Shown piece by piece: positions 1 to 64,000 of a stretch of 64,000 nt of DNA. Source of the DNA: Salinirubellus salinus (GTDB lineage Archaea > Halobacteriota > Halobacteria > Halobacteriales > Haloarculaceae); assembly GCF_025231485.1 (NCBI RefSeq), contig NZ_CP104003.1, positions 3,100,001 to 3,164,000 on the forward strand, written 5' to 3'. Made by a program: the position numbers and the translations under genes. How positions within the stretch are numbered: position 1 is the stretch's first letter; every line of letters begins with the position of its first letter. The notes below the pieces were generated by a model. That model was given only the letters and a program-made list of their open reading frames with translations, did not search any database and had not been told where the DNA came from.

Positions 1-57
1 GAGAAGGCCGCCGAGTACGTCCTGGCGTACGCCTCACAGCCGGTCCTATCGGTCTGA
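1..57 (+). CDS. C-terminal end of an unidentified protein (partial)
   Basis: The window opens inside a gene read in frame 1. Eighteen codons are visible (EKAAEYVLAYASQPVLSV) before a TGA at 55-57. The fragment is too short to assign a family. Its last 12 bases overlap the end of the convergent acetyltransferase gene, a tight tail-to-tail arrangement also seen elsewhere in this window. The reading frame could be a chance one, because only 18 codons support it. Confidence 0.5.
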   Translation, partial: EKAAEYVLAYASQPVLSV

Positions 58-630
58 GTCGTCGATACCGAGGTCGGTCTCGGTGTCGCCCGCTCCCGTC
101 CCGGCCTCGGTCAGCGCGGCAGTCATCTCGAGTTCGAAACTCCCCGCGTCGCCCGCCTCGAACCCGACCTTCCGGTAGAGCGCCACCGCCGGGTTGTTCC
201 ACCGCTCGACGGTGAGCCACACGCGGTCGATGCCTGCCTCGTAGCCCGCCCCGAGCAGCGCCTCGATGAGGCCCGTCCCGATGCCGGCGTCCTGGTAGTC
301 CGAGAGCACGAAGATGGCGAGTTCGTACGCCTCGTCGCCGTCCGGCACCAGCGTGGCGTGTCCAACCACGCTGTCACCGTCCCACGCGAGGACGTTGACG
401 CACTCGTCGGCGAGGATGGCCTCCAGCCAGTTGCGGATTGCCTCGTCCTTGACCGGGGGGATCCCCTGTGCCCGGTCGGCCGGGTCGAACGCGGTGTACA
501 TCTCGACGACGGCCTCGAACTCGTCGTCGTAGCGCTCGACGCGTATCTCGCGCCCGTTCCGGTCCTCGAAGACGCACGGCGGGGCCTCGTAGGGGCCCGC
601 CACCTCGTCGGGGTAGACGAATCCGCTCAT
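46..630 (-). CDS. GNAT family N-acetyltransferase
   Basis: Predicted 194-aa acetyl-CoA-dependent N-acetyltransferase; the substrate is unknown. The GNAT acetyl-CoA loop Q-D-A-G-I-G-T-G is at residues 113-120, followed by the usual N-x-x-A-x-x-L-Y-x-x-x-G-F ending (N146 to F157). The N-terminal half contains FEDRNGREI and the acidic C-terminal tail is probably disordered. I start at the ATG at 628-630 because it overlaps the TGA of the upstream UspA gene (ATGA), so the two form an operon; an open frame further upstream is read-through. A paralogue with the same layout lies at 59069-59614. Function as an acetyltransferase is likely; specificity cannot be read. Confidence 0.88.
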   Translation of the reverse strand: MSGFVYPDEVAGPYEAPPCVFEDRNGREIRVERYDDEFEAVVEMYTAFDPADRAQGIPPVKDEAIRNWLEAILADECVNVLAWDGDSVVGHATLVPDGDEAYELAIFVLSDYQDAGIGTGLIEALLGAGYEAGIDRVWLTVERWNNPAVALYRKVGFEAGDAGSFELEMTAALTEAGTGAGDTETDLGIDDSDR

Positions 631-995
631 CGTACCAGCGTCACCGAGACGGTAGCGTTCAGGACGACGAACTCGGCGATGCTCCCGAGGCTCACCTTCC
701 CGAGTGGCGAGGTCTCCCCGCCGCCCAGCACGATACGGTCGAACCCCTCGCGCTCCGCGAGTTCGACGAGTCGACTCCCCGGATGCCCTTCGACGACCAC
801 CACCTCGGCCTCGAGGCCGGCCTCGCGCAGTCGCTCTTCGACGGCCTCGCGGATGGACTCGGTGGAGCGGTCGACAGCGGGGTTCTCGACGACCGCGACG
901 GTCAGGTCGTCGCCGGCCTCTCGGGTCCGTTCGATGGTCCGGTCGAGGGCGGTCAGCCCGTCGTCGCTGCCGCCGACGCCCAGCAGTACCTTCAT
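627..995 (-). CDS. UspA-type universal stress protein
   Basis: 122-aa single-domain universal stress protein. It begins MKVLLGVGGSDDG, the first strand and loop of the Usp fold, and ends with the nucleotide-binding signature: GGG at the end of the IVLGGGETSP segment, then G-S-I-A-E in the last 20 residues. This is the G-x2-G-x9-G-S/T pattern of ATP-binding Usps, so nucleotide binding is plausible. It is the first gene of a two-gene operon with the acetyltransferase (4-base ATGA overlap). I chose the ATG at 993-995, where the Usp fold starts; a longer frame adds only nine residues of no recognisable domain. Confidence 0.88.
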   Translation of the reverse strand: MKVLLGVGGSDDGLTALDRTIERTREAGDDLTVAVVENPAVDRSTESIREAVEERLREAGLEAEVVVVEGHPGSRLVELAEREGFDRIVLGGGETSPLGKVSLGSIAEFVVLNATVSVTLVR

Positions 996-1067
996 GGACG
1001 GGGGCAGGCCCCGCCGGGACAAAAAGCCACCCCGCCTCGAACGCTCCCCGTCGGTGTCGGGCGAACG

Positions 1068-1073
1068 CTTTTG
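1068..1073 (+). promoter_or_regulatory. TATA-like box of the SHOCT gene
   Basis: CTTTTG lies 25-30 bases before the ATG at 1098. The same hexamer at the same distance precedes the next gene (1566-1571), so both genes are probably transcribed as leaderless mRNAs. Inferred from position and sequence only. Confidence 0.45.
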
Positions 1074-1097
1074 CCCGCACTCGCCCCACCTCGGCGT

Positions 1098-1532
1098 ATG
1101 TCCGTCCTCCGGAACCTGCGCGAGGAACTCACCGGCGTCGTCGCCCTCCTCGTCCTCGGCGCCGGGTTCCTCGCCATGGCGTTCCCCACGCTCTCGCCGA
1201 TCCCGTTCTGGGTGATCTGGATCGTCGGGTTCGCGGTCGTCCTCCCCCTCGTGGGCATCGCGACCGGCGAGGCGCTCGACGAGGACGAGGACGCCGACCG
1301 CGACCCGTCCGACCAGTCGCGGCGCGACCGCGACCCGGCCGCCGAGTCCGAACGCGACCCGCTGGCGGAGCTCCGCCGGCGCTACGCCGAGGGGGAGATA
1401 GACGAACTGGAGTTCGAGCGGCGCCTGGAGCGTCTGCTGGAGACCGAGGACGAGGCCGCCGCGGCCGCGTACGTCGACCGGCGACGCACCGACCGCGAGC
1501 AGGAGGCCGACCCCGAGCGCGACTCGGCCTGA
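1098..1532 (+). CDS. Membrane protein with C-terminal SHOCT domain
   Basis: 144 aa. The N-terminal third has two hydrophobic segments (about residues 13-29 and 34-55), then a highly acidic linker, then a SHOCT-type short helical module: P-L-A-E-L-R-R-R-Y-A-x-G-E-I-x-x-x-E-F-E-R-R-L-E. SHOCT modules are small oligomerisation or tethering elements in prokaryotic membrane proteins. Start is the ATG at 1098, supported by the promoter-like box 30 bases upstream and by the MSVLRNL start typical of haloarchaeal relatives. Its specific role is unknown. Confidence 0.85.
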   Translation: MSVLRNLREELTGVVALLVLGAGFLAMAFPTLSPIPFWVIWIVGFAVVLPLVGIATGEALDEDEDADRDPSDQSRRDRDPAAESERDPLAELRRRYAEGEIDELEFERRLERLLETEDEAAAAAYVDRRRTDREQEADPERDSA

Positions 1533-1565
1533 CCCGTCCGCCAGCCGTCAGACACCGCCGACGGC

Positions 1566-1571
1566 CTTTTG
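1566..1571 (+). promoter_or_regulatory. TATA-like box of the DUF5806 gene
   Basis: CTTTTG 25-30 bases before the ATG at 1596, identical in sequence and spacing to the box before the neighbouring SHOCT gene. It supports the ATG at 1596 over an upstream in-frame start. Confidence 0.45.
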
Positions 1572-1595
1572 ACCCGCTGGCCCGGACCCTCGGCC

Positions 1596-2321
1596 ATGAC
1601 CGAGGAGCCCGACGCCGAACGCACCGCGGGCGTGGAGGGGGACGCCGCCGGGGACCTCCGCCCCGCGATCCGCCGGGTCGAGGATGGGGACGGACACGAC
1701 TCGCGACTCGCGGACGACGCGGCCCCCGAGGACGACACCGCCGAGGTCCCGCCGGACGTCCGGGAGTACGCCCGCTTCTCGAAGATCGACGGCGCGACCT
1801 ACGACCGGGCCAACGAGTTCCTCCGCGACCGGACCTACGTCACCGCCCGCGAGTGGGCCATCGCGCGGCTCTGTGCCGACTTCCGTACCGAGACCGGTGT
1901 CGAGATGACGAAGATCGGTGAGAACCTCCCGCACCTCGTCCCGTTCATGACCGACACCTACAGCCCGCAGGCGGTGAACCAGGCCCGCGCCTCGTTCAAG
2001 GAGAAGGTCCGCAAGGCCGGCGCGACGTTCCTCTACGGCGCGATGTGTGACTTCTACACCGCCGAGGAACTGGACGACCTGATGTACGAGGTCACCGAGG
2101 TGGCGAAGTTCCTCCTCGAGGTCGAGGGCGTCGAGCTCACCGTCGACGAGGAGCTCGAGGCCGAGGACCGCATCGGCAGCGTGATGCGCGACGTCCGGGA
2201 GTCGAGCGCGGCGCTCCGACACGACCACGTCCACTGCCCGGAGTGCGGGCACGAACTCTCGGCGGGCGGGACCGACGACGCGGAGGCCGAACCGGAGCAG
2301 TCGGCCCCCGCCGACGACTGA
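1596..2321 (+). CDS. DUF5806 family protein
   Basis: 241 aa, matching what I recognise as the haloarchaeal DUF5806 family. A variable acidic N-terminus of about 50 residues precedes the conserved body, which starts near V-R-E-Y-A-R-F-S-K-I and continues through F-L-R-D-R-T-Y-V and MTKIGENLPHLVPFM. The last 40 residues hold a single CPECGH-type half zinc ribbon (C-P-E-C preceded by H-x-H). The body is helical and soluble. Function is unknown. Start is the MTEEPD methionine, with a promoter box 30 bases upstream. Confidence 0.82.
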   Translation: MTEEPDAERTAGVEGDAAGDLRPAIRRVEDGDGHDSRLADDAAPEDDTAEVPPDVREYARFSKIDGATYDRANEFLRDRTYVTAREWAIARLCADFRTETGVEMTKIGENLPHLVPFMTDTYSPQAVNQARASFKEKVRKAGATFLYGAMCDFYTAEELDDLMYEVTEVAKFLLEVEGVELTVDEELEAEDRIGSVMRDVRESSAALRHDHVHCPECGHELSAGGTDDAEAEPEQSAPADD

Positions 2322-2366
2322 CAGCCACTCCTCCGCGTCTCGCGGGCGCTGGCCCGTGCCGCCCCG

Positions 2367-3140
2367 CTACCGGTCGCCCGCGATCGTCAACAGTGGGTAG
2401 TCCGCGACGACCCCGTCGACGCCCGCCTCCCGGAGTCGCTTCACGTCGTGCCACGTCCGGGCCGTCCACGCGTTCACCGTACAGCCACGGTCTCGCGCTC
2501 TTCCCACGAGGGCCGCGTCGGTGAACACCGCCTCCTTCGCGGGGTGGAAGGCGGTACAGCCGTGGCGCGCCACGCAGTCCAGTCCCCAGTCGGCCGCGCC
2601 GTCGGGGACGACGGGGGCGGTCCGGTCGCCGGTCACGTCGTCGGCCGCCGCCAGCGCCGCCTCGAAGAACGAGGAGTAGAGGACCCGCTCCAGCGGTTCG
2701 CAGGTCGCCGCCACCCGCTCGACGAACGGCCGCCACGTCTCGCGCCGCGTCGCGAGGTCGTCCGGGTGGCTGGCGGGCCACACGTCACGCGTCCCGGGGT
2801 TCTTCAGTTCGACGTTCAACCGGACGCCGGGCGGGAGCGCCTCGACCACCGCGGCCAGCGTGGGGACGGTGAACCCGGAACCGAGCACCTCGGCGCCCGT
2901 CACCGTCGCCAGCGGCGTCTCCCACACGACCCCCTCGGCGTCCGTGACGCCCTCGCTCCCGTCGTCGCGTTCGTCCAGCCGCGAGTCGTGGAACACGACC
3001 GGTGTACCGTCGGCGGCCGGCATCGTGTCCACCTCGACGGTGTGGGTGTCGGGGTGGAGACCCGCGGCGGTCACGGCCGGGACCGTGTTCTCGGGGAACG
3101 TCCCCGCGAACCCGCGGTGGGCGAGGATGTCGAGGCTCAC
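2367..3140 (-). CDS. Glycerophosphodiester phosphodiesterase
   Basis: 257-aa single-domain GDPD, expected to hydrolyse glycerophosphodiesters to sn-glycerol 3-phosphate and an alcohol. The TIM-barrel signature is intact: H8-R9 with P16-E-N-T, then E36-V-D38 (metal ligands) and the general acid/base H51 in V-V-F-H-D. The end of the barrel is A-G-V-D-G-V-V-A-D-Y-P. No signal peptide is visible, so it is probably cytoplasmic, working in lipid headgroup or glycerol turnover. Length and start fit the family. It lies on the minus strand beside a DUF1028 gene transcribed the same way. Confidence 0.93.
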   Translation of the reverse strand: MSLDILAHRGFAGTFPENTVPAVTAAGLHPDTHTVEVDTMPAADGTPVVFHDSRLDERDDGSEGVTDAEGVVWETPLATVTGAEVLGSGFTVPTLAAVVEALPPGVRLNVELKNPGTRDVWPASHPDDLATRRETWRPFVERVAATCEPLERVLYSSFFEAALAAADDVTGDRTAPVVPDGAADWGLDCVARHGCTAFHPAKEAVFTDAALVGRARDRGCTVNAWTARTWHDVKRLREAGVDGVVADYPLLTIAGDR

Positions 3141-3198
3141 GTCCGTCGATTCGCCGGCGGCAGCGTAAATCTTGTTCGGGACGGTCGACCGTGAAGAA

Positions 3199-3951
3199 CT
3201 ACCCGTCGGTGGCCGCCTCCCCGCCCTCGTCGTCCGCCACGCCGTCTACACTGTCCTCCTCGTAGGCGTCCTCGTAGCGGTCCATCGCGTCCTCGAACGA
3301 CCGCTCGGCCAGTTCGTAGGTCTCGCGCAGGTCCTCGATGGGCGTCTCCGTGGCGTCGACCCGCAGGTCGTCGGTGAACGACGCCAGTTCGCGCTCCTCG
3401 GTCCGGGCGACCATCACGGCTGCGGAGTGGACGGGCAGGTCCTCGCGCTTGTCGCCCCCCTCGGCGTGGCCGGCGGCGAGTGCGTCTATCAGTCGCTCGC
3501 TCAGGGGTTCCTCGGGGTCGCTCGCTTCGTACGCCGCCGCGGTCTCCGCCACGACCGACTCCCCGGTCAGCAGGTTCCCGGCGACGGTGTACCCCTCACC
3601 GGCGGTGTGACCGTACCACTCCTTGCACTCTTCGCCCGAGAAGGTGAACGTCCCCTCGCGGTCGACGCCGTGCAGTTGTCGGTTCTCGCTGTTCTCGTCG
3701 GCGTCGAGCAGCGACTGCAGAGCGTCACCCACGGCGAGTCCGTCGTCGACGTACTCGATGCCCTTGCGCCCCAGCCGGGTGTTGACGAGCGACTGCGTGG
3801 CGACGGCGCCGTTCTCGGAGACGAACGGACAGAGCGTACCGACGCCGGCGAGTCGCGTGGTGACGGCGACGCCGAACCGGTCGTGTTCCTCGAGGTCACC
3901 CTCGTCGGTCTCGGTCTCGTAGTTCTCGTGGACGCAGATGCTGAAGGTCAC
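3199..3951 (-). CDS. DUF1028 family protein (Ntn-hydrolase-like fold)
   Basis: 250 aa. It has the DUF1028 opening MTFSICVHE, then F-G-V-A-V-T-T-R-L-A-G-V-G and G-A-V-A-T-Q-S-L-V-N. The middle contains E-G-Y-T-V-A-G-N-L-L-T-G, also characteristic. The family resembles Ntn-hydrolases but has no established reaction. The C-terminal 50 residues are an acidic helical extension. It is 58 bases upstream of the GDPD gene on the same strand and may be co-transcribed. I keep the family name and infer no substrate. Confidence 0.85.
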   Translation of the reverse strand: MTFSICVHENYETETDEGDLEEHDRFGVAVTTRLAGVGTLCPFVSENGAVATQSLVNTRLGRKGIEYVDDGLAVGDALQSLLDADENSENRQLHGVDREGTFTFSGEECKEWYGHTAGEGYTVAGNLLTGESVVAETAAAYEASDPEEPLSERLIDALAAGHAEGGDKREDLPVHSAAVMVARTEERELASFTDDLRVDATETPIEDLRETYELAERSFEDAMDRYEDAYEEDSVDGVADDEGGEAATDG

Positions 3952-4052
3952 GCTCCCGACTGTGCGGGGGTGGAGAAAAGCGTCTGTGGAACCGGCACGG
4001 CGAACGTGCGTCTGACGTAAGACCTATGCCCGTACCGGGCCGTTTCGACGCT

Positions 4053-4406
4053 ATGGGACTGATGAGCAAGCTCCTCGGGGGAGGAAAGCGCACCGCCGAC
4101 GACTACGTGAAACTCGACGTGGACGACTTCGACGCACAGGCCGTCGACGCCGGGACGTCCGTCCGCATCGCCACCATCTCGGACAAGCAGGACGTCATCG
4201 ACATCAAGGACGCCGTCTACGACGGCGACGTCGTCATCGCGGACATCACCCGACACACGACGACCGACCGGACGATGGAGCACATCTCGGACGAACTCAA
4301 GCAGGTCGCCCGCGAGGTGGGCGGTGACATCGTCCAGAAGGACGACGACCAGATCATCATCACGCCCGGCGGCGTGCAGATCTCCCGCAAGAAACTCGGC
4401 CGCTGA
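4053..4406 (+). CDS. sepF: Cell division protein SepF
   Basis: 117 aa, the usual size of archaeal SepF, the membrane anchor for FtsZ at the division site. The N-terminus MGLMSKLLGGGK is a short amphipathic membrane-targeting helix. The core alpha/beta domain includes V-R-I-A-T-I-S-D, V-Y-D-G-D-V-V-I-A-D-I-T and G-G-D-I-V-Q-K-D-D-D-Q-I-I-I-T-P. It ends GGVQISRKKLGR. I start at the ATG at 4053 because the targeting helix must be N-terminal; an upstream in-frame ATG at 4026 would bury it. No other division gene is adjacent. Confidence 0.93.
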   Translation: MGLMSKLLGGGKRTADDYVKLDVDDFDAQAVDAGTSVRIATISDKQDVIDIKDAVYDGDVVIADITRHTTTDRTMEHISDELKQVAREVGGDIVQKDDDQIIITPGGVQISRKKLGR

Positions 4407-4458
4407 GCTGCCCCCGTCGACCCCGATCTGCTCCTCGAGACGTCGTTCCTCCCGCCGT

Positions 4459-6579
4459 TCAGAACGGCAGGTCGCCACCCGCACCCGGTAGCCCCGGCAC
4501 CGGCAGTTCCGGCGGCTCGGGGGCACCATCGCCCCCACTCGCCTCCGTCCCGAGGACGACGTTCTGGTCCGTACTGCCGCCCACGTCTGTCCACGTCGCC
4601 CCGCCGTCGAGGCTGTACGCCACCGGCCCGAACGTGTAGCCGTTCGAGTCGCCGAGCGCCGCGGGCGCCTCCACGAAGTACGTCGGGTCGTGGCTCGTCG
4701 CCCGCCCCTCGAAGACGACGTGTGCGCCGTCGCGCTCCCCGTCCCCGCCGACGAGCGTCCACGACTCGGGCACCCTGTCGCGCACCAGCACCGGCGGCGC
4801 GGCGCCGTCCCGCTCGACGCTCACGTCGACCGAGAGGTCGACCTGGTTCGTCTCGCCGCCGGTGAACACCTGCCCGTCGTCGCTCCGGGTGGCGACCACC
4901 GAGACGGCCGGCACCCCCTCGGGCACCGGCCGGGTCCCGACGGTGAGGTCGGTGCCAGCGTGGTCCACCTGCACCCCGCCGGCCCCTCTGGCCGACGTGA
5001 ACCCCACGTCCGTCGTCGCCAGCGTCACCCGCAGGCTGTCGCCCGCGTCGAAGAACCGCTGGACGCTCACCAGGTCGAGGTCGACGCGCTGGGCCGTCCC
5101 CGGCGTCCCCTCGACGGCGAGTGGCGTCGCCTGGTTGTCCAGCAACGTCGCGCCTGCGTCGGTGACGTGGTAGAGCTTGGCGAAGACGAACGACCGGGCG
5201 CCGAGCGGCGTCACGGTCAGTGACAGCGACGGGGTGCCGACCACCTCCGTCGCCGCCTCGAACGTGAAGTCGAAGTCGACGCTCGTCACGCCCGCGGCGA
5301 AGTCGCCGTTCTGCGGCGATATCTGGGAGGCAGAGGTGGGTGCGACGCTGTTGACGAGCGTGGTCGACCCCGTCGCCGTCGCGGCCTGCGAGACGGTCGC
5401 CTCGTCGAACGCGAACGTCTCGGGGGTGGCGTCGGCCGGCGGGAACTCGTCCGCTGCGGTGAACGCTCTCGCCGCCAGCGACGCGCCCGACTCGCCCTCG
5501 GCCCGGAGCGCGTCGGCCGTCTGCGTCTCGTAGTAGGTGACCGGCGCGAGCGAACTCTCGCCCTCGCCCTTCAGGTGTTCGTCGAACCACTCGACGGCCT
5601 TCCCCTCCAGATACGCGACCTGGTCGGCGGGGGCGGTGTCGCCGGTGGCGGTATGACCGCCGTCGAAGAAGACGAGCTTCGCCTCCGTCCCCTCGCCGCG
5701 TAGCCCCTCGACGATGCGCTGGCCCTCGTTCGGGACGAACAGCGTGTCCGGCCACCCCTGCACCACGAGCGCGGGGGCGTCGACGGTGTCGAGCTTCACG
5801 GCCGGCGAGCGGACCGTCAGGAACGAGCGCCCCTGTGGCGGCAGCTCGTTGCGCGCCATCGTCGTCGCGTATATCTCGTGGAGTCGCGGCGAGACCCCGC
5901 GCTGGAGGTCCTCCGCGGTCGGCTGCCCGTCGCCGGAGGTGCCCCCCCGGGCGCTGGCGACGCCGGACCCGTAGAGCAGCGAGGTCCACCCCAGTTTCGG
6001 CACGCCGTTGGGCGCCAGCGAGAACGTCAGGTCGTGCCACGGGACGATGGGGACCAGCGCCCGGATGCGGTCGTCCACGGCGGCCGCGTTCAGCTGGATG
6101 CCGCCACCGTACGACGCCCCGATCATCCCGACGCTCGGGCCGCCGCCGCTCGCGTCGACCCGCCCGGTGAACTGCGGGTCGGCGTCCGGGTGGTCGCCGG
6201 CGAGGAAGTCGATCAGTGTGCGCACGTCCTGCACCTCCTTCGGTCCCGAGAGCCCGACCTCGCCGTCGGACTCGCCGAATCCGCGCTGGTCCCACGTCAG
6301 CGCGACGTAGCCGTTCGCCGCCGCGAGGCGGGCGTACCCCTCGACGCTCCCGCGGTCGCCACCCCAGCCGTGCGTCGAGAGTACGACCGGGTGCTCGCCG
6401 TCGCCCGGCGGGCGGAACACCGTCGCGGCTATCTCGGCGCCGTCGAACGACGCGACCCGCACGTCCGTCTCGGTCACCTCGGGGGCCGCGCCCGCACCGC
6501 CGGCGTAGAACACCGCCGCGGCCCCGGCGCTCGCGGTCGCTCGCAGGAAGCCACGTCTGTCCAGTCGGCCTCGGTCCAT
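4459..6579 (-). CDS. Secreted CocE/S15-type alpha/beta hydrolase (Tat)
   Basis: 706-aa acylase or X-Pro dipeptidyl-peptidase-like hydrolase. Residues 1-30 form a twin-arginine leader (D-R-R-G-F-L-R then an Ala-rich stretch), so it is exported folded. The alpha/beta hydrolase domain follows, with H70-G-W-G-G, W96-D-Q-R-G-F-G-E-S-D and the nucleophile S156 in G-A-S-Y-G-G. Asp in G-W-P-D-T-L-F and His in G-G-H-T-A are the likely remaining triad. The second half is a beta-sandwich with an R-x-D-x-x-L-V-S-V-type jelly-roll, then extra beta repeats. Start is the ATG at 6577-6579; longer reading frames lack the leader. The true substrate is not readable. Confidence 0.87.
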   Translation of the reverse strand: MDRGRLDRRGFLRATASAGAAAVFYAGGAGAAPEVTETDVRVASFDGAEIAATVFRPPGDGEHPVVLSTHGWGGDRGSVEGYARLAAANGYVALTWDQRGFGESDGEVGLSGPKEVQDVRTLIDFLAGDHPDADPQFTGRVDASGGGPSVGMIGASYGGGIQLNAAAVDDRIRALVPIVPWHDLTFSLAPNGVPKLGWTSLLYGSGVASARGGTSGDGQPTAEDLQRGVSPRLHEIYATTMARNELPPQGRSFLTVRSPAVKLDTVDAPALVVQGWPDTLFVPNEGQRIVEGLRGEGTEAKLVFFDGGHTATGDTAPADQVAYLEGKAVEWFDEHLKGEGESSLAPVTYYETQTADALRAEGESGASLAARAFTAADEFPPADATPETFAFDEATVSQAATATGSTTLVNSVAPTSASQISPQNGDFAAGVTSVDFDFTFEAATEVVGTPSLSLTVTPLGARSFVFAKLYHVTDAGATLLDNQATPLAVEGTPGTAQRVDLDLVSVQRFFDAGDSLRVTLATTDVGFTSARGAGGVQVDHAGTDLTVGTRPVPEGVPAVSVVATRSDDGQVFTGGETNQVDLSVDVSVERDGAAPPVLVRDRVPESWTLVGGDGERDGAHVVFEGRATSHDPTYFVEAPAALGDSNGYTFGPVAYSLDGGATWTDVGGSTDQNVVLGTEASGGDGAPEPPELPVPGLPGAGGDLPF

Positions 6580-6684
6580 GCTCGCCCCCTCGCGAGTCGC
6601 TCCGAAGTCGGTTCTGCCGTCAGGCCGTGGGCGTTTATGCCGCGCGCGGTGACCGGTACCCCCGTTCGGCGCCCGTTTCGAGAC

Positions 6685-6691
6685 GCTTAAC
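6685..6691 (+). promoter_or_regulatory. TATA-like box of the ABC export operon
   Basis: GCTTAAC lies 26-32 bases before the GTG at 6717. Its position supports that GTG as the start of the ABC ATPase, because long in-frame read-through exists upstream. Confidence 0.45.
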
Positions 6692-6716
6692 GGGCCGAGC
6701 GGCGTCGTCTCGAGCA

Positions 6717-7703
6717 GTGACACTCGCCATCGAGGCAGACGGGCTGGTGAAGGAGTACGGCGACGTGCGGGCGCTGGACGGGCTCTCGTTCGAGGTGGAG
6801 CCGGGGGAGTTCTTCGGCCTGCTCGGGCCGAACGGGGCCGGCAAGACGACGTTCATCAACGTCCTCGTCGGCCTCGCCCGGGCGACGGGCGGCCGCGCCG
6901 AGGTGTTCGGCCACGACGTCGAATCGGAGTACCGCGAGGCCCGGAACCGTATCGGTCTCGCCCCGCAGGAGTTCAACGTCGACCGCTTCTTCCCCATCCA
7001 CGAGGTGCTGGAACACAAGGCCGGCTACCACGGCGTCCCGCCCGCCGAGGCGGCCGAGCGCGCCGCGACGGCCCTGAAGACGGTCGGCATCTGGGAGAAG
7101 CGCGACACCCGTTTCGACTGGCTCTCGGGCGGGATGAAACGCCGGTTCCTGCTCGCCCGCGCGCTCGTCACCGACCCCGACCTGCTCATCCTCGACGAGC
7201 CGACGGCGGGCGTGGACGTCCAGCTCCGGCGTGACCTCTGGCGGCTCATCGAGCGGCTGAACGCCGAGGGGACCACCATCCTGCTCACCACCCACTACAT
7301 CGAGGAGGCCGAACGGCTCTGCGACCGGGTCGCCATCGTCGACTCGGGTCGGAAGGTGGAGGTGGCGACGCCGGACGAACTCCGCTCGCGGGGGACGGAC
7401 ACGCTCGTCCTGACGCTCGAATCGCCCGCCGTCGGCCTCCCCGACCTCTCGTTCGACGGCGTCCACGAGGCGAGCGTCGACGGCCGCGAACTGCGGGTGG
7501 TCGCCGACAGCGCCGGTGCGGTGGCGGCGGACGTGATCCGCACGCTCGACGACGCCGGCATCGCGGTGGCGGACATGGACGTCCGGCGGGCCTCGCTCGA
7601 GGAGGTGTTCGTCGACATGACGCGGCTGGACGAGGAGGCGACGACCGACTACGAGCGGAACGGCCACGACGGCGACGCCGAGAGCGTGGAGGCCGAGCGA
7701 TGA
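6717..7703 (+). CDS. ABC-2 type transporter ATP-binding protein
   Basis: 328-aa ATPase of an ABC-2/DrrA-type exporter. It has Walker A G-P-N-G-A-G-K-T-T, Q-loop A-P-Q-E, signature W-L-S-G-G-M-K-R-R, Walker B L-L-I-L-D-E-P-T-A-G-V-D and switch H in L-L-T-T-H-Y. About 100 residues after the ATPase form the usual regulatory tail ending E-E-V-F-V-D-M-T. Starts with GTG; domain homology begins two residues later (L-A-I-E-A-D-G-L). It overlaps the permease gene by four bases (ATGA), so the two are translated together. The substrate (lipid, drug or polysaccharide) cannot be told. Confidence 0.92.
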   Translation: MTLAIEADGLVKEYGDVRALDGLSFEVEPGEFFGLLGPNGAGKTTFINVLVGLARATGGRAEVFGHDVESEYREARNRIGLAPQEFNVDRFFPIHEVLEHKAGYHGVPPAEAAERAATALKTVGIWEKRDTRFDWLSGGMKRRFLLARALVTDPDLLILDEPTAGVDVQLRRDLWRLIERLNAEGTTILLTTHYIEEAERLCDRVAIVDSGRKVEVATPDELRSRGTDTLVLTLESPAVGLPDLSFDGVHEASVDGRELRVVADSAGAVAADVIRTLDDAGIAVADMDVRRASLEEVFVDMTRLDEEATTDYERNGHDGDAESVEAER

Positions 7704-8515
7704 GCACCGGCACCACGAACGTCCTCGACAGCGTCTTCGGTACCGGCTTCCGGTCGCTGCTCAAGCGCGAGATCCTCCGGTTCGTCCGCCGGCCACGGAA
7801 CACGTTCCTACCGCCGGCCATCACGAACGTCCTCTACTTCTCCGTGTTCGGCGTCATCCTCGGCGGACGCATCCGCGAGATACAGGGATTCGACTACATC
7901 CTGTTCATCTTGCCCGGGCTCGTCGTCCTCGGCGCCGTCTCCAACGCCTTCGAGAACTCCTCGTTCTCCATCTTCCACGGCCGGTGGAACGAGTACATCA
8001 ACGAGGTGCTCACCTCGCCGCTCTCGTACACCTCGCAGGTGTTCGCGTACGTCGCCGCCGCCGCCCTGCGCGGGGTGGTGGTCGGCTTCATCATCGTCGG
8101 CGTCGGCCTCGTGTTCGTCCCGTTCGCCATCGACGGCGGGAGCGTGAGCGTCGAGAGACCGTTCTACCTCGTCGCGTTCATGCTCGTCATCACGACGCTG
8201 TTCGCCGGGTTCGGCGTCCTCGGTGGTCTCTGGGCGCGGGACTTCGACTACCTCACCGTCCTCAACCAGTTCATCCTCCGGCCGCTCACGTTCTTCGGTG
8301 GCGTCTTCTACTCGCTCGACATCCTCCCGCCGCTCTACCGCACGCTCTCGCTCCTGAACCCGATGGTCTACATGGTCAACGGGGTGCGCTACGGCTTCCT
8401 CGGCTACGCCGACGTCGACCCGAACGCCTCGCTCGTCGTGCTGACGCTCCTGACGGCGGCGGTGCTCGGCGTCGCGGTGGTGCTGTTCCGACGCGGCTAC
8501 GGCATCATCGACTGA
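7700..8515 (+). CDS. ABC-2 type transporter permease
   Basis: 271-aa integral membrane partner of the preceding ATPase. After a cytoplasmic N-terminus (L-L-K-R-E-I-L-R-F-V-R-R-P-R) there are about six hydrophobic segments. The ABC-2 signature L-R-P-L-T-F-F-G-G-V-F-Y-S-L-D-I-L-P is near residue 200, followed by L-N-P-M-V-Y. This is the drug/polysaccharide export permease type. It ends with a last membrane helix and F-R-R-G-Y-G. A single permease and a single ATPase suggest a homodimeric pair working as 2+2. Confidence 0.92.
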   Translation: MSTGTTNVLDSVFGTGFRSLLKREILRFVRRPRNTFLPPAITNVLYFSVFGVILGGRIREIQGFDYILFILPGLVVLGAVSNAFENSSFSIFHGRWNEYINEVLTSPLSYTSQVFAYVAAAALRGVVVGFIIVGVGLVFVPFAIDGGSVSVERPFYLVAFMLVITTLFAGFGVLGGLWARDFDYLTVLNQFILRPLTFFGGVFYSLDILPPLYRTLSLLNPMVYMVNGVRYGFLGYADVDPNASLVVLTLLTAAVLGVAVVLFRRGYGIID

Positions 8516-8574
8516 GCGGGGACACTCCCGCCACCCGGCGAAAACCATAGGACGCTCGGCGGTCAAGCCGCGAT

Positions 8575-8751
8575 ATGTTCCGTGCAATCCTGCCGAACGG
8601 ACAGCTCGAGGCAGCGTCGTACGAACACGTCGAGCACGGCGTCGAACTGTACATGGACGACGGCGATCTGCTCGCGTTCGTCCCCTACACCAACCTCGAG
8701 GCGCTCCTGACCGAGCACGCCTACGAGGGGGACGAACCGTCGGTGATGTAG
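8575..8751 (+). CDS. Small hypothetical protein (58 aa)
   Basis: 58-codon gene beginning MFRAILPNGQLEAASYEHVE and ending G-D-E-P-S-V-M before TAG at 8749-8751. It is soluble, acidic (pattern of D and E throughout) and predicted to form a small beta-rich fold. It follows the ABC pair by 59 bases; an AT-rich patch AAAACCATAG at 8541-8550 is a possible promoter. The haloarchaeal amino-acid composition and a third-position GC bias argue for a real gene. I do not recognise the family. Confidence 0.7.
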   Translation: MFRAILPNGQLEAASYEHVEHGVELYMDDGDLLAFVPYTNLEALLTEHAYEGDEPSVM

Positions 8752-8769
8752 GGCCCGGCTCCGGTCGCT

Positions 8770-9159
8770 TCAGACGTTGTCAGGCGTCTCGTCGTCCTCG
8801 ACCGCACGTTTCATCGACTCGCGGCGGGACTTGGCGTCGCGGCCGGTACACTCGAGCAGGAACTCGTTCTTCGCGGTGTTGGCGTCGCCAGCGGCGTCGA
8901 CGTCGCCCGTCTCCATCAGGTCCTGCAGGTCCCGCTCGACGAAGTCGACGGCGAGCTTGTCCTTCTTGCCCGAGTAGGCGACGGCACCGGCGACGACCTT
9001 CTCGAAGACGGGGTTCTTCGGCTCGTCGACGACGTAGAGGTCGCTCCCCTTGAACTCCTGCGTGCTCGTGATGGGGCCGAAGTAGTCCTCGATCGTCCCT
9101 TCCAGGTCCGGTACGCGCTCTTCGAGGTACTCCCCTCTCCGCATCTTGTACTCTTCCAT
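8770..9159 (-). CDS. DUF5611-like conserved haloarchaeal protein
   Basis: 129 aa. The sequence M-E-E-Y-K-M-R-R-G-E-Y-L-E-E-R-V-P-D at the start and D-Y-F-G-P-I-T, S-G-K-K-D-K-L-A-V and E-C-T-G-R-D-A-K-S-R-R in the body match my memory of the haloarchaeal DUF5611 family. It is a compact soluble protein of alpha/beta type with no catalytic motif I can name. Convergent with the 58-aa gene, 18 bases apart. The DUF number is from memory and should be verified. Confidence 0.8.
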   Translation of the reverse strand: MEEYKMRRGEYLEERVPDLEGTIEDYFGPITSTQEFKGSDLYVVDEPKNPVFEKVVAGAVAYSGKKDKLAVDFVERDLQDLMETGDVDAAGDANTAKNEFLLECTGRDAKSRRESMKRAVEDDETPDNV

Positions 9160-9197
9160 AGGGCAGGATTACGAGGGGAGGGCTTTACCGATTTCGA

Positions 9198-10136
9198 CTA
9201 CTCCGACGGTGCCTCGAGGTAGTCGCCGTGGCACTCGGGACAGGCGTCTCCGGCCCGATAGGAACCCTCCGTCGACACCGTGTGTCCGCAGGCCGGACAG
9301 TGGAGCGAGTCGGTGGCCGACTCGGCCGCCGGCCCCGACGAGGGTGCAGGGGACGGGTCGACGGGCGCCGGCTCGGCCACCTCGTCGTCCGGCTCGGGTT
9401 CGGTGCCGGGGCCGCCGCCGAGTTCGCCCGGCTCCCACGGCTCGTCCGTCGCGTCGGGGTCGTCCGGCCACTGCCCCGGCGCGCGGTCGCCACGCTGTTC
9501 CGCCTCGCCGAGTATCTCCGCGTCCTCGTCGGCGGCCTCGTCGCCCGTGTCCGGGACGGGGTCGCTGGCCCCGCTCGCCTCGTCGGGGTCGCCGTAGGCA
9601 CCCGAACGCGCGGCCATCCCCCCGATGCCGCCCTCCGGCGCCTCCTCGTCGACGTCCACGTCCACCTCGTCGCCCCCGCCGAGCGATCCGTCGGTCTCCG
9701 TGATGAACTCCACGTCCTCCGCCTCGGGGTCGGCGTCGGGGTCGAGGTCCGGTGCCGTCGCCGACTCCTCGTCGTCCGCTCCGTCCTCGGCGCCGGCCTC
9801 GCCACCGGCGTCGGTCGCCGGCTCGTCGGTCGCGGCCGCCCCGTCCGTCGGGGTCGATTCCTCGTCCGGCCCGTCCTCGGCGTCGGCGTCGACCGCTGCC
9901 TCGGCTTCGTTCCCCGCCCCGGTCTCGTCCGTCCGCGCCTCCGGCTCCTCGACGTCGTCGGCGTCGACGACGGAGACGACCTCCTTGTTCTCGCTCACGA
10001 CGCGCTCGGCCCCACAGTTGCTGCACCGTTCGACGGTCTTGACGACGGTGACGACCTCGTCACCCCTGACCTCTCGGTCCCGTCGGGCGTCCGTCTCGGT
10101 GAAGGTGTGGCCGAACAGCGAACACCTGAGCCCCAT
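9198..10136 (-). CDS. Two-zinc-ribbon protein with long acidic linker
   Basis: 312 aa. The conserved N-terminus starts MGLRCSLFGHTF and includes one zinc ribbon half, C-S-N-C near residue 40. A low-complexity acidic linker of about 190 residues (D/E/A/T-rich) follows. The C-terminus has a classic zinc ribbon, L-H-C-P-A-C-G-H then C-P-E-C-H-G-D-Y-L. Such a layout suggests a flexible protein joining two metal-binding modules, perhaps for nucleic acid or protein contacts. I recall a haloarchaeal family with this N-terminus (a DUF70xx family) but cannot fix the number. TATA-like box at 10161-10169. Confidence 0.82.
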   Translation of the reverse strand: MGLRCSLFGHTFTETDARRDREVRGDEVVTVVKTVERCSNCGAERVVSENKEVVSVVDADDVEEPEARTDETGAGNEAEAAVDADAEDGPDEESTPTDGAAATDEPATDAGGEAGAEDGADDEESATAPDLDPDADPEAEDVEFITETDGSLGGGDEVDVDVDEEAPEGGIGGMAARSGAYGDPDEASGASDPVPDTGDEAADEDAEILGEAEQRGDRAPGQWPDDPDATDEPWEPGELGGGPGTEPEPDDEVAEPAPVDPSPAPSSGPAAESATDSLHCPACGHTVSTEGSYRAGDACPECHGDYLEAPSE

Positions 10137-10160
10137 TTAGCGGATTTGGTGGCGTTCGGC

Positions 10161-10169
10161 GTATAAACC
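10161..10169 (-). promoter_or_regulatory. TATA-like box of the zinc-ribbon gene
   Basis: On the minus strand this reads GGTTTATAC, 25-33 bases upstream of the ATG at 10136. It is a good match to the haloarchaeal TTTAWA box at the leaderless distance. Confidence 0.5.
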
Positions 10170-10314
10170 TGCCGGGGCACGCGGGTGTCCGGGTTCGCGG
10201 TCGGGTGGGCACGCTGCTCGCGTGTCGCTCCCGTTCGTCGGTGCGTGTCGGCGCTCGGCAGACTCCCGCTCGTTGCTCCGTGACCGCTCTCCCCGTGGGT
10301 CACGCAGTCAACCG

Positions 10315-10319
10315 TTAAG
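10315..10319 (+). promoter_or_regulatory. TATA-like box of the DUF6432 gene
   Basis: TTAAG lies 25-29 bases before the ATG at 10344, in an otherwise GC-rich intergenic stretch (10137-10343) that holds no other clear element. Confidence 0.4.
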
Positions 10320-10343
10320 AGGCCACCGGGCGAACGAACGCCC

Positions 10344-10637
10344 ATGCAGGCCAAGCGGGAGTTCCGCGACCGCGACGGCGCGCAGGTCACGGTGCTCGAC
10401 GCACTCGTGGACCGGCACGAGGAGGGGATGACGGTGTTCGGCCTCCGCTCGCGGACCGACCTCGACATCGACGCCATCGAGTCGGCGCTCGCGGAACTCA
10501 AGGAGGCGGGGCTCATCCGCGTCGAGAAGGAGCGCGGGTCGACCCGCATCTACCCGGACGAGCGGGTCATCCCCGACCCGAACGAGGAGGCGGAGCCGTC
10601 GTTCCTCGAGTGGCTCCGGGGGAAACTGCCGTTCTGA
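10344..10637 (+). CDS. DUF6432 winged-helix protein
   Basis: 97 aa. A single winged helix: A-Q-V-T-V-L-D-A-L-V-D-R-H at the first helix, G-M-T-V-F-G-L-R-S-R-T then the recognition helix I-D-A-I-E-S-A-L-A-E-L-K-E, and a wing R-V-E-K-E-R-G-S-T-R-I-Y-P-D. It matches the haloarchaeal DUF6432 family as I know it, ending L-R-G-K-L-P-F. Probably a DNA-binding regulator; targets unknown. It is followed closely by a gene of quite different base composition. Confidence 0.82.
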   Translation: MQAKREFRDRDGAQVTVLDALVDRHEEGMTVFGLRSRTDLDIDAIESALAELKEAGLIRVEKERGSTRIYPDERVIPDPNEEAEPSFLEWLRGKLPF

Positions 10638-10661
10638 ATAATAAACTGGGTGGGTGTGAAG

Positions 10662-11366
10662 ATGAACGTACTCTCGAAACTCCTCTTTCAGACAATCAGT
10701 ATTCAGCGGTACAAATCTGTCCGGGAGGATTTTCTCAGAACCTACCGGGCGGCACTAACTATCCCGGAGATACGAGGGCAAGTTGAGTTCCTCAGTAACT
10801 CGCAACTGAGGGAGCAATCGAAGGAAGATGGTCGAACTGCGCCGGAGTATGACCCTCACGCTAAGGTGCACAAACCACTGAAAATCCTAGACGGTGCCTA
10901 TCGATTTCTCTGGGCAGTGCTCGCGTTCTGTTTCGTACTGGCTCTCCCCCTCTCTGCTGGGATCAATACACTGTTCAAGTCTTACTTACAATTCGTAGAT
11001 GAGATCCCGAACCTCCTGCTTAGTTTCCTACCGTTCGAAATTGTCGTAGTTATTATGCTGTATCTCTACTTGCTTGGCCAAGATAGCGACCTCATCAGAC
11101 GCATGAATGACGGATTGAGGATAACGTCTGGCCGAATTGAGGGGACACGCAGACGAGACGAACTGCTCTCTTTCTACGTCTGGAACAGTAGCCTCCACAG
11201 TCGAAAGAAGATTCCAGTATTGGGGTTTTTAGTGATTCTGAATACTGTGGGCGGTCGAATGTATAGGTACGTCATGGATACGGTCGAACAGAATGTGGAT
11301 ATTCTATACTACAGTGACGGGTACGTTGACGCGATTACGTCTCTTGCTCGGGCAGAACTGGGTTGA
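10662..11366 (+). CDS. AT-rich membrane protein of unknown function
   Basis: 234 aa, unrecognised. Two clear membrane helices lie at about residues 82-100 and 122-138, with a possible third hydrophobic stretch at 184-195. The N-terminal 80 residues and the 140-180 segment are charged and not notably acidic (R/K-rich: I-Q-R-Y-K-S-V-R, T-R-R-R-D-E). Base composition is far lower in GC than all neighbours, with codons such as ATA, TTA, ACT and AGA that the rest of the window avoids. This suggests recent acquisition. I start at the ATG at 10662; a GTG at 10650 would add four residues. No partner gene is obvious. Confidence 0.75.
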   Translation: MNVLSKLLFQTISIQRYKSVREDFLRTYRAALTIPEIRGQVEFLSNSQLREQSKEDGRTAPEYDPHAKVHKPLKILDGAYRFLWAVLAFCFVLALPLSAGINTLFKSYLQFVDEIPNLLLSFLPFEIVVVIMLYLYLLGQDSDLIRRMNDGLRITSGRIEGTRRRDELLSFYVWNSSLHSRKKIPVLGFLVILNTVGGRMYRYVMDTVEQNVDILYYSDGYVDAITSLARAELG

Positions 11367-11419
11367 CCTCGGCGCACGAGAGTAACACCGTTTTACCGCC
11401 ACGGCGCGAACCGCCAGCC

Positions 11420-12499
11420 ATGACACTGGTCGGGGACCTCCACGAGGCCCACGGAGCGACGTTCCGCGACGTCGACGGCGCCAGGGTGGTCGAGGACTAC
11501 GGCCGGCCCGAGCGGACCCACCGTGCGGTCCGCAACGTCGTCGGCGTCACCGAGATGGGCTACGGCGTCGTCGAGGTGACCGGCGAGGACCGCGTCGAGT
11601 ACGTCGACAACGTCGTCTCGAACCGCGTCCCGGACGAGGACGGCGAGGGCGTCTACGGGCTCCTGCTGGAACCCGAGGGCGGCGTCCGGGCGGACCTCTA
11701 CTGCTTCACCGCCGGCGAGCGACTGCTCCTCTTCACGCCCCCGTCGCTGGCCGGCGAGATCGCCGACGAGTGGGCCGAGCGCACCTTCATCCAGGACGTC
11801 GAGGTACGCGAGGCGACGACCGACTTCGGCGTCTTCGGCGTCCACGGCCCGAAGGCCACCGAGAAGGTCGCCTCGGTGTTCTCGACACAGACGCCGGACC
11901 GGCAACTCACGTTCGAGCGCGGGGTGCTCGGCGACAGCGGCGCGACGGTCGTCCGGACCGACGGCCTCACCGGGGAGGAGGGGTACGAGGTGGTCTGCGC
12001 CGCCGAGGACGCCGAGGACGTCTTCGACACCCTCCTCACCAGGGGGATGAACGCCGCGCCGTTCGGCTACCGGACGTGGGAGACGCTCACGCTGGAGGCC
12101 GGGACGCCGCTGTTCGCCACCGAACTCCGAGGGAACGTCCCGAACGTCGTCGGCCTCGGGAACGCCGTCGACTACGAGAAGGGCTGTTTCGTCGGGCAGG
12201 AGGTGGTCTCGCGGGTCCACAACCGCGGGCGCCCGTCGCGCCGACTCGTCGGAATCGAGTTCGAGGCCGGCGACGCCGTGCCGGAGGCTGGCGCGACGCT
12301 CACCCACGATGGGGACGAGGTCGGGTCGGTCACCCGCGCCGCCGAGAGTCCGTCGCTGGAACGGCCCGTCGCGCTCGCGTTCGCCGACTACGGCTTCGAG
12401 GGGGAGACGGTCGACGTCGACGGCGCGGGCGCGGCCACCGTCGCCACCCTGCCGTTCGTGGAGGGGTCCGACGAGTCGGCCCGTCGGCCGCGGTACTGA
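11420..12499 (+). CDS. YgfZ/GcvT-like folate-binding protein
   Basis: 359 aa of the aminomethyltransferase (GcvT) fold. The YgfZ hallmark K254-G-C-F-V-G-Q-E261 is intact, with D-Y-E in front, so this is closer to the YgfZ iron-sulfur/tRNA-modification helper than to a glycine-cleavage T protein. The N-terminal half has G-V-T-E-M-G-Y-G-V-V-E-V-T-G and the C-terminal beta-barrel begins near R-R-L-V-G-I-E-F. No glycine cleavage genes are adjacent. Start is the ATG at 11420; a longer frame adds a 19-residue unstructured leader. Confidence 0.87.
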   Translation: MTLVGDLHEAHGATFRDVDGARVVEDYGRPERTHRAVRNVVGVTEMGYGVVEVTGEDRVEYVDNVVSNRVPDEDGEGVYGLLLEPEGGVRADLYCFTAGERLLLFTPPSLAGEIADEWAERTFIQDVEVREATTDFGVFGVHGPKATEKVASVFSTQTPDRQLTFERGVLGDSGATVVRTDGLTGEEGYEVVCAAEDAEDVFDTLLTRGMNAAPFGYRTWETLTLEAGTPLFATELRGNVPNVVGLGNAVDYEKGCFVGQEVVSRVHNRGRPSRRLVGIEFEAGDAVPEAGATLTHDGDEVGSVTRAAESPSLERPVALAFADYGFEGETVDVDGAGAATVATLPFVEGSDESARRPRY

Positions 12500-12598
12500 C
12501 CCGCCACGCTCGCCCCACCGGGCGGTGCGGACTCCGCTGTAGCACGACTCGCGCTCCGCTTCTCGACACGAGCGGTGCCGACGCCCGACCGAACCGAC

Positions 12599-13678
12599 TC
12601 ACTCCAGCAACGCCCGCAACTGCGCCGGCGAGAACAGCGTCGTCGGCCGGTCCATGTGGACCGCGATCTTCCCGGAGAACAGCCGCATCCCCGCCCGCTG
12701 GACGGGTTCGGGGAACGAGTAGCCCGCGCGGACCACCGTCCCGAGCCACTGGTCGCGGGCGAGTTCGGCGCGCCAGCCCTCCTCGTAGCGCGCCAGCGAG
12801 GCGGGATCGTTCGGGTCCACCTCGCGGGCGGCGATGTCGGCCGCGCGCATCCCGTAGAGGATGCCGCCGCCGGTGAACGGCTTGGTCTGGGCGGCGGCGT
12901 CACCGACGAGCAGCGAGCGGTCGCCGGTCACCCGGTCTGGCGGGCCGATGGGGATGAGCCCGGAACACCGCTCGTCCATCTCGACGCCGTAGCCCTCGCA
13001 CAGCTCCTCGAACCGGCCCGGTGCGTCGTCGCCGGGCGCCACCGCCAGCCCGTACTCGACGCCCGCGTCGCCCCGCGGGATGCGCCACGCGAAGAACCGT
13101 GGGACGGTGAGGTGGACGTCCACGAAGTCCTGGTGGTCCGGCTCGAAATCGAACCCAAGGACGCCGTGGAGGAACTCCTCGGGTTCGGGGAGGCCGAGTT
13201 CCGAGCGGACCCGCGATCGTGGGCCGTCGGCACCGACGACCATCCGGGCCTCGAACCGCTCGACGCCGTCCGGTCCCTTCGCCTCCACGACGACCCGATC
13301 GTAGCGCTCCGCGACACTCGTGACGGTGTGGCCCTCGCGGACGTCCGCACCCGCCTCGCCCGCCACCTCGGCGAGCACCTCGTCGAGTCGCACCCGGTCG
13401 ACGGCGTTCGAGATTGGGTCGTCGGTGTAGAACGGGTACTCGCGCGACCCCGGTCCGCCGAGGTGGAACCGGGCGCCGTGGATGGCGTTCTGGAACAGTT
13501 CGTCGTGGTATCGCTCGGGGACGAACTCCCAGAGGTCGAGCGAGACGTGGCCCGAACACGCGAGCGGACGGCCCACCTCGCCCTTCTCGAGGACCAGCAC
13601 GGAGCGGCCACGCTCGGCGGCCGTGCGGGCGAACCGCGACCCGGCGGGACCGGCACCGACCACGACGAAGTCCCACAT
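12599..13678 (-). CDS. Geranylgeranyl reductase family FAD-dependent oxidoreductase
   Basis: 359 aa. The N-terminal dinucleotide-binding motif is V-V-G-A-G-P-A-G-S (G8-G13) with the ribose-binding E31 at the end of strand 2 (L-V-L-E-K). The G-A-D-G-x-x-S-type motif appears as V-G-A-D-G-P-R-S-R-V, and the C-terminal G-D-A-A-A-Q-T-K-P-F-T-G-G-G-I holds the flavin pyrophosphate contact. This is the architecture of archaeal geranylgeranyl reductases that saturate isoprenoid chains of membrane lipids or quinones. Related halogenases and hydroxylases share the fold, so the substrate is inferred. Confidence 0.87.
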   Translation of the reverse strand: MWDFVVVGAGPAGSRFARTAAERGRSVLVLEKGEVGRPLACSGHVSLDLWEFVPERYHDELFQNAIHGARFHLGGPGSREYPFYTDDPISNAVDRVRLDEVLAEVAGEAGADVREGHTVTSVAERYDRVVVEAKGPDGVERFEARMVVGADGPRSRVRSELGLPEPEEFLHGVLGFDFEPDHQDFVDVHLTVPRFFAWRIPRGDAGVEYGLAVAPGDDAPGRFEELCEGYGVEMDERCSGLIPIGPPDRVTGDRSLLVGDAAAQTKPFTGGGILYGMRAADIAAREVDPNDPASLARYEEGWRAELARDQWLGTVVRAGYSFPEPVQRAGMRLFSGKIAVHMDRPTTLFSPAQLRALLE

Positions 13679-13754
13679 CTTCGTCCCACCCTCGGGTCCT
13701 GTCGTTCAAGTACCTTGTCAGTCGAGGTGGGGCGCCGGGGCGGCTCGACCCGCC

Positions 13755-14732
13755 TCAGCGGACGACCAGTCCCCGCGGTGGTTCCCCGCGGTACTCGTCC
13801 GGCCACTCGACGAGCGGCTCCCACGACCGGCCGCCGTCCCCACTCCGGTAGACGCCGTGGTCGTTCACGGCCGCGAGTTCCCCGACCGCGGTCCCGCGGG
13901 CGAGGACGGCCCGGAAGACGCCCTCGCCGGTCGGGAGCCCCTCACCGACCCGCTCCCACGTGGCGTCGCTGGCCTTCCGGTAGACGTAGCTCTCACCACG
14001 GCGGTGGGCGGCGTTCGCGCCGCTGGCCGCCGAGACCACCCGCACGTCCGGGTCGCCGGGGTCCACGGCGAGCGACCAGACGTAGCGGTGGTCCAGTCCA
14101 TCCATCAGCGCGGTCCACGACCGGCCACCGTCCAGCGACTCGGCGTAGCCGTCGCCTGCCGCCGCGTAGACCCGCCCCTCGGCGTCGAGGTGGGTGGCGA
14201 GCGTGTGGTTGTCCCGGCGCGACCCCGGCGGGCGGTCGTGCCACTCGATCGGGGCGTCCCAGCCGTCGGGTGCCGTCGCGAGCACGAACGCGCCCGCCTC
14301 GACGCCGACGTAGAGGCGCTGCGGGTCGTGCGGGTCCGGTTCCAGCCAGCGCGCGTGGTGGGTGCGGGGCCGCGGCGGGAAGTACCACTCCGGTTCGCTG
14401 GGGAGGTCGGCCAGCCCCTCGCACTCGGCCCACGACCGACCGCCGTCCTCGCTGCGCCAGACCGCGGAGGGTTCCGTCCCGGCCCAGCAGACGTCGGGGT
14501 CGTGTGCCGAGACGGCGACCGAGGTGACCCGTGAAGCCATCCCCGGCGGGTCGACCCGGCGGAACGTCTCACACCCGTCCGCACTCCGGTAGAGGCCGTC
14601 GTCGAGCGTCCCGAAGAGCAGGGTGTCGCCGACGCTCGCCAGACACTCCACGTCGGCGTCGTCGAACACCACCTCGTGCCCACTCTCGCCGACCCGGTGG
14701 ACCGTCGACCGCATCGCGGCGTACGCGTGCAT
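13755..14732 (-). CDS. BNR/Asp-box beta-propeller protein (YCF48/sialidase-like repeats)
   Basis: 325 aa with at least four Asp-box repeats of the form S-x-D-G-G-x-S/T-W: S-A-D-G-C-E-T-F, S-E-D-G-G-R-S-W, S-L-D-G-G-R-S-W and S-G-D-G-G-R-S-W. Together they predict a six- or seven-bladed propeller. No signal peptide or lipobox is seen, so it is probably cytoplasmic. No sialidase catalytic residues (R-I-P motif) are visible, so it is likely a binding or scaffold protein. I start at the ATG at 14730-14732; nine residues upstream in frame carry no propeller sequence. Confidence 0.83.
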   Translation of the reverse strand: MHAYAAMRSTVHRVGESGHEVVFDDADVECLASVGDTLLFGTLDDGLYRSADGCETFRRVDPPGMASRVTSVAVSAHDPDVCWAGTEPSAVWRSEDGGRSWAECEGLADLPSEPEWYFPPRPRTHHARWLEPDPHDPQRLYVGVEAGAFVLATAPDGWDAPIEWHDRPPGSRRDNHTLATHLDAEGRVYAAAGDGYAESLDGGRSWTALMDGLDHRYVWSLAVDPGDPDVRVVSAASGANAAHRRGESYVYRKASDATWERVGEGLPTGEGVFRAVLARGTAVGELAAVNDHGVYRSGDGGRSWEPLVEWPDEYRGEPPRGLVVR

Positions 14733-14763
14733 ACCGCTAGCGAGTCGCTCGGCGACCAAACCG

Positions 14764-15231
14764 CTATCGCCGGCGCCAGCGCCGGAGGACCGCGAGGACG
14801 ACGAAGAGGCCGAGCACCGCGACGGCCGCCAGCGCCCGCCGGTCCACTTCGACGTGGACCTCGACGCCGGACCAGAGGTTCTCGCGCTCGATGGGCGGTG
14901 GCCCGGACGGGTGCTCCGCCTCGAACGCCTCGTCGTCGTCGACGCCGGCGGCGACGAGTCGCCCGGACTCCCGCGCCGCCGCGATGTCCGCCTCGCTCGG
15001 TTCGGCCTCGCGGCCGGGGAGGCGCCACCACGTCCCGTGTTCGAGGTTGCGCCGCTCCACGTCGCCGGCGTCGGCGAGGTCGACCAGTCGCTCTCGCGTC
15101 TCCGCGTACGTCCGGTCGACCCGTTTCGCCACCTCCGTCGCCGGGAGTGGCGAGCGCTCGGCCGACTGGAGCGCCTCGAGGATGGCCTCGTCGAGCGCCT
15201 CGTCCGACTCGCTCTCGTCTGCGTCGCTCAT
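14764..15231 (-). CDS. Winged-helix protein with C-terminal membrane anchor
   Basis: 155 aa. Residues 10-75 resemble a winged helix: I-L-E-A-L-Q-S-A-E-R, then L-P-A-T-E-V-A-K-R-V-D-R-T-Y-A-E-T-R-E-R-L-V-D-L-A-D-A-G-D-V-E-R-R. An acidic linker follows and the last 25 residues are a membrane helix ending V-L-R-R-W-R-R-R. It is tail-anchored with the DNA-binding-type domain in the cytoplasm. This layout recurs in haloarchaea; the role, perhaps membrane-tethered regulation, is inferred. It lies 31 bases from the BNR gene and is probably co-transcribed. Confidence 0.8.
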   Translation of the reverse strand: MSDADESESDEALDEAILEALQSAERSPLPATEVAKRVDRTYAETRERLVDLADAGDVERRNLEHGTWWRLPGREAEPSEADIAAARESGRLVAAGVDDDEAFEAEHPSGPPPIERENLWSGVEVHVEVDRRALAAVAVLGLFVVLAVLRRWRRR

Positions 15232-15276
15232 ACCGAGCGGTTCACGCCGGGGTTACAAGAGGTCTTCCCGCGTCGA

Positions 15277-15699
15277 TTACAGGGTGTTCCCGGGGTAGTC
15301 CGGGTCCTCGCGTACGTCGCCGCCGGTCCGGGTCACCTCGACCCGGACGACGTCCGGGTGGTCGCCGAGTTCCTGCAGCCTCGACTTGTGGACCATCCCG
15401 GAGACGGTGCCGCCACCGTGAGCGTGTTCCACGCCGCCGCCGAGCGACTCGATGTGCGCCTCCACGGTCTCGGTGTCGACTGGCTCCTCCGGGGTCGGCT
15501 CGCCCGCCGCCGCCACTAGCACCTCGACCATCCCCTCGCGCTCCGCGGCGGTCCACTCCTCGTCCGGTCCCTCGCCCGTCTCGACGTAGACACGAGCGAC
15601 CGGCCCGAACAGGTCCGACGGGGTAGCCGTCCCCGCGTCGTTCCCGCCCTCGGGGCCGCTCCCGCCGAGCAACGACCGGACCGAGTCGAACAATCCCAT
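15277..15699 (-). CDS. Hypothetical soluble protein (140 aa)
   Basis: 140 aa, family not recognised. It begins MGLFDSVRSLLGGSGPEGG, a short amphipathic helix followed by Gly/Pro/Asn-rich sequence. The middle (D-E-E-W-T-A-A-E-R-E-G-M-V-E-V-L-V) is helical. The C-terminus contains V-E-H-A-H-G-G-G-T-V and ends P-D-Y-P-G-N-T-L. The N-terminal helix could bind membranes, as in SepF or similar proteins. A strong TATA-like box lies 22-31 bases upstream. Confidence 0.7.
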   Translation of the reverse strand: MGLFDSVRSLLGGSGPEGGNDAGTATPSDLFGPVARVYVETGEGPDEEWTAAEREGMVEVLVAAAGEPTPEEPVDTETVEAHIESLGGGVEHAHGGGTVSGMVHKSRLQELGDHPDVVRVEVTRTGGDVREDPDYPGNTL

Positions 15700-15720
15700 G
15701 GTTCCATGACTCTCTCGGGT

Positions 15721-15730
15721 AATATAAATT
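15721..15730 (-). promoter_or_regulatory. Strong TATA box upstream of the 140-aa gene
   Basis: Plus-strand AATATAAATT (minus strand AATTTATATT), 22-31 bases before the ATG at 15699. It is one of the most AT-rich decamers in the window and fits an archaeal TATA box. Confidence 0.55.
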
Positions 15731-15834
15731 GGTGGGCATAACCGGTCGTTTAACTGGCCGTGCGGGGCGGGTGCGGTCGCCGCCCCAGCTCGTGCCCCGA
15801 CCGTCGGACGGTCCCGACGAGTAGCGTTCGGTCT

Positions 15835-18825
15835 CTAGTCGTCCCCGGTCGCTTCCGCTTCGGCCTCCGTATCCGCCTCGGTGTCGGCCTCCTCGGCCCG
15901 CTTCTCCCGGTCCGAGCGCGGCCCCTCCAGTTCCACTGCAGGGAGCAGGTCGCGGAGGTACCGGCCCGTGTGGGAGGCCTCGGTCCGGGCGACCTCCTCG
16001 GGCGTGCCCGACGCGACCAGTTCGCCGCCGTTCTCGCCACCCTCCGGCCCGAGGTCGACGATGTGGTCCGCGTTCTTCACGAGGTCCAGTTCGTGCTCGA
16101 CCACGACGACGGTGTTCCCGGCGTCGGTGAGTCGCTGGAGCACGTCGATGAGCTTCCGTTCGTCCTCCGAGTGCAGGCCGGTCGTCGGCTCGTCCAGCAG
16201 GTAGAGCGTGTTGCCCGAGTCCTTCTTGCCGAGCTCCTCCGCGAGTTTCACACGCTGGGCCTCCCCGCCCGAGAGCGTCGTGGAGGGCTGGCCGAGTCGC
16301 ATGTAGCCCAGCCCCACGTCCTGCAGGAGCTCGAGCCGCCGGCGGATACCCGAGTGCCCCTCGAAGAACTCGAACGCCTCGTCCACCTCCATGTCGAGCA
16401 CGTCCGAGATGGTGGCGTCCTTGTAGGTCACGTCGAGCGTCTCGTCGTTGTAGCGTGCCCCGTCACACTCCTCGCAGGGGACGTAGACGTCCGAGAGGAA
16501 GTTCATCTCGATCTTCACCGTCCCCTGGCCGCCGCAGGCCTCGCACCGGCCGCCCTTGACGTTGAACGAGAAGCGGCCCTTCTCGTAGCCACGCTGTTTC
16601 GAGAGCTTCGTCTCGGCGAACAGCTCGCGGATGTGGTCGAAGACGTTGGTGTAGGTCGCCGGATTGGAGCGGGGCGTCCGGCCGATGGGCGACTGGTCGA
16701 TGAGTCGTACCGTCTCGACGTGCTCGATGCCCTCGATGTCGTCGTGGGCGCCGGGGTTCACGTCGGTGTTGTTCATCCGCTTGACGAGGCCCTTGTAGAG
16801 TATCTCGTGGAGCAGCGTGGACTTGCCCGACCCCGAGACGCCCGTGATGGCGGTGAACGCCTCCAGCGGGACGGGGACGTCCAGTTCCTTGAGGTTGTGC
16901 TGACGGGCACCCCGCACGGTGAGGAACTCGGTCGGGTCGCGGCGCTCCTCGGGAACGGGGATGGCTCGTCGGCCCGCGAGGTAGTCGCCAGTGACGGACT
17001 CGGGCGTGTCCATCACGTCCTCGACGGTGCCGTCGACGACGACCTCGCCACCGCGCTTGCCCGGCCCCGGCCCCATGTCGATTACCTGGTCGGCCCGCCA
17101 CATCGTCTCCTCGTCGTGTTCGACGACGACGAGCGTGTTCCCGAGGTCACGCAGGCCACAGAGCGTGTCCAGCAGCCGGTCGTTGTCCCGCTGGTGGAGG
17201 CCGATGGAGGGCTCGTCCAGCACGTAGAGCACGCCGACGAGCCCGGAGCCGACCTGCGTCGCCAGCCGGATGCGCTGGCTCTCGCCACCGGAGAGGGTGG
17301 AGGCCTCCCGATCCAGCGTCAGGTAGTCGAGGCCGACCTCGGTCATGAATCCGAGGCGCGCGCGGATCTCCTTCAGGATCTCCTCGGCGATGACCCGCTC
17401 GCGCTCGGTCAGGTCGGCCTCCATCCCCTCGAAGTGCTCGAGCGCGTCGCCGATGGAGAGCCGACTGACCTCGGTGATGGGCGTCTCCTGGAACAGCACC
17501 GACCGCGAGGCGGGCTTGAGCCGCGTCCCGTCACACGCCGGGCAGTCGGTCGTGGCCATGAACTTCTCGATGTGGTTCCGGGCACGGTCGGAGTCCGTCT
17601 CGACGTAGCGCCGCGAGAGGTTGCCCATCACGCCCTCGAACCGCTCGGACTTCTCCCGGGTGCCGTTCTTCGTGCGCCACGAGAAGTCCACGATACGGTC
17701 GGTGCCGTAGAGGAACTGGCGCTGGACGTCGTCGTCCAGCTCCTCGAACGGGGTGTCCACGCTGACGCCGAAGTGCTCGGCGACGTTGTCCAGCTGCCGG
17801 CGGTAGTACTTCCGGTTGTACGACCACGGCTCGAACACGTCCTTCAGGGGTTTCGAGGGGTCCTGCACGACGAGGTCCTCGTCGACCTCCTTCGTCTCGC
17901 CGATGCCCTCACACTCCGGACAGGCGCCGTGCGGGGAGTTGAACGAGAACGACCGGGTCTCTATCTCGGGGAGGTCGATGCCACAGTGCGTGCAGGCGAG
18001 GTCCTCGGAGAACGCGACGACGAGGCGGCCGTCGTCCTCGCCCGCGAGGTCGCCCGTGCGGCGTTCCCGGGACCCGAACTCGTCGCCGACGCCCTCGGGC
18101 GGGTCCGGCAGGATGAGCTTCAGCAGGCCGTCGGCCTCCTCCAGCGCCGTCTCGACGGAGTCGGTGATGCGCGAGCGTGCATCCTCGCTCACCTTCACGC
18201 GGTCGACGACGATGTCGACCGAGTGGCGGTAGTTCTCGTCCAGTTCCGGCTTCTTCGTCGCGAGGTCGAACTCCTCGCCGTCCACCTCGACGCGGGCGTA
18301 CCCCTCGGCGACGAGTTCGTCGAACAGGTCCGCGAACGCGCCCTTCTGGTCGCGGACGACCGGCGCGGCGATCTTGGCCTTCGTCCCCTCGGGGAGTTCG
18401 AGGATGCGACGGACCATGTTCTGGGCGCTCTGCTCGCCCACCTCGCGGCCACACTCCGGGCAGTGCGGCGTCCCGACGCGGGCGTAGAGGAGGCGGAGGT
18501 AGTCGTGGAGTTCGGTGACGGTCCCGACCGTCGAGCGGGGGTTGTTCGCGGCGTTCTTCTGGTCGATGGAGATGGCGGGCGAGAGCCCCTCGACACCCTC
18601 CACCTGCGGTTTGTCCATCTGCCCGAGGAAGTTCCGTGCGTACGCCGAGAGCGACTCGATGTAGCGGCGCTGCCCCTCGGCGTAGACGGTGTCGAAAGCG
18701 AGCGAGGACTTCCCCGACCCCGACAGCCCGGTGACGACGGTGAACTCCTCGCGCGGGATGCGGACGTCGACGTCCTTGAGGTTGTGTTCCGCGGCCCCTC
18801 GGACCTCGATGTAGTCCTTCGTCAT
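15835..18825 (-). CDS. uvrA: Excinuclease ABC subunit A
   Basis: 996 aa, full length for UvrA, the damage-recognition ATPase of nucleotide excision repair. The first ATPase half has Walker [10 protein letters not shown] near residues 31-39, zinc ligands C-T-H-C and C-P-E-C in the insertion, and L-S-G-G-E-S-Q-R. The second half has G-V-S-G-S-G-K-S-T, zinc finger C-E-A-C-G-G and C-E-E-C, and L-S-G-G-E-A-Q-R. The start [11 protein letters not shown] matches the family opening; a longer open frame upstream has no homology. An acidic 40-residue tail is a haloarchaeal addition. UvrB and UvrC are not in the window. Confidence 0.97.
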
Positions 18826-18907
18826 TGCCGGGAGTTGGTCGGGGGTCGGGAAACCCTGTCGGTTGGCGGCGAGCCTGTACGCAAAACGGGTGTCGGCGGA
18901 CCGCCGA

Positions 18908-19345
18908 CTACGGGGTCTGGAACTCGAAGTCGACCACACCGAGTTGCTGCAACATCGACAGCGTGTCGGGGACCACCCAGCGTTCGGCGATGCGGCCGCC
19001 CTCGATGCGGCTGAACACCATGTTCTGGACCTCAATGGTGTTCCCGGTCGCTTCGATGCCGGCGAACGGCCCCTCGTGCGTCCCGCGGAGGGTGACCCGC
19101 ATCGCGACGGTGTCACCGCTCGCCACGAGGTCCTCGACGGTCGCCGTGAAGTCGGGGAACGCCCCGAGCAACTGCTCCATCCCCGCCCGTGCCTCTGGAA
19201 TGCCGTTCTCGTCCCCGAGCGGGCCGTGTTCGACGAAATCCTCGGTCAGCAGCTCGTCGAGCAGGTCCAGCGCCCGCTCGTTCGCGACACGCTCCGGATA
19301 CGCTCTCGCTATCTCCTCGTTCGTCTCCAGTTCCGTCTCGCTCAT
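18908..19345 (-). CDS. SnoaL-like ester cyclase family protein
   Basis: 145 aa with the NTF2/SnoaL fold. Characteristic stretches are L-D-E-L-L-T-E-D-F-V-E-H-G, the A-F-P-D-F-T-A-T-V-E-D-L segment, V-T-L-R-G-T-H-E-G-P-F-A-G-I-E-A-T-G and I-E-G-G-R-I-A-E-R-W. Family members are small cyclases or dehydratases, or proteins with no known reaction; the pocket is conserved but the substrate is not evident. Start is the MSETELE ATG at 19343-19345. A second, diverged member is at 55903-56427. Confidence 0.85.
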   Translation of the reverse strand: MSETELETNEEIARAYPERVANERALDLLDELLTEDFVEHGPLGDENGIPEARAGMEQLLGAFPDFTATVEDLVASGDTVAMRVTLRGTHEGPFAGIEATGNTIEVQNMVFSRIEGGRIAERWVVPDTLSMLQQLGVVDFEFQTP

Positions 19346-19447
19346 GGAATCACCTGCGTCCCACGGACGCCCGGAGGGGTACGTCACGGATGTGCGTCAA
19401 TTGCTAGCACACTGTGCGTGACGGTCGGTCGGGCGGGACTGTCGCGC

Positions 19448-19900
19448 TCACTCCTCGGCCGGTTCGCGACGCTCGACCATCCCCAGGCCCACCCACGAGA
19501 TGACCGCTTCGTCGTCCTGGTTGAACCCGGTCAGCCGCGAGCGCATCCGACCCCGCGTCGGGTCGTTCGGGTCCGGTTCCTTCGAGAGCACCTCCACCTC
19601 GATGGAGAGGGTGTCGCCCGGCCGGACCGGCCGCTTCCACCGGAGTTCGTCGACGCCCGCCGCGCCCTGACTCGCCTGCTCGGAGAGCACCCCGTCGACC
19701 AGCAGGCGCATGCAGATGCTCGCGGTGTGCCACCCCGACGCGGCGAGCCCACCGAACAGCGACTCCTTCGCGGCCTCCTCGTCGAGGTGGAACGGTTGCG
19801 GGTCGAACTTCGTGGCGAACTCGATTATCTCCGCCTTGGTCACCGTCTTCGACCCGTACTCGATCACGTCTCCCACCTCGATGTCCTCGTAGTACTCCAT
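19448..19900 (-). CDS. MaoC family (R)-hydratase / dehydratase
   Basis: 150-aa single hot-dog domain. The hydratase-2 motif is F-A-T-K-F-D-P-Q-P-F-H-L-D, with Asp and His in catalytic places, so it should hydrate or dehydrate an acyl-CoA (enoyl-CoA or mesaconyl-type). L-F-G-G-L-A-A-S-G-W-H-T and the R-P-V-R-P-G-D-T-L strand complete the fold. Start is the ATG at 19898-19900 (M-E-Y-Y-E-D-I-E-V-G-D), where the domain begins. It is divergent from the LURP-one gene, with 103 bases between. The CoA substrate is not determinable. Confidence 0.9.
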   Translation of the reverse strand: MEYYEDIEVGDVIEYGSKTVTKAEIIEFATKFDPQPFHLDEEAAKESLFGGLAASGWHTASICMRLLVDGVLSEQASQGAAGVDELRWKRPVRPGDTLSIEVEVLSKEPDPNDPTRGRMRSRLTGFNQDDEAVISWVGLGMVERREPAEE

Positions 19901-20003
19901 GCCAACGCTCACCACGTGGGGGGTGAAGTAGCCACCGCCGTCGCTGGATTCTGTCCTCCGCACTGGCGACAATTTTCAAGTAGGGTGCCCACGGAAGCGT
20001 CCC

Positions 20004-20600
20004 ATGGCAGAGACAGACACGGGGTCGGGACCGAGCGGGGACGTCATCGGTGGTATCGACCTCTCCGACGACCGGTACGTCATCAAGCAGTCCTACATCC
20101 GCTCGAAGTACAGCGTCGAGGACAGCGCCGGCACCGTCGTCCTGAAGGGCAAGAAGAAGCGGTTCAAGATCAAGGAGGAGTTCCCCTTCACCGCACCCAG
20201 CGGGGAGGTCGTCTTCCGCATCGAGGCGCAGAACGTCTTCGACGTGGCCGGCGACTACACCCTCGCCGACGAGGCCAGCGGCGACGCGTTCGCCGTCGTC
20301 GAGAAGGAATGGACGATGTTCCAGCACGTCTACCACATCCGCTCGCCCGAGGGCGAGCGCTGGGCCACCATCGAGTCCGAGTCCGCACTGGTCATGGCCG
20401 CCAAGGAGTTCTTCGAGATACTGGGGCTGCTCCCACACTCCTACTCCATCAGCACCCCGAGCGGCGAGCGCATCGGCTCGATAACGGAGGAGTTCACGCT
20501 ACGGGACGTCTACACGGTCGAACTCGACGACACCGGCACCGCGCCGCGGGAGGCCATCCTCGCCGCCGCGATCGCCATCGACGCGCTCGAGGAGAACTAG
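20004..20600 (+). CDS. LURP-one-related (tubby-like) family protein
   Basis: 198 aa. The pattern matches the LURP-one-related beta-barrel: Y-V-I-K-Q-S-Y-I-R-S-K-Y-S-V-E-D, K-K-R-F-K-I-K-E-E-F-P-F-T and repeated two-strand units with D or G turns (A-G-D-Y-T-L-A-D). It then has a central helix E-S-A-L-V-M-A-A-K-E-F-F-E and a closing helix A-I-L-A-A-A-I-A-I-D-A-L-E-E-N. In bacteria and archaea this family is of unknown function; the fold is related to tubby and scramblase. It is monocistronic, with a T-tract (CTTTTTG) right after the stop. Confidence 0.82.
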   Translation: MAETDTGSGPSGDVIGGIDLSDDRYVIKQSYIRSKYSVEDSAGTVVLKGKKKRFKIKEEFPFTAPSGEVVFRIEAQNVFDVAGDYTLADEASGDAFAVVEKEWTMFQHVYHIRSPEGERWATIESESALVMAAKEFFEILGLLPHSYSISTPSGERIGSITEEFTLRDVYTVELDDTGTAPREAILAAAIAIDALEEN

Positions 20601-20775
20601 AGACCATCTTTTTGCGCTCGGGTGCGCCTGCGGCGCACCGCTCTCTGCTCGCGGACGCGAAGCGTCCGCTGGCACGGCCTGCGGGACCGAAGGTCCCGCA
20701 CTGGCGCAAAAACATGGGGAAAAAGGCGCGCCTCACTGCGTTCGGCGCGGGTGGAACCGCGGCTCCGCCGCGGTA
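20601..20775. repeat. Left hairpin array: four short-loop palindromes
   Basis: Four palindromes in a row: 20621-20639 (GGTGCGCC, loop TGC), 20651-20669 (GCGGACGC, loop GAA), 20680-20700 (TGCGGGACC, loop GAA) and 20756-20774 (ACCGCGG, 5-base loop). They start just after the LURP-one stop with CTTTTTG, and carry A-runs near 20708 and 20720. Bases 20720-20753 are a perfect inverted copy of 21430-21463. Function is unknown; they could act in termination, RNA processing or as a mobile remnant. No gene is present here. Confidence 0.75.
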
Positions 20776-20867
20776 CGCTCGCCGCCCCGCTCCGCCCTCA
20801 CCGTCGCGCGGCGTCCGCTGGCGTCCGCCCACCGCACCGCTAAGCCGCTGCCCGTCCGAGTGGTGGT

Positions 20868-21053
20868 ATGGCAACAGCGGATTCTGAGACCAGCCCCCGG
20901 CTGACCCCGGAGGGACTCCTCGCGGGGTTCGCCGTCGGCGTCACGTTCGCCCTCGTCGTCTGGTTCCTCACGGGTGACCTCGTACCGTGGCTCCCCGTCG
21001 GTCTCGGCATGGGCGTCGCACTCGGTGTGGCGTTCTCCGAGCGCCTCGGCTGA
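20868..21053 (+). CDS. Mini membrane protein, first of a tandem pair (61 aa)
   Basis: 61 aa. After a short polar N-terminus (M-A-T-A-D-S-E-T-S-P-R-L-T-P-E-G-L) come two hydrophobic stretches: L-A-G-F-A-V-G-V-T-F-A-L-V-V-W-F and V-P-W-L-P-V-G-L-G-M-G-V-A-L-G-V-A-F. It ends S-E-R-L-G. The second half is closely similar to that of the next gene, so the pair arose by duplication. Function is unknown; size and glycine zippers suggest a homo-oligomeric membrane peptide. Confidence 0.72.
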   Translation: MATADSETSPRLTPEGLLAGFAVGVTFALVVWFLTGDLVPWLPVGLGMGVALGVAFSERLG

Positions 21054-21090
21054 CCCGGACAGTTATCGCGCTGCTCGTCCACCTGCCGGT

Positions 21091-21291
21091 ATGGCGGCCG
21101 ACACCGACACGGACGAAGGGGACGACGCCGTGTTCACCCCGAAGGGACTCGCGGTCGGCATCGGTTTCGGACTGATGTTCGGGACGGCACTCGGCGTCGC
21201 GTTCGACGACGTCGCCCTGTGGCTCCCCACCGGACTGGCGCTCGGCGTCGCGTTCGCGGTGGCGTTCTCGCGGGAGCTGGACGAGTCCTGA
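21091..21291 (+). CDS. Mini membrane protein, second of a tandem pair (66 aa)
   Basis: 66 aa. Polar N-terminus M-A-A-D-T-D-T-D-E-G-D-D-A-V-F-T-P-K-G-L, then a hydrophobic stretch L-A-V-G-I-G-F-G-L-M-F-G-T-A-L-G-V-A-F, then W-L-P-T-G-L-A-L-G-V-A-F-A-V-A-F. Shared with the first copy are the T-P-x-G-L entry, W-L-P-x-G-L and L-G-V-A-F-x-x-x-F-S-x-x-L. The genes are 37 bases apart and read in the same direction. An upstream in-frame start at 20974 would overlap the first copy and is unlikely. Confidence 0.72.
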   Translation: MAADTDTDEGDDAVFTPKGLAVGIGFGLMFGTALGVAFDDVALWLPTGLALGVAFAVAFSRELDES

Positions 21292-21409
21292 CCGGGGTCT
21301 CCGATGCCGGTCGTTCGACCAGTCTCGACCGGGACGAACGACGGTGCGGTGCTGTACGGTCCAGCGCACCCACCACCGTCGGACTCGCTCCGCTCGTCCA
21401 ACGAGACTC

Positions 21410-21516
21410 GCGAACTCTCCGAGTTCGCTCACCCGCGCCGAACGCAGTGAGGCGCGCCTTTTTCACCCACGTTTTCACTCGAGCGGTGCGCCGCGGGCGC
21501 ACCCGAGAGTAAAAAC
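21410..21516. repeat. Right hairpin array, inverted to the left array
   Basis: Palindromes: 21410-21428 (GCGAACTC, loop TCC) and 21485-21503 (GGTGCGCC, loop GCG). Bases 21430-21463 are the perfect reverse complement of 20720-20753 (34 of 34). Bases 21481-21516 are an imperfect reverse complement of 20611-20646, with a few mismatches. The arrangement brackets the twin membrane genes like terminal inverted repeats. No open frame of note lies between 21292 and 21523. Confidence 0.7.
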
Positions 21517-21523
21517 ATGGTTC

Positions 21524-22261
21524 TTAGACGCTCTCGGGCAGCCACCCCCCGTCCACCTCCACGTTCTCCCCCGAGATGTAGTCCGAGTCCTCGTCGCAGA
21601 AGAACAGCATCGCCTGCGCGAGGTCGTCGTAGCCCGCCCACCGGCCCCGCGGCGCGTGGTCGGGGAACTCGTCGGAGTTCTCGACGACGTACGGCGAGAT
21701 GGCGTTCACCGTGACGCCGTCGTCCTGCGTGTCCGCCGCGAGCATGCGCGTGAACATCAGGACGCTGGCCTTCGCCGCGAAGTACGGGAAGTTCTTCGGG
21801 CTGACGAGCCCCTTCTCGCTGGAGGCGTAGCCCACGTTGACGATGCGGCCCCACTCGTACTCGCGCATCGGTTCGAGCGCCCGCTTCGAGCAGAGCACGG
21901 TCCCGTAGAAGTTCGTCTCGACGACCGTCTGCCAGGTCTCCCAGTCGATGTCCTCCCAGTGGGTCGGGGCGAACGCGCCGACGTTGTTGACGAGGACGTC
22001 GGGGTGCCCGAGGTCGGCCTCGACCGCGTCGAAGATGGCGTCGACGGCCTCGGGGTCGGTCACGTCACCCTGCACGGTCGTGACTGCGACGCCGGCGTCG
22101 CGGGCAGTGTCGGCCACCGTCTCGGCCGCGTCCGCGGAGGTGTTGTAGTGGACGGCCACGTCGGCGCCACAGCGGGCGAGTTCGAGCGTGAGGCCCGCAC
22201 CGAGTCCCTTCGCGCTGCCGGTGACGAGCGCGGTGCGCCCGGAGAGGTCTGGGGTGAGCAT
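21524..22261 (-). CDS. SDR family oxidoreductase
   Basis: 245-aa classical short-chain dehydrogenase. Cofactor motif T14-G-S-A-K-G-L-G is followed by the N-N-V-G structural motif (residues 92-95). The catalytic Tyr160-x3-Lys164 sits in Y-F-A-A-K, with serines S147-S148 just before. The C-terminus has I-S-G-E-N-V-E-V-D-G-G-W-L, as in 3-oxoacyl-ACP reductase-like SDRs. The substrate is unknown. I start at the ATG at 22259-22261; a longer open frame adds 41 residues with no fold. The stop lies just inside the right hairpin array. Confidence 0.92.
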   Translation of the reverse strand: MLTPDLSGRTALVTGSAKGLGAGLTLELARCGADVAVHYNTSADAAETVADTARDAGVAVTTVQGDVTDPEAVDAIFDAVEADLGHPDVLVNNVGAFAPTHWEDIDWETWQTVVETNFYGTVLCSKRALEPMREYEWGRIVNVGYASSEKGLVSPKNFPYFAAKASVLMFTRMLAADTQDDGVTVNAISPYVVENSDEFPDHAPRGRWAGYDDLAQAMLFFCDEDSDYISGENVEVDGGWLPESV

Positions 22262-22373
22262 ACCGACGAGAGGCGCGCCACGGGCAAGAAGCCACCCGAG
22301 GCGGCCACCGTTTCCGGTCGAACGACGCCCGCCGGGGTGCGGTGTTATCTCCTCGCGGCCCGGCCGTCGGTGT

Positions 22374-22907
22374 ATGGTCGTCACGCGCCGCCGTACGACG
22401 GGACTGTCGCGTCGCGAACTCGGCGCGGGGGCCGTGGCCGCCGTCGCGGCGCTGGTCGCCGCTCTCGTGTCTCTGGTGTCCCTCTCGGTCCCGACCGTCG
22501 ACTCGCTGGTCTCCGTCGACGCGCGCTACTGGTTCGGGTACGCGCCGGGGTTCGCCACGCTCGCCGGACTGGTCGTCGGGGCGGTGGTGTGGCGGCGCCT
22601 CGTCTCGCGGGCGTCGACCCCGGGGCGGGGTGCGCTCGCCGGCGCCGCGACGGGGCTCGGTACCGTCGTGGCCGTGCCGTTCGTGGCCGGCGTCTACGTG
22701 CTCCTGTTCCCCGTCCTCCTCGGCCTCGTGACGGGCACCTCGTGGGACACCGTCCTCCACGTCCTGCCCGGCTACGTGCAGGGGGCCGTCGACGTCACCC
22801 GGACGATGGCCGTCGACTGGAGTCCGCTCGCCGTCGTCGTACTCGTGCCACTCGACGCACTCCTCGGCTGGGCGTACCAGCGTGGCTCGGGCTCCCGCGG
22901 TCGGTGA
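22374..22907 (+). CDS. Multi-span membrane protein of unknown function
   Basis: 177 aa with about four hydrophobic segments: near residues 16-40, 55-70, 86-118 and 148-166. The N-terminus is basic (V-V-T-R-R-R-T-T-G-L-S-R-R-E-L), consistent with inside-positive topology. A loop S-V-D-A-R-Y-W-F-G-Y-A-P is conserved-looking. I do not recognise the family. The gene is divergent from the SDR, 112 bases apart. Confidence 0.75.
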   Translation: MVVTRRRTTGLSRRELGAGAVAAVAALVAALVSLVSLSVPTVDSLVSVDARYWFGYAPGFATLAGLVVGAVVWRRLVSRASTPGRGALAGAATGLGTVVAVPFVAGVYVLLFPVLLGLVTGTSWDTVLHVLPGYVQGAVDVTRTMAVDWSPLAVVVLVPLDALLGWAYQRGSGSRGR

Positions 22908-23075
22908 GCGGACGGCACCCGATCGGTGGATCGGCCTCGGCGAGAGCGTGGCGCTCGCGTGAACTTCCGTACTCCAGACATGGCTCGTGGACTCGCGATA
23001 GCCGCGCTGTCGGTGAGTACAGAGCGGTCGAGACGACTATGATATCAGACGAGGGCTATGTATCCGGGATAGACA

Positions 23076-23083
23076 CTTTTTAG
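23076..23083 (+). promoter_or_regulatory. TATA-like box of the 5'-nucleotidase-like gene
   Basis: CTTTTTAG lies 26-33 bases before the ATG at 23109, in an intergenic stretch (22908-23108) with no other recognisable gene. Confidence 0.45.
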
Positions 23084-23108
23084 CCGGACCGACCGGCAGC
23101 GTCCATCG

Positions 23109-25112
23109 ATGCGCCGACTACTCGTAGCGACACTCGTCGTCTGTCTGGTCACCGCCACGGTCCCCGTGGGCGTGGCTGGCCAGGTGGCAGACACGGAGGG
23201 ACAGACCGCGCCGAGCGCCCCGACGGCCGAGACGGGCACCACGGATGCGACGAACCACACCAACACCACCGTCACGCTGCTGACGTACAACGACGTGCAA
23301 ACGGCGGCGGCGGAGAACGGCACCTTCCCGCGACTCGTCTCGCTCGTCGACGAGCGGCGGGCCGCCCACGACAACCCCGTCTTCGTGGCGGGAGCGGGCG
23401 ACGAGGTGAGCCCGCACGCGCTCTCGCCCGTCAGCCAGTGGCGGGTGGCCGTCGACGTGACGAACGTCATGCAGCCGGACGCGGACGTCATCGGCAACCA
23501 CGAGTTCGACTTCGGGCTGGGTGAGGTGTCGAACTTCACGGCCGCCTCGGAGTACCCGTGGCTCGCCTCCAACCTCGTCAACTCCAGCACGGGCGAGCAG
23601 TTCGGCGGCACCGCGGAGTACACCGTCGTCGAGCGTGACGGGGTGCGCGTCGGGTTCCTCGGCGTCGTCGACCGCGGGGCGACCTACGGCAAGACGAACA
23701 TCGACTTCGCCGCCGAGGGCGTCACCGTCGAGGAATACGTGAACGACAGCGTCGCCACCGCCGACCACCTCCGCGAGGAGGAGGACGTCGACGTGGTCGT
23801 CGTCCTCGCGCACACGGGCATCCCCGACGCGAAGGCCATCGCCGAGGCCGACGACGGTGACATCGACGTCATCGCGGTCGGTGACGACGAGATATACTAC
23901 CCGCCCAACGAGACCTCCGACACCATCATCACGGAGGCCGAGGCCCGTGCCGAGTACCTCGGCGAGATCAACCTCACCGTCTCGGACGGCGAGGTGACGG
24001 CGTGGAACGGGCGACTCGTCGACGTGCGCAACAGCAGCGTCGAGAAGAACGAGACGGCCTCCCAGATCATCGACCAGTACCGCGGCGAGGTGAGCCTCGA
24101 CTCGACCGTCGCGTACAGCGAGGTGGCGCTGGACGCCCGGTTCGCCACGAACTACCACCGCGAATCGAACTACGGGAACCTCGTCACCGACGCGATGCGG
24201 AACGCGAGCGGCGCCGAGGTGGCCATCACGAACGCCGGCGGCATCCGCTCGAACAGCATCTACGGGCCGGGCAACGTCACGGGCGGCGACGTGTTCAACA
24301 CGCTCCCGTTCGCCAACACGCTCGTCACCGTCGAACTGAACGGGACCGAACTGGAGCGCGTGCTGGCCTCGCAGGTCGTCACGCTCGAGTCCGAGACCGG
24401 CCAGCAGTTCGGCGAGGAGATCTCCCAGCAGACCTCGGGCGTCCAGTTCGAGTGGGTCCCCCACGAGGACGTAGCGCCGGAGGACCGCGTCCGTGACCTG
24501 CACGTGAACGGCGACCCCGTCCGGCCGGGCCAGACCTACACCGTCGCGGTGAACTCCTACATCGCGGACGGCGGGTCGGGCTACCCGCTGGCGAACGCGA
24601 CGCGGGTGAACGAGACGGACACCCTGCTCGCCGAACTCGTCGTCGACTACCTCGAACAGCGCGAGACCGTCGCCCCCGAGGTCGAGGGTCGGATGGACCG
24701 CGTCGACACCGACCTCACCGACCGGATGGTCTGGGTCGACCGCGAGGGCTCGACCGTGCTCCGGTACGACGCGCCCGAGGACTTCGCCGGGCTCGGCAAC
24801 GAGTCGACGTTCTACCTCGAGACGGCCGACGGTGAGCGTGCGGTCGCGCAGAACGTCAACTTCGACGGCGAGCGCATCGAGGTCCAGTTCGAGGACCGTG
24901 CCGTCGCCGAACTCGCCGAGGGGGCGGGTCGTACCGACCTGAACCTGTACGGCGTCTACGAGTCGAGCGCCTCCGAGTTCGTCTACTTCGACGGCGCGCG
25001 CCTCAACAGCGACGTGACCGTGTTCGCGCCCCGCGGGCAGGGCGCCGAGCAGGGCGCACAGAACGAGAACGCGAACGGCGGCCAGTCGAACGCCTCGTCC
25101 GCCTCGAACTGA
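23109..25112 (+). CDS. Secreted 5'-nucleotidase-like metallophosphatase with altered metal site
   Basis: 667 aa. A cleavable Sec-type signal is seen at residues 1-24. The metallophosphatase half keeps D62, D98 (G-A-G-D), N130-H131 in G-N-H-E-F-D-F-G and H235 in L-A-H-T-G. However the D-x-H pair is D62-V-Q64, and the usual G-H-x-H/Q is G258-D-D-E261, so three metal ligands are substituted. The C-terminal 5'-nucleotidase domain is normal: N-A-G-G-I-R-S, then F-N-T-L-P-F-A-N. About 100 residues of beta-rich extension end in an Asn/Gln/Ser-rich tail. It may act on nucleotides with a different metal, or only bind. Confidence 0.85.
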   Translation: MRRLLVATLVVCLVTATVPVGVAGQVADTEGQTAPSAPTAETGTTDATNHTNTTVTLLTYNDVQTAAAENGTFPRLVSLVDERRAAHDNPVFVAGAGDEVSPHALSPVSQWRVAVDVTNVMQPDADVIGNHEFDFGLGEVSNFTAASEYPWLASNLVNSSTGEQFGGTAEYTVVERDGVRVGFLGVVDRGATYGKTNIDFAAEGVTVEEYVNDSVATADHLREEEDVDVVVVLAHTGIPDAKAIAEADDGDIDVIAVGDDEIYYPPNETSDTIITEAEARAEYLGEINLTVSDGEVTAWNGRLVDVRNSSVEKNETASQIIDQYRGEVSLDSTVAYSEVALDARFATNYHRESNYGNLVTDAMRNASGAEVAITNAGGIRSNSIYGPGNVTGGDVFNTLPFANTLVTVELNGTELERVLASQVVTLESETGQQFGEEISQQTSGVQFEWVPHEDVAPEDRVRDLHVNGDPVRPGQTYTVAVNSYIADGGSGYPLANATRVNETDTLLAELVVDYLEQRETVAPEVEGRMDRVDTDLTDRMVWVDREGSTVLRYDAPEDFAGLGNESTFYLETADGERAVAQNVNFDGERIEVQFEDRAVAELAEGAGRTDLNLYGVYESSASEFVYFDGARLNSDVTVFAPRGQGAEQGAQNENANGGQSNASSASN

Positions 25113-25184
25113 CCCCCGTCCATCCTCACCTCGCTCGTCTGACGCACCACAAGCGATAGGCACCTCCGGCACAGACCACGGGTG

Positions 25185-26768
25185 ATGAGACGGAGAGCCC
25201 TCCTGCGCGCGACGGCCGGGGTCGGGGGCCTCGGCGTGTTCGGCACGCTCGCCGCCGGCGGCGTGTCGGGCCAGTCCGCGAGTCGGCAGTCGTCTTTCGA
25301 ACCGCTCGGTGCGGTCAACGTCCCGAAGGCGAAGGAACTGGTCGTCGACCCGGCCGGTGCCTACGCCTACGTCGCCACCACGGACGGCTTCGCGGTGGTC
25401 GACCTCTCGGACCCGGCCGCCCCAGCGGTCGTCTTCGACCAGCCGGACATCGGCGCCGACCAGGACGGCGGGCCGGTCCGCCAGATATTCGACGTGAAAC
25501 TCGACGCCGCGAACGACCTCCTCGTCGCCACCGGGGCGGCCCAGGGGAGCGGCCAGCTCGACGGCGTCGCCGTGTTCGACGTCTCCGACCCCACCGCCCC
25601 CGAACGCGTCGTCTTCTTCGAGACGCCCTTCTTCAACCACAACTGCGACGTCGACGCCGGGGTGGTCTACCTCTGCGGCAACGACTTCGAACGCAACGGC
25701 ATCGTCGCGTACGACGCCCGGAGCGGCGAGCGACTGGGCGACTGGTCCGTCGTCGACGTCGACGAGCGCTGGCAGGAGGCGTCGTTCGGCAACTGGAACC
25801 TCCACGACGTCCACGTCACGGACGGCGTCGCCTACCTCGCACAGTGGGACGCCGGGACGTGGATGGTGGACGTCTCGGACCCCACCGCGCCCGAACTGAT
25901 CGCTCGCGTCCGGGGTCGCCCGGTCGAGACGTTCCTCGACATGGCGAGCGACGAGGCCCGCCGCGAGGCCATCGAACCGCCGGGCAACGACCACTTCGCC
26001 GCGCCGGACCCGTCGGGCGACCTGCTCGGCATCAGCGTGGAGTCGTGGGACGCCGGCGGCGACGGCAGCGGCGGCCCCGGCCGGGTCCACCTCTACGACG
26101 TGTCCGACCCGCAGAACCCGCGGAAGCTCTCGGCACTCCTGCCGCCGGAGACGGACGACCCCAGCTACTCGAACGAGGGGAACTGGACCACCTCGCACAA
26201 CTTCGAGTTCCGCGACGGGCTGAGCTACACCTCGTGGTACAACGGCGGCGTGCGCCTCCACGACATCTCGGACCCGACCGACCCGCAGTTGCTGGGCGCG
26301 TGGCGCAGCGAGAACACCTCCTTCTGGAGCGCGCAGGCCGCCACCGACGAGTTCTTCGTCGCCTCGAGTCGCCGCGACCCGACGGTCTCGAACGCCCGGC
26401 AGGGCGCGGCCGTCATCACGTTCCCGGTGGTCTCCGAGCCGGTGACGACGCCCGGCGGGACGGAGACGCCGACCCCCTCGCCCACGGCGACCCCGACGGC
26501 GACGGCCACGCCGCCGAGCGAGACGCCGACCCCCTCGCCGACGGCCACGCCGACCGAGACCGAGACGGCGACGGCGACGGCGTCCCCGTCGGCCTCCCCG
26601 TCACGGACGCCCACGGCGACGGGAACGGCCGAGGCCCCCTCCGAGACGAACGAACCCACGCCGGACGGGTCGAGCGGCGGCGGCCCCGGGTTCGGACCGT
26701 GGGCGGCGCTCGCCGGTATCGGGCTCGGCGCGGCGCGCTACCTCCGGCGCGGCCGACGCGAGGACTGA
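25185..26768 (+). CDS. LVIVD-repeat propeller with PGF-CTERM anchor
   Basis: 527 aa. The N-terminal leader R-R-R-A-L-L-R-A-T-A-G-V-G-G-L-G ends in V-S-G-Q, suggesting Tat export. Several LVIVD-type blades follow, each with V-x-V-x-D-x-S-D-P-x-x-P: about four at D-L-S-D-P, D-V-S-D-P (three times) and D-I-S-D-P. A Thr/Pro-rich linker of some 90 residues leads to a PGF-CTERM tail (P-G-F-G near residue 501, a hydrophobic helix, then R-R-G-R-R). That tail is cut and lipid-anchored by archaeosortase A. Start ATG at 25185, next to an in-frame GTG. Confidence 0.88.
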   Translation: MRRRALLRATAGVGGLGVFGTLAAGGVSGQSASRQSSFEPLGAVNVPKAKELVVDPAGAYAYVATTDGFAVVDLSDPAAPAVVFDQPDIGADQDGGPVRQIFDVKLDAANDLLVATGAAQGSGQLDGVAVFDVSDPTAPERVVFFETPFFNHNCDVDAGVVYLCGNDFERNGIVAYDARSGERLGDWSVVDVDERWQEASFGNWNLHDVHVTDGVAYLAQWDAGTWMVDVSDPTAPELIARVRGRPVETFLDMASDEARREAIEPPGNDHFAAPDPSGDLLGISVESWDAGGDGSGGPGRVHLYDVSDPQNPRKLSALLPPETDDPSYSNEGNWTTSHNFEFRDGLSYTSWYNGGVRLHDISDPTDPQLLGAWRSENTSFWSAQAATDEFFVASSRRDPTVSNARQGAAVITFPVVSEPVTTPGGTETPTPSPTATPTATATPPSETPTPSPTATPTETETATATASPSASPSRTPTATGTAEAPSETNEPTPDGSSGGGPGFGPWAALAGIGLGAARYLRRGRRED

Positions 26769-28216
26769 CCCCCGAGTCGCCCGCCGGCGTCGCCCCGCAC
26801 GGGGAGGCTCGCGGGGTCGTCGCGCTCGCCGAGCGTCGCCGCGCGGACGTCGTCCTCGCGCCGACGCTGGCCGTTCCGCGTCGGGAAGTCGCGTGCCGAG
26901 CGGTAGTAGAACGAGAGGTGGTCGGCCCACGCGTCGTCGGCGAGGAGCCGGTCGTCGGCGGTGTGGTAGCCGGCCTCGTCGGGTCGCTTGACCCAGCGGT
27001 CGAGCCACGCCACCGAGTAGTGCGCCGCGAGGGCGCTGCCGAACGCCCACGAGGTGGCCGGGACGGTGGGGAGCCGCGACCACTCGTAGTGCGTGCCGCC
27101 GCGGACGACGAGTTCGTAAGCAGGGACGCCCACCGCCCGCCAGTCCTCGAAGCCGCGGACCTTCGTGTCCGGGTCCGGCAGGCTCGACTTCGGTGCGGGC
27201 GTGAGGAAGTAGTCGGCCGACTGGCCCATCGCGGGGACGCGCGGTTCGACGGCCCGGTCCGGGGCGATCTCGCCGCCGAGCAGGTCGACCAGCCCCGCGC
27301 CCTCGTGGGGGTCGGTCTGCTCGACACTGCCGAGGTTGTCCCACGCGACGACGGCGTCGACGGGGTTCGAGTCGAGCGCGCCCGGCCACGGGTCGAGCCC
27401 CTGGACGACGCTCGCGCCGATGGCGCCGGCCGAGTGGCCGACGAGGCCGAGCCGCGAGCGGTCCAGCAGGTCGTGGACCGGGTTGTACGCCTCGACGGGG
27501 GCGGGCGTGTCGAGTCGGTCCGCGTTCGGCTGGTAGGGCACCTCGGGCGTCGAGTGGAGGAAGTCGACGGCGTCCACCTGGTTCGTGACGAACACGGAGG
27601 GCGCTGCGTTCGACCCCGGGGTGCCGTCGGGCGTGAAACTGTCCGAGCGGCCCTGCCCCCGCGGGTCGTAGGTGAGGACGACGTAGCCCGCCCGGACGAG
27701 CGCCTGCGCGAACCACCAGTAGGCCGTCTCCGGGGCCTGCACCGAGCCGTTGGTGAGGACGACGCCGGGGAACCGCTCGTTCGGGCGGCGCCCGACCGGG
27801 ACCCAGAGGTGTCCCGAGAGCCGCGCCCCCTGCCGGTCGTGGAAGGCGACGCGGCGTCGCTCGCCCTCGGTGCCGTAGAACGGGTCGGTGTCCGGATAGC
27901 GCGTCGGGTCGCCGGTGCACTGCTCGCTCCACGTCGCGCAGGCGTTGGCGTGGGCCTTCCAGCCCGGTTCGGCGGCCTGCCGCTCGGCGTAGCCGGCGGC
28001 GTTCGCGGCGCTGCGGGCCTGCCACGCCTCGAAGAACGCCGGGTCGGTCGCCTGCTCGGCGGGCGCCTCGTGGGTCTTCGCGTAGTTCCGCACCTCGCGC
28101 TCGGCCCACGCCGCGGAGGGGTACGGCGGGTCGGCCGTGGCCCCACCGACCCCCAGTGCGGCACCGCCCGCCGCGAGTGTCCGGAGGAGCCACCGCCGGG
28201 AGACGGGGCTCGTCAT
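26738..28216 (-). CDS. Tat-exported alpha/beta hydrolase
   Basis: 492 aa. The leader S-R-R-W-L-L-R-T-L-A-A-G-G-A-A is a twin-arginine signal ending in A-T-A-D. Nucleophile S262 is in G-H-S-A-G, with Y-D-P-R-G-Q-G-R-S-D in front of it. H in G-G-T-H-Y-E near residue 382 is a likely catalytic His. The N-terminal region (residues 30-125) is unusual and Trp/Ala-rich. The tail is basic and low in complexity. Its stop overlaps the convergent LVIVD gene by 31 bases; both frames are conserved in character, so I keep both. Substrate unknown; probably an esterase or lipase-like secreted enzyme. Confidence 0.82.
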   Translation of the reverse strand: MTSPVSRRWLLRTLAAGGAALGVGGATADPPYPSAAWAEREVRNYAKTHEAPAEQATDPAFFEAWQARSAANAAGYAERQAAEPGWKAHANACATWSEQCTGDPTRYPDTDPFYGTEGERRRVAFHDRQGARLSGHLWVPVGRRPNERFPGVVLTNGSVQAPETAYWWFAQALVRAGYVVLTYDPRGQGRSDSFTPDGTPGSNAAPSVFVTNQVDAVDFLHSTPEVPYQPNADRLDTPAPVEAYNPVHDLLDRSRLGLVGHSAGAIGASVVQGLDPWPGALDSNPVDAVVAWDNLGSVEQTDPHEGAGLVDLLGGEIAPDRAVEPRVPAMGQSADYFLTPAPKSSLPDPDTKVRGFEDWRAVGVPAYELVVRGGTHYEWSRLPTVPATSWAFGSALAAHYSVAWLDRWVKRPDEAGYHTADDRLLADDAWADHLSFYYRSARDFPTRNGQRRREDDVRAATLGERDDPASLPVRGDAGGRLGGQSSRRPRRR

Positions 28217-28373
28217 GTCACGACGTCACAACGCCACCCCGTTAGAGCTGGTGCCGCCGTCCTCCGGGAGTTTATTTGTCGATACTGGAAGATGTGAAAG
28301 TTACCTCGTCACGGGGGTCGGTCGCCGTCCCTCGAATCACAACGGCTACGGGCCGGCCCGCCCGAGTCCGGCC

Positions 28374-29276
28374 ATGGAACTGGGTGTCGTCGGACTGGGA
28401 CGGATGGGGCGTATCGTCGTCGACAGGGTACTGGAGGCGGGCCACGACGTGGTCGCGTTCGACGTGGACCCGGACGCCGTCGAGGACGCTGCCGCGGCGG
28501 GCGCCACGCCCGCCGAGTCGCTCGACGAGTTCGCCGAGTCGCTCGGCGGTGCGGGCGAGGCGAAACGGATCTGGCTGATGGTGCCCGCCGGCGACCCGGT
28601 CGACGCCGCGCTCGACGAACTCGAACCGCACCTCTCGGCGGACGACGTGGTCGTCGACGGCGGGAACTCGCACTTCGAGGACAGCGTGCGCCGGGCCGAG
28701 GCCTGCCCCGCGCGGTACCTCGACTGCGGCACCTCCGGCGGTCCGGCGGGAGCGGACCTCGGCTTCTCGCTGATGGTCGGCGGCCCCGCGGACGCCTACG
28801 ATGAACTCGTCCCCGTCTTCGACGCCGTCGCCACCGGCCCCGCCGGGCACGACCGGATGGGGCCCGCCGGCTCGGGCCACTACGTCAAGATGGTCCACAA
28901 CGGCGTGGAGTACGCGCTGATGCAGGCCTACGGCGAGGGGTTCGAGCTGCTCCACGAGGGGCGCTACGACCTCGACCTCGAGGCGGTCGCCCGGACGTGG
29001 AACAACGGCGCGGTCATCCGCTCGTGGCTGCTGGAACTCTGCGAGGAGGCGTTCCGCGAGGAGGGGACGGACCTCGGCGACGTGGCCGACCACGTCGCCG
29101 GCGGCTCGACCGGCACGTGGACGGTGCAGGAGGCGCTCGAACGCGAGGTGGCGGTCCCGCTCATCTACCAGGCGCTCGGCGAGCGGTTCGACTCGCGGGC
29201 GGAGGCGAAGTTCTCGCGGCGGCTGGCCAATCGGCTGCGCTACGGCTTCGGCCGGCACGAAGTCGAGCGGGAGTAG
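28374..29276 (+). CDS. gnd: 6-phosphogluconate dehydrogenase, decarboxylating (short type)
   Basis: 300 aa, the short GndA/YqeC-type enzyme that converts 6-phosphogluconate to ribulose 5-phosphate. The Rossmann start is G-V-V-G-L-G-R-M-G; V-V-V-D-G-G-N-S-H-F and D-C-G-T-S-G-G follow. Lys172 in V-K-M-V-H-N-G-V-E-Y is the catalytic lysine. Haloarchaea use this oxidative pentose-phosphate branch for pentose supply, so the assignment fits. Start is the ATG at 28374. It is not in an operon with other pentose-phosphate genes. Confidence 0.93.
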   Translation: MELGVVGLGRMGRIVVDRVLEAGHDVVAFDVDPDAVEDAAAAGATPAESLDEFAESLGGAGEAKRIWLMVPAGDPVDAALDELEPHLSADDVVVDGGNSHFEDSVRRAEACPARYLDCGTSGGPAGADLGFSLMVGGPADAYDELVPVFDAVATGPAGHDRMGPAGSGHYVKMVHNGVEYALMQAYGEGFELLHEGRYDLDLEAVARTWNNGAVIRSWLLELCEEAFREEGTDLGDVADHVAGGSTGTWTVQEALEREVAVPLIYQALGERFDSRAEAKFSRRLANRLRYGFGRHEVERE

Positions 29277-29373
29277 TCGGCGCGTGACCAGTCCGGCGTG
29301 CTAGCACACTTGGTTTCCGGCAATCACGTGCTGTACCGAGAGGTGGAGGACCCTGGAACGAAGAGGGCTGGTG

Positions 29374-29571
29374 ATGGACGGACTCGAAGACTCGCCGGAC
29401 GGTGTCACCGTCCCGCGAGCGCGCCGACTCGGCTACCCCGACAGTACGCTGGACCTCGTCGTCGACGGTGACCGCGTGGAACTGCTCCCCGACCGTACCC
29501 GGCCCATCGGGAACGCGGCGTGGGTCGTCACCGACCGGGCACACCTCGTCGACCTCGAGACCGCACGATAG
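29374..29571 (+). CDS. Small haloarchaeal protein (65 aa)
   Basis: 65 aa with alternating strands: P-R-A-R-R-L-G-Y-P-D-S-T-L-D-L-V-V-D-G-D-R-V-E-L-L-P, then A-A-W-V-V-T-D-R-A-H-L-V-D-L. It is probably a small beta-barrel or swapped dimer. Start ATG at 29374, just after an in-frame GTG. No family is recognised with certainty. It precedes the E1 operon by 93 bases and is possibly unrelated to it. Confidence 0.65.
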   Translation: MDGLEDSPDGVTVPRARRLGYPDSTLDLVVDGDRVELLPDRTRPIGNAAWVVTDRAHLVDLETAR

Positions 29572-29664
29572 CGGCCGCTCGGGACCGGAACGCTCCGGGT
29601 TCGAGGAGTCTGTGTCGTACGTTTATGCTGTTTCCTCCCCAACTGGTCCGCCGGAGTGTGAGCT

Positions 29665-30690
29665 ATGCTACCAACACCCATCATGGAGGAGATGTACGAG
29701 CAGATGGTCACTGCTCGGTACTACGAGGAGCGACTCCAGGAGGAGTACCTCGAGGGGAAACAGCCGGCGTTCGACATCTCGGCGGGGCCCATCCCCGGTG
29801 AGTTGCACCTCGCGGCCGGACACGAGGCCTCGGGCATCGGGGTCTGTGCCCACCTGCGCGACGAGGACACGGTGACTGCACCGCATCGGCCCCACCACAT
29901 CGCCATCGCGAAGGGCGTGGACCTGAACCGGATGACGGCGGAGATATTCGGCCGAGAGACGGGCCTGTGCAGGGGGAAGGGCGGCCACATGCACCTGTTC
30001 GACCCGGACGTGAACTTCGCGTGCAGTGGCATCATCGCGCAGGGCTGTCCACCGGCGGTGGGCGCGGCACTCGCCTCGAAGAAGCGCAACGACGACACCG
30101 TGGCCGTCGCGTTCCTCGGTGACGGTGCCATCTCACAGGGTGGGTTCCTCGAGTCGCTGAACCTCGCGGCACTGCAGGGGCTCCCGGTGGTGTTCGTCGT
30201 CGAGGACAACGACTGGGCCATCAGCATGCCGAAGGAGCGGGTCTCGTCCATCGAGAACGGTGCCGAGCGGGCCGTTGGATTCGGGATGCCCGGCGTCCGA
30301 GTCGACTACGACGACGTCCTCGCGGTGTACGACGCGGCCGAGGCGGCGGTGGAGCGTGCCCGCGCCGGCAACGGGCCGACCCTGCTCGAACTGCAGGTCC
30401 ACCGTCGGATGGGCCACTTCATGGGCGACGCCGAATCCTACCGCACGAACGAGGACATCGACTGGGCGGACAAGCAGGACCCCATCCCGAAGCTCGCGGC
30501 CGACATGCGCGACGCGGGCGTCAGCGACGAGCGCATCGACGAACTCGCGGCGAGCGCCCGCGAGCGCGTGGAGGCGGCCATCGAGTGGGCGAAAGAGCAG
30601 CCACTCCCCGACCCCGAGACGGCCTACGAGGACGTGTTCGTGACCGAGGAGCCACGTCGTCCTGCGGTCCCGACCGGAGGTGACGACTGA
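29665..30690 (+). CDS. Thiamine pyrophosphate-dependent dehydrogenase E1, alpha subunit
   Basis: 341 aa, alpha subunit of a pyruvate, branched-chain 2-oxoacid or acetoin dehydrogenase E1. The TPP-binding motif runs from G152-D-G-A to N182, with A-S-K-K-R-N-D-D before it. H-R-P-H-H and C-R-G-K-G-G-H-M-H are family hallmarks near the TPP site; the R-x-x-E-E-R-L start is typical of AcoA/PdhA. Which 2-oxo compound it uses is not readable. It overlaps the beta gene by one base (TGATG), so both are translated from one message. TATA-like sequence TTTATG lies about 45 bases upstream. Confidence 0.92.
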   Translation: MLPTPIMEEMYEQMVTARYYEERLQEEYLEGKQPAFDISAGPIPGELHLAAGHEASGIGVCAHLRDEDTVTAPHRPHHIAIAKGVDLNRMTAEIFGRETGLCRGKGGHMHLFDPDVNFACSGIIAQGCPPAVGAALASKKRNDDTVAVAFLGDGAISQGGFLESLNLAALQGLPVVFVVEDNDWAISMPKERVSSIENGAERAVGFGMPGVRVDYDDVLAVYDAAEAAVERARAGNGPTLLELQVHRRMGHFMGDAESYRTNEDIDWADKQDPIPKLAADMRDAGVSDERIDELAASARERVEAAIEWAKEQPLPDPETAYEDVFVTEEPRRPAVPTGGDD

Positions 30691-31715
30691 TGTCCAGGGC
30701 CCAGACGCCCCCGATGGGCGACCGCGAGCGGACGATGAGTCGAGCGATGGTCGAGGCCATCGCGTGGGAGATGGAGCGGAACGAGGAGGTGTTCGTGATG
30801 GGCGAGGACGTCGCCGACTACGGCGGCATCTTCGACTCCACGCAGGGACTGCTGGAGCAGTTCGGTCACGACCGCATCATGGACGTGCCCATCTCGGAGA
30901 CGGCGTTCATCGGGGCCGCGGTCGGTGCCGCCCAGCAGGGGATGCGGCCGATTGCGGAGCTGATGTTCACCGACTTCTTCGGCGTCTGCATGGACCAGAT
31001 CTACAACCAGATGGCGAAGAACACGTACATGAGCGGCGGGGCGTTCAACGTCCCGATGGTGCTGATGACGGCGGTCGGCGGGACCTACAACGACGCCGCC
31101 CAGCACTCCCAGACGCTCTACGGGACGTTCGCGCACCTCCCCGGGATGAAGGTGGTCGTCCCGTCGACGGCCTACGACGCCAAGGGGCTGATGCACAGCG
31201 CCATCCGCGACGACGACCCGGTCGTCTACATGTTCCACAAGCGGCTGATGGGTATCGGCTGGATGCCCGCCCCGGCCGGCCCGAAGACGGGCGTCCCCGA
31301 GGAGGACTACACCATCCCGTTCGGGGAAGCGGACGTCAAACGGACCGGCGAGGACGCCACCGTCGTCACGCTCGGCCTGCACGTCCACCGGGCGCTGGAG
31401 GCGGCCGAGACGCTCGCGGGTGACGGCATCGACACGGAGGTCGTGGACCTGCGGACGCTCGTCCCGCTCGACACGGAGACGGTCCTCGAGTCGGTCCGCA
31501 AGACCGGTCGCCTCGTCGTCGTCGACGAGGACTACCGCTCGTTCGGCGTCACCGGTGAGATCGTCGCTCGCGTGGCGGAGGAGGCCCTCGGCGACCTCGA
31601 GGCCGTCCAGCGGGTCGCGGTGCCCGACGTCCCCATCCCGTACTCGCGGCCGCTGGAGGACGAGGTCATCCCCGGCGTCGAGGACATCGAGGCGGCCGTG
31701 CGCGCCACCCAGTGA
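30690..31715 (+). CDS. Thiamine pyrophosphate-dependent dehydrogenase E1, beta subunit
   Basis: 341 aa, beta subunit partner of the preceding gene. It has the transketolase-type core: V-F-V-M-G-E-D-V-A-D-Y-G-G-I-F, P-I-S-E-T-A-F-I-G-A-A-V-G-A-A, then the C-terminal domain G-I-D-T-E-V-V-D-L-R-T-L-V-P-L-D. The E1 active-site face glutamate is E in G-E-D. Translation is coupled to the alpha gene and to the following lipoyl gene through TGATG junctions. The product would decarboxylate a 2-oxo acid and pass the acyl group to a lipoyl domain. Confidence 0.92.
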   Translation: MSRAQTPPMGDRERTMSRAMVEAIAWEMERNEEVFVMGEDVADYGGIFDSTQGLLEQFGHDRIMDVPISETAFIGAAVGAAQQGMRPIAELMFTDFFGVCMDQIYNQMAKNTYMSGGAFNVPMVLMTAVGGTYNDAAQHSQTLYGTFAHLPGMKVVVPSTAYDAKGLMHSAIRDDDPVVYMFHKRLMGIGWMPAPAGPKTGVPEEDYTIPFGEADVKRTGEDATVVTLGLHVHRALEAAETLAGDGIDTEVVDLRTLVPLDTETVLESVRKTGRLVVVDEDYRSFGVTGEIVARVAEEALGDLEAVQRVAVPDVPIPYSRPLEDEVIPGVEDIEAAVRATQ

Positions 31716-31978
31716 TGGCGGCTGGCAGCCGCGTCGTCGTCGACTCCGCCGCCGCGTGGCCGGAGGACGCGATGGACGTCGAGGAGGCCGTCGTCGCCAA
31801 CTGGTTCGTCCGCGAGGGCGCCCACGTCGCGGCCGACGAGGTGCTCTGCGAGATACAGGTCGAGAAGGTGAGCATCGACGTGCTGGCGCCGACAGCGGGC
31901 GAGGTGGTCGCCATCCTCGTCGGCGAGAACGACGAGTTCGTCCGGGGTGACCCGCTCGCGGAGCTCGCGCCGGACTGA
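31715..31978 (+). CDS. Free-standing lipoyl-domain protein
   Basis: 87 aa, essentially one biotinyl/lipoyl domain. The modified lysine should be K51 in V-E-K-V-S-I-D-V, flanked by the usual A-P-x-x-G-E-V at 58-64. It ends L-A-E-L-A-P-D with no linker or acyltransferase. The start overlaps the beta gene (TGATG). It would serve as the swinging-arm carrier for the two E1 subunits. No E2 catalytic core or E3 is in the operon, so the carrier must meet an acyltransferase encoded elsewhere or work with another partner; this is inference. Confidence 0.9.
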   Translation: MAAGSRVVVDSAAAWPEDAMDVEEAVVANWFVREGAHVAADEVLCEIQVEKVSIDVLAPTAGEVVAILVGENDEFVRGDPLAELAPD

Positions 31979-32038
31979 GCGGGCCCCGGACGACTCACCG
32001 CCGTCCCGCACGGCGGTCGACCACTCGACGGGCCAACT

Positions 32039-32045
32039 GTTAAGC
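32039..32045 (+). promoter_or_regulatory. TATA-like box of the SPFH gene
   Basis: TGTTAAG lies 28-34 bases before the ATG at 32073. The stop of the lipoyl gene is 61 bases upstream, so this box may give the SPFH gene its own promoter. Confidence 0.4.
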
Positions 32046-32072
32046 CGCCGCCCACGAAACGTTGGGACACGT

Positions 32073-33299
32073 ATGTCCGACCGCGACAGCATCTTCTACC
32101 AGCTCGGTCGGATGGTCGAAGAGAGCGAGCGGCGCTCTCGCGAGCGGTCGGCCGGCCCCAGCGACGACCTCGAGGGCGACCAGTCCTCCATCGCTTCGGA
32201 GTCACAGCGCCGGTCGACCCGCAACACGGTCCTCCTCGTCCTCGCCGTCGCCACCGTCGTCGGGCTGGTCACCGGCATCGTCCAGTTGAACGTCGCCTCG
32301 GTGGTCGGCCTCGTCCTGCTGGCGCTGGCCGTCGTCACCGTCGCCGACAGCGTCGAGATCGTCCAGGCCTACGAGAAGCGCGCACTCACCGTCTTCGGCG
32401 ACATGCAGGGCCTGCTCGACCCCGGCGTCCACGTCGTCCCGCCGTTCGTCTCGAAGACCTACGTCTTCGACATGCGGACCGAGGCGATGGACGTCCCCCG
32501 GCAGGAGGCCATCACGCGGGACAACTCACCGGTCACCGCGGACGCCGTCGTCTACATCCGCGTGATGGACGCCGAGCGGGCGTTCCTCGAGGTCGACGAC
32601 TACCGGAAGGCGACGCTGAATCTCGCGCAGACGACGCTCCGTGCCGTCCTCGGTGACATGGAACTCGACGAGACGCTGTCGCGGCGCGACGAGATCAACC
32701 GCCGCATCCGGACCCAGATAGACGAACCCACGAACGAGTGGGGCGTCCGCGTCGAGAGCGTCGAGGTCCGGGAGGTCAAACCCTCGGGCGACGTGGAGGC
32801 GGCGATGGAGCAGCAGACCGCCGCCGAGCGCCGTCGCCGCGCGATGATCCTGGAGGCGCAAGGGGAACGCCGGAGCGCCATCGAGCGGGCGCAGGGTGAC
32901 AAGCAGTCGAACATCGTCCGCGCGCAGGGGGAGAAGCAGGCCCAGATTCTGGAGGCGCAGGGTGACGCCATCTCGACCGTGCTCCGGGCGCGGGCGGCCG
33001 AGTCGATGGGCGAGAAGGCGGTCATCGACAAGGGGATGGAGACGCTCTCGAAGATCGGGACCAGTCCGTCGACGACGTTCGTCCTCCCGCAGGAGCTCAC
33101 GTCGCTCGTCGGGCGCTACGGCAAGCACCTCTCGGGGAGCGACGTGGCGACCCCGGCCGAACGGGTCGAGAGCCGCGAGTTCGACGCGGAGACGCGCGAA
33201 CTGCTCGGGCTGGACGACATCGAGGAGCTGGTCGACGAGCAGCACACGGGTAACGGCCACGAGGAGGCGAAAGAGGACGCGGAGCCGGAGTCGATCTAG
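32073..33299 (+). CDS. SPFH/band-7 (stomatin-like) membrane protein
   Basis: 408 aa. Two hydrophobic stretches at about 52-70 and 76-92 anchor it; the SPFH domain (V-Q-A-Y-E-K-R-A-L-T-V-F-G, then P-P-F-V-S-K-T-Y-V-F-D-M-R-T-E) spans about 95-280. Four 11-residue A-Q-G-x repeats at about 269-312 predict a right-handed hendecad coiled coil that builds the oligomeric cage. The C-terminal 70 residues are acidic and probably disordered. Stomatins organise membrane microdomains. It often has a membrane protease partner of the NfeD type, but none is adjacent here. Confidence 0.9.
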   Translation: MSDRDSIFYQLGRMVEESERRSRERSAGPSDDLEGDQSSIASESQRRSTRNTVLLVLAVATVVGLVTGIVQLNVASVVGLVLLALAVVTVADSVEIVQAYEKRALTVFGDMQGLLDPGVHVVPPFVSKTYVFDMRTEAMDVPRQEAITRDNSPVTADAVVYIRVMDAERAFLEVDDYRKATLNLAQTTLRAVLGDMELDETLSRRDEINRRIRTQIDEPTNEWGVRVESVEVREVKPSGDVEAAMEQQTAAERRRRAMILEAQGERRSAIERAQGDKQSNIVRAQGEKQAQILEAQGDAISTVLRARAAESMGEKAVIDKGMETLSKIGTSPSTTFVLPQELTSLVGRYGKHLSGSDVATPAERVESREFDAETRELLGLDDIEELVDEQHTGNGHEEAKEDAEPESI

Positions 33300-33347
33300 G
33301 GAGACGGAGCGGCGACACCTGTGCTCACGGCCTCGTCGACCTGCCCT

Positions 33348-33944
33348 TCACGCGGAGGGCGCCCCCGATGGTGCGGGATAGTCCGTCGAGTACCCTCTGA
33401 GGCGGCCGACCGGAGCGAGGAGTTTGAACAGCAGTTTCTGCGTCGGGATGGAGGGGCGCGCCAGATAGATGAAATCCGAGTGCGTGTCGGCGAAGACTGC
33501 CATCGCCAGGAGGTTCGGCGTCCCTCTCGCGTCGGTGTTCCCCTCCTCTGCCAGTGTGGCGAGCATCCGGAGGAGTGTCGCCGCGGCCAGCGGCGGTCGT
33601 GCCTCCCACAGGACTCGCGTCTCCGTGCCTTGGACGGTCCCGTGCTCGTGGGGGACACCGGCCGGGAGTGTGACCTGTTCTCCAGGTGTGAGCGACCGCT
33701 CGACGCCGTCGACGCTGACGAGCAACGCCCCGTCGAGTACGTGGAACGTCTCGTCCTGCTGCGGGTGGACGTGTTCCACGAACCGTGTCGCGTCCGACCG
33801 ATAGCGGACCTCGGCCCGGAGAAACTCACCGTCGGCGTCCGAATCGCGCTCCAGCAATCGGAACTCCTCGCCGACGACCGGGTTGTGGATTATCTCGTAC
33901 GGCTCCTCGTCGGACAGTCGTCTCTCGGTCAGTGGGTTCGTCAT
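33348..33944 (-). CDS. Cupin domain protein
   Basis: 198 aa. The conserved cupin barrel includes H-V-H-P-Q-Q-D-E-T-F-H-V-L-D-G (cupin motif 1, with three metal-ligand His/Glu type positions) and G-E-Q-V-T-L-P-A-G-V-P-H-E-H-G (motif 2). A C-terminal part, L-L-R-M-L-A-T-L-A-E-E-G to P-V-G-R-L-R-G-Y, is helical and resembles a membrane-proximal region. The reaction is unknown: members are dioxygenases, isomerases or regulators. Start is the ATG at 33942-33944; the read-through frame upstream is not domain-like. It is divergent from the FilR1-type regulator, which may control it. Confidence 0.82.
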   Translation of the reverse strand: MTNPLTERRLSDEEPYEIIHNPVVGEEFRLLERDSDADGEFLRAEVRYRSDATRFVEHVHPQQDETFHVLDGALLVSVDGVERSLTPGEQVTLPAGVPHEHGTVQGTETRVLWEARPPLAAATLLRMLATLAEEGNTDARGTPNLLAMAVFADTHSDFIYLARPSIPTQKLLFKLLAPVGRLRGYSTDYPAPSGAPSA

Positions 33945-34182
33945 GGTCGGCCTGTACGACGTTCCATCGTCAGTACGATTGCCGCTCGACCTCGGAGCGC
34001 GTAATGATTCCTCGTGCAATCGTTGCACGGTTCGCAATCGTCTCACCGTGTGGACGGTCGCTGTTGTGACTCCGAGGGTCGCGGTACCCGTCCCTCGACG
34101 CCCCACCTGACGGGCGACCGACGGTCCCGCCTGTTGCCGTCTCTGTCAACCATGCTGGAGCTTCTCGACGAGCCGCCACAAG

Positions 34183-34214
34183 TATCATGTCTATTGTTAT
34201 CAAATAACATGATA
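34183..34214. promoter_or_regulatory. Palindromic operator candidate before the FilR1-type regulator
   Basis: TATCATGT (34183-34190) and ACATGATA (34207-34214) are perfect inverted arms, and the second arm includes the A of the start codon. Inside lies a second palindrome, TGTTAT-CAA-ATAACA (34195-34209). The stretch is AT-rich against the GC-rich flanks. It lies between the cupin and the regulator genes and is the likely binding site for the regulator itself, which would give autoregulation; this is inference from position. Confidence 0.55.
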
Positions 34215-35011
34215 TGGGCGGGCCAGTCGACGAGATCCGGTTCCTCGTGGCGTCGAAGAACCGCGTGCGGGTGCTCGAGTACCTGTCCGAGACACCGGCA
34301 GACCGTGAGGAACTCGCCGCCGAGCTCGCCGTCTCGCGACCGACGCTCAGCCGAGTCCTCACCGGCCTGGAGGAACGGCAGTGGATCTCCCAACACGGTT
34401 CGGACTGTGAGATCACGACGTCGGGAGCGTTCCTCACCGAGTCGTTCAGGGCACTCGAGGAGGCCGTCGAGACGATGCAGCGACTCGAGCCCGTCGTCGA
34501 CTCCCTGCCGATCGCGGAGTTCGACTTCGAGTTGGTCCGCCTCCGCGACGCGACGATCACGACTCCGACGCAGACCGACCCAGGTGCCCCCCTCCGGCGA
34601 GCGAGGCAGCTGATCCTCGAGGCGGACGAGTTCCACTTCCTGACGAACACCGTCGTCTCCCCCCTCGCAGAGGCGCTCCGGGAGCGAACCGTCCAGGGTG
34701 AACTCACCGTCGTGGGCGTCGTCACCGAAGAACTGCTCGACACAATCAGTGCCTCGCCGGCGTTCGGCGACCCGACCCGCGAGATGATCGAGTCGGGTGG
34801 AGCCGAGCTCTATCGCTACGACGGCAGCGTCTCGCAGACGCTGGGCGTGGCGGATGGAACAGTCGCGTCGATCACCCATGTCGACCCGGACGGATCCCAG
34901 CGTGCGCAGATCGAGACCGACGACGAACACGTGTGCACCTGGGTCAGGTCGACCATCGAGGCGTGTCGTCGTGAGTCCGAGCGAATCGACGCCGGCACCT
35001 TCTCGCAGTGA
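34214..35011 (+). CDS. Transcriptional regulator: HTH with FilR1-type middle domain
   Basis: 265 aa. N-terminal helix-turn-helix (L-E-Y-L-S-E-T-P-A-D-R-E-E-L-A-A-E-L-A-V-S-R-P-T-L-S-R-V-L-T-G-L) then the wing Q-W-I-S-Q-H. The central part (about 85-230) resembles the FilR1 middle domain found in methanogen and haloarchaeal regulators, with A-D-E-F-H-F-L-T-N-T-V-V and V-G-V-V-T-E-E-L-L. Start ATG at 34214. Its own promoter carries two overlapping palindromes. Likely a repressor or activator of itself and of the divergent cupin gene. Confidence 0.84.
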   Translation: MGGPVDEIRFLVASKNRVRVLEYLSETPADREELAAELAVSRPTLSRVLTGLEERQWISQHGSDCEITTSGAFLTESFRALEEAVETMQRLEPVVDSLPIAEFDFELVRLRDATITTPTQTDPGAPLRRARQLILEADEFHFLTNTVVSPLAEALRERTVQGELTVVGVVTEELLDTISASPAFGDPTREMIESGGAELYRYDGSVSQTLGVADGTVASITHVDPDGSQRAQIETDDEHVCTWVRSTIEACRRESERIDAGTFSQ

Positions 35012-35125
35012 CGCCGTCCCTCTCATGCGGGGTACGATACTCGAGGTGTGTACTCGTTACACGCCGTGAGAGCGTTTCAGCGGGAATCATTACCGTGTCG
35101 GCCGCGCTACTCCCGCAGTGCGCCC

Positions 35126-35434
35126 ATGCCGACCTACGAAGTAACCTACACGTTCGATGGTCACTGCCTGGGGACGCCAGCGGAGGTCATCGACCGGTCG
35201 TTCGAGACGCTGGCCGAACTGCAGGCCCGAGCGGTCGAGGTCGAACACCTCGGTGGGATCATCACGCTCGGCGCGGACGGGACGCCGTCGGGAGGCACGG
35301 CCCGGTACGCCGCGCCGACCCAGGGTCACGTCGGCTGGCTCGCCGTCTCCGCACTCCTCCCGATCGGTGGGATTCGGCGTCTCGACTCGCCGGGGAGGGC
35401 GCAGATGCGTGCCGCGGGACGAAGCCAGCCCTGA
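35126..35434 (+). CDS. Hypothetical protein (102 aa)
   Basis: 102 aa. It begins M-P-T-Y-E-V-T-Y-T-F-D-G, which matches a small beta-alpha domain, continues I-D-R-S-F-E-T-L-A-E-L-Q-A-R-A-V-E-V and has a possible short hydrophobic part V-G-W-L-A-V-S-A-L-L-P-I-G-G. The last 20 residues are basic. I do not recognise a family. Start is ATG at 35126; read-through upstream is not domain-like. A 6-bp stem with a CGC loop (35466-35480) follows in the gap up to 35548. Confidence 0.55.
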   Translation: MPTYEVTYTFDGHCLGTPAEVIDRSFETLAELQARAVEVEHLGGIITLGADGTPSGGTARYAAPTQGHVGWLAVSALLPIGGIRRLDSPGRAQMRAAGRSQP

Positions 35435-35548
35435 ACCGAGCCCACGCCCGAGGACAGGACGGACGTCGCTTCGCAAGCGAGGGACACTGACCGCTGTCTG
35501 CTCGACATCTCTCCGGGAGGGCGGCCGCTATCCCTGGGTCTGCGGGAT

Positions 35549-36541
35549 CTAGACCCACTCCACGGCGGGCGAGAGGTCGAACGGCACCGTCCCGTAGCTG
35601 TAGGCCTCGACTCGCCCGTCGGGCCGGGCGCGGTAGACGACGGTCGGCTTGTAGCCCACGTCGGGTTTCTCGCCGCGGACGGCGGCCCACTCGTCGTCGC
35701 GGAACGACGAGCAGTCGATGAACAGCGTGGTGCCGGGGTGGGCCTTGAGCTGGCCCGTCGTCTTCGCCCCGCCCGTCTCCTTCACCGCGGCGACGGCCGT
35801 GTTGGCCCGGTCGCGCTGGGTGGGCGGGAGCGGGCGGGTCACCTCGACGAGGTGCTCGCCGCCGACGCGGTAGTCGAGTGCGTGCCCGCTCCCGAGCTCG
35901 ATCTCGGGTTCGAACCGGAGGCCAGCCTCGTCGAGGATGCCGGCGGCGACGAACTCCCCGATGGTCGCGGCCATCCGCGTGAGGTCGGTACCGTGCGAGG
36001 TGCCGAGTTTCGCCGCCATCGTGTAGCGGTAGTCGTCGAGCACGCCGGTCTTCAGGAGGTCGTTCAGGTACGAGAGCGCCTCGTCGCGGGTGGCGTCGGG
36101 GAAGCCGGCGGCGTGGTCGCGGAAGAACTCCTTCGTGGAGTCCCGGCCGTCCTTGGAACACAGGACGGGGAGGAAGAACCACGTCAGGTACGCGTACTCG
36201 GTGAGCCACGGGTCGGTGGTCTCCAGCCGGGCGGTGAGTTCGCGCTCGGCCCACCGCGAGACGGCGGCGGGTGCCTCGGCGAACGTCACCTTGTTCGTCC
36301 GCCAGAGCGCCTGCGGGGTCTCGGTGTTGCCGAGCCAGTACGCCTCGCCCTCTCGCCAGCAGAACAGCGCGAGGTCGCCGTTGTGCATCTCGAGCCGGAC
36401 CGCCTCGAAGCCGGGGCAGTCGAACCACGGGTCGGTCATCCGGGCGCCGAAGCGGTCGTCGAGCGAGGAGAGCAACTGCTGGCGCACGCGGTCACGTGAC
36501 CAGTTCGAACGGGAGACGCGGAATCGGAGCGGGCCAGCCAC
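35549..36541 (-). CDS. DUF5784 family protein, nuclease-fold candidate
   Basis: 330 aa with a GTG start; the family as I recall it opens A-G-P-L-R-F-R. An alternative ATG at 36602-36604 would add 21 residues. The N-terminal two-thirds contain W-L-G-N-T-E-T-P-Q-A-L-W-R-T-N-K and D-G-R-D-S-T-K-E-F-F-R. The C-terminal third has I-E-L-G-S-G-H-A-L-D-Y-R-V, a short loop, then H-L-V-E-V-T-R-P, then a helix and T-T-L-F-I-D-C-S-S-F. This strand/strand/helix/strand order is like PD-(D/E)XK folds, with D and E in place but T instead of K. Function is unknown; the nuclease idea is speculative. Confidence 0.8.
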   Translation of the reverse strand: MAGPLRFRVSRSNWSRDRVRQQLLSSLDDRFGARMTDPWFDCPGFEAVRLEMHNGDLALFCWREGEAYWLGNTETPQALWRTNKVTFAEAPAAVSRWAERELTARLETTDPWLTEYAYLTWFFLPVLCSKDGRDSTKEFFRDHAAGFPDATRDEALSYLNDLLKTGVLDDYRYTMAAKLGTSHGTDLTRMAATIGEFVAAGILDEAGLRFEPEIELGSGHALDYRVGGEHLVEVTRPLPPTQRDRANTAVAAVKETGGAKTTGQLKAHPGTTLFIDCSSFRDDEWAAVRGEKPDVGYKPTVVYRARPDGRVEAYSYGTVPFDLSPAVEWV

Positions 36542-36663
36542 TATCCCTTCTAGGTGAACCGCTGGCTTACCGGTTCCGGCATCTGCCGGCTCCGGAGGTA
36601 TCAATAGCCGTCCATATATCCGATAACTTGATAGTCACTGTTTCACAAGGAACGTGTGTTACC

Positions 36664-36846
36664 ATGTCGATGGGTGCATACGACGAGTCGGAACACGAGA
36701 GACGCGAGGAGAAGATGAGCGAGGTCGACGCCGACGTGGACGACGACCGCGTGAACTACGAGGGGCGGGTGGAGTTCGACTCCGGCGACTCGACCGAGGC
36801 GTTGCTCGACCAGTTCAAACAGATAAAGTCCGACGCCGGCCACTGA
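36664..36846 (+). CDS. DUF5786 family small protein (60 aa)
   Basis: 60 aa, full-length for what I recognise as haloarchaeal DUF5786. It opens M-S-M-G-A-Y-D-E-S-E-H-E-R-R-E and ends in Y-E-G-R-V-E-F-D-S-G-D-S-T-E-A-L-L-D-Q-F-K-Q-I-K. It is soluble, highly charged and probably disordered until bound. TTGATAG (36628-36634) lies about 30 bases upstream. Its high conservation among haloarchaea suggests a core role, but none is known to me. Confidence 0.82.
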   Translation: MSMGAYDESEHERREEKMSEVDADVDDDRVNYEGRVEFDSGDSTEALLDQFKQIKSDAGH

Positions 36847-36855
36847 TCCGGCACC

Positions 36856-37566
36856 CTATCCGTAACGGTACGAGAGCGCGACGGCCAGCCCCGTCGCCAC
36901 CGTCACGGCCGCGACGTGCCCCACGAGCGCCGCCAGTATCACCGGCTGTTCCAGCACGAACGGGACCAGCACCACCTGCAACAACCCGAACACCATCGTC
37001 TCCAGGTCCGCCCGCCGGAACGCGCGCCGCGTCTCCGCGTCCAGCCTGAACGTCGCCGCCCGCCACACCGCCGTCACCGCCGCCCACCAGTTCGTGCCGA
37101 TGCGATAACAGACGTCCCAGAGCACGAGCAGCGTGAGGTAGACGACCAGCACCGGCGGGTCCGGGCCGAACAGTTGCTCGACGAGCGCCCCGCCCGCCCG
37201 CTGTTGCGGGTCGAACACGAACAGGTGGGTCACCAGCGCGACGTACGCCAGCACCGCGAGCACCACCTCGACGCTGGAGCCGAACAGCAGGCGCCGGTAG
37301 CTCTCGGGGACGTCGACCGACCGGGTCAGCGTGGAGATCCGGAGCATCTCGACGCTCCCGATGGCGGCGACGAACACCGCCGCCGTCCCGGCGAGCGCCG
37401 CCGCCCAGAGGTCGTAGTACCACGCCAGCGCGAGGATGCCCACCTCGAACGCGACGAGCTGGATGGCCAGCGCCAGCGGGCGCGACACCGAGATGCCCGG
37501 GAGCGCGCCGATGATGCTCTCGTACACCCAGGTCTCGCCGTACTCCGGGACGTTCGCGCTCCCCAT
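36856..37566 (-). CDS. Multi-span membrane protein in an operon with an epimerase
   Basis: 236 aa with five or six membrane helices, including L-A-L-A-I-Q-L-V-A-F-E-V-G-I-L-A-L, L-A-G-T-A-A-V-F-V-A-A-I-G, V-V-L-A-V-L-A-Y-V-A-L-V-T and the C-terminal pair. It starts at the ATG at 37564-37566, directly after the stop of the upstream epimerase gene (zero spacing), so the two form one operon. The loop between helices 2 and 3 is basic. No family is recognised. A DUF5786 gene lies convergent, nine bases away. Confidence 0.78.
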   Translation of the reverse strand: MGSANVPEYGETWVYESIIGALPGISVSRPLALAIQLVAFEVGILALAWYYDLWAAALAGTAAVFVAAIGSVEMLRISTLTRSVDVPESYRRLLFGSSVEVVLAVLAYVALVTHLFVFDPQQRAGGALVEQLFGPDPPVLVVYLTLLVLWDVCYRIGTNWWAAVTAVWRAATFRLDAETRRAFRRADLETMVFGLLQVVLVPFVLEQPVILAALVGHVAAVTVATGLAVALSYRYG

Positions 37567-38610
37567 CTACCCCAGCTCGGGTCGCTCGGAGGAAGCCGAT
37601 TCCGAGTCGGCCGCCGACTCCCCCCCCGAGCCGGTGGCCTCCTCCCCACCCTCGCTGGCCGGTTCGTCCTCGTCGAGGGGGACCCGCGCGGGCTCGTCCT
37701 CGTCGCCGGGCTCCCCGGTACGCACCCGGTCGCCGAGCGCCTCGCGGACCGCCTCGTCGAACGGCGTGCGCTCGAACGTGACGAGCTCCTCCATGCGGTG
37801 GTCGCTCACGACGACGGGGTTCTTCAGCCCCAGCACGAGCGGGATGGCGACGCTCCGGGGGACGTCGGTGACGAACCCGAGCCAGTACGAGGAGAGCCGC
37901 GGGCTCAGGACGGGGACGGGGAGGATGAACGGTTCGCTCCCCGTCAGCAGGCGCGCGGTACGCCGGATGACGTCCTCGTAGGTGAGCACGTCGGGACCGC
38001 CGATCTCGTAGGTCTCGCCACGGGTCTCCGGCACGTCCAGCACCCCGACGAGGTACTGGAGCACGTCGTCGATGGCGATGGGCTGGACCGGGGTGCGGAC
38101 CCACTTCGGGGCGACCATCACGGGGAGTTTCCTCGCCATCTGCTCGACCATGCGGAACGAGGCGCTCCCGTCGCCGACGACGATGGCCGCCCGGAGTGCG
38201 GTGAAGTCGAACGCGGCGTTCGAGAGGATGTACTCCACCTCGCGGCGCGAGCGGAGGTGTTCGGAGAGGTGGTCGCGCTCCTCGCCGAGGCCGCCGAGGT
38301 AGATGACGCGGTCGACGCCGGCGTCCTCGGCCGCCCGCGCGAAGTTGTGGGCGGCCCGACGGTCGCGCTCGGCGTAGTCCTCGCCGGCCCGCATCGAGTG
38401 GACGAGGTAGTAGACGACGTCGATGGCCTCGAGGGCGGCCTCGAACGAGCCGTGCTCCAGCAGGTCGCCGGTCTGCACCTCGACGCCGTCGGGTGCGTCG
38501 TACCCCTCGGGGTCGCGGACGAGGGTGACGACCTCGTGACCGGCCTCGAGGAGGGTGGGGACCAGTCGCCCCCCGACGAACCCGGTCGCTCCTGTGACGA
38601 GAACGCGCAT
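37567..38610 (-). CDS. NAD(P)H-binding NmrA/complex I NDUFA9-like epimerase
   Basis: 347 aa. Rossmann start V-L-V-T-G-A-T-G-F-V-G-G-R-L, then V-R-D-P-E-G and the SDR-atypical motif Y-L-V-H-S-M. There is no canonical Y-x3-K catalytic pair in the usual place, so it is likely an NmrA-like binding protein or an atypical SDR of the NDUFA9 type. The region P-V-Q-P-I-A-I-D-D-V-L-Q-Y-L is typical of those. The C-terminal 40 residues are acidic and of low complexity. First gene of a two-gene operon with a membrane protein; it could supply or sense a reduced cofactor for it. Confidence 0.85.
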   Translation of the reverse strand: MRVLVTGATGFVGGRLVPTLLEAGHEVVTLVRDPEGYDAPDGVEVQTGDLLEHGSFEAALEAIDVVYYLVHSMRAGEDYAERDRRAAHNFARAAEDAGVDRVIYLGGLGEERDHLSEHLRSRREVEYILSNAAFDFTALRAAIVVGDGSASFRMVEQMARKLPVMVAPKWVRTPVQPIAIDDVLQYLVGVLDVPETRGETYEIGGPDVLTYEDVIRRTARLLTGSEPFILPVPVLSPRLSSYWLGFVTDVPRSVAIPLVLGLKNPVVVSDHRMEELVTFERTPFDEAVREALGDRVRTGEPGDEDEPARVPLDEDEPASEGGEEATGSGGESAADSESASSERPELG

Positions 38611-38635
38611 ACCACTACGGAGGGGCGCCGACCGC

Positions 38636-39511
38636 TTAACTCTCCTCCCGACTCCCGGCCCATCCCGGCGTGGTGGGGGCGCCGTGGTCCTCCTCGACGA
38701 CGGCCCCGAGCGACGGGTCCGGGCGCTCGGTCTCGGCCCGCGCCGCCCACTCCTCGACGGCGGTACCGACCCACGAGTCGGCCGCCAGCACCGCCTCGCG
38801 AGCCCGTTCGTAGTGGTCGTCGTCAACGTCGAGGCGGCCGGGGGTGGCACCCGCGGCGACGGCGACGAACTCGGCGCGGTCCTCGTGGGTTGCCGTGCCG
38901 CGCGCGAGTCGGGCGACCCGCCCCTCGATGCGCGAGTGGTCCGGGTGGGCGAACAGGCGTCCCCCGACGGCGCTCGGCGCGAGCAGCGGTGTCGCGTCGC
39001 CGGCCGTGTCGTCCAGCAGCCGCTCGCCGCCGAACGCCCGCTCGACCCGCTCGCACTCCGTGTCGGCGTCCAGCGCGAGGTTGTCGCCGGGGTAGCGCGC
39101 ACAGGCGTCCGGGTACAGGTCGTCTCCGTGGATGCGACACTGGAGCGTGGTCGGGTCGAGGAAGACGCAGGTCGGGAGCCACGTCGGGTCGAGGCCGAAG
39201 GGGGCGACGGGCTTGGGTGGCTTGCGCAGACCGACGAAGAAGACGGGGTGACCGTCGACGGCCGCGAGCGAGTGACCGTCCACCTCGACGCTGGGGCCGC
39301 CCTCCCCCCGCCAGAGACGTGGCGTCAGCGCGTCGCCCAGCCCGTCCCGGACGAACGCCCGCACCTCGTCGCTCGAGAGCGGCACGAGGTTGTACGAGTC
39401 GTCGAGCGGCCGGTAGGGGCCACGGCGCTCGTGGTCCAGCGAGACGTCGGCGGGAGCGACCGCCCGCCAGTCGATGCAGCACCCTGCACACCCCTCGCAG
39501 TTCACCTCCAT
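38636..39511 (-). CDS. YkgJ family cysteine cluster protein
   Basis: 291 aa. N-terminal C-E-G-C-A-G-C-C-I-D-W is the YkgJ/Flagellin-N-methylase-like Cys cluster, with further cysteines L-P-T-C-V-F, T-L-Q-C-R-I-H-G and D-A-C-A-R-Y-P-G. Together these suggest a Zn or Fe-S site of eight or so cysteines. The C-terminal half is helical and acidic. Such proteins bind metal; no reaction is certain. I start at the ATG at 39509-39511 so that the cluster is near the N-terminus; a longer frame is possible but has no domain. Confidence 0.85.
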   Translation of the reverse strand: MEVNCEGCAGCCIDWRAVAPADVSLDHERRGPYRPLDDSYNLVPLSSDEVRAFVRDGLGDALTPRLWRGEGGPSVEVDGHSLAAVDGHPVFFVGLRKPPKPVAPFGLDPTWLPTCVFLDPTTLQCRIHGDDLYPDACARYPGDNLALDADTECERVERAFGGERLLDDTAGDATPLLAPSAVGGRLFAHPDHSRIEGRVARLARGTATHEDRAEFVAVAAGATPGRLDVDDDHYERAREAVLAADSWVGTAVEEWAARAETERPDPSLGAVVEEDHGAPTTPGWAGSREES

Positions 39512-39657
39512 GGTGTGTCGACTGTGAGCGAAGCGCATAACGTTCCCGCCGACCCGACGCCCGCCACCGGCCCGCCCCCGCGCCGGACGGTGTGTAGTGA
39601 TTCCTACACAAATCGAGTTCCGGGAACGCCCTTCTTCTCGGCCGTAGAACTGCCGAT

Positions 39658-40866
39658 ATGGTCTCACTGGTCCGCCGCTACTACCTCTACCGCGCCACGC
39701 TCTCCTCGGGGTTCTACATCCCGGTGTCGGTCGTCTACATGGAGTCCCGGGGGCTGGGCCTCGCGGCCATCGGCCTCGCGCAGGGGGCGTTCCTGTTCTC
39801 GATGGTCGCCTCGGAACTCCCGACGGGGTACCTCGGCGACCGGCTGGGCCGGCGTGCGGCGCTGGCGCTCGGGAACGCCGTCGTCGTCGCCGTGATGCTC
39901 GGGTTCACCGTCGCGGACTCGCCGCTCGACTTCGTCGCCGTCTACGCGTTCTGGGCCGTCGGCTGGACGTTCCGCACCGGAACCGTCGACGCGTGGCTCT
40001 ACGAACTGCTCGCTCGGCGCGACGCGGACGACGAGTACGCCCGCATCAGCGGCCGCTCGGACTCGACGGTGCTCGTCGTCTCCGCTGTCGCCGCGCTGAG
40101 TGCCGGCCTGCTCTACACCGTCGACCCGGCCGCCCCGTTCGTGGCGAACGCGGCGCTGGCGTCGCTGGGCGTCCCGCTCCTGTTCACCCTCCCAGAGACG
40201 AGTGGGAGCGAAGTTGACGCCGGTGCAGACGGCGAGCGGAGGGCGGCCGACCAACTCGGGGTGCGCGAGGCGCTGGGCGTCCTCCGGGCGCAACTCTCCC
40301 GCCCGGCCATCCGCTGGGTGGTGGTCTACGCCGCGCTGTTCAACCTCGCGTTCTCGGTGACGCGGGTGTTCGAACAGCCGGCGATGCGGGCCGTCGGCGT
40401 CCCCGTCGCCGGCCTCGGGGTGCTGTACGCGGGGTTCAAACTGGTCTCGGCGGCCGCCGCCGGGGTCGCCGGGCCGCTCGAGGACCGGCTGGGCACCCAC
40501 GGCGTCCTGTTGCTCATGGTCCCCGTCGTCGCCGTCGCCTACGCCAGTTTCGCCGTCGTGCCCCTGTTGCTCCTCCCGGCGCTGTTCGTCCGGCGCGGTC
40601 TCCAGCGCATCTCCCGCCCGGTCAGGAACGGCTACGTCAACGACCACATCTCGGGTGTCGGACGTGCGACGGTGCTCTCGGGGGTCTCGATGGCGCTCAC
40701 GCTCGTCTCCGGTACCGCGAACGTCGTCGGCGGCCGGGTGGCCGCCACCGTCGGTCCGGTGCAGTTCCTCGCCGCCACCGGCGTCGCCGTCGCCGTCCTC
40801 GCGGGACTGCTCTGGGTGGCGACGGACCCCGTCCGAGCGCCGTCGGGCGACACCGTCCCGGCGTAG
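39658..40866 (+). CDS. MFS transporter
   Basis: 402 aa, about 12 membrane helices. The MFS A-motif analogue is in the loop after helix 2: G-Y-L-G-D-R-L-G-R-R-A-A-L (G-x-x-x-D-R-x-G-R-R). The second half repeats a related loop G-P-L-E-D-R-L-G-T-H. An acidic-basic cytoplasmic loop (near 180-210) separates the halves. Substrate unknown; the type is like small drug or sugar exporters. Start ATG at 39658. Confidence 0.9.
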   Translation: MVSLVRRYYLYRATLSSGFYIPVSVVYMESRGLGLAAIGLAQGAFLFSMVASELPTGYLGDRLGRRAALALGNAVVVAVMLGFTVADSPLDFVAVYAFWAVGWTFRTGTVDAWLYELLARRDADDEYARISGRSDSTVLVVSAVAALSAGLLYTVDPAAPFVANAALASLGVPLLFTLPETSGSEVDAGADGERRAADQLGVREALGVLRAQLSRPAIRWVVVYAALFNLAFSVTRVFEQPAMRAVGVPVAGLGVLYAGFKLVSAAAAGVAGPLEDRLGTHGVLLLMVPVVAVAYASFAVVPLLLLPALFVRRGLQRISRPVRNGYVNDHISGVGRATVLSGVSMALTLVSGTANVVGGRVAATVGPVQFLAATGVAVAVLAGLLWVATDPVRAPSGDTVPA

Positions 40867-41002
40867 TGAGCGATATTATTCGTGCGTAATCGAGCGAACC
40901 GCCACAGGCGTGACCGGGAACCACGCCGGCGGTTCCCCCGTGGTTTTCCGGCGTAAGATTCTTTCTGGACCCTCCGGTACTCCCGACTGTAGAGGTGTGA
41001 CG

Positions 41003-41236
41003 ATGACCCGCAGTGCCGACAGCGACCGTGACTCGGACCGCGCGACGACCACGCTCGTCTCCGGCGTGACCAGGTACGACCTGTTGCTCGCGGTGGTCCC
41101 GGCCGTGTTCGTCGTGGGGGTGGTGGCGAGTCACCTCGCCGCGCTCCCGCCGCGGGCGGGCCTCGCGGGCGCGTCGCTGGTCGCGCTCCTCGCGGTGGTC
41201 GACGGGCTGTTCCGGAATCCCCCGCTCTCGGAGTGA
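41003..41236 (+). CDS. Small membrane protein (77 aa)
   Basis: 77 aa. The N-terminal 22 residues are polar (D-S-D-R-D-S-D-R-A-T-T-T), followed by two hydrophobic helices: Y-D-L-L-L-A-V-V-P-A-V-F-V-V-G-V-V-A and A-G-L-A-G-A-S-L-V-A-L-L-A-V-V-D-G-L-F. It ends R-N-P-P-L-S-E. Function unknown. After it, 41237-41506 is GC-rich with no gene I can support. Confidence 0.65.
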   Translation: MTRSADSDRDSDRATTTLVSGVTRYDLLLAVVPAVFVVGVVASHLAALPPRAGLAGASLVALLAVVDGLFRNPPLSE

Positions 41237-41506
41237 GACTGTGTCGGTGGGGGGTGAGTCGTGGTCTCTGTGTCGGTGAGCGGGAACGCTAGCGCGGTCC
41301 AACTGAATCGCCCCGCACCGCCGTCGCGCCGGCCACCGCTGTCGCGGTGACACGGCGTATCCTGCCGTCCCCCGAGCTCGGGCACGCCGCCCGATGGCCG
41401 GCGGCCCTCACTGGCCGTGTCTCTCGCTCGATCGACCGAATCACCACGGGCCGCGACCTCGGCCCGACCGAGAAAGCGCTATCCGCGTCGGTCCCGAACG
41501 ATGACC

Positions 41507-41707
41507 ATGGCGAAGGAACCGTGTGAGGGCTGTGGCCAGTCCGTCCGCATCGCGGGCGGCATCGCCAACCTCTGGTCGTTCGAGGGCGACCGGACCGAGG
41601 GGTTGACGCTCGAACTCTCGGACGGCTCGGAGTTCTTCCTGTGTTACGACTGCATCGAGCAACTGCCCGACGACCCGAGCGAGGCGGACGTGGCGGCGCT
41701 GGAGTGA
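41507..41707 (+). CDS. Small two-CxxC zinc-binding protein
   Basis: 66 aa. C-E-G-C near the start and C-Y-D-C at 47-50 form one four-cysteine zinc site. The rest is a small beta-rich domain: V-R-I-A-G-G-I-A-N-L-W-S-F and L-T-L-E-L-S-D-G-S-E-F-F-L. It resembles a haloarchaeal DUF family I remember as DUF7561, which is not certain. I start at the ATG at 41507; another ATG six bases upstream is also possible. Function unknown. Confidence 0.78.
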   Translation: MAKEPCEGCGQSVRIAGGIANLWSFEGDRTEGLTLELSDGSEFFLCYDCIEQLPDDPSEADVAALE

Positions 41708-41722
41708 CGGCACACGCGCCGC

Positions 41723-42175
41723 TCAGGAACAGGTCAGTTCGACGGGCCGACTCGCGTTCTCCACTCGGACCCCGGTCCCGACGGCGTCCACCGTGACCGT
41801 CACCGACTCCGTCGCGTTCGAGTCACACGCCAGGTCCGCCGAGACGGGACCGCCCTCCCCCGGCTCGAGCGACAAGACGACCGAGACGTTCGTCACGTTC
41901 GGTCCGCCGTCCGGGTCGGTCTCGAACACCTCGGCCGTCAGGTCGACCCGTTGGTTCAGCCGGTTTGTGACGGTCAACAGGTCCGCCCGCGTGCCGTTCT
42001 CGGGTACCGTCGCGTCCAGCGAGTCGGTCAGACCGAGGAAGGCGTCCTCCGGCGGCGCGACGGCCACCGAGACCCCGCGCTCGGCCGTGGCGCTCGAGAA
42101 CGCCCCCGTCCCGCCCGCCCCGGTCGTGACCACGCCGACCACCGCGAGCACGAGGAGCCAGTGGCGGAGCGCCAC
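41723..42175 (-). CDS. Secreted short-leader protein (TasA/camelysin-like N-terminus)
   Basis: 150 aa with a GTG start. The leader is hydrophobic (L-L-V-L-A-V-V-G-V-V-T-T-G-A-G-G-T-G-A-F-S-S), a T-G-A-F-S-S junction like that in TasA/camelysin and haloarchaeal DUF1102 proteins, which are cut by SipW-type signal peptidase. The remaining 120 residues are an all-beta domain with V-T-N-R-L-N-Q-R-V-D-L-T-A-E-V-F-E-T, and end in a Cys. Its stop is 15 bases from the zinc protein. It follows the DUF7344-type gene by three bases and shares its operon. Confidence 0.76.
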   Translation of the reverse strand: MALRHWLLVLAVVGVVTTGAGGTGAFSSATAERGVSVAVAPPEDAFLGLTDSLDATVPENGTRADLLTVTNRLNQRVDLTAEVFETDPDGGPNVTNVSVVLSLEPGEGGPVSADLACDSNATESVTVTVDAVGTGVRVENASRPVELTCS

Positions 42176-42178
42176 GAC

Positions 42179-42775
42179 TCACTCACCCGGAAGCCGGCCC
42201 GAGAGCGTCTCGTCGTCTACCAGTCGCCCCCGGTAGGTGTACCAGAGGTGTGCCAGCGCGGAGGCGACGAGCGTCGCGACGACGAACACCAGCCACCCCT
42301 CGCTCGGCACGAGCGAGAGCCCCGGCGCCTCCAGCAGGACCCCGCCGAGCAACGCCGCGTGCAGTCCCCCGAGCCCCACGTAGTACACCGCCCACGGCAC
42401 GTCCGGGCCGGGGACGACGTCGAGGTAGACGTTCAGGTCCCGTGCGTCCTCGGTGAGCGTCGCCTCCTTGCGCAGGCTGTCGAACTCGACGAACCCGCAG
42501 TCGTCCATCTTCGGCAGGTGGAACTGGTTCAGCGCGGTCGAGACGCGGTTGCGCTCGTCGCTCGTCAGCTCCCGTGCCGGCTTGCCGTACTCGCAGGCGG
42601 CGACGTGGTCGACCAGTTCGCGCAACGAGACGGCGTCCTCCGGTCGTTCGTCGAGGTAGCGGTAGGCGTACCGCCGGCGCTCGTTGCTGAGCACGTCGAA
42701 CACGTCGTCCTCGTGGAGCTCGGTCTCGATCTCCGACTCGTGCTGTCCCTCTCCGTTTCGTGCCGCCGTTCCCAT
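42179..42775 (-). CDS. DUF7344-type winged-helix membrane protein
   Basis: 198 aa. The cytoplasmic N-terminal domain (residues 20-125) is a winged helix: D-V-F-D-V-L-S-N-E-R-R-R-Y-A-Y-R-Y-L, then V-S-L-R-E-L-V-D-H-V-A and R-N-R-V-S-T-A-L-N-Q-F-H-L-P-K-M. This is the DUF7344 pattern as I know it. Two membrane helices follow at about 140-160 and 165-185. Start ATG at 42773-42775. It may be the sensor/regulator of the secretion module, as its gene is divergent from the DUF1102 gene. Three bases separate it from the secreted protein. Confidence 0.83.
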   Translation of the reverse strand: MGTAARNGEGQHESEIETELHEDDVFDVLSNERRRYAYRYLDERPEDAVSLRELVDHVAACEYGKPARELTSDERNRVSTALNQFHLPKMDDCGFVEFDSLRKEATLTEDARDLNVYLDVVPGPDVPWAVYYVGLGGLHAALLGGVLLEAPGLSLVPSEGWLVFVVATLVASALAHLWYTYRGRLVDDETLSGRLPGE

Positions 42776-43170
42776 CCTTGACTCCCCTCCTTCGCCTGAA
42801 GTGGTGTGCGGGTGGGGGGTACAAAGGTAGCCACCGATGAATGTCGTCTCTGTAGACATCATTCGTGTCGGTACGGTCGTCGGTCGAACCAAACTCGGTG
42901 GGTGCGTAACGAATAGCCGAATCGCCTGCAGGCGCGGGATTCCGGTTCCGGTTCTATCCACGTGTTAATCAGTTACTCGCTCGCCCAAGGCCGGCTATTG
43001 AGCGGCCGAGGGTCGCTCTTGAGCGTGGCAGGCGGCCTGTTGAGCGGTGGAGGGCTGGTTTGGATTCTCGGAGGCGCTCTATTCTGAGGGGGGTGGCCGG
43101 TGTGTCCTTGGATGCGTGCTGACGGACACCACGCGTGTCCGGGGGTGCGCCCGAAAGAGGTACTACGACA
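42776..43170. promoter_or_regulatory. Intergenic region between divergent secretion genes, with 21-bp repeats
   Basis: 395 bases with no supported gene. It holds a possible bulged inverted repeat at about 42838-42864 (GAATGTC then GACATCATTC), and a run of 21-bp direct repeats (listed separately). The last 20 bases before the DUF1102 ATG contain AGAGG (43156-43160), a candidate ribosome-binding site, unusual here because most genes look leaderless. Probably contains two divergent promoters. Confidence 0.55.
42998..43060. repeat. Three 21-bp direct repeats (TTGAGCG units)
   Basis: Units start at 42998, 43019 and 43040, each TTGAGCG with AGG at unit positions 12-14. A fourth, weaker unit (42977-42997) keeps C6, G7, AGG at 12-14 and T20. 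The 21-bp period is two helical turns, so a protein could bind the same face of each. They lie 110-173 bases upstream of the DUF1102 start. A minus-strand reading gives a low-complexity Pro-rich frame that I consider accidental. Confidence 0.65.
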
Positions 43171-43791
43171 ATGCAACGACGCAAATTCTTGGTCGGAGCA
43201 GGATCGCTCGCAGCTGGCGCCAGTGCCGTGATAGGTACCGGTGCAGTCTCGCAGTTCAGTTCGGGGGACCGTGCAGTGAACATCGACAAGACTGGAGACG
43301 CGAGCGCGTACATCGCGCTCCAGCGCAACGGCGGCTCGGATGGTCTCGATGGGACGGACGACGGGACTCGTCACGGAAACTTCGTCGAGTACACTGGCTC
43401 ACCGGAACAGCTCGAAATCGACTTCTCGGGGGATAACCCGACCAGTTCACGCTCTGGTGACCCCACACAGGGTAACTCGCTCGGGGGGCAGGGTGTGAAC
43501 CCGAACTCGACGTACTACTTCGACGAGGTGTTCGACATACTCAATCTGGCGAACAATACCGGCTCTGGTGTCGGTGAGATGGACGTCTGGATCCAAGAGA
43601 GCATCCCTGGGGTGACGTTCTACACGGGGACGGAGAACGGTGGAACCTCACTCATCAACAGTAACAACAAGAAGCAACTCAGCCCGGGGCAGCCTGCGAA
43701 GGTGGGAGTGAAAATCGTCGCCGCCGACCTTCCCAGTGCCAACGTCGACGGGACGATGGTGGTACACGCCGAGTCTCGGAACCCCGATTAG
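43171..43791 (+). CDS. DUF1102 domain secreted protein
   Basis: 206 aa. Leader M-Q-R-R-K-F-L-V-G-A-G-S-L-A-A-G-A-S-A-V-I-G-T-G-A-V has the twin-arginine and the Ala/Gly-rich core of DUF1102 proteins. The mature part starts S-Q-F-S-S-G-D-R-A-V-N-I-D, and is an all-beta domain poor in charged residues, with N-N-T-G-S-G-V-G-E-M-D-V-W-I-Q-E. Base composition is somewhat lower in GC than its surroundings. The next gene is a signal peptidase. It is a likely cell-surface structural protein. Confidence 0.85.
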   Translation: MQRRKFLVGAGSLAAGASAVIGTGAVSQFSSGDRAVNIDKTGDASAYIALQRNGGSDGLDGTDDGTRHGNFVEYTGSPEQLEIDFSGDNPTSSRSGDPTQGNSLGGQGVNPNSTYYFDEVFDILNLANNTGSGVGEMDVWIQESIPGVTFYTGTENGGTSLINSNNKKQLSPGQPAKVGVKIVAADLPSANVDGTMVVHAESRNPD

Positions 43792-43957
43792 TCGGAGGGT
43801 TCGATCTCCCCGTTTCGGTTTCGGGAGTACACGAGAAGAGACCAAAGCGGCTGGTCCATGCCGGAAGCCGCTGGAACCGGGCACGGCACAGGAGTGTCGG
43901 GCCAAGCGACCGGAGTGGGCCAGCGGTAGAGAACGAACGAGCGTCGAAACCGATTGT

Positions 43958-45154
43958 ATGAATCGAAGGAGAGGACCTGCGAGGGTAGCCCTCCTCGTGC
44001 TCGTATCCGTCGCCCTGAGTATCGTCGCCGGGGCCGTCCTCGGACAGCCAACCGTCCTTGGCTTCGTCGAGACCGGCAGCATGGCACCCACCCTCGACCC
44101 GGGCGATGGGTTCGTAGCCGTGCCGAGTGACCTCACCGAAATCGAGGAGGGTGACGTGATCACCTTCCACGCAGAGGAGATACAGGGTGGTGGCCTCACC
44201 ACCCACCGGGTCGTCGGCGAGACCGACCGTGGGTACGTCACCCGTGGAGATGCAAACCCCTTCACCGACCAGCAGGGCGGTGAGCCTCCCGTGCGGCGCG
44301 AGCAGGTGGTCGCAGAGGCCCTCCAGGTCGGCGGAAGCGTCGTCGTAGTGCCCCATCTCGGCACCGCCGTCGAGGGGGTGCAAGGGGCTCTCGGGGCTGT
44401 CCAGCGAGGTGCCGTCGGACTGTTCGGTACCCGTGCACTGCTCGGCCCACAGTGGCTCGGCTACCTGTTCTTCGGCGCGACACTCGTCTACTACCTCCTC
44501 GGGGAGTACCGCGACCGGAACGAGCGGGGGAGCCGCGAACGCTCGCGGGGCCGGGATACCGGTATTGACCCCCGAGTGCTGCTCCTGGGGTTCGCCCTGG
44601 TTCTGGCCGCAGCAGCGACCGCGGCGATGGCTGGACCGGCAGGCCCCAAGGAGTTCGGCGTCGTCAGCGCCGAGTTCGATTCGGAGCGACCGGACGTCAT
44701 CAGGGCTGGCGGGTCGAGCGACCTGCCATACCAGGTGCCGAACAGCGGGGTGGTGCCGACCGTCGTCTTCCTCGAACCCCGCGAGGGGGTACGTGTCGAA
44801 CCGACCGAGATTGTGCTCGGCCCACACCAGGTCACCGAGGTAACCATCACCCTCTCGGCCCCACTCGAGACCGGCTACTACCGCCGGTACGTCGTCGAGC
44901 ACCGCTACCTTGCGGTGTTGCCGGTCCCGATCATCCGCTCGCTCCACGCGGTCCACCCGTGGCTGCCCGTGGTCGTCATCGACGCGCTGATAGCGGGTGG
45001 GTTCCTCGCGGTGACACTCCCGCTAATCGGGCGTGGGCGGGTGCGTTCACGCGACCGTGAGCGACCCGGCCGGGGGTGGTCGGCCGACTCCGCCGTCGGC
45101 TCGGCGGCTGAACCGGGCACGGGTTCGAGCCCTCGAGTAGAGCGGTGGGTTTAG
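43958..45154 (+). CDS. Signal peptidase I (SipW-like) with extracellular domain extension
   Basis: 398 aa, more than the common 200-300. The catalytic core is S41 in T-G-S-M-A-P-T-L, H83 in T-H-R-V-V and D104 in N-P-F-T-D, the Ser-His-Asp set of archaeal/ER-type enzymes instead of bacterial Ser-Lys. Membrane helices are at about 10-29, 165-182, 207-225 and 335-357. The loop 230-330 is a beta-sandwich-like domain (P-T-V-V-F-L-E-P-R-E-G-V-R-V, then V-T-E-V-T-I-T-L). It probably processes the DUF1102 protein upstream. Confidence 0.88.
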   Translation: MNRRRGPARVALLVLVSVALSIVAGAVLGQPTVLGFVETGSMAPTLDPGDGFVAVPSDLTEIEEGDVITFHAEEIQGGGLTTHRVVGETDRGYVTRGDANPFTDQQGGEPPVRREQVVAEALQVGGSVVVVPHLGTAVEGVQGALGAVQRGAVGLFGTRALLGPQWLGYLFFGATLVYYLLGEYRDRNERGSRERSRGRDTGIDPRVLLLGFALVLAAAATAAMAGPAGPKEFGVVSAEFDSERPDVIRAGGSSDLPYQVPNSGVVPTVVFLEPREGVRVEPTEIVLGPHQVTEVTITLSAPLETGYYRRYVVEHRYLAVLPVPIIRSLHAVHPWLPVVVIDALIAGGFLAVTLPLIGRGRVRSRDRERPGRGWSADSAVGSAAEPGTGSSPRVERWV

Positions 45155-45155
45155 G
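45149..45155 (+). promoter_or_regulatory. TATA-like box of the helicase gene
   Basis: GTTTAGG lies 24-30 bases before the GTG at 45179. The box overlaps the last codons of the signal peptidase gene and supports the GTG start. Confidence 0.45.
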
Positions 45156-45178
45156 CCCGCCGACCACTTCCGCCTGCT

Positions 45179-46990
45179 GTGGACCCCTCCCGCATCGAAT
45201 CGGAGTTCCCCGCACCCTCATACCGCGGGGCGCAGGAGACCGCCCTCGGGCGCATCCGCGAGGCGTTCGAGGACGGCAACGACGTGGTGCTCGTCCGCGC
45301 GCCGACGGGGAGCGGGAAGTCCCTGCTCGCGCGGGCCATCGCGGGGTGTGCGCGTCGGCCGGGCGAGGCCGAACCCCACCAGCCAGTGGGGGCGTACTAC
45401 ACCACGCCGCAGGTCTCGCAACTGGACGACGTGGCCGGTGACGACCTGCTGGAGGACCTCTCCATCATCCGCGGGAAGGGCAACTACGACTGCATCCTGC
45501 CGGGCGAGACGAACACGCCGGTCGACCGGGCGCCCTGCGCCCGCGAGCGGGGGTTCGACTGCCCCGTGGAGCACAAGTGTCCGTACTTCTCCGACCGGGC
45601 GATCGCCTCGAACCGGAGCATCGCGGCGATGACGCTCGCGTACTTCATGAAGACGGCCGGGTCGGACGTGTTCGGGATGCGCGACGTGGTCGTCGTCGAC
45701 GAGGCCCACGGGCTCGCGGAGTGGGCCGAGATGTACGCGACACTGGACCTCTCGCCGCGGACGATCCCGCAGGTCGTCTGGGAGGCCTGCGAACCGCCGA
45801 ACGTCGACCGCATCGCCGACGTGGAGGGGTACGCCGAGCGGTTGCGGACGACCTGCCAGCGCCGGCAGAAGGAGCTCCGGTCGAAGGTGGAACTCTCCGC
45901 GGCGGAGGCGGGCGAGCGCGACCGGCTGGCCGAACTGGTCCGCGACCTCGGGTGGTTCCTCGAGGACCTGCGTGACCTCGACTCCCAGACCACGTGGGTG
46001 GTCGACCAGCACGAGGGCGCCGGCACCGCCGTCTCGGTCAAGCCGATGGACCCCGCGCGGTACCTCCACCACACGGTCTGGGACCGGGGGTCGAAGTTCG
46101 CGCTCCTGTCGGCGACCATCCTGAACAAGGACGCCTTCTGTCGCGGGGCTGGTCTCGACCCGTCGACCGTCGCGCTCGTCGACGTGCCCCACACGTTCCC
46201 CGTCGAGAACCGGCCGCTCTACGACGTGACACAGGGGAAGATGACCTACGAGCACCGCGACGAGACGCTCCCGAAGGTGGCTCGCACCATCGTCCGCCTG
46301 ATGCAACACCACCCCGACGAGAAGGGGCTGGTCCACGCCCACTCCTACGCCATCTCGGACCGCCTCGTCTCGCTCCTGAACGACTTCGGCGTCGGCGACC
46401 GGGTCCGGACCCACGACAAGGAGAATCGCGACGCCGCGCTGGAGGGGTGGAAACGGTCGGACGGGTCGGACCTGTTCGTCTCGGTGAAGATGGAGGAGGC
46501 GCTCGACCTGAAGGGCGACCTCTGTCGCTGGCAGGTGCTCTGCAAGGCACCGTACCCCAACACCCGCGATTCGAGAGTGGCCGCCAGACTGGAGGAGGGG
46601 CAGTGGGCGTGGTACTACCGCACGGCGCTCAGGACCGTCATCCAGGCCTGCGGGCGCGTCGTCCGTGCGCCCGACGACTACGGCGCGACGTACCTCGCCG
46701 ACTCGTCCCTGCTCGACCTGTTCGAGCGCGCGAAGGCCGACACCCCCGGCTGGTTCACGGAGCAGGTCGACCGCGTCTCGACGCCGGACCTGCCGTCGTT
46801 CCAGCCGAGCGCGGCAGTCGAGAGCGTCGGCGGGAGCGCCAGTGGTGCGGGTGGGCTGGGCGGTTCGAGCGGCTCGTCGGCGTCGAGCGTCGGGTCGCGT
46901 TCGGGCTCTCGGTCCGGGTCGAGCTCGTCCTCCTCGTCGGCCGACGACGACTACGCGAACCACCCGCTCTCGGACGTCTGGGGCGAGTAG
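45179..46990 (+). CDS. XPD/DinG-like ATP-dependent DNA helicase with Fe-S cysteines
   Basis: 603 aa, starting at GTG. Walker A A-P-T-G-S-G-K-S at 41-48; DEAH box at 174-177 (V-V-V-D-E-A-H-G). Between them cysteines C105, C120, C128 and C134 match the XPD/DinG iron-sulfur domain. C-terminal motifs V-H-A-H-S-Y, and Q-A-C-G-R-V-V-R-A in motif VI, complete the SF2 helicase. The last 55 residues are Ser/Gly-rich and disordered, ending D-V-W-G-E. Likely a 5'-3' DNA unwinding enzyme in repair. Confidence 0.92.
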   Translation: MDPSRIESEFPAPSYRGAQETALGRIREAFEDGNDVVLVRAPTGSGKSLLARAIAGCARRPGEAEPHQPVGAYYTTPQVSQLDDVAGDDLLEDLSIIRGKGNYDCILPGETNTPVDRAPCARERGFDCPVEHKCPYFSDRAIASNRSIAAMTLAYFMKTAGSDVFGMRDVVVVDEAHGLAEWAEMYATLDLSPRTIPQVVWEACEPPNVDRIADVEGYAERLRTTCQRRQKELRSKVELSAAEAGERDRLAELVRDLGWFLEDLRDLDSQTTWVVDQHEGAGTAVSVKPMDPARYLHHTVWDRGSKFALLSATILNKDAFCRGAGLDPSTVALVDVPHTFPVENRPLYDVTQGKMTYEHRDETLPKVARTIVRLMQHHPDEKGLVHAHSYAISDRLVSLLNDFGVGDRVRTHDKENRDAALEGWKRSDGSDLFVSVKMEEALDLKGDLCRWQVLCKAPYPNTRDSRVAARLEEGQWAWYYRTALRTVIQACGRVVRAPDDYGATYLADSSLLDLFERAKADTPGWFTEQVDRVSTPDLPSFQPSAAVESVGGSASGAGGLGGSSGSSASSVGSRSGSRSGSSSSSSSADDDYANHPLSDVWGE

Positions 46991-47026
46991 GCAACGCTCT
47001 TGTCGGTCGGCCGACTCGTCCCACGC

Positions 47027-48220
47027 GTGTCCACGCCCTCCAGACGCGGCCTCCTCGCCTCGCTCGCCACCGCCGGGAGCGCCACCCTCGCCGGCTGTTC
47101 GAACCCCTTCGGCCGAACCGACTGCACCGTCGGTGACCGACTCGCCGGCGACTGGTCGCAGGCGGGTGGTGGCCCCGCCCACACCGGCCGTGGGACCGGT
47201 CCCGGCCCCGACTCGAACCGCATCGCGTGGCGTGTCGGCCTCGGCGAGGAGCGCGCCGTCGGCTCGCTCGCGTACGCCGACGGCACGCTCTACGCCACCG
47301 GCAGCCGGATCGCCGACCGCGAACGGGTCGGGTCGCTCACCGCGCTGGACGCCGCCACGGGGGCCACGGAGTGGTCGGCCACGCCGCCCGGAAGCCCGCA
47401 CGGCACCCCCGCGGTCACCGACGACCGGATCATCCTCCCCAGTCGCCCCACCGACCCGGATGCCGGGTTCCTCACCGCGTTCGACCACGCCGGCGAGGCG
47501 GTGTGGCGCGAACCGTTCGACACGCGCCTGACCGCCGCGCCGACGGTCCACGACGGGACGGTCTACCTCGGTCTCTGGGACGGCACGGTCCGCGCCTACG
47601 ACGCCGACGACGGCACCGAGCGCTGGCGGGTCCGGTTCGCCGACGAGCGCGAGGAGGGGAGCGTCTACGACACCCTCGCCGTCGCGGACGACCGGCTGTT
47701 CGTCGGCGTCGCCAGTTCCCGTGAGGCGGGGCTCTACGCCCTCTCGCCCGACGACGGGTCGGTCGAGTGGCGCGCGCTCCCGAACACACAGTTCACGTCC
47801 GGTCCCACCGCGGCCAGCGGCCGAGTGGCGGTCGCCTCTCGGTTCGGGCAGGTGACCGGGGTCGACACGGCGACCGGCGAGGTCGAGTGGGCCGACGGGC
47901 TCGTCTCGTCGCGAACGAGTCCGGCGGCCTTCGGCCCCGACGCGGCGTACCTCGCGGACGACTCTGTGTTCGCGTTCGACGCCGAGACCGGGGACCGGCG
48001 CTGGCGTGTCGACTCGCGGGTCCGGGCGCGTTCCCGTCCCACCGTCGGCGACGGCGCCGTGTTCGCCCCCGGTCCGGACGGGGTGGTCGTCCTCGACCCC
48101 GACGACGGCGACGTCCGCTGGCGGTTCCGCGAGCCCGTGACCACCGCCGCCGTCCTCGCCGGTGCGGTGCTGTTCGTCGGCCAGCCCGACGGCCGGGTGG
48201 CGGCGCTGGCCGACTGCTAG
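47027..48220 (+). CDS. PQQ-type beta-propeller lipoprotein
   Basis: 397 aa, GTG start. Twin-arginine leader S-R-R-G-L-L-A-S-L-A-T-A-G-S-A-T with lipobox L-A-G-C, so it is a Tat-exported, lipid-anchored protein. After that are eight or so PQQ-like blades, each with A-x-D-x-x-x-G-x-x-x-W: L-D-A-A-T-G-A-T-E-W, Y-D-A-D-D-G-T-E-R-W, V-D-T-A-T-G-E-V-E-W, F-D-A-E-T-G-D-R-R-W. No dehydrogenase active-site motif is obvious, so it may be a structural propeller. CTCTTG 46997-47002 is a TATA-like box. It ends on the CTAG shared with the next gene. Confidence 0.88.
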   Translation: MSTPSRRGLLASLATAGSATLAGCSNPFGRTDCTVGDRLAGDWSQAGGGPAHTGRGTGPGPDSNRIAWRVGLGEERAVGSLAYADGTLYATGSRIADRERVGSLTALDAATGATEWSATPPGSPHGTPAVTDDRIILPSRPTDPDAGFLTAFDHAGEAVWREPFDTRLTAAPTVHDGTVYLGLWDGTVRAYDADDGTERWRVRFADEREEGSVYDTLAVADDRLFVGVASSREAGLYALSPDDGSVEWRALPNTQFTSGPTAASGRVAVASRFGQVTGVDTATGEVEWADGLVSSRTSPAAFGPDAAYLADDSVFAFDAETGDRRWRVDSRVRARSRPTVGDGAVFAPGPDGVVVLDPDDGDVRWRFREPVTTAAVLAGAVLFVGQPDGRVAALADC

Positions 48221-49359
48221 CGCTCGCGTCGGTAGCGCTCGAACGTCGTCTCGCCCAGCGTGTCCCGGTGGCCCTCGTTCGGCCCCCCGGCGAGTGTCAG
48301 CAGGCGGGCGTCACGGAGGTACCGCTCGACGTGCTTCTCCGTCGTGTAACCGATGCCGCCGTGGAGCTGCATCGCTTCGTTGGCGTTCTCCACCGCGGCC
48401 TCCGTCGCCGCCACCTTCGCCATCGCGAACTCGTGGCGGTGGTCCTCCCCTCGGTCGGCGAGGGCCGCGGCACGGAACGTCAGCAGGCGCGCCGTCTCCA
48501 CCCGCATCGCCATCTCGCCCGCCCGCCAGCGGACGCCCTGCCGGTCGCCGATGGCCGACCCGCCCTGCTCGCGTTCGGCGGTGTACGCGACTGTGTCCTC
48601 CAGCGCGGCACGGGCGATGCCCACCCCACGGGCGGGGACGTTCACCCCCGTCGACAGCGTCGAGCGCTGGCGGTACGCCCCTCCGACCGGTCCGATCCGC
48701 CGGTCGTCTGCAACCCGCACACCGTCGAGCCGAACCTTCGGCGACTTGACCGGTCGTGCGCCCATCGTGTCCCACACCTCCTCGACGTCGAACTCGGCCG
48801 TCGGCACGAGGAACGCCGTCACGCCGTCCGGGAAGGGGGCCTCCGGGTCGTCCCGGGCGTACACCAGCACCTCGTCGCCGTCGAGGTAGTTCGTCACCCA
48901 GCGCTTGTGGCCGTCCAGCAGCCACTCGTCTCCCACCTTCGTCGCCGTCGTCTCCATCCCGGACTTGTCGCTCCCGGCGTGTTCCTCGCTCAACCCGAGC
49001 GCACCGACCGTCTCGAAGCGGGCCATCTCGGGGAGCCACCGCTCGCGCTGTTCGCCCGTACCGAACCGCTCGACGACGGTTGCCACGCCGAGGTGGAGCG
49101 CGAGCGCACTCGCCACCGGCATCAGCGCCGCCGAGAGCTCCTCGACCAGCACCACGAGGTCCACGAGGCTCCCGCCCTTCCCGCCGTACGCCTCGGAGAG
49201 CGTCAGCCCGGTCCAGCGCCGGTCGCCGAGTTCACCGAGTATCTCCGCCGGGTACTGCCCTTGTCGGTCGAGGTCGATGGCCCGTGGCCGAACCTCTCGC
49301 TCGGCGAACTCGCGGGCCGCCTCGCGCAACGCCCGCTGGTCGTCGGTGAGTTCGAACAT
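48217..49359 (-). CDS. Acyl-CoA dehydrogenase
   Basis: 380 aa, flavin-dependent alpha,beta-dehydrogenation of acyl-CoA. Signature G-L-S-E-E-H-A-G-S-D replaces the common A-L-T-E-P-x-A-G-S-D. R-x-x-Q-F/G and the C-terminal motif M-Q-L-H-G-G-I-G-Y-T-T-E-K are present. The catalytic Glu is probably in A-G-G-P-N-E-G, a shift from the usual I-Y-E-G-T. No leader, so cytoplasmic. It stands first in a stretch of CoA- and SDR-type genes. The stop overlaps the convergent propeller gene by CTAG. Confidence 0.92.
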   Translation of the reverse strand: MFELTDDQRALREAAREFAEREVRPRAIDLDRQGQYPAEILGELGDRRWTGLTLSEAYGGKGGSLVDLVVLVEELSAALMPVASALALHLGVATVVERFGTGEQRERWLPEMARFETVGALGLSEEHAGSDKSGMETTATKVGDEWLLDGHKRWVTNYLDGDEVLVYARDDPEAPFPDGVTAFLVPTAEFDVEEVWDTMGARPVKSPKVRLDGVRVADDRRIGPVGGAYRQRSTLSTGVNVPARGVGIARAALEDTVAYTAEREQGGSAIGDRQGVRWRAGEMAMRVETARLLTFRAAALADRGEDHRHEFAMAKVAATEAAVENANEAMQLHGGIGYTTEKHVERYLRDARLLTLAGGPNEGHRDTLGETTFERYRRER

Positions 49360-49474
49360 ACCCGCGGGTCGCGGCGGGGGGTGAAGAAGGCGGGGGCAGG
49401 GCTCCTTGCGCGGACTCCGCTCGAAACCTCGCGGCTCGCGTGTCGCTCACTGCGTTCGCTCCCGCTCGCGACTT

Positions 49475-49503
49475 GGAGGAACCGAGCGGCGCTCGGTTCC
49501 TCC
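49475..49503. repeat. Perfect 13-bp hairpin with GGC loop
   Basis: GGAGGAACCGAGC and its reverse complement GCTCGGTTCCTCC flank a GGC loop. It lies beside the stop of the 29-aa gene (49504), where it could terminate transcription of that gene. The GC-rich flank shares CTCACTGCGTTCG with the left hairpin array at 20731-20743. Confidence 0.7.
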
Positions 49504-49593
49504 CTACCCGAAGATGAACGCGGCGAAGTACGCCACGGATGAGGAGATCATCAGGAACGCGAAGACGAGGGCGATGACCTTCTGTCGATCCAT
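49504..49593 (-). CDS. 29-aa single-span membrane peptide
   Basis: Translates to 29 codons starting M-D-R-Q-K-V-I-A-L-V-F-A-F-L-M, then I-S-S-S-V-A-Y-F-A-A-F-I-F-G and TAG. It is one membrane helix with a short basic N-terminus. I recall similar M-x-R-Q-K peptides in other archaea, but this is memory, not a search. The short length leaves some doubt; the hairpin at its stop and the gap of 38 bases before the crotonase gene support a separate gene. Confidence 0.55.
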   Translation of the reverse strand: MDRQKVIALVFAFLMISSSVAYFAAFIFG

Positions 49594-49631
49594 ACGCCGA
49601 ACAGCGGCCGTAGCGACATAAATCGGGCGGC

Positions 49632-50483
49632 CTAGTCGAACAGCGTGCCCGCGTCGCGCTCCGCGACCGCCTGCTTGAATCCCACCTCCTCACACCGCTC
49701 CTTGAACGCCACGCCCTCCGGCGTGTGCCGGGCCATCCCGTCGAACAGCGTGGCGAACGTCTGGGTCAGTTCGAGGCCCATCGCCTCCACGGCCTTGTTC
49801 ACGGCGAGCTTCCCCATCGCCAGCTGGTTCGCCGGGACGCCGGCCATCCGGTCGACCAGCCGCGAGACCTCGGCGTCGAGTTCGGCGGCCGGGTACGCCC
49901 GGTGGACCAGCCCCGACCGCTCGGCCTCGCGGCCGTCTATCAGGTCGCCCGTGAGGAGCATCCGCTTCGCCCCCTCCATCCCCAGCCGGTACACCCACAT
50001 CGCCGTCGTCGGACAGCCCCAGACCCGCGCCGGCGGGTAGCCGATCGTCGCGTCCTCGGCCATCACCACGAGGTCCGCACAGAGCGCGATGTCGCTCCCG
50101 CCCGCGACGGCCGGGCCGTCAACCTTCGCCACGACCGGGGTCTGCGAGCGCCAGAGGCTCATGAAGTCCCGCGTGTTCTGCTTCATCAGCGCGTAGTCCT
50201 CCATCGGGTCCCACGGCAGCTCCTGACTGCCGGGGACCGGGCGCTCGGCCTCCGCGAATATCTGCAGGTCGTAGCCCGAGCAGAACGCGTCGCCCGCCCC
50301 CTCCAGCACGACCACCCGCGCGTCGTCGGCGTCCGCGAACGCCACCGCCTCGCGGAGCGCCCCCGGCATCGTCTCGGTGATGGCGTTGTACCGCTCGGGC
50401 CGGTTCAGGACCACCCGACCGACCCGCCCCTCGCGCTCGTAGCGCACCTCCGCGTCCGTGCCGAACGTCTCGCTGGCGTCCAT
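49632..50483 (-). CDS. Crotonase (enoyl-CoA hydratase/isomerase) family protein
   Basis: 283 aa. Crotonase fold with the oxyanion segments A-F-C-S-G-Y-D-L and [12 protein letters not shown]. Of the two hydratase glutamates, the first (E in C-E-L-A of mitochondrial enzyme) is D here; the second (P-E-x-x-x-G) reads Y-P-P-A-R-V-W-G, so it is absent. A hydratase reaction is therefore uncertain; a thioesterase, isomerase or other crotonase reaction is as likely. It sits in a CoA-metabolism stretch. Confidence 0.88.
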
Positions 50484-50537
50484 GGCGCCGCTCCGGCGGG
50501 GCGGCGCTTCAATCCGGGGGCCGGTCCGTCGCGGTGC

Positions 50538-51761
50538 CTACAGCTCCACTCGCTTCCCGCCCTTGTACACCGCGACCGGCTCCCGCAACGATCCGACGTC
50601 CGAGAGGGGGTCGTCGGCCACCACGAAGTCCGCGTACCGGCCCGCCTCCAGCACTCCCACGTCGTCGCCGGGGACGGTCCGCGCGGCCACGCCCGTCGCC
50701 GCCTCGATGGCCGCCTGCTCGTCGAACCCGATCTCCTCGACGAGCAGCTCCAGTTCCAGCGCGTTCTCCCCGTGCGGGACGAGGGCCGGGCCGAGGAAGT
50801 CCGTCCCGGTGGCGATGGCGACGCCGGCCTCGTGGGCCCGCGTGATGGAGTCGACGTGCGCCTCGTAGGCCTCGCGGGCCTTCCGCAGGCCGTGCTCCGG
50901 GACGCCGTGGTCCGCGCCGTACTCCACGATGCGGTGCATGATGGCCATCGTCGGGACGAACGTCGCGTCCGTCTGGACGAACAGCTCCAGCGTCCGGTCC
51001 TCGAGGTAGAACCCGTGCTCGATGGTGTCGACGCCGTTCTCCAGCGCCCGCTCGACGCCGGCGGTCCCCTGTGCGTGGCTGGCGACCGGGATGCCGACCC
51101 GGTGGGCCTCCTCGACGAGCGCCTGCACCTCCCGGTCCGTGAACTGGCTCTGGTCCGGGGCGTCCCGCTCGGAGAGGACTCCGCCGGTCGTCATGATCTT
51201 CAGGCAGTCGACGCCGTCGCGCACCCGCTTTCGGGCCTCCTTTCGACACTCGTCGGCGCCGTCGGCGAGCGTCGAGATGCCGATACCGGTGTCGACCACC
51301 CACTCGTGCGGGAGCGAGTGGCTGTCGCCGTGGCCGCCAGTCTGGGAGATGGCCTGCCCGCTCGTGTAGATGCGCGGACCGGGTATCTCCCCGGCGGCGA
51401 CGGCGTCGCGCAGGCCGAGTCCGGTCGTCGACCCCACGTCACGGACGCTCGTGAACCCGGCCGAGAGCAGCGAGCGGAGGTCCGCCGTCGCCCGCGCCGT
51501 CCCGAGCGCCGTCGACTCGGTGACCCAGTCCATCGGGTCCATCGTCCGACTCCCCTGGAGGTGGAGGTGAGCGTCTATCAGCCCCGGGAGCACCGTCTCG
51601 CCGGAGTGGTCGACCCGGTCGCCCACCTCCGGCACGTCCTCCTGTGTCCCCACCGTCTCGACGCGGTCGGCCGTGACGAGGACCCGTGCGTCCTCGATGG
51701 TCTCGCCGTCGCCCGTCAGGAGCGTCCCGCAGTCGACGTGGTAGGTCGTCTCGTCGGTCAT
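50538..51761 (-). CDS. Metal-dependent amidohydrolase (imidazolonepropionase/prolidase-like)
   Basis: 407 aa, binuclear-metal amidohydrolase. Metal ligands are H65-L-H67 in D-A-H-L-H-L-Q, K188 (carboxylated Lys in L-K-I-M-T-T-G-G), H229 in A-S-H-A-Q and H249 in I-E-H-G; Asp in A-T-G-T-D-F closes the set. The pattern fits the carboxyl-prolidase/Xaa-Pro branch of the superfamily. No leader. Start is the ATG at 51759-51761. It is divergent from the SDR gene; promoter CTTAAC at 51786-51791 is 25-30 bases upstream. Confidence 0.92.
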   Translation of the reverse strand: MTDETTYHVDCGTLLTGDGETIEDARVLVTADRVETVGTQEDVPEVGDRVDHSGETVLPGLIDAHLHLQGSRTMDPMDWVTESTALGTARATADLRSLLSAGFTSVRDVGSTTGLGLRDAVAAGEIPGPRIYTSGQAISQTGGHGDSHSLPHEWVVDTGIGISTLADGADECRKEARKRVRDGVDCLKIMTTGGVLSERDAPDQSQFTDREVQALVEEAHRVGIPVASHAQGTAGVERALENGVDTIEHGFYLEDRTLELFVQTDATFVPTMAIMHRIVEYGADHGVPEHGLRKAREAYEAHVDSITRAHEAGVAIATGTDFLGPALVPHGENALELELLVEEIGFDEQAAIEAATGVAARTVPGDDVGVLEAGRYADFVVADDPLSDVGSLREPVAVYKGGKRVEL

Positions 51762-51785
51762 ACCCGCGAGGTCGGGTGGGGCGCT

Positions 51786-51830
51786 GTTAAGTCGTTGGGC
51801 GGCCCCGCCGTCGCGGGAAACCACTTAAGC
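51786..51830. promoter_or_regulatory. Divergent promoter pair
   Basis: For the minus-strand amidohydrolase, CTTAAC (51786-51791) is 25-30 bases before its ATG. For the plus-strand SDR, ACTTAAGC (51823-51830) is 23-30 bases before its ATG at 51853. Both are good TATA-like boxes. Confidence 0.5.
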
Positions 51831-51852
51831 GACCTCCGTACGACGGCCGGGT

Positions 51853-52635
51853 ATGTCACTCCGACTCGACGGACAGACCGTGTTCGTCACCGGTGCGGCC
51901 TCCGGACTCGGCCGACAGATCACCACCCGCGCGGCGGGCGAGGGCGCGTTCGTCGTCGCCACCGACGTGGACGACGACGGCGGCGAGCAGACCGTCGCCG
52001 AGGCCGAGGACGCCGCCGCGGGGGCCGGTGGCGCGACCTACTACCACCTCGACGTCACCGAGGCCGACGCGTTCCACGACCTCGTGGACGCCGTCGCCGA
52101 GGAGCGTGGCCTCGACGGCATCGTCAACAACGCCGGCATCGGCCACCCGCCGAACCTCGCCGAGGACGTCTCGCAGAGCACGCTCGACTACATCATCGAC
52201 GTGAACGTCCGCGGCGTCTGGAACGGCTGTCAGGCCGCGCTCCCGCACCTGAAGGCGAACGACGACGGCGGGGCCATCGTCAACGTCGCGTCGCTCGCCG
52301 CCGTCCTCGGGATGCCCCAGCAGTCGGCCTACTCGCTGACGAAGGGCGCGGTGCTCAACTACACCCGTGCCGTCGCCGCCGAAGCGGGTCGGGACGGCGT
52401 GCGCGCCAACGCCGTCTGTCCGGGCGTCGTGGACACGCCGCTCGGCTCGCAGGTGTTCGCCGGGATGGCCGACGACCCGGAGGAGGGCCGCGAGAAACTC
52501 GCCAGACAGTACCCGCTCGGCCGACTGGGCGAACCCGACGACGTGGCCGCCCCGACCTGCTTCCTCCTCTCCGACGAGGCCGCGTGGATAACGGGCCACG
52601 GCCTCGTCATCGACGGCGGCTTCTCCTCCGCGTAG
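51853..52635 (+). CDS. SDR family oxidoreductase
   Basis: 260 aa, FabG-like short-chain dehydrogenase. Cofactor motif T13-G-A-A-S-G-L-G, N-N-A-G (92-95), S147, Tyr160 and Lys164 (Y-S-L-T-K) are intact. D-V-D-D-D after strand 2 suggests NAD(H) preference. P-G-V-V-D-T-P is the usual substrate-lid start. The end I-D-G-G-F is typical. It is a good partner for acyl-CoA metabolism in the region; the substrate is unknown. Confidence 0.93.
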   Translation: MSLRLDGQTVFVTGAASGLGRQITTRAAGEGAFVVATDVDDDGGEQTVAEAEDAAAGAGGATYYHLDVTEADAFHDLVDAVAEERGLDGIVNNAGIGHPPNLAEDVSQSTLDYIIDVNVRGVWNGCQAALPHLKANDDGGAIVNVASLAAVLGMPQQSAYSLTKGAVLNYTRAVAAEAGRDGVRANAVCPGVVDTPLGSQVFAGMADDPEEGREKLARQYPLGRLGEPDDVAAPTCFLLSDEAAWITGHGLVIDGGFSSA

Positions 52636-52692
52636 TCCCCGCACGTCGCCGCGACCCTCGCGACTTTCATCTCTCGTGACATATGGTGGCGT

Positions 52693-53151
52693 ATGTCCGA
52701 CGACGGGACGGACCTCGACCGCTTCGTCGAGCCCTCCGAGACGGTCATCCGCGCCATCGAGATCCTCGCCGCCTACCTGCTGGTGGGCCTGTTCGGCATC
52801 GGCGTCCTCGACCTGCTCATCTCCATCTTCGAACTCGTGCGGACGGGCGTCATCTTCGACCCCGACGAGGGGATCGACGCTATCCTCACGGTCATCGACA
52901 AGGCGCTGTTGCTGTTCATCATCGTCGAGCTCTACCAGACCGTCGTCGCCTACTCGCGCGAGGAGAGCGTCACCCGCATCGTCATCGTCGCGGGCCTCAT
53001 CGCCGTCGCACGGAAGATAATCAGTTTCCGACCGGGTGACTTCGAGACGCTGGAGGCACTGTTCGTCAACGCCGCCGCCTTCTCGCTGCTGTTGCTGGTG
53101 CTCGTCGTCGCCTACTACGTCGTCCAGAAGACCGAGACGGAGGCCGTCTAG
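52693..53151 (+). CDS. PsiE family membrane protein (phosphate-starvation-inducible-like)
   Basis: 152 aa, four membrane helices of the PsiE type: I-L-A-A-Y-L-L-V-G-L-F-G-I-G-V-L-D-L, V-I-D-K-A-L-L-L-F-I-I-V-E-L-Y, I-V-I-V-A-G-L-I-A-V-A-R-K-I-I and A-A-F-S-L-L-L-L-V-L-V-V-A-Y-Y. F-E-T-L-E-A-L lies between helices 3 and 4. PsiE function in bacteria is not established. It overlaps the stop of the convergent PGF-CTERM gene by CTAG. Confidence 0.87.
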   Translation: MSDDGTDLDRFVEPSETVIRAIEILAAYLLVGLFGIGVLDLLISIFELVRTGVIFDPDEGIDAILTVIDKALLLFIIVELYQTVVAYSREESVTRIVIVAGLIAVARKIISFRPGDFETLEALFVNAAAFSLLLLVLVVAYYVVQKTETEAV

Positions 53152-54422
53152 TCGGAACGGCGGAGCAGCAGCGCCGCCGCGAGCATCGCCAGCACGCCCA
53201 TCAGCGGCGTGAAACCGGGCAGCGAGACGGCGGTGGTCGTCGTCGGTGGTTCCTCGGTTGGCGTCCCGCTGGCCGTCGGCGTGGCGGAGGCCGTCGGTGT
53301 GGCGGTGGCCGTCACCGTCGCGGTGGGGGTCGGGGTGTCGTCGCCGACCTCGACACCGACGACGGTCACGCCCGCCGCCTCTCTGTCCCCGTCGACGGCC
53401 CCGAGGGTCTGGTTCCCCGCGCTGTCGATGGTGACCCGGACCTCACCGGCGCCGTCGGTCGTCCCGACCACGTCGCCGTCGATGGTCACGTCGGCCCCGC
53501 GGACGGGTTCGCCGTAGGCGTTCGTCACGCTCACGACGGTCGACTCGCCGACCACGACCCGCTCGTTCGTCGGCTCGACGGTGATGCGGTCGACACGCTG
53601 GGTCGTCAGTTGGATGGTCCTCGGGGACTCACCGACGCTGACGATAGCGAGCTCTCGCTCGTAGCCGTCTTTCGTCACCGTCACCTGCTGCTGGGTGTTC
53701 ACGCCGAGGATGAAGCCGACCCGGCCGTCGGCGGTGGTGTTCGAGGTCCCCACGTTGGCGATGCGGACGGTCGCCTGGTTGATGGGGCGTGGGTCCTCGA
53801 AGTGGTCGTCGAGCACTCGGAACGTCATCTGCACGCTGTCGGAGCGCATGTCGACGCTCTGCATGACGCTCCCCGAGGTCACCCGGAGTCGCGTCTCGTT
53901 GATGAGGTAGCCCGGTTTGACCGTCCGGAGTGTGTAGGTCCGCTGCTCGACGCTCCGGGTGGTGTACACGCCGTTGCTGTTGGTCCGACCGCGGTCGACG
54001 ACCTGCCCGTCGGCGACCAGTTCGACCGTCACGTTCGCCAGCCGGCCGTCCTGGTCGGAGGCGGTGACGGTCGCCTGTCCCTGTCGGGCCACCTCGATGG
54101 TGACCTCCTCGTTCGAGGCGTCCTCGACCTGGACGGGGACGTTCCGGACGTACCGGTCGTCGCTCACGGTCAGTTCGACGTCCGCCCCCTCCGGGACGTC
54201 GACGAACGCCCGCCCGTTGCTGGCGGTGTCGGCGCTCGTGGTACCACCGCTCCAGGACGCTTCGATGGTCACCCCGCCGACGCCGTCGCCGTCCTGATTC
54301 ACCACCGAGACGGTGAGTGTCACCTGTTCCTGCTGTGTCGTCGTCCCGGCCGCCGCGAAGGGGGCGAACCCCGACGCGAGGGTCAGGAGGACGACGAACG
54401 TGAGGACCGGGAGTCGTCGCAT
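53148..54422 (-). CDS. PGF-CTERM-anchored surface protein with carboxypeptidase-regulatory-like domains
   Basis: 424 aa. Sec leader (P-V-L-T-F-V-V-L-L-T-L-A-S-G-F-A-P) at residues 1-25. At least four beta-sandwich units with V-x-V-x-N-x-x-G-x-x-V-x-x-A-x-V resemble carboxypeptidase-regulatory (CarboxypepD_reg-like) or Ig-like domains: V-S-V-V-N-Q-D-G-D-G-V-G-G-V-T-I and V-T-A-S-D-Q-D-G-R-L-A-N-V-T-V. A Thr/Pro/Ala linker leads to P-G-F (402-404), a membrane helix and R-R-S-D, the archaeosortase tail. Promoter palindrome at 54439-54458. Confidence 0.88.
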   Translation of the reverse strand: MRRLPVLTFVVLLTLASGFAPFAAAGTTTQQEQVTLTVSVVNQDGDGVGGVTIEASWSGGTTSADTASNGRAFVDVPEGADVELTVSDDRYVRNVPVQVEDASNEEVTIEVARQGQATVTASDQDGRLANVTVELVADGQVVDRGRTNSNGVYTTRSVEQRTYTLRTVKPGYLINETRLRVTSGSVMQSVDMRSDSVQMTFRVLDDHFEDPRPINQATVRIANVGTSNTTADGRVGFILGVNTQQQVTVTKDGYERELAIVSVGESPRTIQLTTQRVDRITVEPTNERVVVGESTVVSVTNAYGEPVRGADVTIDGDVVGTTDGAGEVRVTIDSAGNQTLGAVDGDREAAGVTVVGVEVGDDTPTPTATVTATATPTASATPTASGTPTEEPPTTTTAVSLPGFTPLMGVLAMLAAALLLRRSD

Positions 54423-54438
54423 ACCCAGACACTCATCG

Positions 54439-54458
54439 CGCGGATATTTATATCCGCG
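54439..54458 (-). promoter_or_regulatory. Palindrome over the TATA box of the PGF-CTERM gene
   Basis: CGCGGATAT (54439-54447), two T bases, ATATCCGCG (54450-54458): perfect 9-bp arms. On the minus strand the centre reads ATATAAATAT, a TATA box 22-31 bases before the ATG at 54422. A protein bound here would block TBP, so this may be an operator. Confidence 0.6.
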
Positions 54459-54538
54459 GGGCCCGGACCGTCGGCGCTGCCGCTCTCGGCGGGCGAAAAC
54501 GGGAGAGAACCGGGGAGAGCGTGGTCGGTGACGAGGCG

Positions 54539-54772
54539 TCAGGCGCGGGAGCGCGCCAGCAGCGCCGCCCCGACGAGCGAGACGACGGCGATGCCGTCGC
54601 TCTCGGGGCCCGCCTCGGCGTCGCTCGAGACGTTCGCGTGGACGACCTGTCCAGACTCACCGGCCCGGACGACGAGGATGCCACGGTCGTTGTCGTGGGC
54701 CGTCAGCTCGGCACCGCTCTCGGTGGTCACGGTCGCGTTCGTGCTGGCCGTGGCGTCGAGGTTCACCGCCAT
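54539..54772 (-). CDS. Small hypothetical protein (77 aa)
   Basis: 77 aa. Beta-rich first 50 residues (M-A-V-N-L-D-A-T-A-S-T-N-A-T-V-T-T-E-S-G) with I-L-V-V-R-A-G-E-S-G-Q-V-V-H-A-N-V-S, then a short hydrophobic end I-A-V-V-S-L-V-G-A-A-L-L-A-R-S-R-A. It lies 26 bases downstream of the PfkB gene on the same strand and may be the second gene of its operon. No family is recognised. Confidence 0.62.
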   Translation of the reverse strand: MAVNLDATASTNATVTTESGAELTAHDNDRGILVVRAGESGQVVHANVSSDAEAGPESDGIAVVSLVGAALLARSRA

Positions 54773-54798
54773 GCCACCGATTCTGGCGTGCGCGCGCC

Positions 54799-55737
54799 TC
54801 AGCCCCGCGGTTTATCCACTTGTTCGGCCAGCTCGGCGACCGACTCGGGGTCGACGGTCGGGACGGCACCGGGGACGGTGGTCGCCAGCGCCCGGGCGGC
54901 GATGGCCCGCCTGAGCGCGTCCTGTGGGTCCTCGTCGTCCAGCAGCGCGGCGACGAGCGCACCGGCGAAGGCGTCGTCCCGGCCGCTCGGGTCCGTCACG
55001 TCCACGTCCGGGTTCGGGTACTCGTGGACGGTGGCGTCGTGCCAGAGCACGCACGTCCGCTCGCGGGGGATGGCGACGTACTCGAAGTCGTGGGCGCTCG
55101 CGACGCCGTGGGCGAGTTCGGCCGGCTGCCCCCCCCGGTCGAGGACGGCGGCGAGTTCGGCCTCCGTGGCGACGAACAGGTCGACGGCGCTGAAGAACTG
55201 GGTGAGCAACTCGCCCGCCTCCTCGCCGCTCCAGAGCCACGGCCGGTGCGAGACCGAGAATGCCGTCAGCGCCCCGTTGTCCGCCGCGGTCTTCAGGAAC
55301 CGGGCGCTCGCGCCGGCGAGGTCCGTTGAGAGCGCCGGCGTCGCGCCCGTCAGGTAGGCCGCGTCGGCGTCCTTCACCCGGTTGACCGGGATGTCGTCCA
55401 TCGTCAGCGTCGTGGCCGCCGAGTCCAGCCGGTCGTCGACCCGGCGGTCGCCCCGCGGGGTCGGCCCGTGCTCGAAGAAGCTCAACCCCTGTCGACCGTC
55501 GCCCCACGACACCTCCACGTCGAGGTCGTACCCCCGGAGTTCGCTCGCCACGCGCCGGCCCAGCGGCGTGTCCGGCAGCCGTGACATCCACGTCGCGGGC
55601 GTCCCCAGCCGTCGCGCCGCGATGGCGGCGTTGCTCTCCGGCCCGGCGGCCTGTACCTGCAGCCGACGGGTCGTCTCCAGTCGCTCGGCCCCCGGCGGCG
55701 AGAGGCGGAGTGCCGTCTCCCCGAACGTCACCAGCAT
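54799..55737 (-). CDS. PfkB family sugar kinase (2-keto-3-deoxygluconate kinase-like)
   Basis: 312 aa, ribokinase fold. First signature G-P-E-S-N-A-A-I-A-A-R-R-L-G (substrate side), then T-W-M-S-R-L-P-D-T-P-L-G-R-R. The catalytic region reads D-P-S-G-R-D-D-A-F, where most PfkB enzymes have D-T-T-G-A-G-D-A-F: the catalytic Asp is kept. I recall G-R-x-D as typical of haloarchaeal KDG kinases. The likely role is phosphorylation of KDG in the semiphosphorylative Entner-Doudoroff path, or of another keto sugar; not certain. The ATG at 55735-55737 opens M-L-V-T-F-G-E-T. Confidence 0.87.
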   Translation of the reverse strand: MLVTFGETALRLSPPGAERLETTRRLQVQAAGPESNAAIAARRLGTPATWMSRLPDTPLGRRVASELRGYDLDVEVSWGDGRQGLSFFEHGPTPRGDRRVDDRLDSAATTLTMDDIPVNRVKDADAAYLTGATPALSTDLAGASARFLKTAADNGALTAFSVSHRPWLWSGEEAGELLTQFFSAVDLFVATEAELAAVLDRGGQPAELAHGVASAHDFEYVAIPRERTCVLWHDATVHEYPNPDVDVTDPSGRDDAFAGALVAALLDDEDPQDALRRAIAARALATTVPGAVPTVDPESVAELAEQVDKPRG

Positions 55738-55902
55738 ACTCGGGCCGTGGAGGGCGGGGGGCCTATAGCTTCGTGTGCGTCACGGGTCGCCCGTCGTCAC
55801 TACGTGTCTGGATACCCGGGACACAGACAGTCACGATAGGTAATATTGCGCCAAATCTACATTTACCTCGACCTGTGACCGAGCTCAAACTGGTGTCAGA
55901 CT

Positions 55903-56427
55903 ATGGCGACAAAGATGCCTGCCACGGAGGAACTGATCGAGTACGAAGAGCGGTTCATCGACGAGGTCTGGAACGGCCGGAACCTGGACCTCATCGACGA
56001 GATGGTGGCCGAGGACTACGTCGGCCACTGGTTCGCGGCCGGCGAGGGCGGCGAGGACGTCGACCGCGAGGGCCTCCGCGAGTTCATCGCCGAGGTCCAC
56101 GAGGGGTTCTCCGACTACCACATGGAACCGGAGTTCATGATCGGTCAGGACGACATGATCGCCGTCGGCTTCACCTCGGGCGGCACCCACGACGGGGAGT
56201 TCATGGGTATCCCCGCGACCGGCAAGTCCGGCGAGACGCCCGGTATCTTCGTCCACCGCATCGAGGACGGCGAGGCCGTCGAGGCGTGGGCGACGTGGGA
56301 CTCGCTCGGCCTGCTCCAGCAGGTCGGCGTCGTCCCCGAACAGTTCACGCTGACCGCGTTCCTCGAGACGGCCGCGAACCTGGCGAAACAGGACGTCCTG
56401 AAGCTCGCCCGACGGGACCGGGACTGA
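55903..56427 (+). CDS. SnoaL-like ester cyclase family protein
   Basis: 174 aa of the SnoaL/NTF2 fold: L-I-D-E-M-V-A-E-D-Y-V-G-H, E-V-H-E-G-F-S-D-Y-H-M-E-P, H-D-G-E-F-M-G-I-P-A-T-G-K and R-I-E-D-G-E-A-V-E-A-W. It is a second member of the family at 18908-19345. The C-terminal extension T-L-T-A-F-L-E-T-A-A-N-L-A-K-Q is helical. Start ATG at 55903 (an ATG four codons later is possible). The gene ends one base before the convergent mutL stop. Confidence 0.83.
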   Translation: MATKMPATEELIEYEERFIDEVWNGRNLDLIDEMVAEDYVGHWFAAGEGGEDVDREGLREFIAEVHEGFSDYHMEPEFMIGQDDMIAVGFTSGGTHDGEFMGIPATGKSGETPGIFVHRIEDGEAVEAWATWDSLGLLQQVGVVPEQFTLTAFLETAANLAKQDVLKLARRDRD

Positions 56428-56428
56428 G

Positions 56429-58528
56429 CTAGTCGCGCCGGCCCTGGTGGCCGGGGTAGTCCCGCTCGAACCGGTCCTCGATCTCGTCGCGCGAGAACTC
56501 CAGCAGCACGGGCCGCCCGTGCGGGCACGCGTAGGGGTTCTCGCAGGCGTCGAGTTCTTCCAGCAGCGAGACGACCGTCCCCTCCCCGAGCGACTCGTTG
56601 CCCTTGATGGCGGGGTAGCAGGCCATGTCGCCCAGCAGGTGGTCGACCGCCTCCGAGACGGTCTCGGCGGGGTCGCCGTGCACGAGGTCAGAGAGCAGGT
56701 CACGGACCAGCTCGGGGGCCTCCGCGTCGGCCAGCGTCGCCGGCACCGTCCGCACCGCCACCGTCCGGTCGTCGACGAGGTCCGCGCGGAACCCCAGCCG
56801 TGAGAGCGCCTCGCGCCCGTCACGGAACAGGTCGGCCTCCCGCGCGGTCACCTCGACCTCGACCGGCGAGACGAGCGTCTGGGTCGCCACGTCGCCGGCG
56901 AAGCGCTCGCGCAGCGCCTCGTAGTTCACCCGCTCGTCCGCCGCGTGCTGGTCGATCAGCAGGAGGCCGTCGTCGGTCTCCGCGACGAGGTAGGTGTCGT
57001 CGTACTGCCCGAGTACCCGCATCGCGGGCAGGCGGTCGAACGCGGGGGTCTCGACGGTCTCCGAAGTGTCGGCACCGTCCCCGAGCGTGGCCTGTGCGGG
57101 ACGCTCGCTGAACCGGCGGTGCGGGTCGTCGGCCACGGTGGTCGTCGTCCCGTCCCGGTCGGCCGTCTGCGCCGGCTCCGACGCGGGGGCCGGCTCTGGT
57201 TCCGAGTCCGCACCCGTGTCGTCGCCGTCGTCGTCGGCTCGCCACCGCGTCTCCGGGCCGAACTCGACGCTCGCCTCGCGCTCTGCGGGCGGGGCGGGGC
57301 GGTCCACGTCGTCGCCCGGCGCGGGGTCGAGGTCCACGCCGTCCTCGTCCACGGACTCGTCACGCCACCGACCCGCCGCCCGCCGCGGCTCCGCGCCCGT
57401 CCCGGCCAGCGAGTCCGACTCCCTGACCGCCCGCTCGGGCGATATCTCGGTCTGCTCGGCCTGCGAGCGCCCACGCGGAGCCGACGAGCGAACGAGACCC
57501 GCATCGAGGAGGGCGTCACGGACCGCCGTCCGGACCTGCCGACGTACCGCGTCCTCGTCGCTGAACCGGACCTCCATCTTCCGGGGGTGGACGTTCACGT
57601 CGACCGACCCGGGGTCGAGGTCGAGCGACACCACCGCGAACGGGTAGCGGTCCGGCGCGAGTTGCGTGTCGTAGGCCGCCACGACGGCCTCCCGGACGGC
57701 GCTCGCGGTCACGTACCGCCCGTTGACGAACACGGTGAGGTAGTCCCGCGAGGCACGGGTCGTCTCGGGGTGCGAGACGAGGCCCGACACGCCCCCGAGC
57801 GGCCCCTCGCCGCTCCCCTCGACGGGGACCATGTTCGCGGCCACCTCCCGGCCGTACACCGAGAGCACCGCGGCCTGCAGGTCGCCCTGCCCCGTCGTGG
57901 CGAACGTCTCGCGGTCCCCGTGTTCCAGCGTCACCGCCACGTCCGGGTTGGCCAGCGCGTACCCCGTCACGACGCGGTTGACGTGGGCGAACTCCGTCGA
58001 GTCCTGCTTGAGGTACTTCCGGCGCGCCGGGACGTTGTAGAACAGGTCCCGGACCTCCACCGTGGTCCCCTCGGGACACCCCACGGGCGAGACGTCCGTC
58101 ACCTCGCCGCCCTCGACCGTGAGTTCGGTCCCCGTCGCCGTCCCCTGCTTTCGGGTGCGTACCGTCAGCCGCGAGACGCCGCCGATGGCGTAGAGCGCCT
58201 CGCCCCGGAAGCCGAGCGTCCCGATGCCGGACTCGAGGTCGTCGATGTCACGGAGCTTCGAGGTGGTGTGTTCCTTCACCGCCTCGCGGACCTCGCGTTC
58301 GGTCATCCCGCGCCCGTCGTCGCGGACGGTGATGGCTCCCTTCCCGCCGTCGTCGACGGTGACGGTGACCCGCGAAGCGTCGGCGTCGATGGCGTTCTCG
58401 ACGAGTTCCTTCACCGCCGAGGCGGGCCGCTCCACGACCTCGCCGGCGGCTATCTGGCGGACGGTGGCGTCGTCCAGTCGGCGTATCTCTCCCTCCCCCT
58501 CGCGCTCGTCGGACTCGGACTCGCCCAT
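56429..58528 (-). CDS. mutL: DNA mismatch repair protein MutL
   Basis: 699 aa. GHKL ATPase with I-R-R-L-D-D-A-T-V-R-Q-I-A-A-G-E-V, N-A-I-D-A-D-A, D-D-G-R-G-M, G-T-L-G-F-R-G-E-A-L. After an acidic linker (about 340-500) comes the C-terminal domain with endonuclease motif D526-Q-H-A-x2-E-x4-E537 (D-Q-H-A-A-D-E-R-V-N-Y-E), A-C-Y-P-A-I-K and C-P-H-G-R-P near 669. So it is an endonuclease-type MutL that nicks the strand. MutS is not in the window. Start ATG at 58526-58528. Confidence 0.97.
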   Translation of the reverse strand: MGESESDEREGEGEIRRLDDATVRQIAAGEVVERPASAVKELVENAIDADASRVTVTVDDGGKGAITVRDDGRGMTEREVREAVKEHTTSKLRDIDDLESGIGTLGFRGEALYAIGGVSRLTVRTRKQGTATGTELTVEGGEVTDVSPVGCPEGTTVEVRDLFYNVPARRKYLKQDSTEFAHVNRVVTGYALANPDVAVTLEHGDRETFATTGQGDLQAAVLSVYGREVAANMVPVEGSGEGPLGGVSGLVSHPETTRASRDYLTVFVNGRYVTASAVREAVVAAYDTQLAPDRYPFAVVSLDLDPGSVDVNVHPRKMEVRFSDEDAVRRQVRTAVRDALLDAGLVRSSAPRGRSQAEQTEISPERAVRESDSLAGTGAEPRRAAGRWRDESVDEDGVDLDPAPGDDVDRPAPPAEREASVEFGPETRWRADDDGDDTGADSEPEPAPASEPAQTADRDGTTTTVADDPHRRFSERPAQATLGDGADTSETVETPAFDRLPAMRVLGQYDDTYLVAETDDGLLLIDQHAADERVNYEALRERFAGDVATQTLVSPVEVEVTAREADLFRDGREALSRLGFRADLVDDRTVAVRTVPATLADAEAPELVRDLLSDLVHGDPAETVSEAVDHLLGDMACYPAIKGNESLGEGTVVSLLEELDACENPYACPHGRPVLLEFSRDEIEDRFERDYPGHQGRRD

Positions 58529-58660
58529 TCGTCGGGAGAGATGGGTCTGTCCGTCATCAATGCCCCGGCCGCGACTGGCGGCGATTCGGCCCCGCCGTTC
58601 GCCACGGCACGGTTCCTCGACACCCGCGTGTCGGTCGCTTCGCCCAGTCCCGCTCGCGGC

Positions 58661-58966
58661 CTACATCAACTGCGACTTCTCCGCCACGTCGTACTTGTAG
58701 AGTTCGACCGGCCCGCCCGCGAAGCCTCCGACCTTCCCCTGGAACGCCTCGAAGTGCTCGCTCGTCATGTGGGCGTTCACGGCGTCCTCGTCCTCGTACT
58801 CCTCGAAGATGCGGACGGTGTGCTCGTCGTCCACGTCCGTCGTCACGCGGTAGTCGACGACGCCGTCCTCCTCGCGGGAGGCCTCGCCGAGTTCGGTGAG
58901 CGCCTCCATCGCCGCGTCGCGTTCGTCCGGGTCGATCGGGATGATGGCGTACTGGACTATCGTCAT
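58661..58966 (-). CDS. Putative quinol monooxygenase (ABM domain)
   Basis: 101 aa, one antibiotic-biosynthesis monooxygenase-type ferredoxin fold: M-T-I-V-Q-Y-A-I-I-P-I-D-P, E-D-G-V-V-D-Y-R-V-T-T-D, F-E-E-Y-E-D-E-D-A-V-N-A-H-M-T-S-E-H-F. Y-E-D/S-x-x-A-x-x-x-H is the common ABM motif. Dimeric cofactor-free monooxygenases have this fold; whether this one is active is not known. Promoter CTTTTTG is about 25-30 bases before the ATG. Confidence 0.85.
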   Translation of the reverse strand: MTIVQYAIIPIDPDERDAAMEALTELGEASREEDGVVDYRVTTDVDDEHTVRIFEEYEDEDAVNAHMTSEHFEAFQGKVGGFAGGPVELYKYDVAEKSQLM

Positions 58967-58990
58967 CGTCCGTCCGTCGCCGGCGGGGGT

Positions 58991-58997
58991 CAAAAAG
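58991..58997 (-). promoter_or_regulatory. TATA-like box of the ABM gene
   Basis: Minus-strand CTTTTTG lies 25-31 bases upstream of the ATG at 58966, as in the leaderless pattern seen through the window. Confidence 0.4.
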
Positions 58998-59068
58998 GTA
59001 CGTCGGGGGGTGCGCGGACGGGTGTCGTCGGGGGGGTTTACTACACTCCCCCCTGAACGCCCGCCCAC

Positions 59069-59614
59069 ATGTACGGGGGGCACTACCCGCCGCTGGCGTT
59101 CGACGCGCGGGCCCGACCGCCGCCGCTCCGCTTCGAGGACCGGACCGGGCGCACCATCGACATCCGCGAGTACGGCGACGGCCCCGTCGACGACGAGTAC
59201 GGCGCGCTGGTCGGGTGTTACCTGACGTTCGCCCCCCGCCACCGCTCGTTCGGCCTGCCTCCCACCGACGAGGACCGCATCCGCGCGTGGCAGGACACCA
59301 TCCTCCGGGGCCACTGCGTCGTCGCGTGGCACGGCGACCGGGCGGTGGGTCAGGCCGTCCTCGTCCCCGACGGCGAGGGGGACCACGAGTTCGCCATCTT
59401 CGTCCACCAGGACTACCACGCGGCCGGTATAGGGACCCAGCTCACCCACGCCGTCCTCGCGCTGGGTCGCGACCGGGGCGTCGACCGGGTCTGGCTGCTC
59501 GTCGAGGGGTCGAACCGCGACGCCGTGCAACTCTACCGCGAGGTGGGGTTCACCCTCCGCGACCGACAGGGGCCGGAACTCGAGATGTGGCTGGACATCG
59601 TCGCGGCCGCCTGA
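59069..59614 (+). CDS. GNAT family N-acetyltransferase (paralogue of the 46-630 gene)
   Basis: 181 aa. Acetyl-CoA loop Q114-D-Y-H-A-A-G-I-G-T-Q-L, then D-R-V-W-L-L-V-E-G-S-N-R-D-A-V-Q-L-Y-R-E-V-G-F. It shares F-E-D-R-x-G-R-x-I, the D-E-x-x-x-x-W segment, V-G-x-A-x-L-V-P-D-G, A-I-F-V and D-R-V-W-L-x-V-E with the other gene. The N-terminus is different (M-Y-G-G-H-Y-P-P-L). GGTTTACTAC at 59035-59044 is a TATA-like box 25-34 bases before the ATG. Substrate unknown. Confidence 0.88.
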   Translation: MYGGHYPPLAFDARARPPPLRFEDRTGRTIDIREYGDGPVDDEYGALVGCYLTFAPRHRSFGLPPTDEDRIRAWQDTILRGHCVVAWHGDRAVGQAVLVPDGEGDHEFAIFVHQDYHAAGIGTQLTHAVLALGRDRGVDRVWLLVEGSNRDAVQLYREVGFTLRDRQGPELEMWLDIVAAA

Positions 59615-59631
59615 GCCGCCGATCCCGGAGC

Positions 59632-60177
59632 CTACAGTCCCTCGAGGTCCCAGCCGACGAACTCGCCCTCCGGTTCGACCGCCAGCGCCTCCAGCGCCCG
59701 CGCGGTCATGAGGTACTGGCCGGCCAGCAGCGTCACGCCGACGACCGTCCGGTCGTCGACCCACTCGCGCTCGGCGAACGCCGCGTACGTCGCGTCGTCG
59801 ACCTCGCCGGTCACGACGGCCCGGGCGTAGCACGCCAGCGCCTCGTCGTCAGCGTCGAACGCGTCGAACTCGCCCGCGCGTACCGTCAGTATCTCCGTCT
59901 CGGTCAGCCCGAACTCGAGGCCGAGCGGGACGTGCTGGTGCCACTCGTAGACGGCGTCGAGTTCGCTCGCGACGGTGAGGACGACGAGTTCGACCGCGCG
60001 GCGGTCGAGGCCGGCCTCGCGCCACAGCGTCGACCCCCAGCGCATGTACGACTGGAGGACTGGTGGGTCGTTCGCGAACGCGCGGAAGATGTGCAGCGGG
60101 CCGAGGCTGTTGTCCTCCAGCAGCGAGGCGTACTCGTCTGGCAGGTCCTCGGACTCGAGGTACGGGACGCGGGCCAT
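59632..60177 (-). CDS. AhpD/carboxymuconolactone decarboxylase-like protein without CxxC
   Basis: 181 aa. The helical CMD fold is clear: L-D-R-R-A-V-E-L-V-V-L-T-V-A-S, V-Y-E-W-H-Q-H-V-P-L-G-L-E-F-G-L. The C-x-x-C-x-x-x-H of AhpD peroxidases is replaced by Y-E-W-H-Q-H, so the usual thiol mechanism is absent; many decarboxylase-type members have this form. The N-terminus (M-A-R-V-P-Y-L-E-S-E-D-L) is the common start of this subfamily. The substrate is unknown. Confidence 0.88.
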   Translation of the reverse strand: MARVPYLESEDLPDEYASLLEDNSLGPLHIFRAFANDPPVLQSYMRWGSTLWREAGLDRRAVELVVLTVASELDAVYEWHQHVPLGLEFGLTETEILTVRAGEFDAFDADDEALACYARAVVTGEVDDATYAAFAEREWVDDRTVVGVTLLAGQYLMTARALEALAVEPEGEFVGWDLEGL

Positions 60178-60215
60178 GCCACCTGCTGGCGTGCCGGTGA
60201 GAAAACCCTCTCTCC

Positions 60216-60611
60216 TCAGGGTGCCGGGTCGTCTACCGCCCGACGGAGGGCGCGGCGCTGGCGCCGCCGCTCCAGTCGCTTCCGTGCTCCCTCGGGCGTG
60301 ACCCACGCGTGGTCGTCGTGCTCGTCGCTCAACTCGACGCCACGGGCCTCCACGCGCCCCCGGTAGTAGACGAAGAACTTCCCGCGCTTCTTCGAGCGGC
60401 GCTTGGCCGCGGTGAACACGGGTGCCTCGACGGTCGGTGAGAGGCCGGTCTCCTCGCGGATCTCGCGGCTCAGCGCCTCGACGGCACGCTCACCGGCGTC
60501 TACCTTCCCGCCGGGGAACTCCCACCGCTCTGCCTTCGAGTCGTGGACGAGGAGCAATTCCGGGCCGTCGAAGAGCAGCGCCTTCTGCGTGACGACGAAC
60601 GTTCGGGGCAT
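60216..60611 (-). CDS. NUDIX hydrolase
   Basis: 131 aa. Full Nudix box G-x5-E-x7-R-E-U-x-E-E-x-G-U: G-G-K-V-D-A-G-E-R-A-V-E-A-L-S-R-E-I-R-E, then E-T-G-L. MutT-like hydrolysis of a nucleoside diphosphate-linked compound is expected; the rest of the pocket does not fix which. The C-terminus is strongly basic (R-K-R-L-E-R-R-R-Q-R-R-A-L-R-R), unusual for a haloarchaeal protein, perhaps for nucleic acid contact. Zero bases separate it from the TRAM gene upstream, so they share an operon. Confidence 0.93.
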   Translation of the reverse strand: MPRTFVVTQKALLFDGPELLLVHDSKAERWEFPGGKVDAGERAVEALSREIREETGLSPTVEAPVFTAAKRRSKKRGKFFVYYRGRVEARGVELSDEHDDHAWVTPEGARKRLERRRQRRALRRAVDDPAP

Positions 60612-60959
60612 CTACGCCCTCCCGACCGTCGTAGCGTCGGCGGAGGTACGTCCGCGGTTGAACGAGAGCACCTTCGCCCGTATCACGTCTCCCACCTCGA
60701 CGCCGTCCGGGACGTCCTCGGCGAACAGGACGAACCCCTCCACCTTCCCGACGGCGACGCGCGCTCCGGAGTGGTGGTCGGTGAACTCCGTGACGCCGAA
60801 CTCGTACGTCTCGCCGAGTTCGACCGGCGGCTCGCGTTCCCGTGCGGCCTCGTGTGCGCGCTGCGACTCGCTCGCGTCGCTCGTCCGGCGCCGCAGCGCC
60901 ACGGCGCCACCCGCCACGGCGAGCACGCCCGCGCCGGCGGCGAGGTAGAGTTCCAGCAT
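60612..60959 (-). CDS. TRAM-domain protein with N-terminal membrane helix
   Basis: 115 aa. Residues 1-22 (M-L-E-L-Y-L-A-A-G-A-G-V-L-A-V-A-G-G-A-V-A-L) form one membrane helix followed by R-R-R. The TRAM domain (residues 48-108) is V-E-L-G-E-T-Y-E-F-G-V-T-E-F-T, G-A-R-V-A-V-G-K-V-E-G-F-V-L-F and V-G-D-V-I-R-A-K-V. TRAM domains bind RNA; archaeal single-TRAM proteins are RNA chaperones, but they are usually soluble. Membrane tethering next to a Nudix gene is unusual. Confidence 0.85.
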   Translation of the reverse strand: MLELYLAAGAGVLAVAGGAVALRRRTSDASESQRAHEAAREREPPVELGETYEFGVTEFTDHHSGARVAVGKVEGFVLFAEDVPDGVEVGDVIRAKVLSFNRGRTSADATTVGRA

Positions 60960-61035
60960 ACGCGACCCGTCGGCGCGGGGGAGCGTCAACCCTTCGAGCC
61001 ATGCATCGCGGGCCGCGAACCGAGCGGCGGCGGGC

Positions 61036-61680
61036 CTACTCGACCGTGGCCCCCGCGTTGGCCGCGTACACCGCCTGGTCGCGCTCGTCGCCGAAGTAGG
61101 CGTACAGCTCCACGTCGCAGGTACACTCGGCGTCGAAACCGCACTCTGGGCAGTCCCACTCCTCGCCGAAGTAGCCCTCGAACGTGGCGACGCGACTGTT
61201 CGCGTACTGGTCGACCAGCCGCCGGTTGGCGGGGTTCTCGCGGACCCACGCGACGACGAGCGCCGGCGGGTCGGCGAACAGCGGGGCGACGGCCTTCGCG
61301 CCCAGTTCGGTTCCGATACCGCGCGAGCGCATCGACGGGTCGACCGCGATGACCTTGAAGAACGACACCGGGAAGTCGGCCGCGCGGAGCGGGGTCCGGG
61401 CCAGCACCTCGTCGACGGCGACCGAGAGTTCGTCGTCGAACGCCTCGCGGTCGAATCGGCCGGTGATGGCGAAGCCGTTCACCGTCCAGTCGGTTCGTTC
61501 GAGGTCCGCCACGTCCGTCACCTCGACGACGCCGGGGACGCCGTCGGCCCGCTCGCGGTGGACGAACAGGTGCTTGTCGGCTGCTTCGACGTACGGCCGG
61601 AACGCGTCGGGGTCCGTGATGTACGTCGGGCTGGTCGTCTCGGTACTCAGCGACACCAGTTGACTGTCCGTTCGGGACAT
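61036..61680 (-). CDS. GNAT family acetyltransferase with C-terminal zinc-binding end
   Basis: 214 aa. Central GNAT motif V-I-A-V-D-P-S-M-R-S-R-G-I-G-T-E-L-G (R-x-x-G-x-G loop), with W-V-R-E-N-P-A-N-R-R-L. The C-terminus has C-P-E-C-G-F-D-A-E-C-T-C, four cysteines that would hold one zinc. Then D-V-E-L-Y-A-Y-F-G-D-E-R. A Zn ribbon at the end of a GNAT domain is found in haloarchaeal members. Substrate unknown. Start MSRTDSQ at 61678-61680. Confidence 0.85.
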   Translation of the reverse strand: MSRTDSQLVSLSTETTSPTYITDPDAFRPYVEAADKHLFVHRERADGVPGVVEVTDVADLERTDWTVNGFAITGRFDREAFDDELSVAVDEVLARTPLRAADFPVSFFKVIAVDPSMRSRGIGTELGAKAVAPLFADPPALVVAWVRENPANRRLVDQYANSRVATFEGYFGEEWDCPECGFDAECTCDVELYAYFGDERDQAVYAANAGATVE

Positions 61681-61757
61681 GCGCGTGTGCCGACGACCCA
61701 CGGACGCAAGGCTCTCCGGGGCGGGTCCGACTCGTGAACGGGCACCCGGTGTCCAGT

Positions 61758-63560
61758 TCAGCGCCGGCCGCCGGGGTCGTCCGGATGGGGCGGGCCGGGG
61801 TGGTCGAGGGCGTCGGGGTCGTCGGCCCCCGGTTCGACCGCGGTCTCGGCCCCGGTCACCCGGACCCTGACCCCGTCGGCGTGGGGTTCGGCCTCGACCT
61901 CCCAGTGGTGGACCTGCGCCAGCGTGCGGGCCACGACGAGTCCGAGTCCCGTCACCTCGTAGTGGCTGGTCTGGCCGTGTTCGAGCAGCATCTCGCAGTC
62001 GCCCGGCGGTATCGACCCGGCGTCGTCGGTCAGTTCCAGCCCGTCGTCGGTCACGCGGACCCGGACCTCGACCGGCTCACCCTCGTCGACCCGGTCGAGC
62101 GACGACTGGAACACCGACCGGAGCAGGATGGCGACCCGGAGCCGGTCGCCGTAGACGACGCCCGGCCGGTCGACCGTCACCCGGAGGGGGTCGTCCTCCA
62201 GCAGCGAGCGGGCCGACTCGACGGCCGCCACCACGTCCACGGGCTCGAACGAGGTGACGGTCTTGCTGTCGCGCATCACCCGCAGGAAGTCGCCGACGAT
62301 ACCGTCCATCCGTTCGGCGTGCCGGGTCACCTGCGCGAGACTCTCGGACACGAGCGTGTGGTCGTACTCGGCACGCCCCTCCTCGACCGCCTCGAGGTGC
62401 GACCCGAGGACGTCGGTGAACCCCGACACCGCGCCCAGCGGGTTCCGGAGGTTGTGCGCCGCGGTCCGGGCGAACTCGTCGAGTTGCTCGTTCTGCCGCT
62501 CGAGTTCGCGTCGCGACCGGACCGCCTCGGTCACGTCCCGGAACACGAGCGTGTGGCCGAGCAGGTGGGCGCCGGACTCGACCGGCGAGACCGACAGCGT
62601 GTAGCGTCGGTCGTCGCGTTCGTCGGTGACCTCCAGCACCCCCTCCTCCGCTCGCTCTCTCTCGACCGCCTCGGTGACGGCCCCGGCGACGACGGGCGCG
62701 ACCGTCTCGACCGGCTCGTAGACCACCGCCTCGCCCGCCTCGGCGTCGGTGAACGTCTCGACGAACGCCGGGTTCACGTCCACCACGCGGCCCGTCTTGT
62801 CGACGGTCAGGATGGGGTCCCTGATGGCGGTGACGACGGTCCGGCGGGCGACGGGCGTCACGGTGAACAGGTCGTAGTTGAGCGCCGCGGCGGCCCCGAT
62901 GCCGGCCAGCGTCGCCCCGAGCGGCATGTACAGCGGGTTGTGGTCGATGGGGACGGTGACGAGGTACGGGAGGGCGTTGGCTCCGGCGAGCGCCGCCGCC
63001 CCGAACAGCAACGAGAGGATGGCCCGCGAGAGGTAGCGGGTGTCGTAGAGCAGCCTGACGAGCAGGCCGGTCCCGACGACGAACGGGACGTAGGAGGCCA
63101 CCGTGATGGCGTAGTGCAGCGGTCCCTTCACCGGCTCGTAGTGGACGAACGGGGTCGCGGCCAGCTCGAAGGCGGGGTAGACCAGCCCGTGGAGCGGGTT
63201 CGTCAGCGGGACCACCACCGCGACGAGGAGGAAGCCGGCGACGACCGCCTTGGCGGGCCGGTGGTCGCACAGCCAGTGGTCGGTGTACCGCGCGGCGAAC
63301 CACAGCCACCCGACGGCGGCCGCCGCCGGGAGCGCGAGTTCCAGCGCCGTCGCCACCTCGGTCACCGGTCGCGAGGCCGCGGCGGCGACGTGGGTGGCGG
63401 CGACGAGCGCGGACGTGCCCACGACGGCGAAGGTGTAGACGAACGGACGGGTCCCGCGGGCGTCGTAGCGGTCGTGGACCCACCCGACGGTGGCGAAGCT
63501 CACCACGGCGGCCAGTCCGAACGCGACGATGTAGGCGAACTGCGCCGACGTGATGTTCAC
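61758..63560 (-). CDS. Membrane sensor histidine kinase with PAS domain and weak N-box
   Basis: 600 aa, GTG start. Seven membrane helices in residues 1-230 (7TM-type sensor), PAS domain about 245-345 (L-T-V-D-K-T-G-R-V-V-D-V-N-P-A-F), phospho-acceptor H369 in A-A-H-N-L-R-N-P-L. The ATPase lid is G-L-G-L-V-V-A-R and D-D-A-G-S-I-P, but the N-box reads L-L-R-S-V-F-Q-S-S-L-D where kinases have N-x-x-x-N-A. Signal unknown. TATA-like sequence CTTACTTAAT lies about 20-30 bases upstream. No response regulator is adjacent. Confidence 0.9.
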   Translation of the reverse strand: MNITSAQFAYIVAFGLAAVVSFATVGWVHDRYDARGTRPFVYTFAVVGTSALVAATHVAAAASRPVTEVATALELALPAAAAVGWLWFAARYTDHWLCDHRPAKAVVAGFLLVAVVVPLTNPLHGLVYPAFELAATPFVHYEPVKGPLHYAITVASYVPFVVGTGLLVRLLYDTRYLSRAILSLLFGAAALAGANALPYLVTVPIDHNPLYMPLGATLAGIGAAAALNYDLFTVTPVARRTVVTAIRDPILTVDKTGRVVDVNPAFVETFTDAEAGEAVVYEPVETVAPVVAGAVTEAVERERAEEGVLEVTDERDDRRYTLSVSPVESGAHLLGHTLVFRDVTEAVRSRRELERQNEQLDEFARTAAHNLRNPLGAVSGFTDVLGSHLEAVEEGRAEYDHTLVSESLAQVTRHAERMDGIVGDFLRVMRDSKTVTSFEPVDVVAAVESARSLLEDDPLRVTVDRPGVVYGDRLRVAILLRSVFQSSLDRVDEGEPVEVRVRVTDDGLELTDDAGSIPPGDCEMLLEHGQTSHYEVTGLGLVVARTLAQVHHWEVEAEPHADGVRVRVTGAETAVEPGADDPDALDHPGPPHPDDPGGRR

Positions 63561-63773
63561 GAGCTAGCGCTCGGCCTGAAATTAAGTAAGCCTTTGTACA
63601 CAGGGTCACGTCGTGACCGGGTTCGCCGGTCGGCCAGCACGAGTCCCCGAGCCGAACAGCCGCACGTGCCGCACGTGTCCCGTCTTCTCTCGCGTGAGGC
63701 GGTGCCACGGCGGGAATACTGACCACTATCGAAACCTACACGGTTCCTACACGAGACGGCCTAGCCGACAGAG

Positions 63774-64000
63774 ATGACTCAGATCGACAAGCGACTCCAC
63801 GACCGGAAGTTCGTCCGGACGTTCTTCACGACGCCCACGGCCGAACAGGGCGACGACGACTCCGCGAAGAAGCTACGGGGCGCCATCGGCCTCCGCGGGA
63901 TGCAGGCCCCCGACGTGTGGGTCCCGGACAACGAGGACGCCACCGCGCCGAACATGCGCGACGAGGGTGCACGCAACATCGCCGAGGTCGTCGCCGAGGG
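63774..64000 (+). CDS. aceB: Malate synthase, haloarchaeal type (5' partial)
   Basis: The first 75 codons of a gene cut by the window edge. The start M-T-Q-I-D-K-R-L-H-D-R-K-F-V-R-T-F-F-T-T-P-T-A, then D-D-S-A-K-K-L-R-G-A, G-M-Q-A-P-D-V-W-V-P-D-N-E-D-A-T-A-P match what I know of the haloarchaeal malate synthase, an unusual form of the glyoxylate-cycle enzyme that condenses glyoxylate and acetyl-CoA. The full gene is not visible, so the assignment rests on the N-terminus. Isocitrate lyase, its usual neighbour, is not in the window. Confidence 0.82.
   Translation, partial: MTQIDKRLHDRKFVRTFFTTPTAEQGDDDSAKKLRGAIGLRGMQAPDVWVPDNEDATAPNMRDEGARNIAEVVAE

Follow-up and report, generated by a model that had tools for sequence, protein, structure and literature searches.

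Results

Gene content and structure of the locus

The window, that is, the whole stretch of 64,000 nucleotides of the Salinirubellus salinus genome analyzed here, contains two small membrane-protein genes that lie between two convergent genes and are framed by hairpin-rich inverted repeats, referred to as the left and right arms. Each arm is a copy of a repeat with hairpin A towards one end (the A-end) and hairpin B towards the other (the B-end). The features, in window coordinates, are the following.

20004 to 20600, plus strand: LURP-one-related/scramblase-like gene, 198 amino acids, with its stop codon TAG at 20598 to 20600, 2 nt before the left arm
20603 to 20774, plus strand: left arm, one repeat copy, T-run first, 2 nt behind the LURP-like stop
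20609 to 20613, plus strand: T5 of the left arm, preceded by ACCATC at the arm's start
20620 to 20639, 20651 to 20669 and 20681 to 20699, plus strand: three hairpins of the left arm
20708 to 20712 and 20720 to 20724, plus strand: two A5 runs of the left arm
20725 to 20753 and 20756 to 20774, plus strand: hairpin B and third hairpin of the left arm
20868 to 21053, plus strand: small membrane-protein gene 1, 61 amino acids, outside the repeat
21091 to 21291, plus strand: small membrane-protein gene 2, 66 amino acids, paralogue of gene 1; relatives have one such gene at the same place
21430 to 21521, minus strand, read from 21521: right arm, second repeat copy (covariance model E 1.7e-22), 2 nt behind the SDR stop
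21511 to 21515, minus strand: T5 of the right arm, preceded by ACCATG at the arm's start and followed by hairpin A
21472 to 21475, 21459 to 21463 and 21430 to 21458, minus strand: A4, A5 and hairpin B of the right arm
21524 to 22261, minus strand: short-chain dehydrogenase/reductase (SDR) gene (PF13561, E 1.6e-49), convergent to the LURP-like gene
21524 to 21526, minus strand: SDR stop codon TAA, 2 nt from the right arm

The first-pass annotation of this locus had described the inner arms (20720–20753 and 21430–21463) as exact reverse complements, which holds for 34 of 34 positions, and had placed a nearly exact second pair outside them; this pair does exist, at 20603–20643 and 21481–21521 (41 nt at 90%), but in a different register from the one given, where only 10 of 36 positions match. 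The short-loop palindrome pointed out there, GGTGCGCC with its 3-base loop, is present in both outer arms, and the small genes are indeed paralogues, with 44% identity over 48 amino acids. The left arm, on the other hand, is longer than had been described, its outer stem holding three hairpins, two of them extra. The longest exact inverted repeat in the window (arms at most 1.2 kb apart) measures 35 nt, or 38 nt at 97%, as compared with 13–17 nt in 20 windows of 64 kb simulated with a first-order Markov model, so that it is not a product of chance, and the fold z-scores were −5.27 for the left arm (20604–20750) and −3.97 for the right arm. The arms mirror each other because the outer LURP-like and SDR genes face each other, and in both arms the T-run lies 6–8 nt into the repeat; read on the plus strand, the right arm presents hairpin B, T5, 8 nt, and T4. 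The LURP-like gene, which showed weak Pfam matches only, all below the cut-off (E 0.004–0.007), has orthologues in 47 of the 57 genomes of the host's family, and the small proteins gave no Pfam match above the cut-off.

The arms belong to a dispersed, covarying repeat family

A BLAST search with the left arm returned 52 matches in the host genome, itself included, and a covariance model built from 18 host copies returned 111 matches at E ≤ 1 (a figure that includes overlapping matches and fragments of single elements) and 66 at E ≤ 3.7e-7. Searching the host and its relatives for further copies of the arms thus revealed a dispersed repeat with at least 60 copies in the host genome. At E ≤ 0.01, the model matched 56 of the 57 sampled genomes of the family (host included) and 22 of 22 genera, G023 being the sole sampled genome of the family without a match. 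Across a sample of the phylum, 16 of 148 genomes matched at E ≤ 1e-6, all 16 in the host's order (24 order members listed), and no match at this threshold was found in the 12 other genomes listed nor in the 112 unlisted. A pattern scan of named genomes gave at least 80 loci, all haloarchaeal among the matches listed, the genera among the matches listed including Halosimplex, Halorientalis, Haloarcula, Halomicrobium, Salinibaculum, Halarchaeum, Halohasta, Natronomonas, and others. Of 29 best loci inspected, 26 showed the complete unit, T- and A-runs included, and the other three were truncated. Leaving out the short loci L083, L086, and L105 gave the 26 relatives' copies used below.

Read from its A-end, the repeat comprises ACCANNTTTTT, a stem leading into hairpin A, an A-run, ∼6–8 nt, a second A-run, and hairpin B, after which a third hairpin is often present; the stem of hairpin A pairs the T-run with the first A-run, and the opposite strand reads hairpin B, T-run, ∼8 nt, T-run. 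Both hairpins covary. Among the 18 host copies, aligned by sequence alone, 90.7% of cells were paired versus 77.3% in shuffles, both sides had changed in 16 of 28 pairs, a count that none of 500 shuffles reached, and the structure paired at most 51% of cells when slid along the alignment, in a test that favors the structure because it was drawn from folds of the same 18 sequences. Among relatives (54 matches in 51 chosen loci), 97.7% of cells were paired versus 66.8%, and 208 cells carried double changes versus 57, in an alignment that was made to the model and leans towards its structure; double changes were spread over 13 pairs, a number reached by 17 of 500 shuffles.

Several individual elements stood out. 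In L286 (G013, behind the OTC stop), hairpin A appears reversed relative to hairpin B, as if inverted in place, and the model match is on the other strand. The element region of L283, which follows OTC in G079, contains long homopolymer runs of G and C that probably reflect an error of sequencing or assembly at a strong hairpin. The host contig carries two elements near one end that recur, with the same junctions and at nearly equal spacing, near the other (G000:C1, ∼38–52 kb and 4100–4114 kb); one pair has two identical 500-base stretches, the 3.1-kb loci of the other pair are not base-for-base identical, and the pairs may be an unresolved overlap of a circular chromosome. Two other host genes ∼36 kb apart (L061 and L065; G000:C1:1520034 and 1484246) have identical last ∼60 bases, by eye the end of an acyl-CoA dehydrogenase, with nearly identical elements behind both.

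The repeat begins at stop codons in one orientation

In 59 of the 66 host copies, the A-end lies between −4 and +5 nt of a same-strand coding stop, as compared with 23 of 3000 random positions; the pairs at 38104/4100265 and 51657/4113814 look like one long duplication, so that the distinct count is 57 of 64. The 66 copies are all the model matches at the stricter threshold given above, and the stop is that of a coding-like frame. For six of the 66, in which extra hairpins had divided the match, a weaker match lying upstream supplied the A-end. A stricter test of 30 host copies, in which overlap with the stop was disallowed, was passed by 18 (random, 4 of 1000). The B side behaves differently, with a stop within 5 nt in none of the 66 copies and an opposing stop within 100 nt in 17 (random, 207 of 3000), indicating that most copies do not occupy a short gap between convergent genes; the stronger side of the repeat may often serve no gene. 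Among named relatives, 27 of 71 copies begin at a coding stop (random, 4 of 1951), the 71 being what remained of 86 pattern matches after removal of 3 in which no A-end was recognizable and, from the other 83, of 12 close to a locus end. Among the 25 best-scoring relatives' copies (the 26 minus L092, which is the same site as L091), the A-end was within 5 nt of a stop in four and the B-end within 10 nt of a stop in six. The genes concerned include a tRNA gene, as in L106, where tRNA-Arg ends at 1500 and the element begins at 1501.

The arms are independent of the small-gene pair

The first-pass annotation had favored reading the gene pair and both arms as one cassette, a non-autonomous mobile unit with terminal inverted repeats, in agreement with the mirror-image arms on either side of the pair. 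Against this, arms occur singly throughout the host genome, and the small gene occurs without arms: among 20 small-gene loci of relatives, none had a covariance-model match within 1.5 kb on either side, whereas both host loci did, and among 20 LURP loci fetched, repeat matches were confined to the host locus. For example, G068 has the LURP-like gene, one small gene, and the convergent SDR gene but no arms, and in G032 the LURP-like and SDR genes are adjacent with neither small gene nor arms between them. One small gene lies directly behind the LURP-like gene in G011, G065, and G078 and farther from it in G029, and the order in G008 is LURP-like gene, small gene, SDR. From these arrangements, the small gene was probably duplicated in the Salinirubellus lineage, and the arms were probably gained in that lineage, or lost elsewhere, as a separate matter. 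A short target duplication of fixed length, as expected of a cassette or MITE, is likewise missing, host copies having no flanking direct repeats (0 of 66) and relatives having repeats of 22–81 bp that are always a gene end. The annotation had itself named arms that are common single elements, and the genes present in the absence of arms, as grounds for rejecting the cassette, and both situations were observed. We therefore consider the cassette extremely improbable; the annotation's other suggestions, putative bidirectional terminators or a duplicated structured element, are a better fit to two covarying hairpins.

Gene ends are copied at the repeat in related haloarchaea

Direct repeats of 43–76 bp between the 5′ and 3′ flanks, scoring at least 36, were found around 11 of the 26 relatives' copies (one site, L091/L092, being represented in two genomes), against a control of 400 mismatched pairs in which 99% scored up to 16.5 and the maximum was 33.5. 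At the named loci, 8 of 71 had flank repeats scoring at least 20 (control, 0.13%), and in relatives the flank repeat is the 3′ end of the neighboring gene. In the host genome, flanking direct repeats were found at none of 30 copies in this comparison and at none of the full set of 66. At the left arm, a 15-bp match (87%) that might have been the remnant of a gene end was judged to be chance, the flank test of that arm scoring 11.5.

The nuoI-like and ornithine carbamoyltransferase (OTC) genes were compared at 59 orthologous loci, the best of 57 genomes, with L258 omitted as too short. Where a B-first element follows the gene, the gene's own last 22–81 bp, stop included, are copied behind it in 20 of 32 loci, a proportion that is not a genome-wide rate because these two genes were chosen on account of the copies seen there; the corresponding counts are 1 of 6 with an A-first element (the OTC gene of G013) and 1 of 21 with no counted element (G007, where pieces of an element end are visible). 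All 55 model matches and a start limit of −20 nt underlie these counts, and a cross-gene control, run with 49 of the 55 matches and a tight start limit, gave 0 of 1740. In all 22 cases, the copy starts 0–8 nt behind an A-run that carries GGTGG or a sequence close to it and marks the foot of hairpin A. The OTC copies measure 22, 32, 35, 46, and 59–67 bp, implying several events, and the 67-bp junction is shared by several genera, down to almost identical extra bases, implying that part of the pattern is old. In four of six genomes, the OTC copies are nearest to their own gene end, the exceptions being G062 and G075, of one genus, which are nearest each other; this suggests, on sequence comparison, repeated duplication or conversion of gene ends.

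Larger arrangements are also found. In Salinibaculum litoreum (L112, G014:C1:2702000-2707500, 1692–3494), ten tandem 171-bp units consist of the element and the neighboring gene's 3′ end, the units differing from one another only in the final bases of the tenth (99% matches). In L100 (1500–1770 and downstream), tRNA-Arg(CCT) precedes two elements, first a shortened and then a full one, with the 3′ part of the tRNA copied once behind the first and several times behind the second. At the OTC locus, G062 has the gene, element, copy, element, and copy, whereas G024, of the same genus, has the bare gene; beyond its distal copy, G062 carries the DNA that follows the only gene end of G024, an arrangement that fits insertion of units or their clean removal through recombination of one copy with another. 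Both elements of G062 are also present in G075, with different DNA beyond. No OTC-end copies were seen at other loci in a weak search, which recovered the known local copies in only four of seven genomes (G060, G005, G019, and G014, missing G062, G013, and G002), and the host's own OTC gene had no element in the stretch read.

These observations bear on whether the repeat is a REP/BIME-like or MITE-like mobile element that is moved by an enzyme in trans and prefers the place behind stops, termination being a side effect. Such an element would explain the near-identical palindromic copies dispersed as the 66 host matches are, the direct repeats around the 11 relatives' copies, the presence and absence at OTC between G062 and G024, and junctions that always fall at the foot of hairpin A. 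It would not explain why the duplication has no fixed length and is always the neighboring gene's end, why host copies have no flanking repeats, or why the 67-bp OTC junction recurs across genera, with much of the pattern old. The Y1 transposase domain PF01797 (Y1_Tnp in general, not RAYT alone) is found in 34 of the 57 family genomes, with one in the host; it is absent from G071, G014, G002, and G022, which each have 34–45 model matches, so that carriage of the repeat and of a Y1 (RAYT-type) transposase do not coincide across the 57 genomes, and a Y1 transposase as obligatory mobilizer was rejected. We regard a mobile element of this kind as unlikely. In relatives, the element is also a site at which gene ends become duplicated locally, probably through recombination or template switching where hairpin A has its foot, although the preference for this route over a transposase is less certain. 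Given that the break always falls there, possible routes would include nicking specific to the hairpin, template switching, and copying of the mRNA end from RNA.

Discussion

Together, these data support the view that the two arms are independent members of a dispersed structured repeat that acts, we infer, as an asymmetric bidirectional transcription terminator, a reading to which we assign a probability of roughly 70%. A polymerase leaving the gene would meet a T-run ∼10 nt behind the stop, and one arriving from the other side would meet hairpin B, a T-run, ∼8 nt, and a second T-run; the LURP-like mRNA would thereby end at the left arm, and the SDR mRNA as well as the transcript from the two small genes would end at the right arm. 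T stretches have been described as the intergenic termination motif of Haloferax volcanii, and in a reporter T5C gave 95% termination and one tested hairpin 59% (PMC7237163). A hairpin terminator placed only several base pairs after a gene was almost completely repressed in E. coli (PMC4824070), and a T-run needing no preceding hairpin would suit a terminator ∼10 nt behind a stop codon. On the other hand, 7 of the 66 host copies have no stop at the A-end, few of the 25 best-scoring relatives' copies have one there, few host copies have an opposing stop near the B-end, hairpins and T-runs are also expected of a mobile palindromic repeat, and the similarity between copies exceeds what a terminator alone needs, all of which count against termination.

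A conserved, covarying fold directly behind coding regions, with extra hairpins in the outer stem of some copies, might also be expected of a 3′-UTR structure that affects mRNA stability or serves as a regulatory RNA rather than in termination. The T-run precedes hairpin A, however, and much of the transcript in an archaeon should then end before the structure forms, judging from the findings described in PMC7237163; moreover, a search of 20400–21700 against Rfam gave no family at threshold and one chance-level match (15.3 bits versus a cut-off of 74). We find this explanation improbable, more so than a mobile element.

The terminator reading can be extended, tentatively and with somewhat less than even confidence, to a general behavior: these haloarchaeal gene-end repeats would settle exactly behind stops and tRNA 3′ ends and copy the last 22–81 bp of the host gene, stop included, so that the gene would gain a portable bidirectional terminator together with a spare end, and the original end would be pushed away together with the downstream DNA that had followed it. 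If true, this would show how terminators spread and renew in high-GC archaeal genomes, and it would expose a recurrent duplication of gene 3′ ends with a defined break point across a whole archaeal family. Both the termination claim and the copy-number dynamics are directly testable in laboratory haloarchaea.

With archaeal T-tract terminators, such as the intergenic T-stretch motif of Haloferax volcanii (PMC7237163), the repeat shares a T-run behind the gene, T5C in many relatives' copies, and hairpins that can add termination; here, however, the T-run is one component of a long repeat that is conserved and dispersed and has at least two hairpins, the other strand carries two T-runs, and the distance to the stop codon is nearly fixed. 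Bacterial REP/BIME sequences are likewise dispersed extragenic palindromes forming composite units (PMC2817692 and PMC3733652), whereas the present repeat is haloarchaeal, lies at stop codons in one orientation, carries T-runs, is accompanied by gene-end duplications, and has no clear link to a Y1 transposase. The SMRs and PATEs of Haloquadratum are also short, transposase-free haloarchaeal repeats with palindromes; SMR-A is ∼110 bp, targets other mobile elements, and makes no target duplication, and PATEs derive from IS605-type ends (PMC3119063). The present family differs, on the basis of these published descriptions, in lying behind gene stops.

T-tract terminators and palindromic repeats are thus each of a known kind, whereas a stop-codon-hugging composite of the two with gene-end copies was not found described in a literature search that returned no account of this repeat family and whose scope excluded most subscription journals. 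The E. coli tyrT locus harbors the 178-bp rtT repeats, tandem units containing the 3′ end of a tRNA gene and known from a single locus. Tandem units with a gene 3′ end are equally a feature of L100 and of the 171-bp array; such units occur in relatives only (the ten 171-bp units, the tRNA-Arg of L100, OTC, and nuoI) and are absent from the window. Unlike rtT, they involve several genes, both protein-coding and tRNA, across several genera, and each unit has a dispersed hairpin repeat for its second half.

Follow-up and report, generated by a model that had tools for sequence, protein, structure and literature searches.

The four genes at positions 41723-45154 make up an abridged form of a fimbria-type gene cluster that is conserved in haloarchaea and related to the Tat-fimbriae (tafi) and to the TasA/bundling-pili fibres, and this cluster probably makes surface fibres. 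All positions refer to the window, a 64,000-nt stretch of the Salinirubellus salinus genome (GCF_025231485.1, NZ_CP104003.1:3,100,001-3,164,000, forward strand). A sequence-only reading of this DNA had described four genes around a control region, and all of them were found where it had placed them, with a divergent gap of exactly 395 bp. The features are as follows.

41723..42175, minus strand: TafC-like secreted protein (P0002), 150 aa, with a short leader ending GGTGAFSSATAERGVSV
42179..42775, minus strand: protein with a DUF7344 winged helix and two C-terminal membrane spans (P0003; Pfam DUF7344)
42776..43170, no strand: putative divergent control region, 395 bp
43171..43791, plus strand: DUF1102 secreted protein (P0001; Pfam DUF1102), 206 aa, with the leader MQRRKF and the junction GTGAVSQFSS
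43958..45154, plus strand: ER/archaeal-type signal peptidase I with a predicted PapD-like/ASH-like extracellular domain (P0004; TIGR02228, SEC11A alignment and AF2 model), 398 aa
44048..44356, plus strand: catalytic core of the peptidase, residues 31-133, with S41, H83, D98 and D104 (alignments and model)
44633..44926, plus strand: predicted beta-sandwich outer domain of the peptidase, spanning residues 226-323 with strands at 229-318 (AF2 model)

Dedication of the peptidase to the secreted proteins had been proposed from the sequence, and its dedication to fibre proteins is now well supported by co-occurrence. Among 58 related genomes, with nearness defined as 10 kb, a TafE-family gene was found near 41 of the 49 long peptidases and near only 1 of the 68 other signal peptidases, which is far above chance. 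Similarly, a DUF5305 gene lies near 40 of the 49 long forms versus 1 of the 68 others. At the genome level, the long peptidase is associated with the TafE family (Fisher test, 3e-11) and with DUF5305 (4e-13), with the species not being independent; the long peptidase and DUF5305 each occur in 38 genomes and share 37 of them. In the usual order, the TafC-like and DUF7344 genes occupy one strand, and the DUF1102/TafE-like subunits, the long peptidase and DUF5305 occupy the other. This order, C< W< / E>(1-5) S> D>, is exact in 15 of 27 genera, and close variants occur in most of the others. Because the arrangement recurs in most of the 80 named haloarchaeal loci, it represents more than chance. 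Moreover, the module, including the outer domain of the peptidase, is also present in other classes of the phylum.

The DUF1102 assignment of the secreted protein holds, with a score of 31.3 bits over residues 80-201 against a gathering cut-off of 22.2 (PF06510). Its leader, MQRRKFLVG, has the sequence form of a Tat leader, with a twin-arginine motif ahead of the hydrophobic core. The TafE model (NF052522) matches only residues 1-65, at 37.8 bits, and its cut-off of 155 is not reached. The profile of the DUF1102 family matches the solved pilin 9p0a (E 4.5e-28); a match of the same profile to the FaeE chaperone (E 0.29) was taken as chance. In the AF2 model, a sandwich spans residues 110-205, and the N-terminus is unpaired and of low confidence (pLDDT 35-62 over the first 60 residues). 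The best structural match of this model is the bundling pilin of Pyrobaculum calidifontis (7ueg; Z 8.0, rmsd 6.7, 124 residues aligned), although the two proteins are just 14% identical, and further matches include FimA, FimG and 7pnb. As modelled, the DUF1102 protein resembles the donor-strand pilins.

The second secreted protein is a probable minor fibre subunit. Its GTG start and the T-G-A-F-S-S junction noted earlier were both recovered, the latter as GGTGAFSS. The NCBIfam model for TafC (NF052521) aligns with residues 15-149 at 48.5 bits, below the cut-off of 410. Its family matches the DUF1102 family in a profile-profile comparison (probability 99.1), and the family profile also matches the leader region of the pilin 9p0a (E 3e-10). 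A check for the twin-arginine motif found no RR in this leader, which starts MALRHW. Across the subunit leaders compared, the junction motif occurs in 144 of 226, with F as the most frequent residue, and RR occurs in 198 of 226. An Asp_Glu_race match of the TafC-like protein (E 0.078) was taken as chance.

The DUF7344 protein, which scores 92.7 bits against a cut-off of 27.8 and has hydrophobic spans at residues 130-148 and 153-171, is probably a membrane-bound regulator of the locus. A DUF7344 gene is present in 68 of the 84 loci compared, usually in the same orientation as here. The two minus-strand genes are separated by 3 bp and look co-transcribed. A repeat search of the control region found two imperfect palindromes of the form GACA[TC]-N5-GTGTC, at 42855-42869 and 43125-43139. 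A perfect palindrome, TTCAGGCCTGAA, had been hinted at by k-mers and was unsupported as such; the real pattern is TTCAG-N7-CTGAA, and this repeat is absent from the 41723-45154 copy.

The peptidase itself scores 62.7 bits with TIGR02228 (65 bits in the genome search), exceeding the curated cut-off of 51.85. The Ser-His-Asp core seen by the sequence-only reading is borne out: S41, H83, D98 and D104 are invariant in alignments of its relatives, and their counterparts in the alignment with human SEC11A are S56, H96, D116 and D122. The model of Bacillus SipW (NF046067) gives 38.2 bits, under its cut-off of 190. According to the AF2 model (mean pLDDT 84.3), the protein has four membrane helices at residues 5-28, 165-188, 205-225 and 336-357. 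The best structural match of the core is SipA of Streptococcus pyogenes (4n31, Z 10.9), a signal-peptidase homologue that is essential for pilus polymerisation. However, SipA serves a different pilus type, and the matched chain comprises only the peptidase core, whose resemblance is family-wide.

The extra domain had been described as a sandwich-like region between additional membrane helices, and the prediction agrees: residues 226-335, between the helices 205-225 and 336-357, form a confidently folded eight-strand sandwich (pLDDT 95-98). Neither of two outcomes that the sequence-only reading had named as refuting its idea, chance-level co-occurrence and an unfolded loop, was seen. In the Foldseek top 50, nearly every row other than the peptidases is an MSP/ASH/PapD-type domain (E 8e-4 to 2e-2), and the structural neighbours include CupB2, Caf1M, FimC and PapD. 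The Foldseek matches start at an E of about 1e-3 and the VIA Z is about 7-8, a level that can reflect no more than a common arrangement. At the sequence level, Pfam Cep192_D3 was matched in 6 of 24 relatives of the peptidase (best E 4.2e-6), and searching the PDB by sequence with just the outer domain produced nothing beyond weak, scattered matches. Because the profile of the domain also touches other Ig-like families, the label PapD-like rests on structure. The domain is a single sandwich (229-318), compared with the two Ig-like domains of PapD/FimC chaperones. Its alignments end at residue 92 of FimC and residue 104 of Caf1M; from these end points, and from where we take the strands of the two chaperones to lie, the domain seems to stop short of the last (G) strand of the PapD-like fold. 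Therefore, the edge strand 306-318, which is the last strand of the domain and the best conserved among its long strands, would be free.

The predicted fold resembles that of the chaperones of chaperone-usher pili (PapD, FimC and Caf1M), and the DUF1102 model resembles subunits of such pili, FimA and FimG. However, the outer domain of the peptidase is single, tethered to the membrane, fused to a peptidase and apparently devoid of a donor G strand, and the system has neither an usher nor an outer membrane. The suggestion of the sequence-only reading, that the extra domain could make the peptidase a processing-and-assembly factor, gains indirect support from the structural neighbours of the domain and from the pilin-like DUF1102 model, and we consider an assembly role for the outer domain plausible. 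Nevertheless, a dedicated peptidase might use this domain only to position the core or to dock substrate, as an exosite or spacer with no part in assembly. All of the evidence for dedication fits that explanation equally, membrane helices of the enzyme itself tether the domain on both sides, and PapD/ASH/MSP-type folds have many roles. Against it, other signal peptidases work without a domain of this kind, and the model of Bacillus SipW, at just 189 positions, has no room for one; moreover, the domain is retained in full-length relatives across classes. On balance, we regard the exosite or spacer explanation as rather unlikely.

Less probable still is that the outer domain acts as an anchor or terminator, into which the donor strand of the last subunit plugs so that the fibre is held on the membrane while assembly proceeds spontaneously. 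With its last strand missing, an Ig-like sandwich would accept a strand rather than donate one, and an assembly that may need no machinery has been proposed for thread filaments (PMC9715654). However, the DUF5305 protein, in which two membrane spans enclose an ectodomain, would be an equally good anchor.

Among the closest known systems are the Tat-fimbriae (tafi) of haloarchaea, a relationship that the sequence-only reading had missed, with TafA, TafC, TafE and TafF (Galeva et al. 2025, iScience 28:111793, as cited in PMC12687288), for which the family models are NCBIfam NF052520-NF052523. The two systems share RR leaders, a common junction, a DUF7344 gene and a long signal peptidase, together with the partial TafC-like and TafE-like matches. 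The clusters whose genes exceed the Taf cut-offs (L123-L126) also contain this peptidase and a DUF7344 gene, and for the most part DUF5305. In contrast, the locus at 41723-45154 lacks TafA and TafF, its scores fall far under every Taf cut-off, its gene order is rearranged, and no TafA above the cut-off was found anywhere in the S. salinus genome. Of the trio of DUF7344, long peptidase and DUF5305, as in L124-L125, the first two are present here.

DUF5305, a regular membrane partner that the sequence-only reading had overlooked, has a gene in 79 of 84 loci but none beside this peptidase, where a Rad3-like helicase gene begins 24 bp past the stop codon. The copy in the window could accordingly be in decay, with DUF5305 lost and fibre production at an end, and we judge this improbable. 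None of the four reading frames is disrupted and the catalytic residues are preserved, two Haloarchaeobius loci (L051 and L060) likewise have no nearby DUF5305, and three DUF5305 genes lie at other loci of the same genome. Finally, it is highly improbable that the enzyme is a general signal peptidase in an incidental neighbourhood: although its ER-type active site is complete and the housekeeping enzyme of the genome is a presumptive one (a 28-bit match at C1:2629424), other signal peptidases occur in most of the genomes, also where the long form is absent, the long form is hardly ever found outside fibre loci, and each of the four related modules in the S. salinus genome has its own peptidase.

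The Bacillus subtilis TasA-TapA-SipW operon offers a parallel. SipW processes TasA and TapA, and TapA is a chaperone that acts by strand donation (PMC9674648, PMC10151520). In both systems, a dedicated ER-type signal peptidase adjoins fibre subunits of the donor-strand type, putative ones in the archaeal cluster, and a hydrophobic or aromatic residue directly follows the cleavage site (PMC10269814), which in the archaeal leaders is predicted beside the A of GTGA. However, the chaperone role in Bacillus resides in a separate protein, TapA (PMC10151520).

We favor, with some confidence, the reading of a minimal haloarchaeal fimbria cluster of the TasA/bundling-pili/tafi kind, with a dedicated peptidase, an outer domain that holds cut subunits, a DUF5305 partner and a DUF7344 regulator. 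The fibre subunits would be the TafC-like protein and the DUF1102 protein, the latter probably a Tat substrate, with both leaders ending in a common G-T-G-A-[FVL]-S junction. Removal of the leader by the long peptidase would free the N-terminal donor strand right beside the outer domain, which most likely would pair a strand with the freshly cut subunit, hold it in this way and hand it to the growing fibre. The DUF5305 protein would serve as a second membrane partner, perhaps supplied here from other loci, and the DUF7344 protein would act as the regulator. In this picture the gene content, the conservation, the co-occurrence and the intact catalytic residues are observed and the folds are predicted, while fibre formation by the two proteins, leader cutting by the enzyme, strand holding and regulation are inferred. 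A more specific version is possible but tentative: a fused peptidase-chaperone, conserved from Halobacteria to other classes, whose G-strand-less PapD-like sandwich catches the donor strand at leader removal and passes the subunit to the fibre.

In the thread filament gene cluster, no chaperone or usher has been definitively assigned (PMC9715654), and the outer domain may be the missing assembly factor of such archaeal fibres. Here, a predicted chaperone-like domain is part of the dedicated signal peptidase itself and has been retained together with the fibre genes in several classes. If the assembly role is true, the fused peptidase-chaperone replaces the separate chaperone of chaperone-usher pili and the TapA of Bacillus, and cutting and assembly become one step. 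Furthermore, this would assign a function to the C-terminal half of proteins known in databases only as signal peptidase I, and it would tie DUF1102, DUF5305 and a subfamily of DUF7344 to one system.

The four genes that the sequence-only reading had placed around a divergent control region were confirmed by sequence, every position being exact. We consider its observation to be right and its interpretation, a peptidase dedicated to the two secreted proteins with an extra domain that could grip or assemble them, to be largely supported.

Genes and sites of the divergent locus (window coordinates)
41723-42175, minus strand: TafC-like secreted protein, 150 aa, GTG start
42179-42775, minus strand: DUF7344 winged-helix protein, 198 aa, two hydrophobic spans
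395 bp between the minus-strand and plus-strand pairs: divergent gap
42855-42869: imperfect palindrome GACAT-N5-GTGTC, about 80 bp upstream of its divergent gene start
43125-43139: imperfect palindrome GACAC-N5-GTGTC, about 30 bp upstream of its divergent gene start
43171-43791, plus strand: DUF1102 protein, 206 aa, Tat-like leader
43958-45154, plus strand: signal peptidase, 398 aa, matching the archaeal signal peptidase model

The DUF7344 gene is followed after 3 bp by the secreted-protein gene, and a Rad3-like helicase gene begins 24 bp downstream of the peptidase. The peptidase scores 62.7 bits on the archaeal signal peptidase model (cut-off 51.85), and its residues S41, H83, D98 and D104, which are invariant across the family, align with S56, H96, D116 and D122 of SEC11A. 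A small DUF7561 protein with two CxxC pairs (41501-41707; 121.7 bits) is encoded convergently with the TafC-like gene.

The peptidase was found to keep its neighbor genes across related genomes. In a sample of 58 genomes, 37 of which supplied 49 full-length long peptidases (those with an extra outer domain), a TafE-family gene is found within 10 kb of 41 of these peptidases and a DUF5305 gene within the same distance of 40, against 1 of the 68 other signal peptidases of the same genomes in each comparison; several long peptidases without such a neighbor sit on short contigs. With partial matches counted, the long peptidase and the TafE family occur together in 35 genomes (of 38 and 36), and the long peptidase and DUF5305 in 37 (of 38 and 38); the genome-level Fisher values of 3e-11 and 4e-13, respectively, overstate independence because the species are related. 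Among 84 loci (80 haloarchaeal and four of this genome), DUF5305 is present in 79, a DUF1102/TafE-like gene in 75 and DUF7344 in 68. When each genus is represented by a single locus, exactly the same order is seen in 15 of 27 genera: TafC-like and DUF7344 genes on the minus strand, then one to five DUF1102/TafE-like genes, the long peptidase and DUF5305 on the plus strand. The window has the minimal form of this order, without DUF5305. In five genomes from other orders of the phylum (L150-L154), three DUF1102/TafE-like genes, a peptidase with the outer domain and DUF5305 are always present, accompanied by a recognizable TafC-like gene in four and a DUF7344 gene in three; in some of these modules, a DUF7344-like gene encodes one hydrophobic span, not two. 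Long peptidases with DUF5305 also occur on plasmids of Haloarcula sinaiiensis (pHsi55, L157) and Natrialba magadii (pNMAG01, L158; where the annotation reads just "signal peptidase I" and "DUF5305"), and the modules may therefore move between haloarchaea.

Further modules of this genome (coordinates of its contig C1)
583-591 kb: DUF5305 present
1297-1301 kb: DUF5305 present
1634-1639 kb: DUF5305 present

These three modules may supply DUF5305 to the window copy, or the window copy may be a reduced version. In all four peptidases of the genome, the last two membrane spans are separated by a segment, which in the one at 1300 kb has diverged past profile detection. Locus L008 (4784-8095; contig about 584.8-588.1 kb) encodes a 758-aa protein with a TafE-like N-terminal domain (90.5 bits) and a NosD-like beta-helix. 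Its neighbor, which resembles TafF (66.5 bits), contains a run of Gly residues and a segment rich in Pro and Thr; both look like fibre-tip or surface adhesins. An odd addition is found in the DUF5305 protein of locus L009 (7673-9124), which carries a C-terminal helix-hairpin-helix (HHH_5, E 3.2e-9) after its second membrane span.

Its constant placement beside the divergent region suggests that the DUF7344 protein controls the locus. Between the DUF7344 and DUF1102/TafE-like genes of the compared loci (L043-L122, e.g., L107, L111, L119 and L073), the inverted repeat TTCAG-N7-CTGAA, with one mismatch allowed, is present in 25 of the 63 divergent regions, compared with 1.4 in control stretches, many of these loci being from related Halorubrum species. 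No other spacing of the repeat was enriched in the 63 regions. The repeat is absent from the divergent region of the window, where one GACA[TC]-N5-GTGTC palindrome stands upstream of each divergent gene.

Tat-fimbriae are already published (Galeva et al., 2025, iScience, as cited in PMC12687288), and the module is of this known kind, as a relative. Against the NCBIfam models, the minus-strand secreted product scores 48.5 bits for TafC (cut-off 410) and the leader region of the DUF1102 protein 37.8 bits for TafE (cut-off 155); because both fall below the cut-offs, we regard the two proteins as relatives and not members. Three clusters with genes above the Taf cut-offs (L123-L125) also contain the long peptidase and a DUF7344 gene, and two of them DUF5305. 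The DUF1102 and TafC-like family profiles both match the solved "Pilin" chain 9p0a (E 4.5e-28 and 3e-10), and a comparison of the two families by hhalign shows them to be related (probability 99.1), most clearly at the leader and first strand. The top structural match of the DUF1102 model, the N-terminus of which is unreliable, is a modest one to the P. calidifontis bundling pilin 7ueg (Z 8.0), with MSP/ASH domains tying and type 1 pilins next.

According to earlier work, TasA has phenylalanine at P2′ and is cleaved by the dedicated ER-type peptidase SipW (PMC10269814). Among 226 subunit-type genes with a recognizable leader from the compared loci, 198 have RR ahead of the leader core, and 144 have the junction G..A[FLVMIY], most frequently A-F, which resembles the TasA cleavage region. 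Such a shared junction, with the cut site predicted from sequence, is the mark expected of a common specialized peptidase.

The extra segment of the peptidase is predicted to be a folded domain, as the sequence-only reading had supposed. In a model built with 63 sequences (overall pLDDT 84), residues 229-318 fold into eight strands with pLDDT 95-98, flanked by predicted membrane helices 205-225 and 336-357; the basic termini and the acidic core and domain fit a topology in which both termini would lie inside, and the core and outer domain outside. Among the best 50 Foldseek matches of the domain, nearly all of the non-peptidase ones are MSP, ASH (CEP192, OCRL, HYDIN) or pilus-chaperone domains, from E 8e-4, and axonemal ASH domains, MSP, Caf1M, YadV, PapD and FimC give VIA Z values of about 7 to 8. 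Moreover, six of 24 relatives match Pfam Cep192_D3 by sequence (best 4.2e-6), and others match HYDIN Ig, DUF1573 and FixG_C, although the matches extend to other Ig-like families as well. Because of these neighbors, a PapD-like/ASH-like sandwich is our best reading, short of proof. The structural alignment ends at residue 92 in FimC and at residue 104 in Caf1M, positions that we take to be upstream of the donor strand G1 of these chaperones. Past residue 318, the modeled chain leaves for a short helix and then the membrane, and the outer domains of distant relatives terminate likewise in sequence. Therefore, the domain appears to be a sandwich whose last and most conserved long strand, 306-318, leaves a free edge.

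In Bacillus, SipW processes TasA and TapA, and TapA initiates the fibre through strand donation (PMC9674648, PMC10151520); for an archaeal thread filament, a chaperone or usher could not be definitively assigned (PMC9715654). We consider it very probable that the long peptidase cuts the subunit leaders, and probable that the subunits form fibres. The peptidase that would free a donor strand would also bear a fold able to hold that strand, and the free edge would be more in keeping with an acceptor for the new N-terminus than with a donor of the PapD type. An assembly role for the outer domain is a tentative proposal, and strand capture as its mode of action is more tentative still. Within a module of known kind, the conserved chaperone-like domain of the peptidase could be the part that is new.
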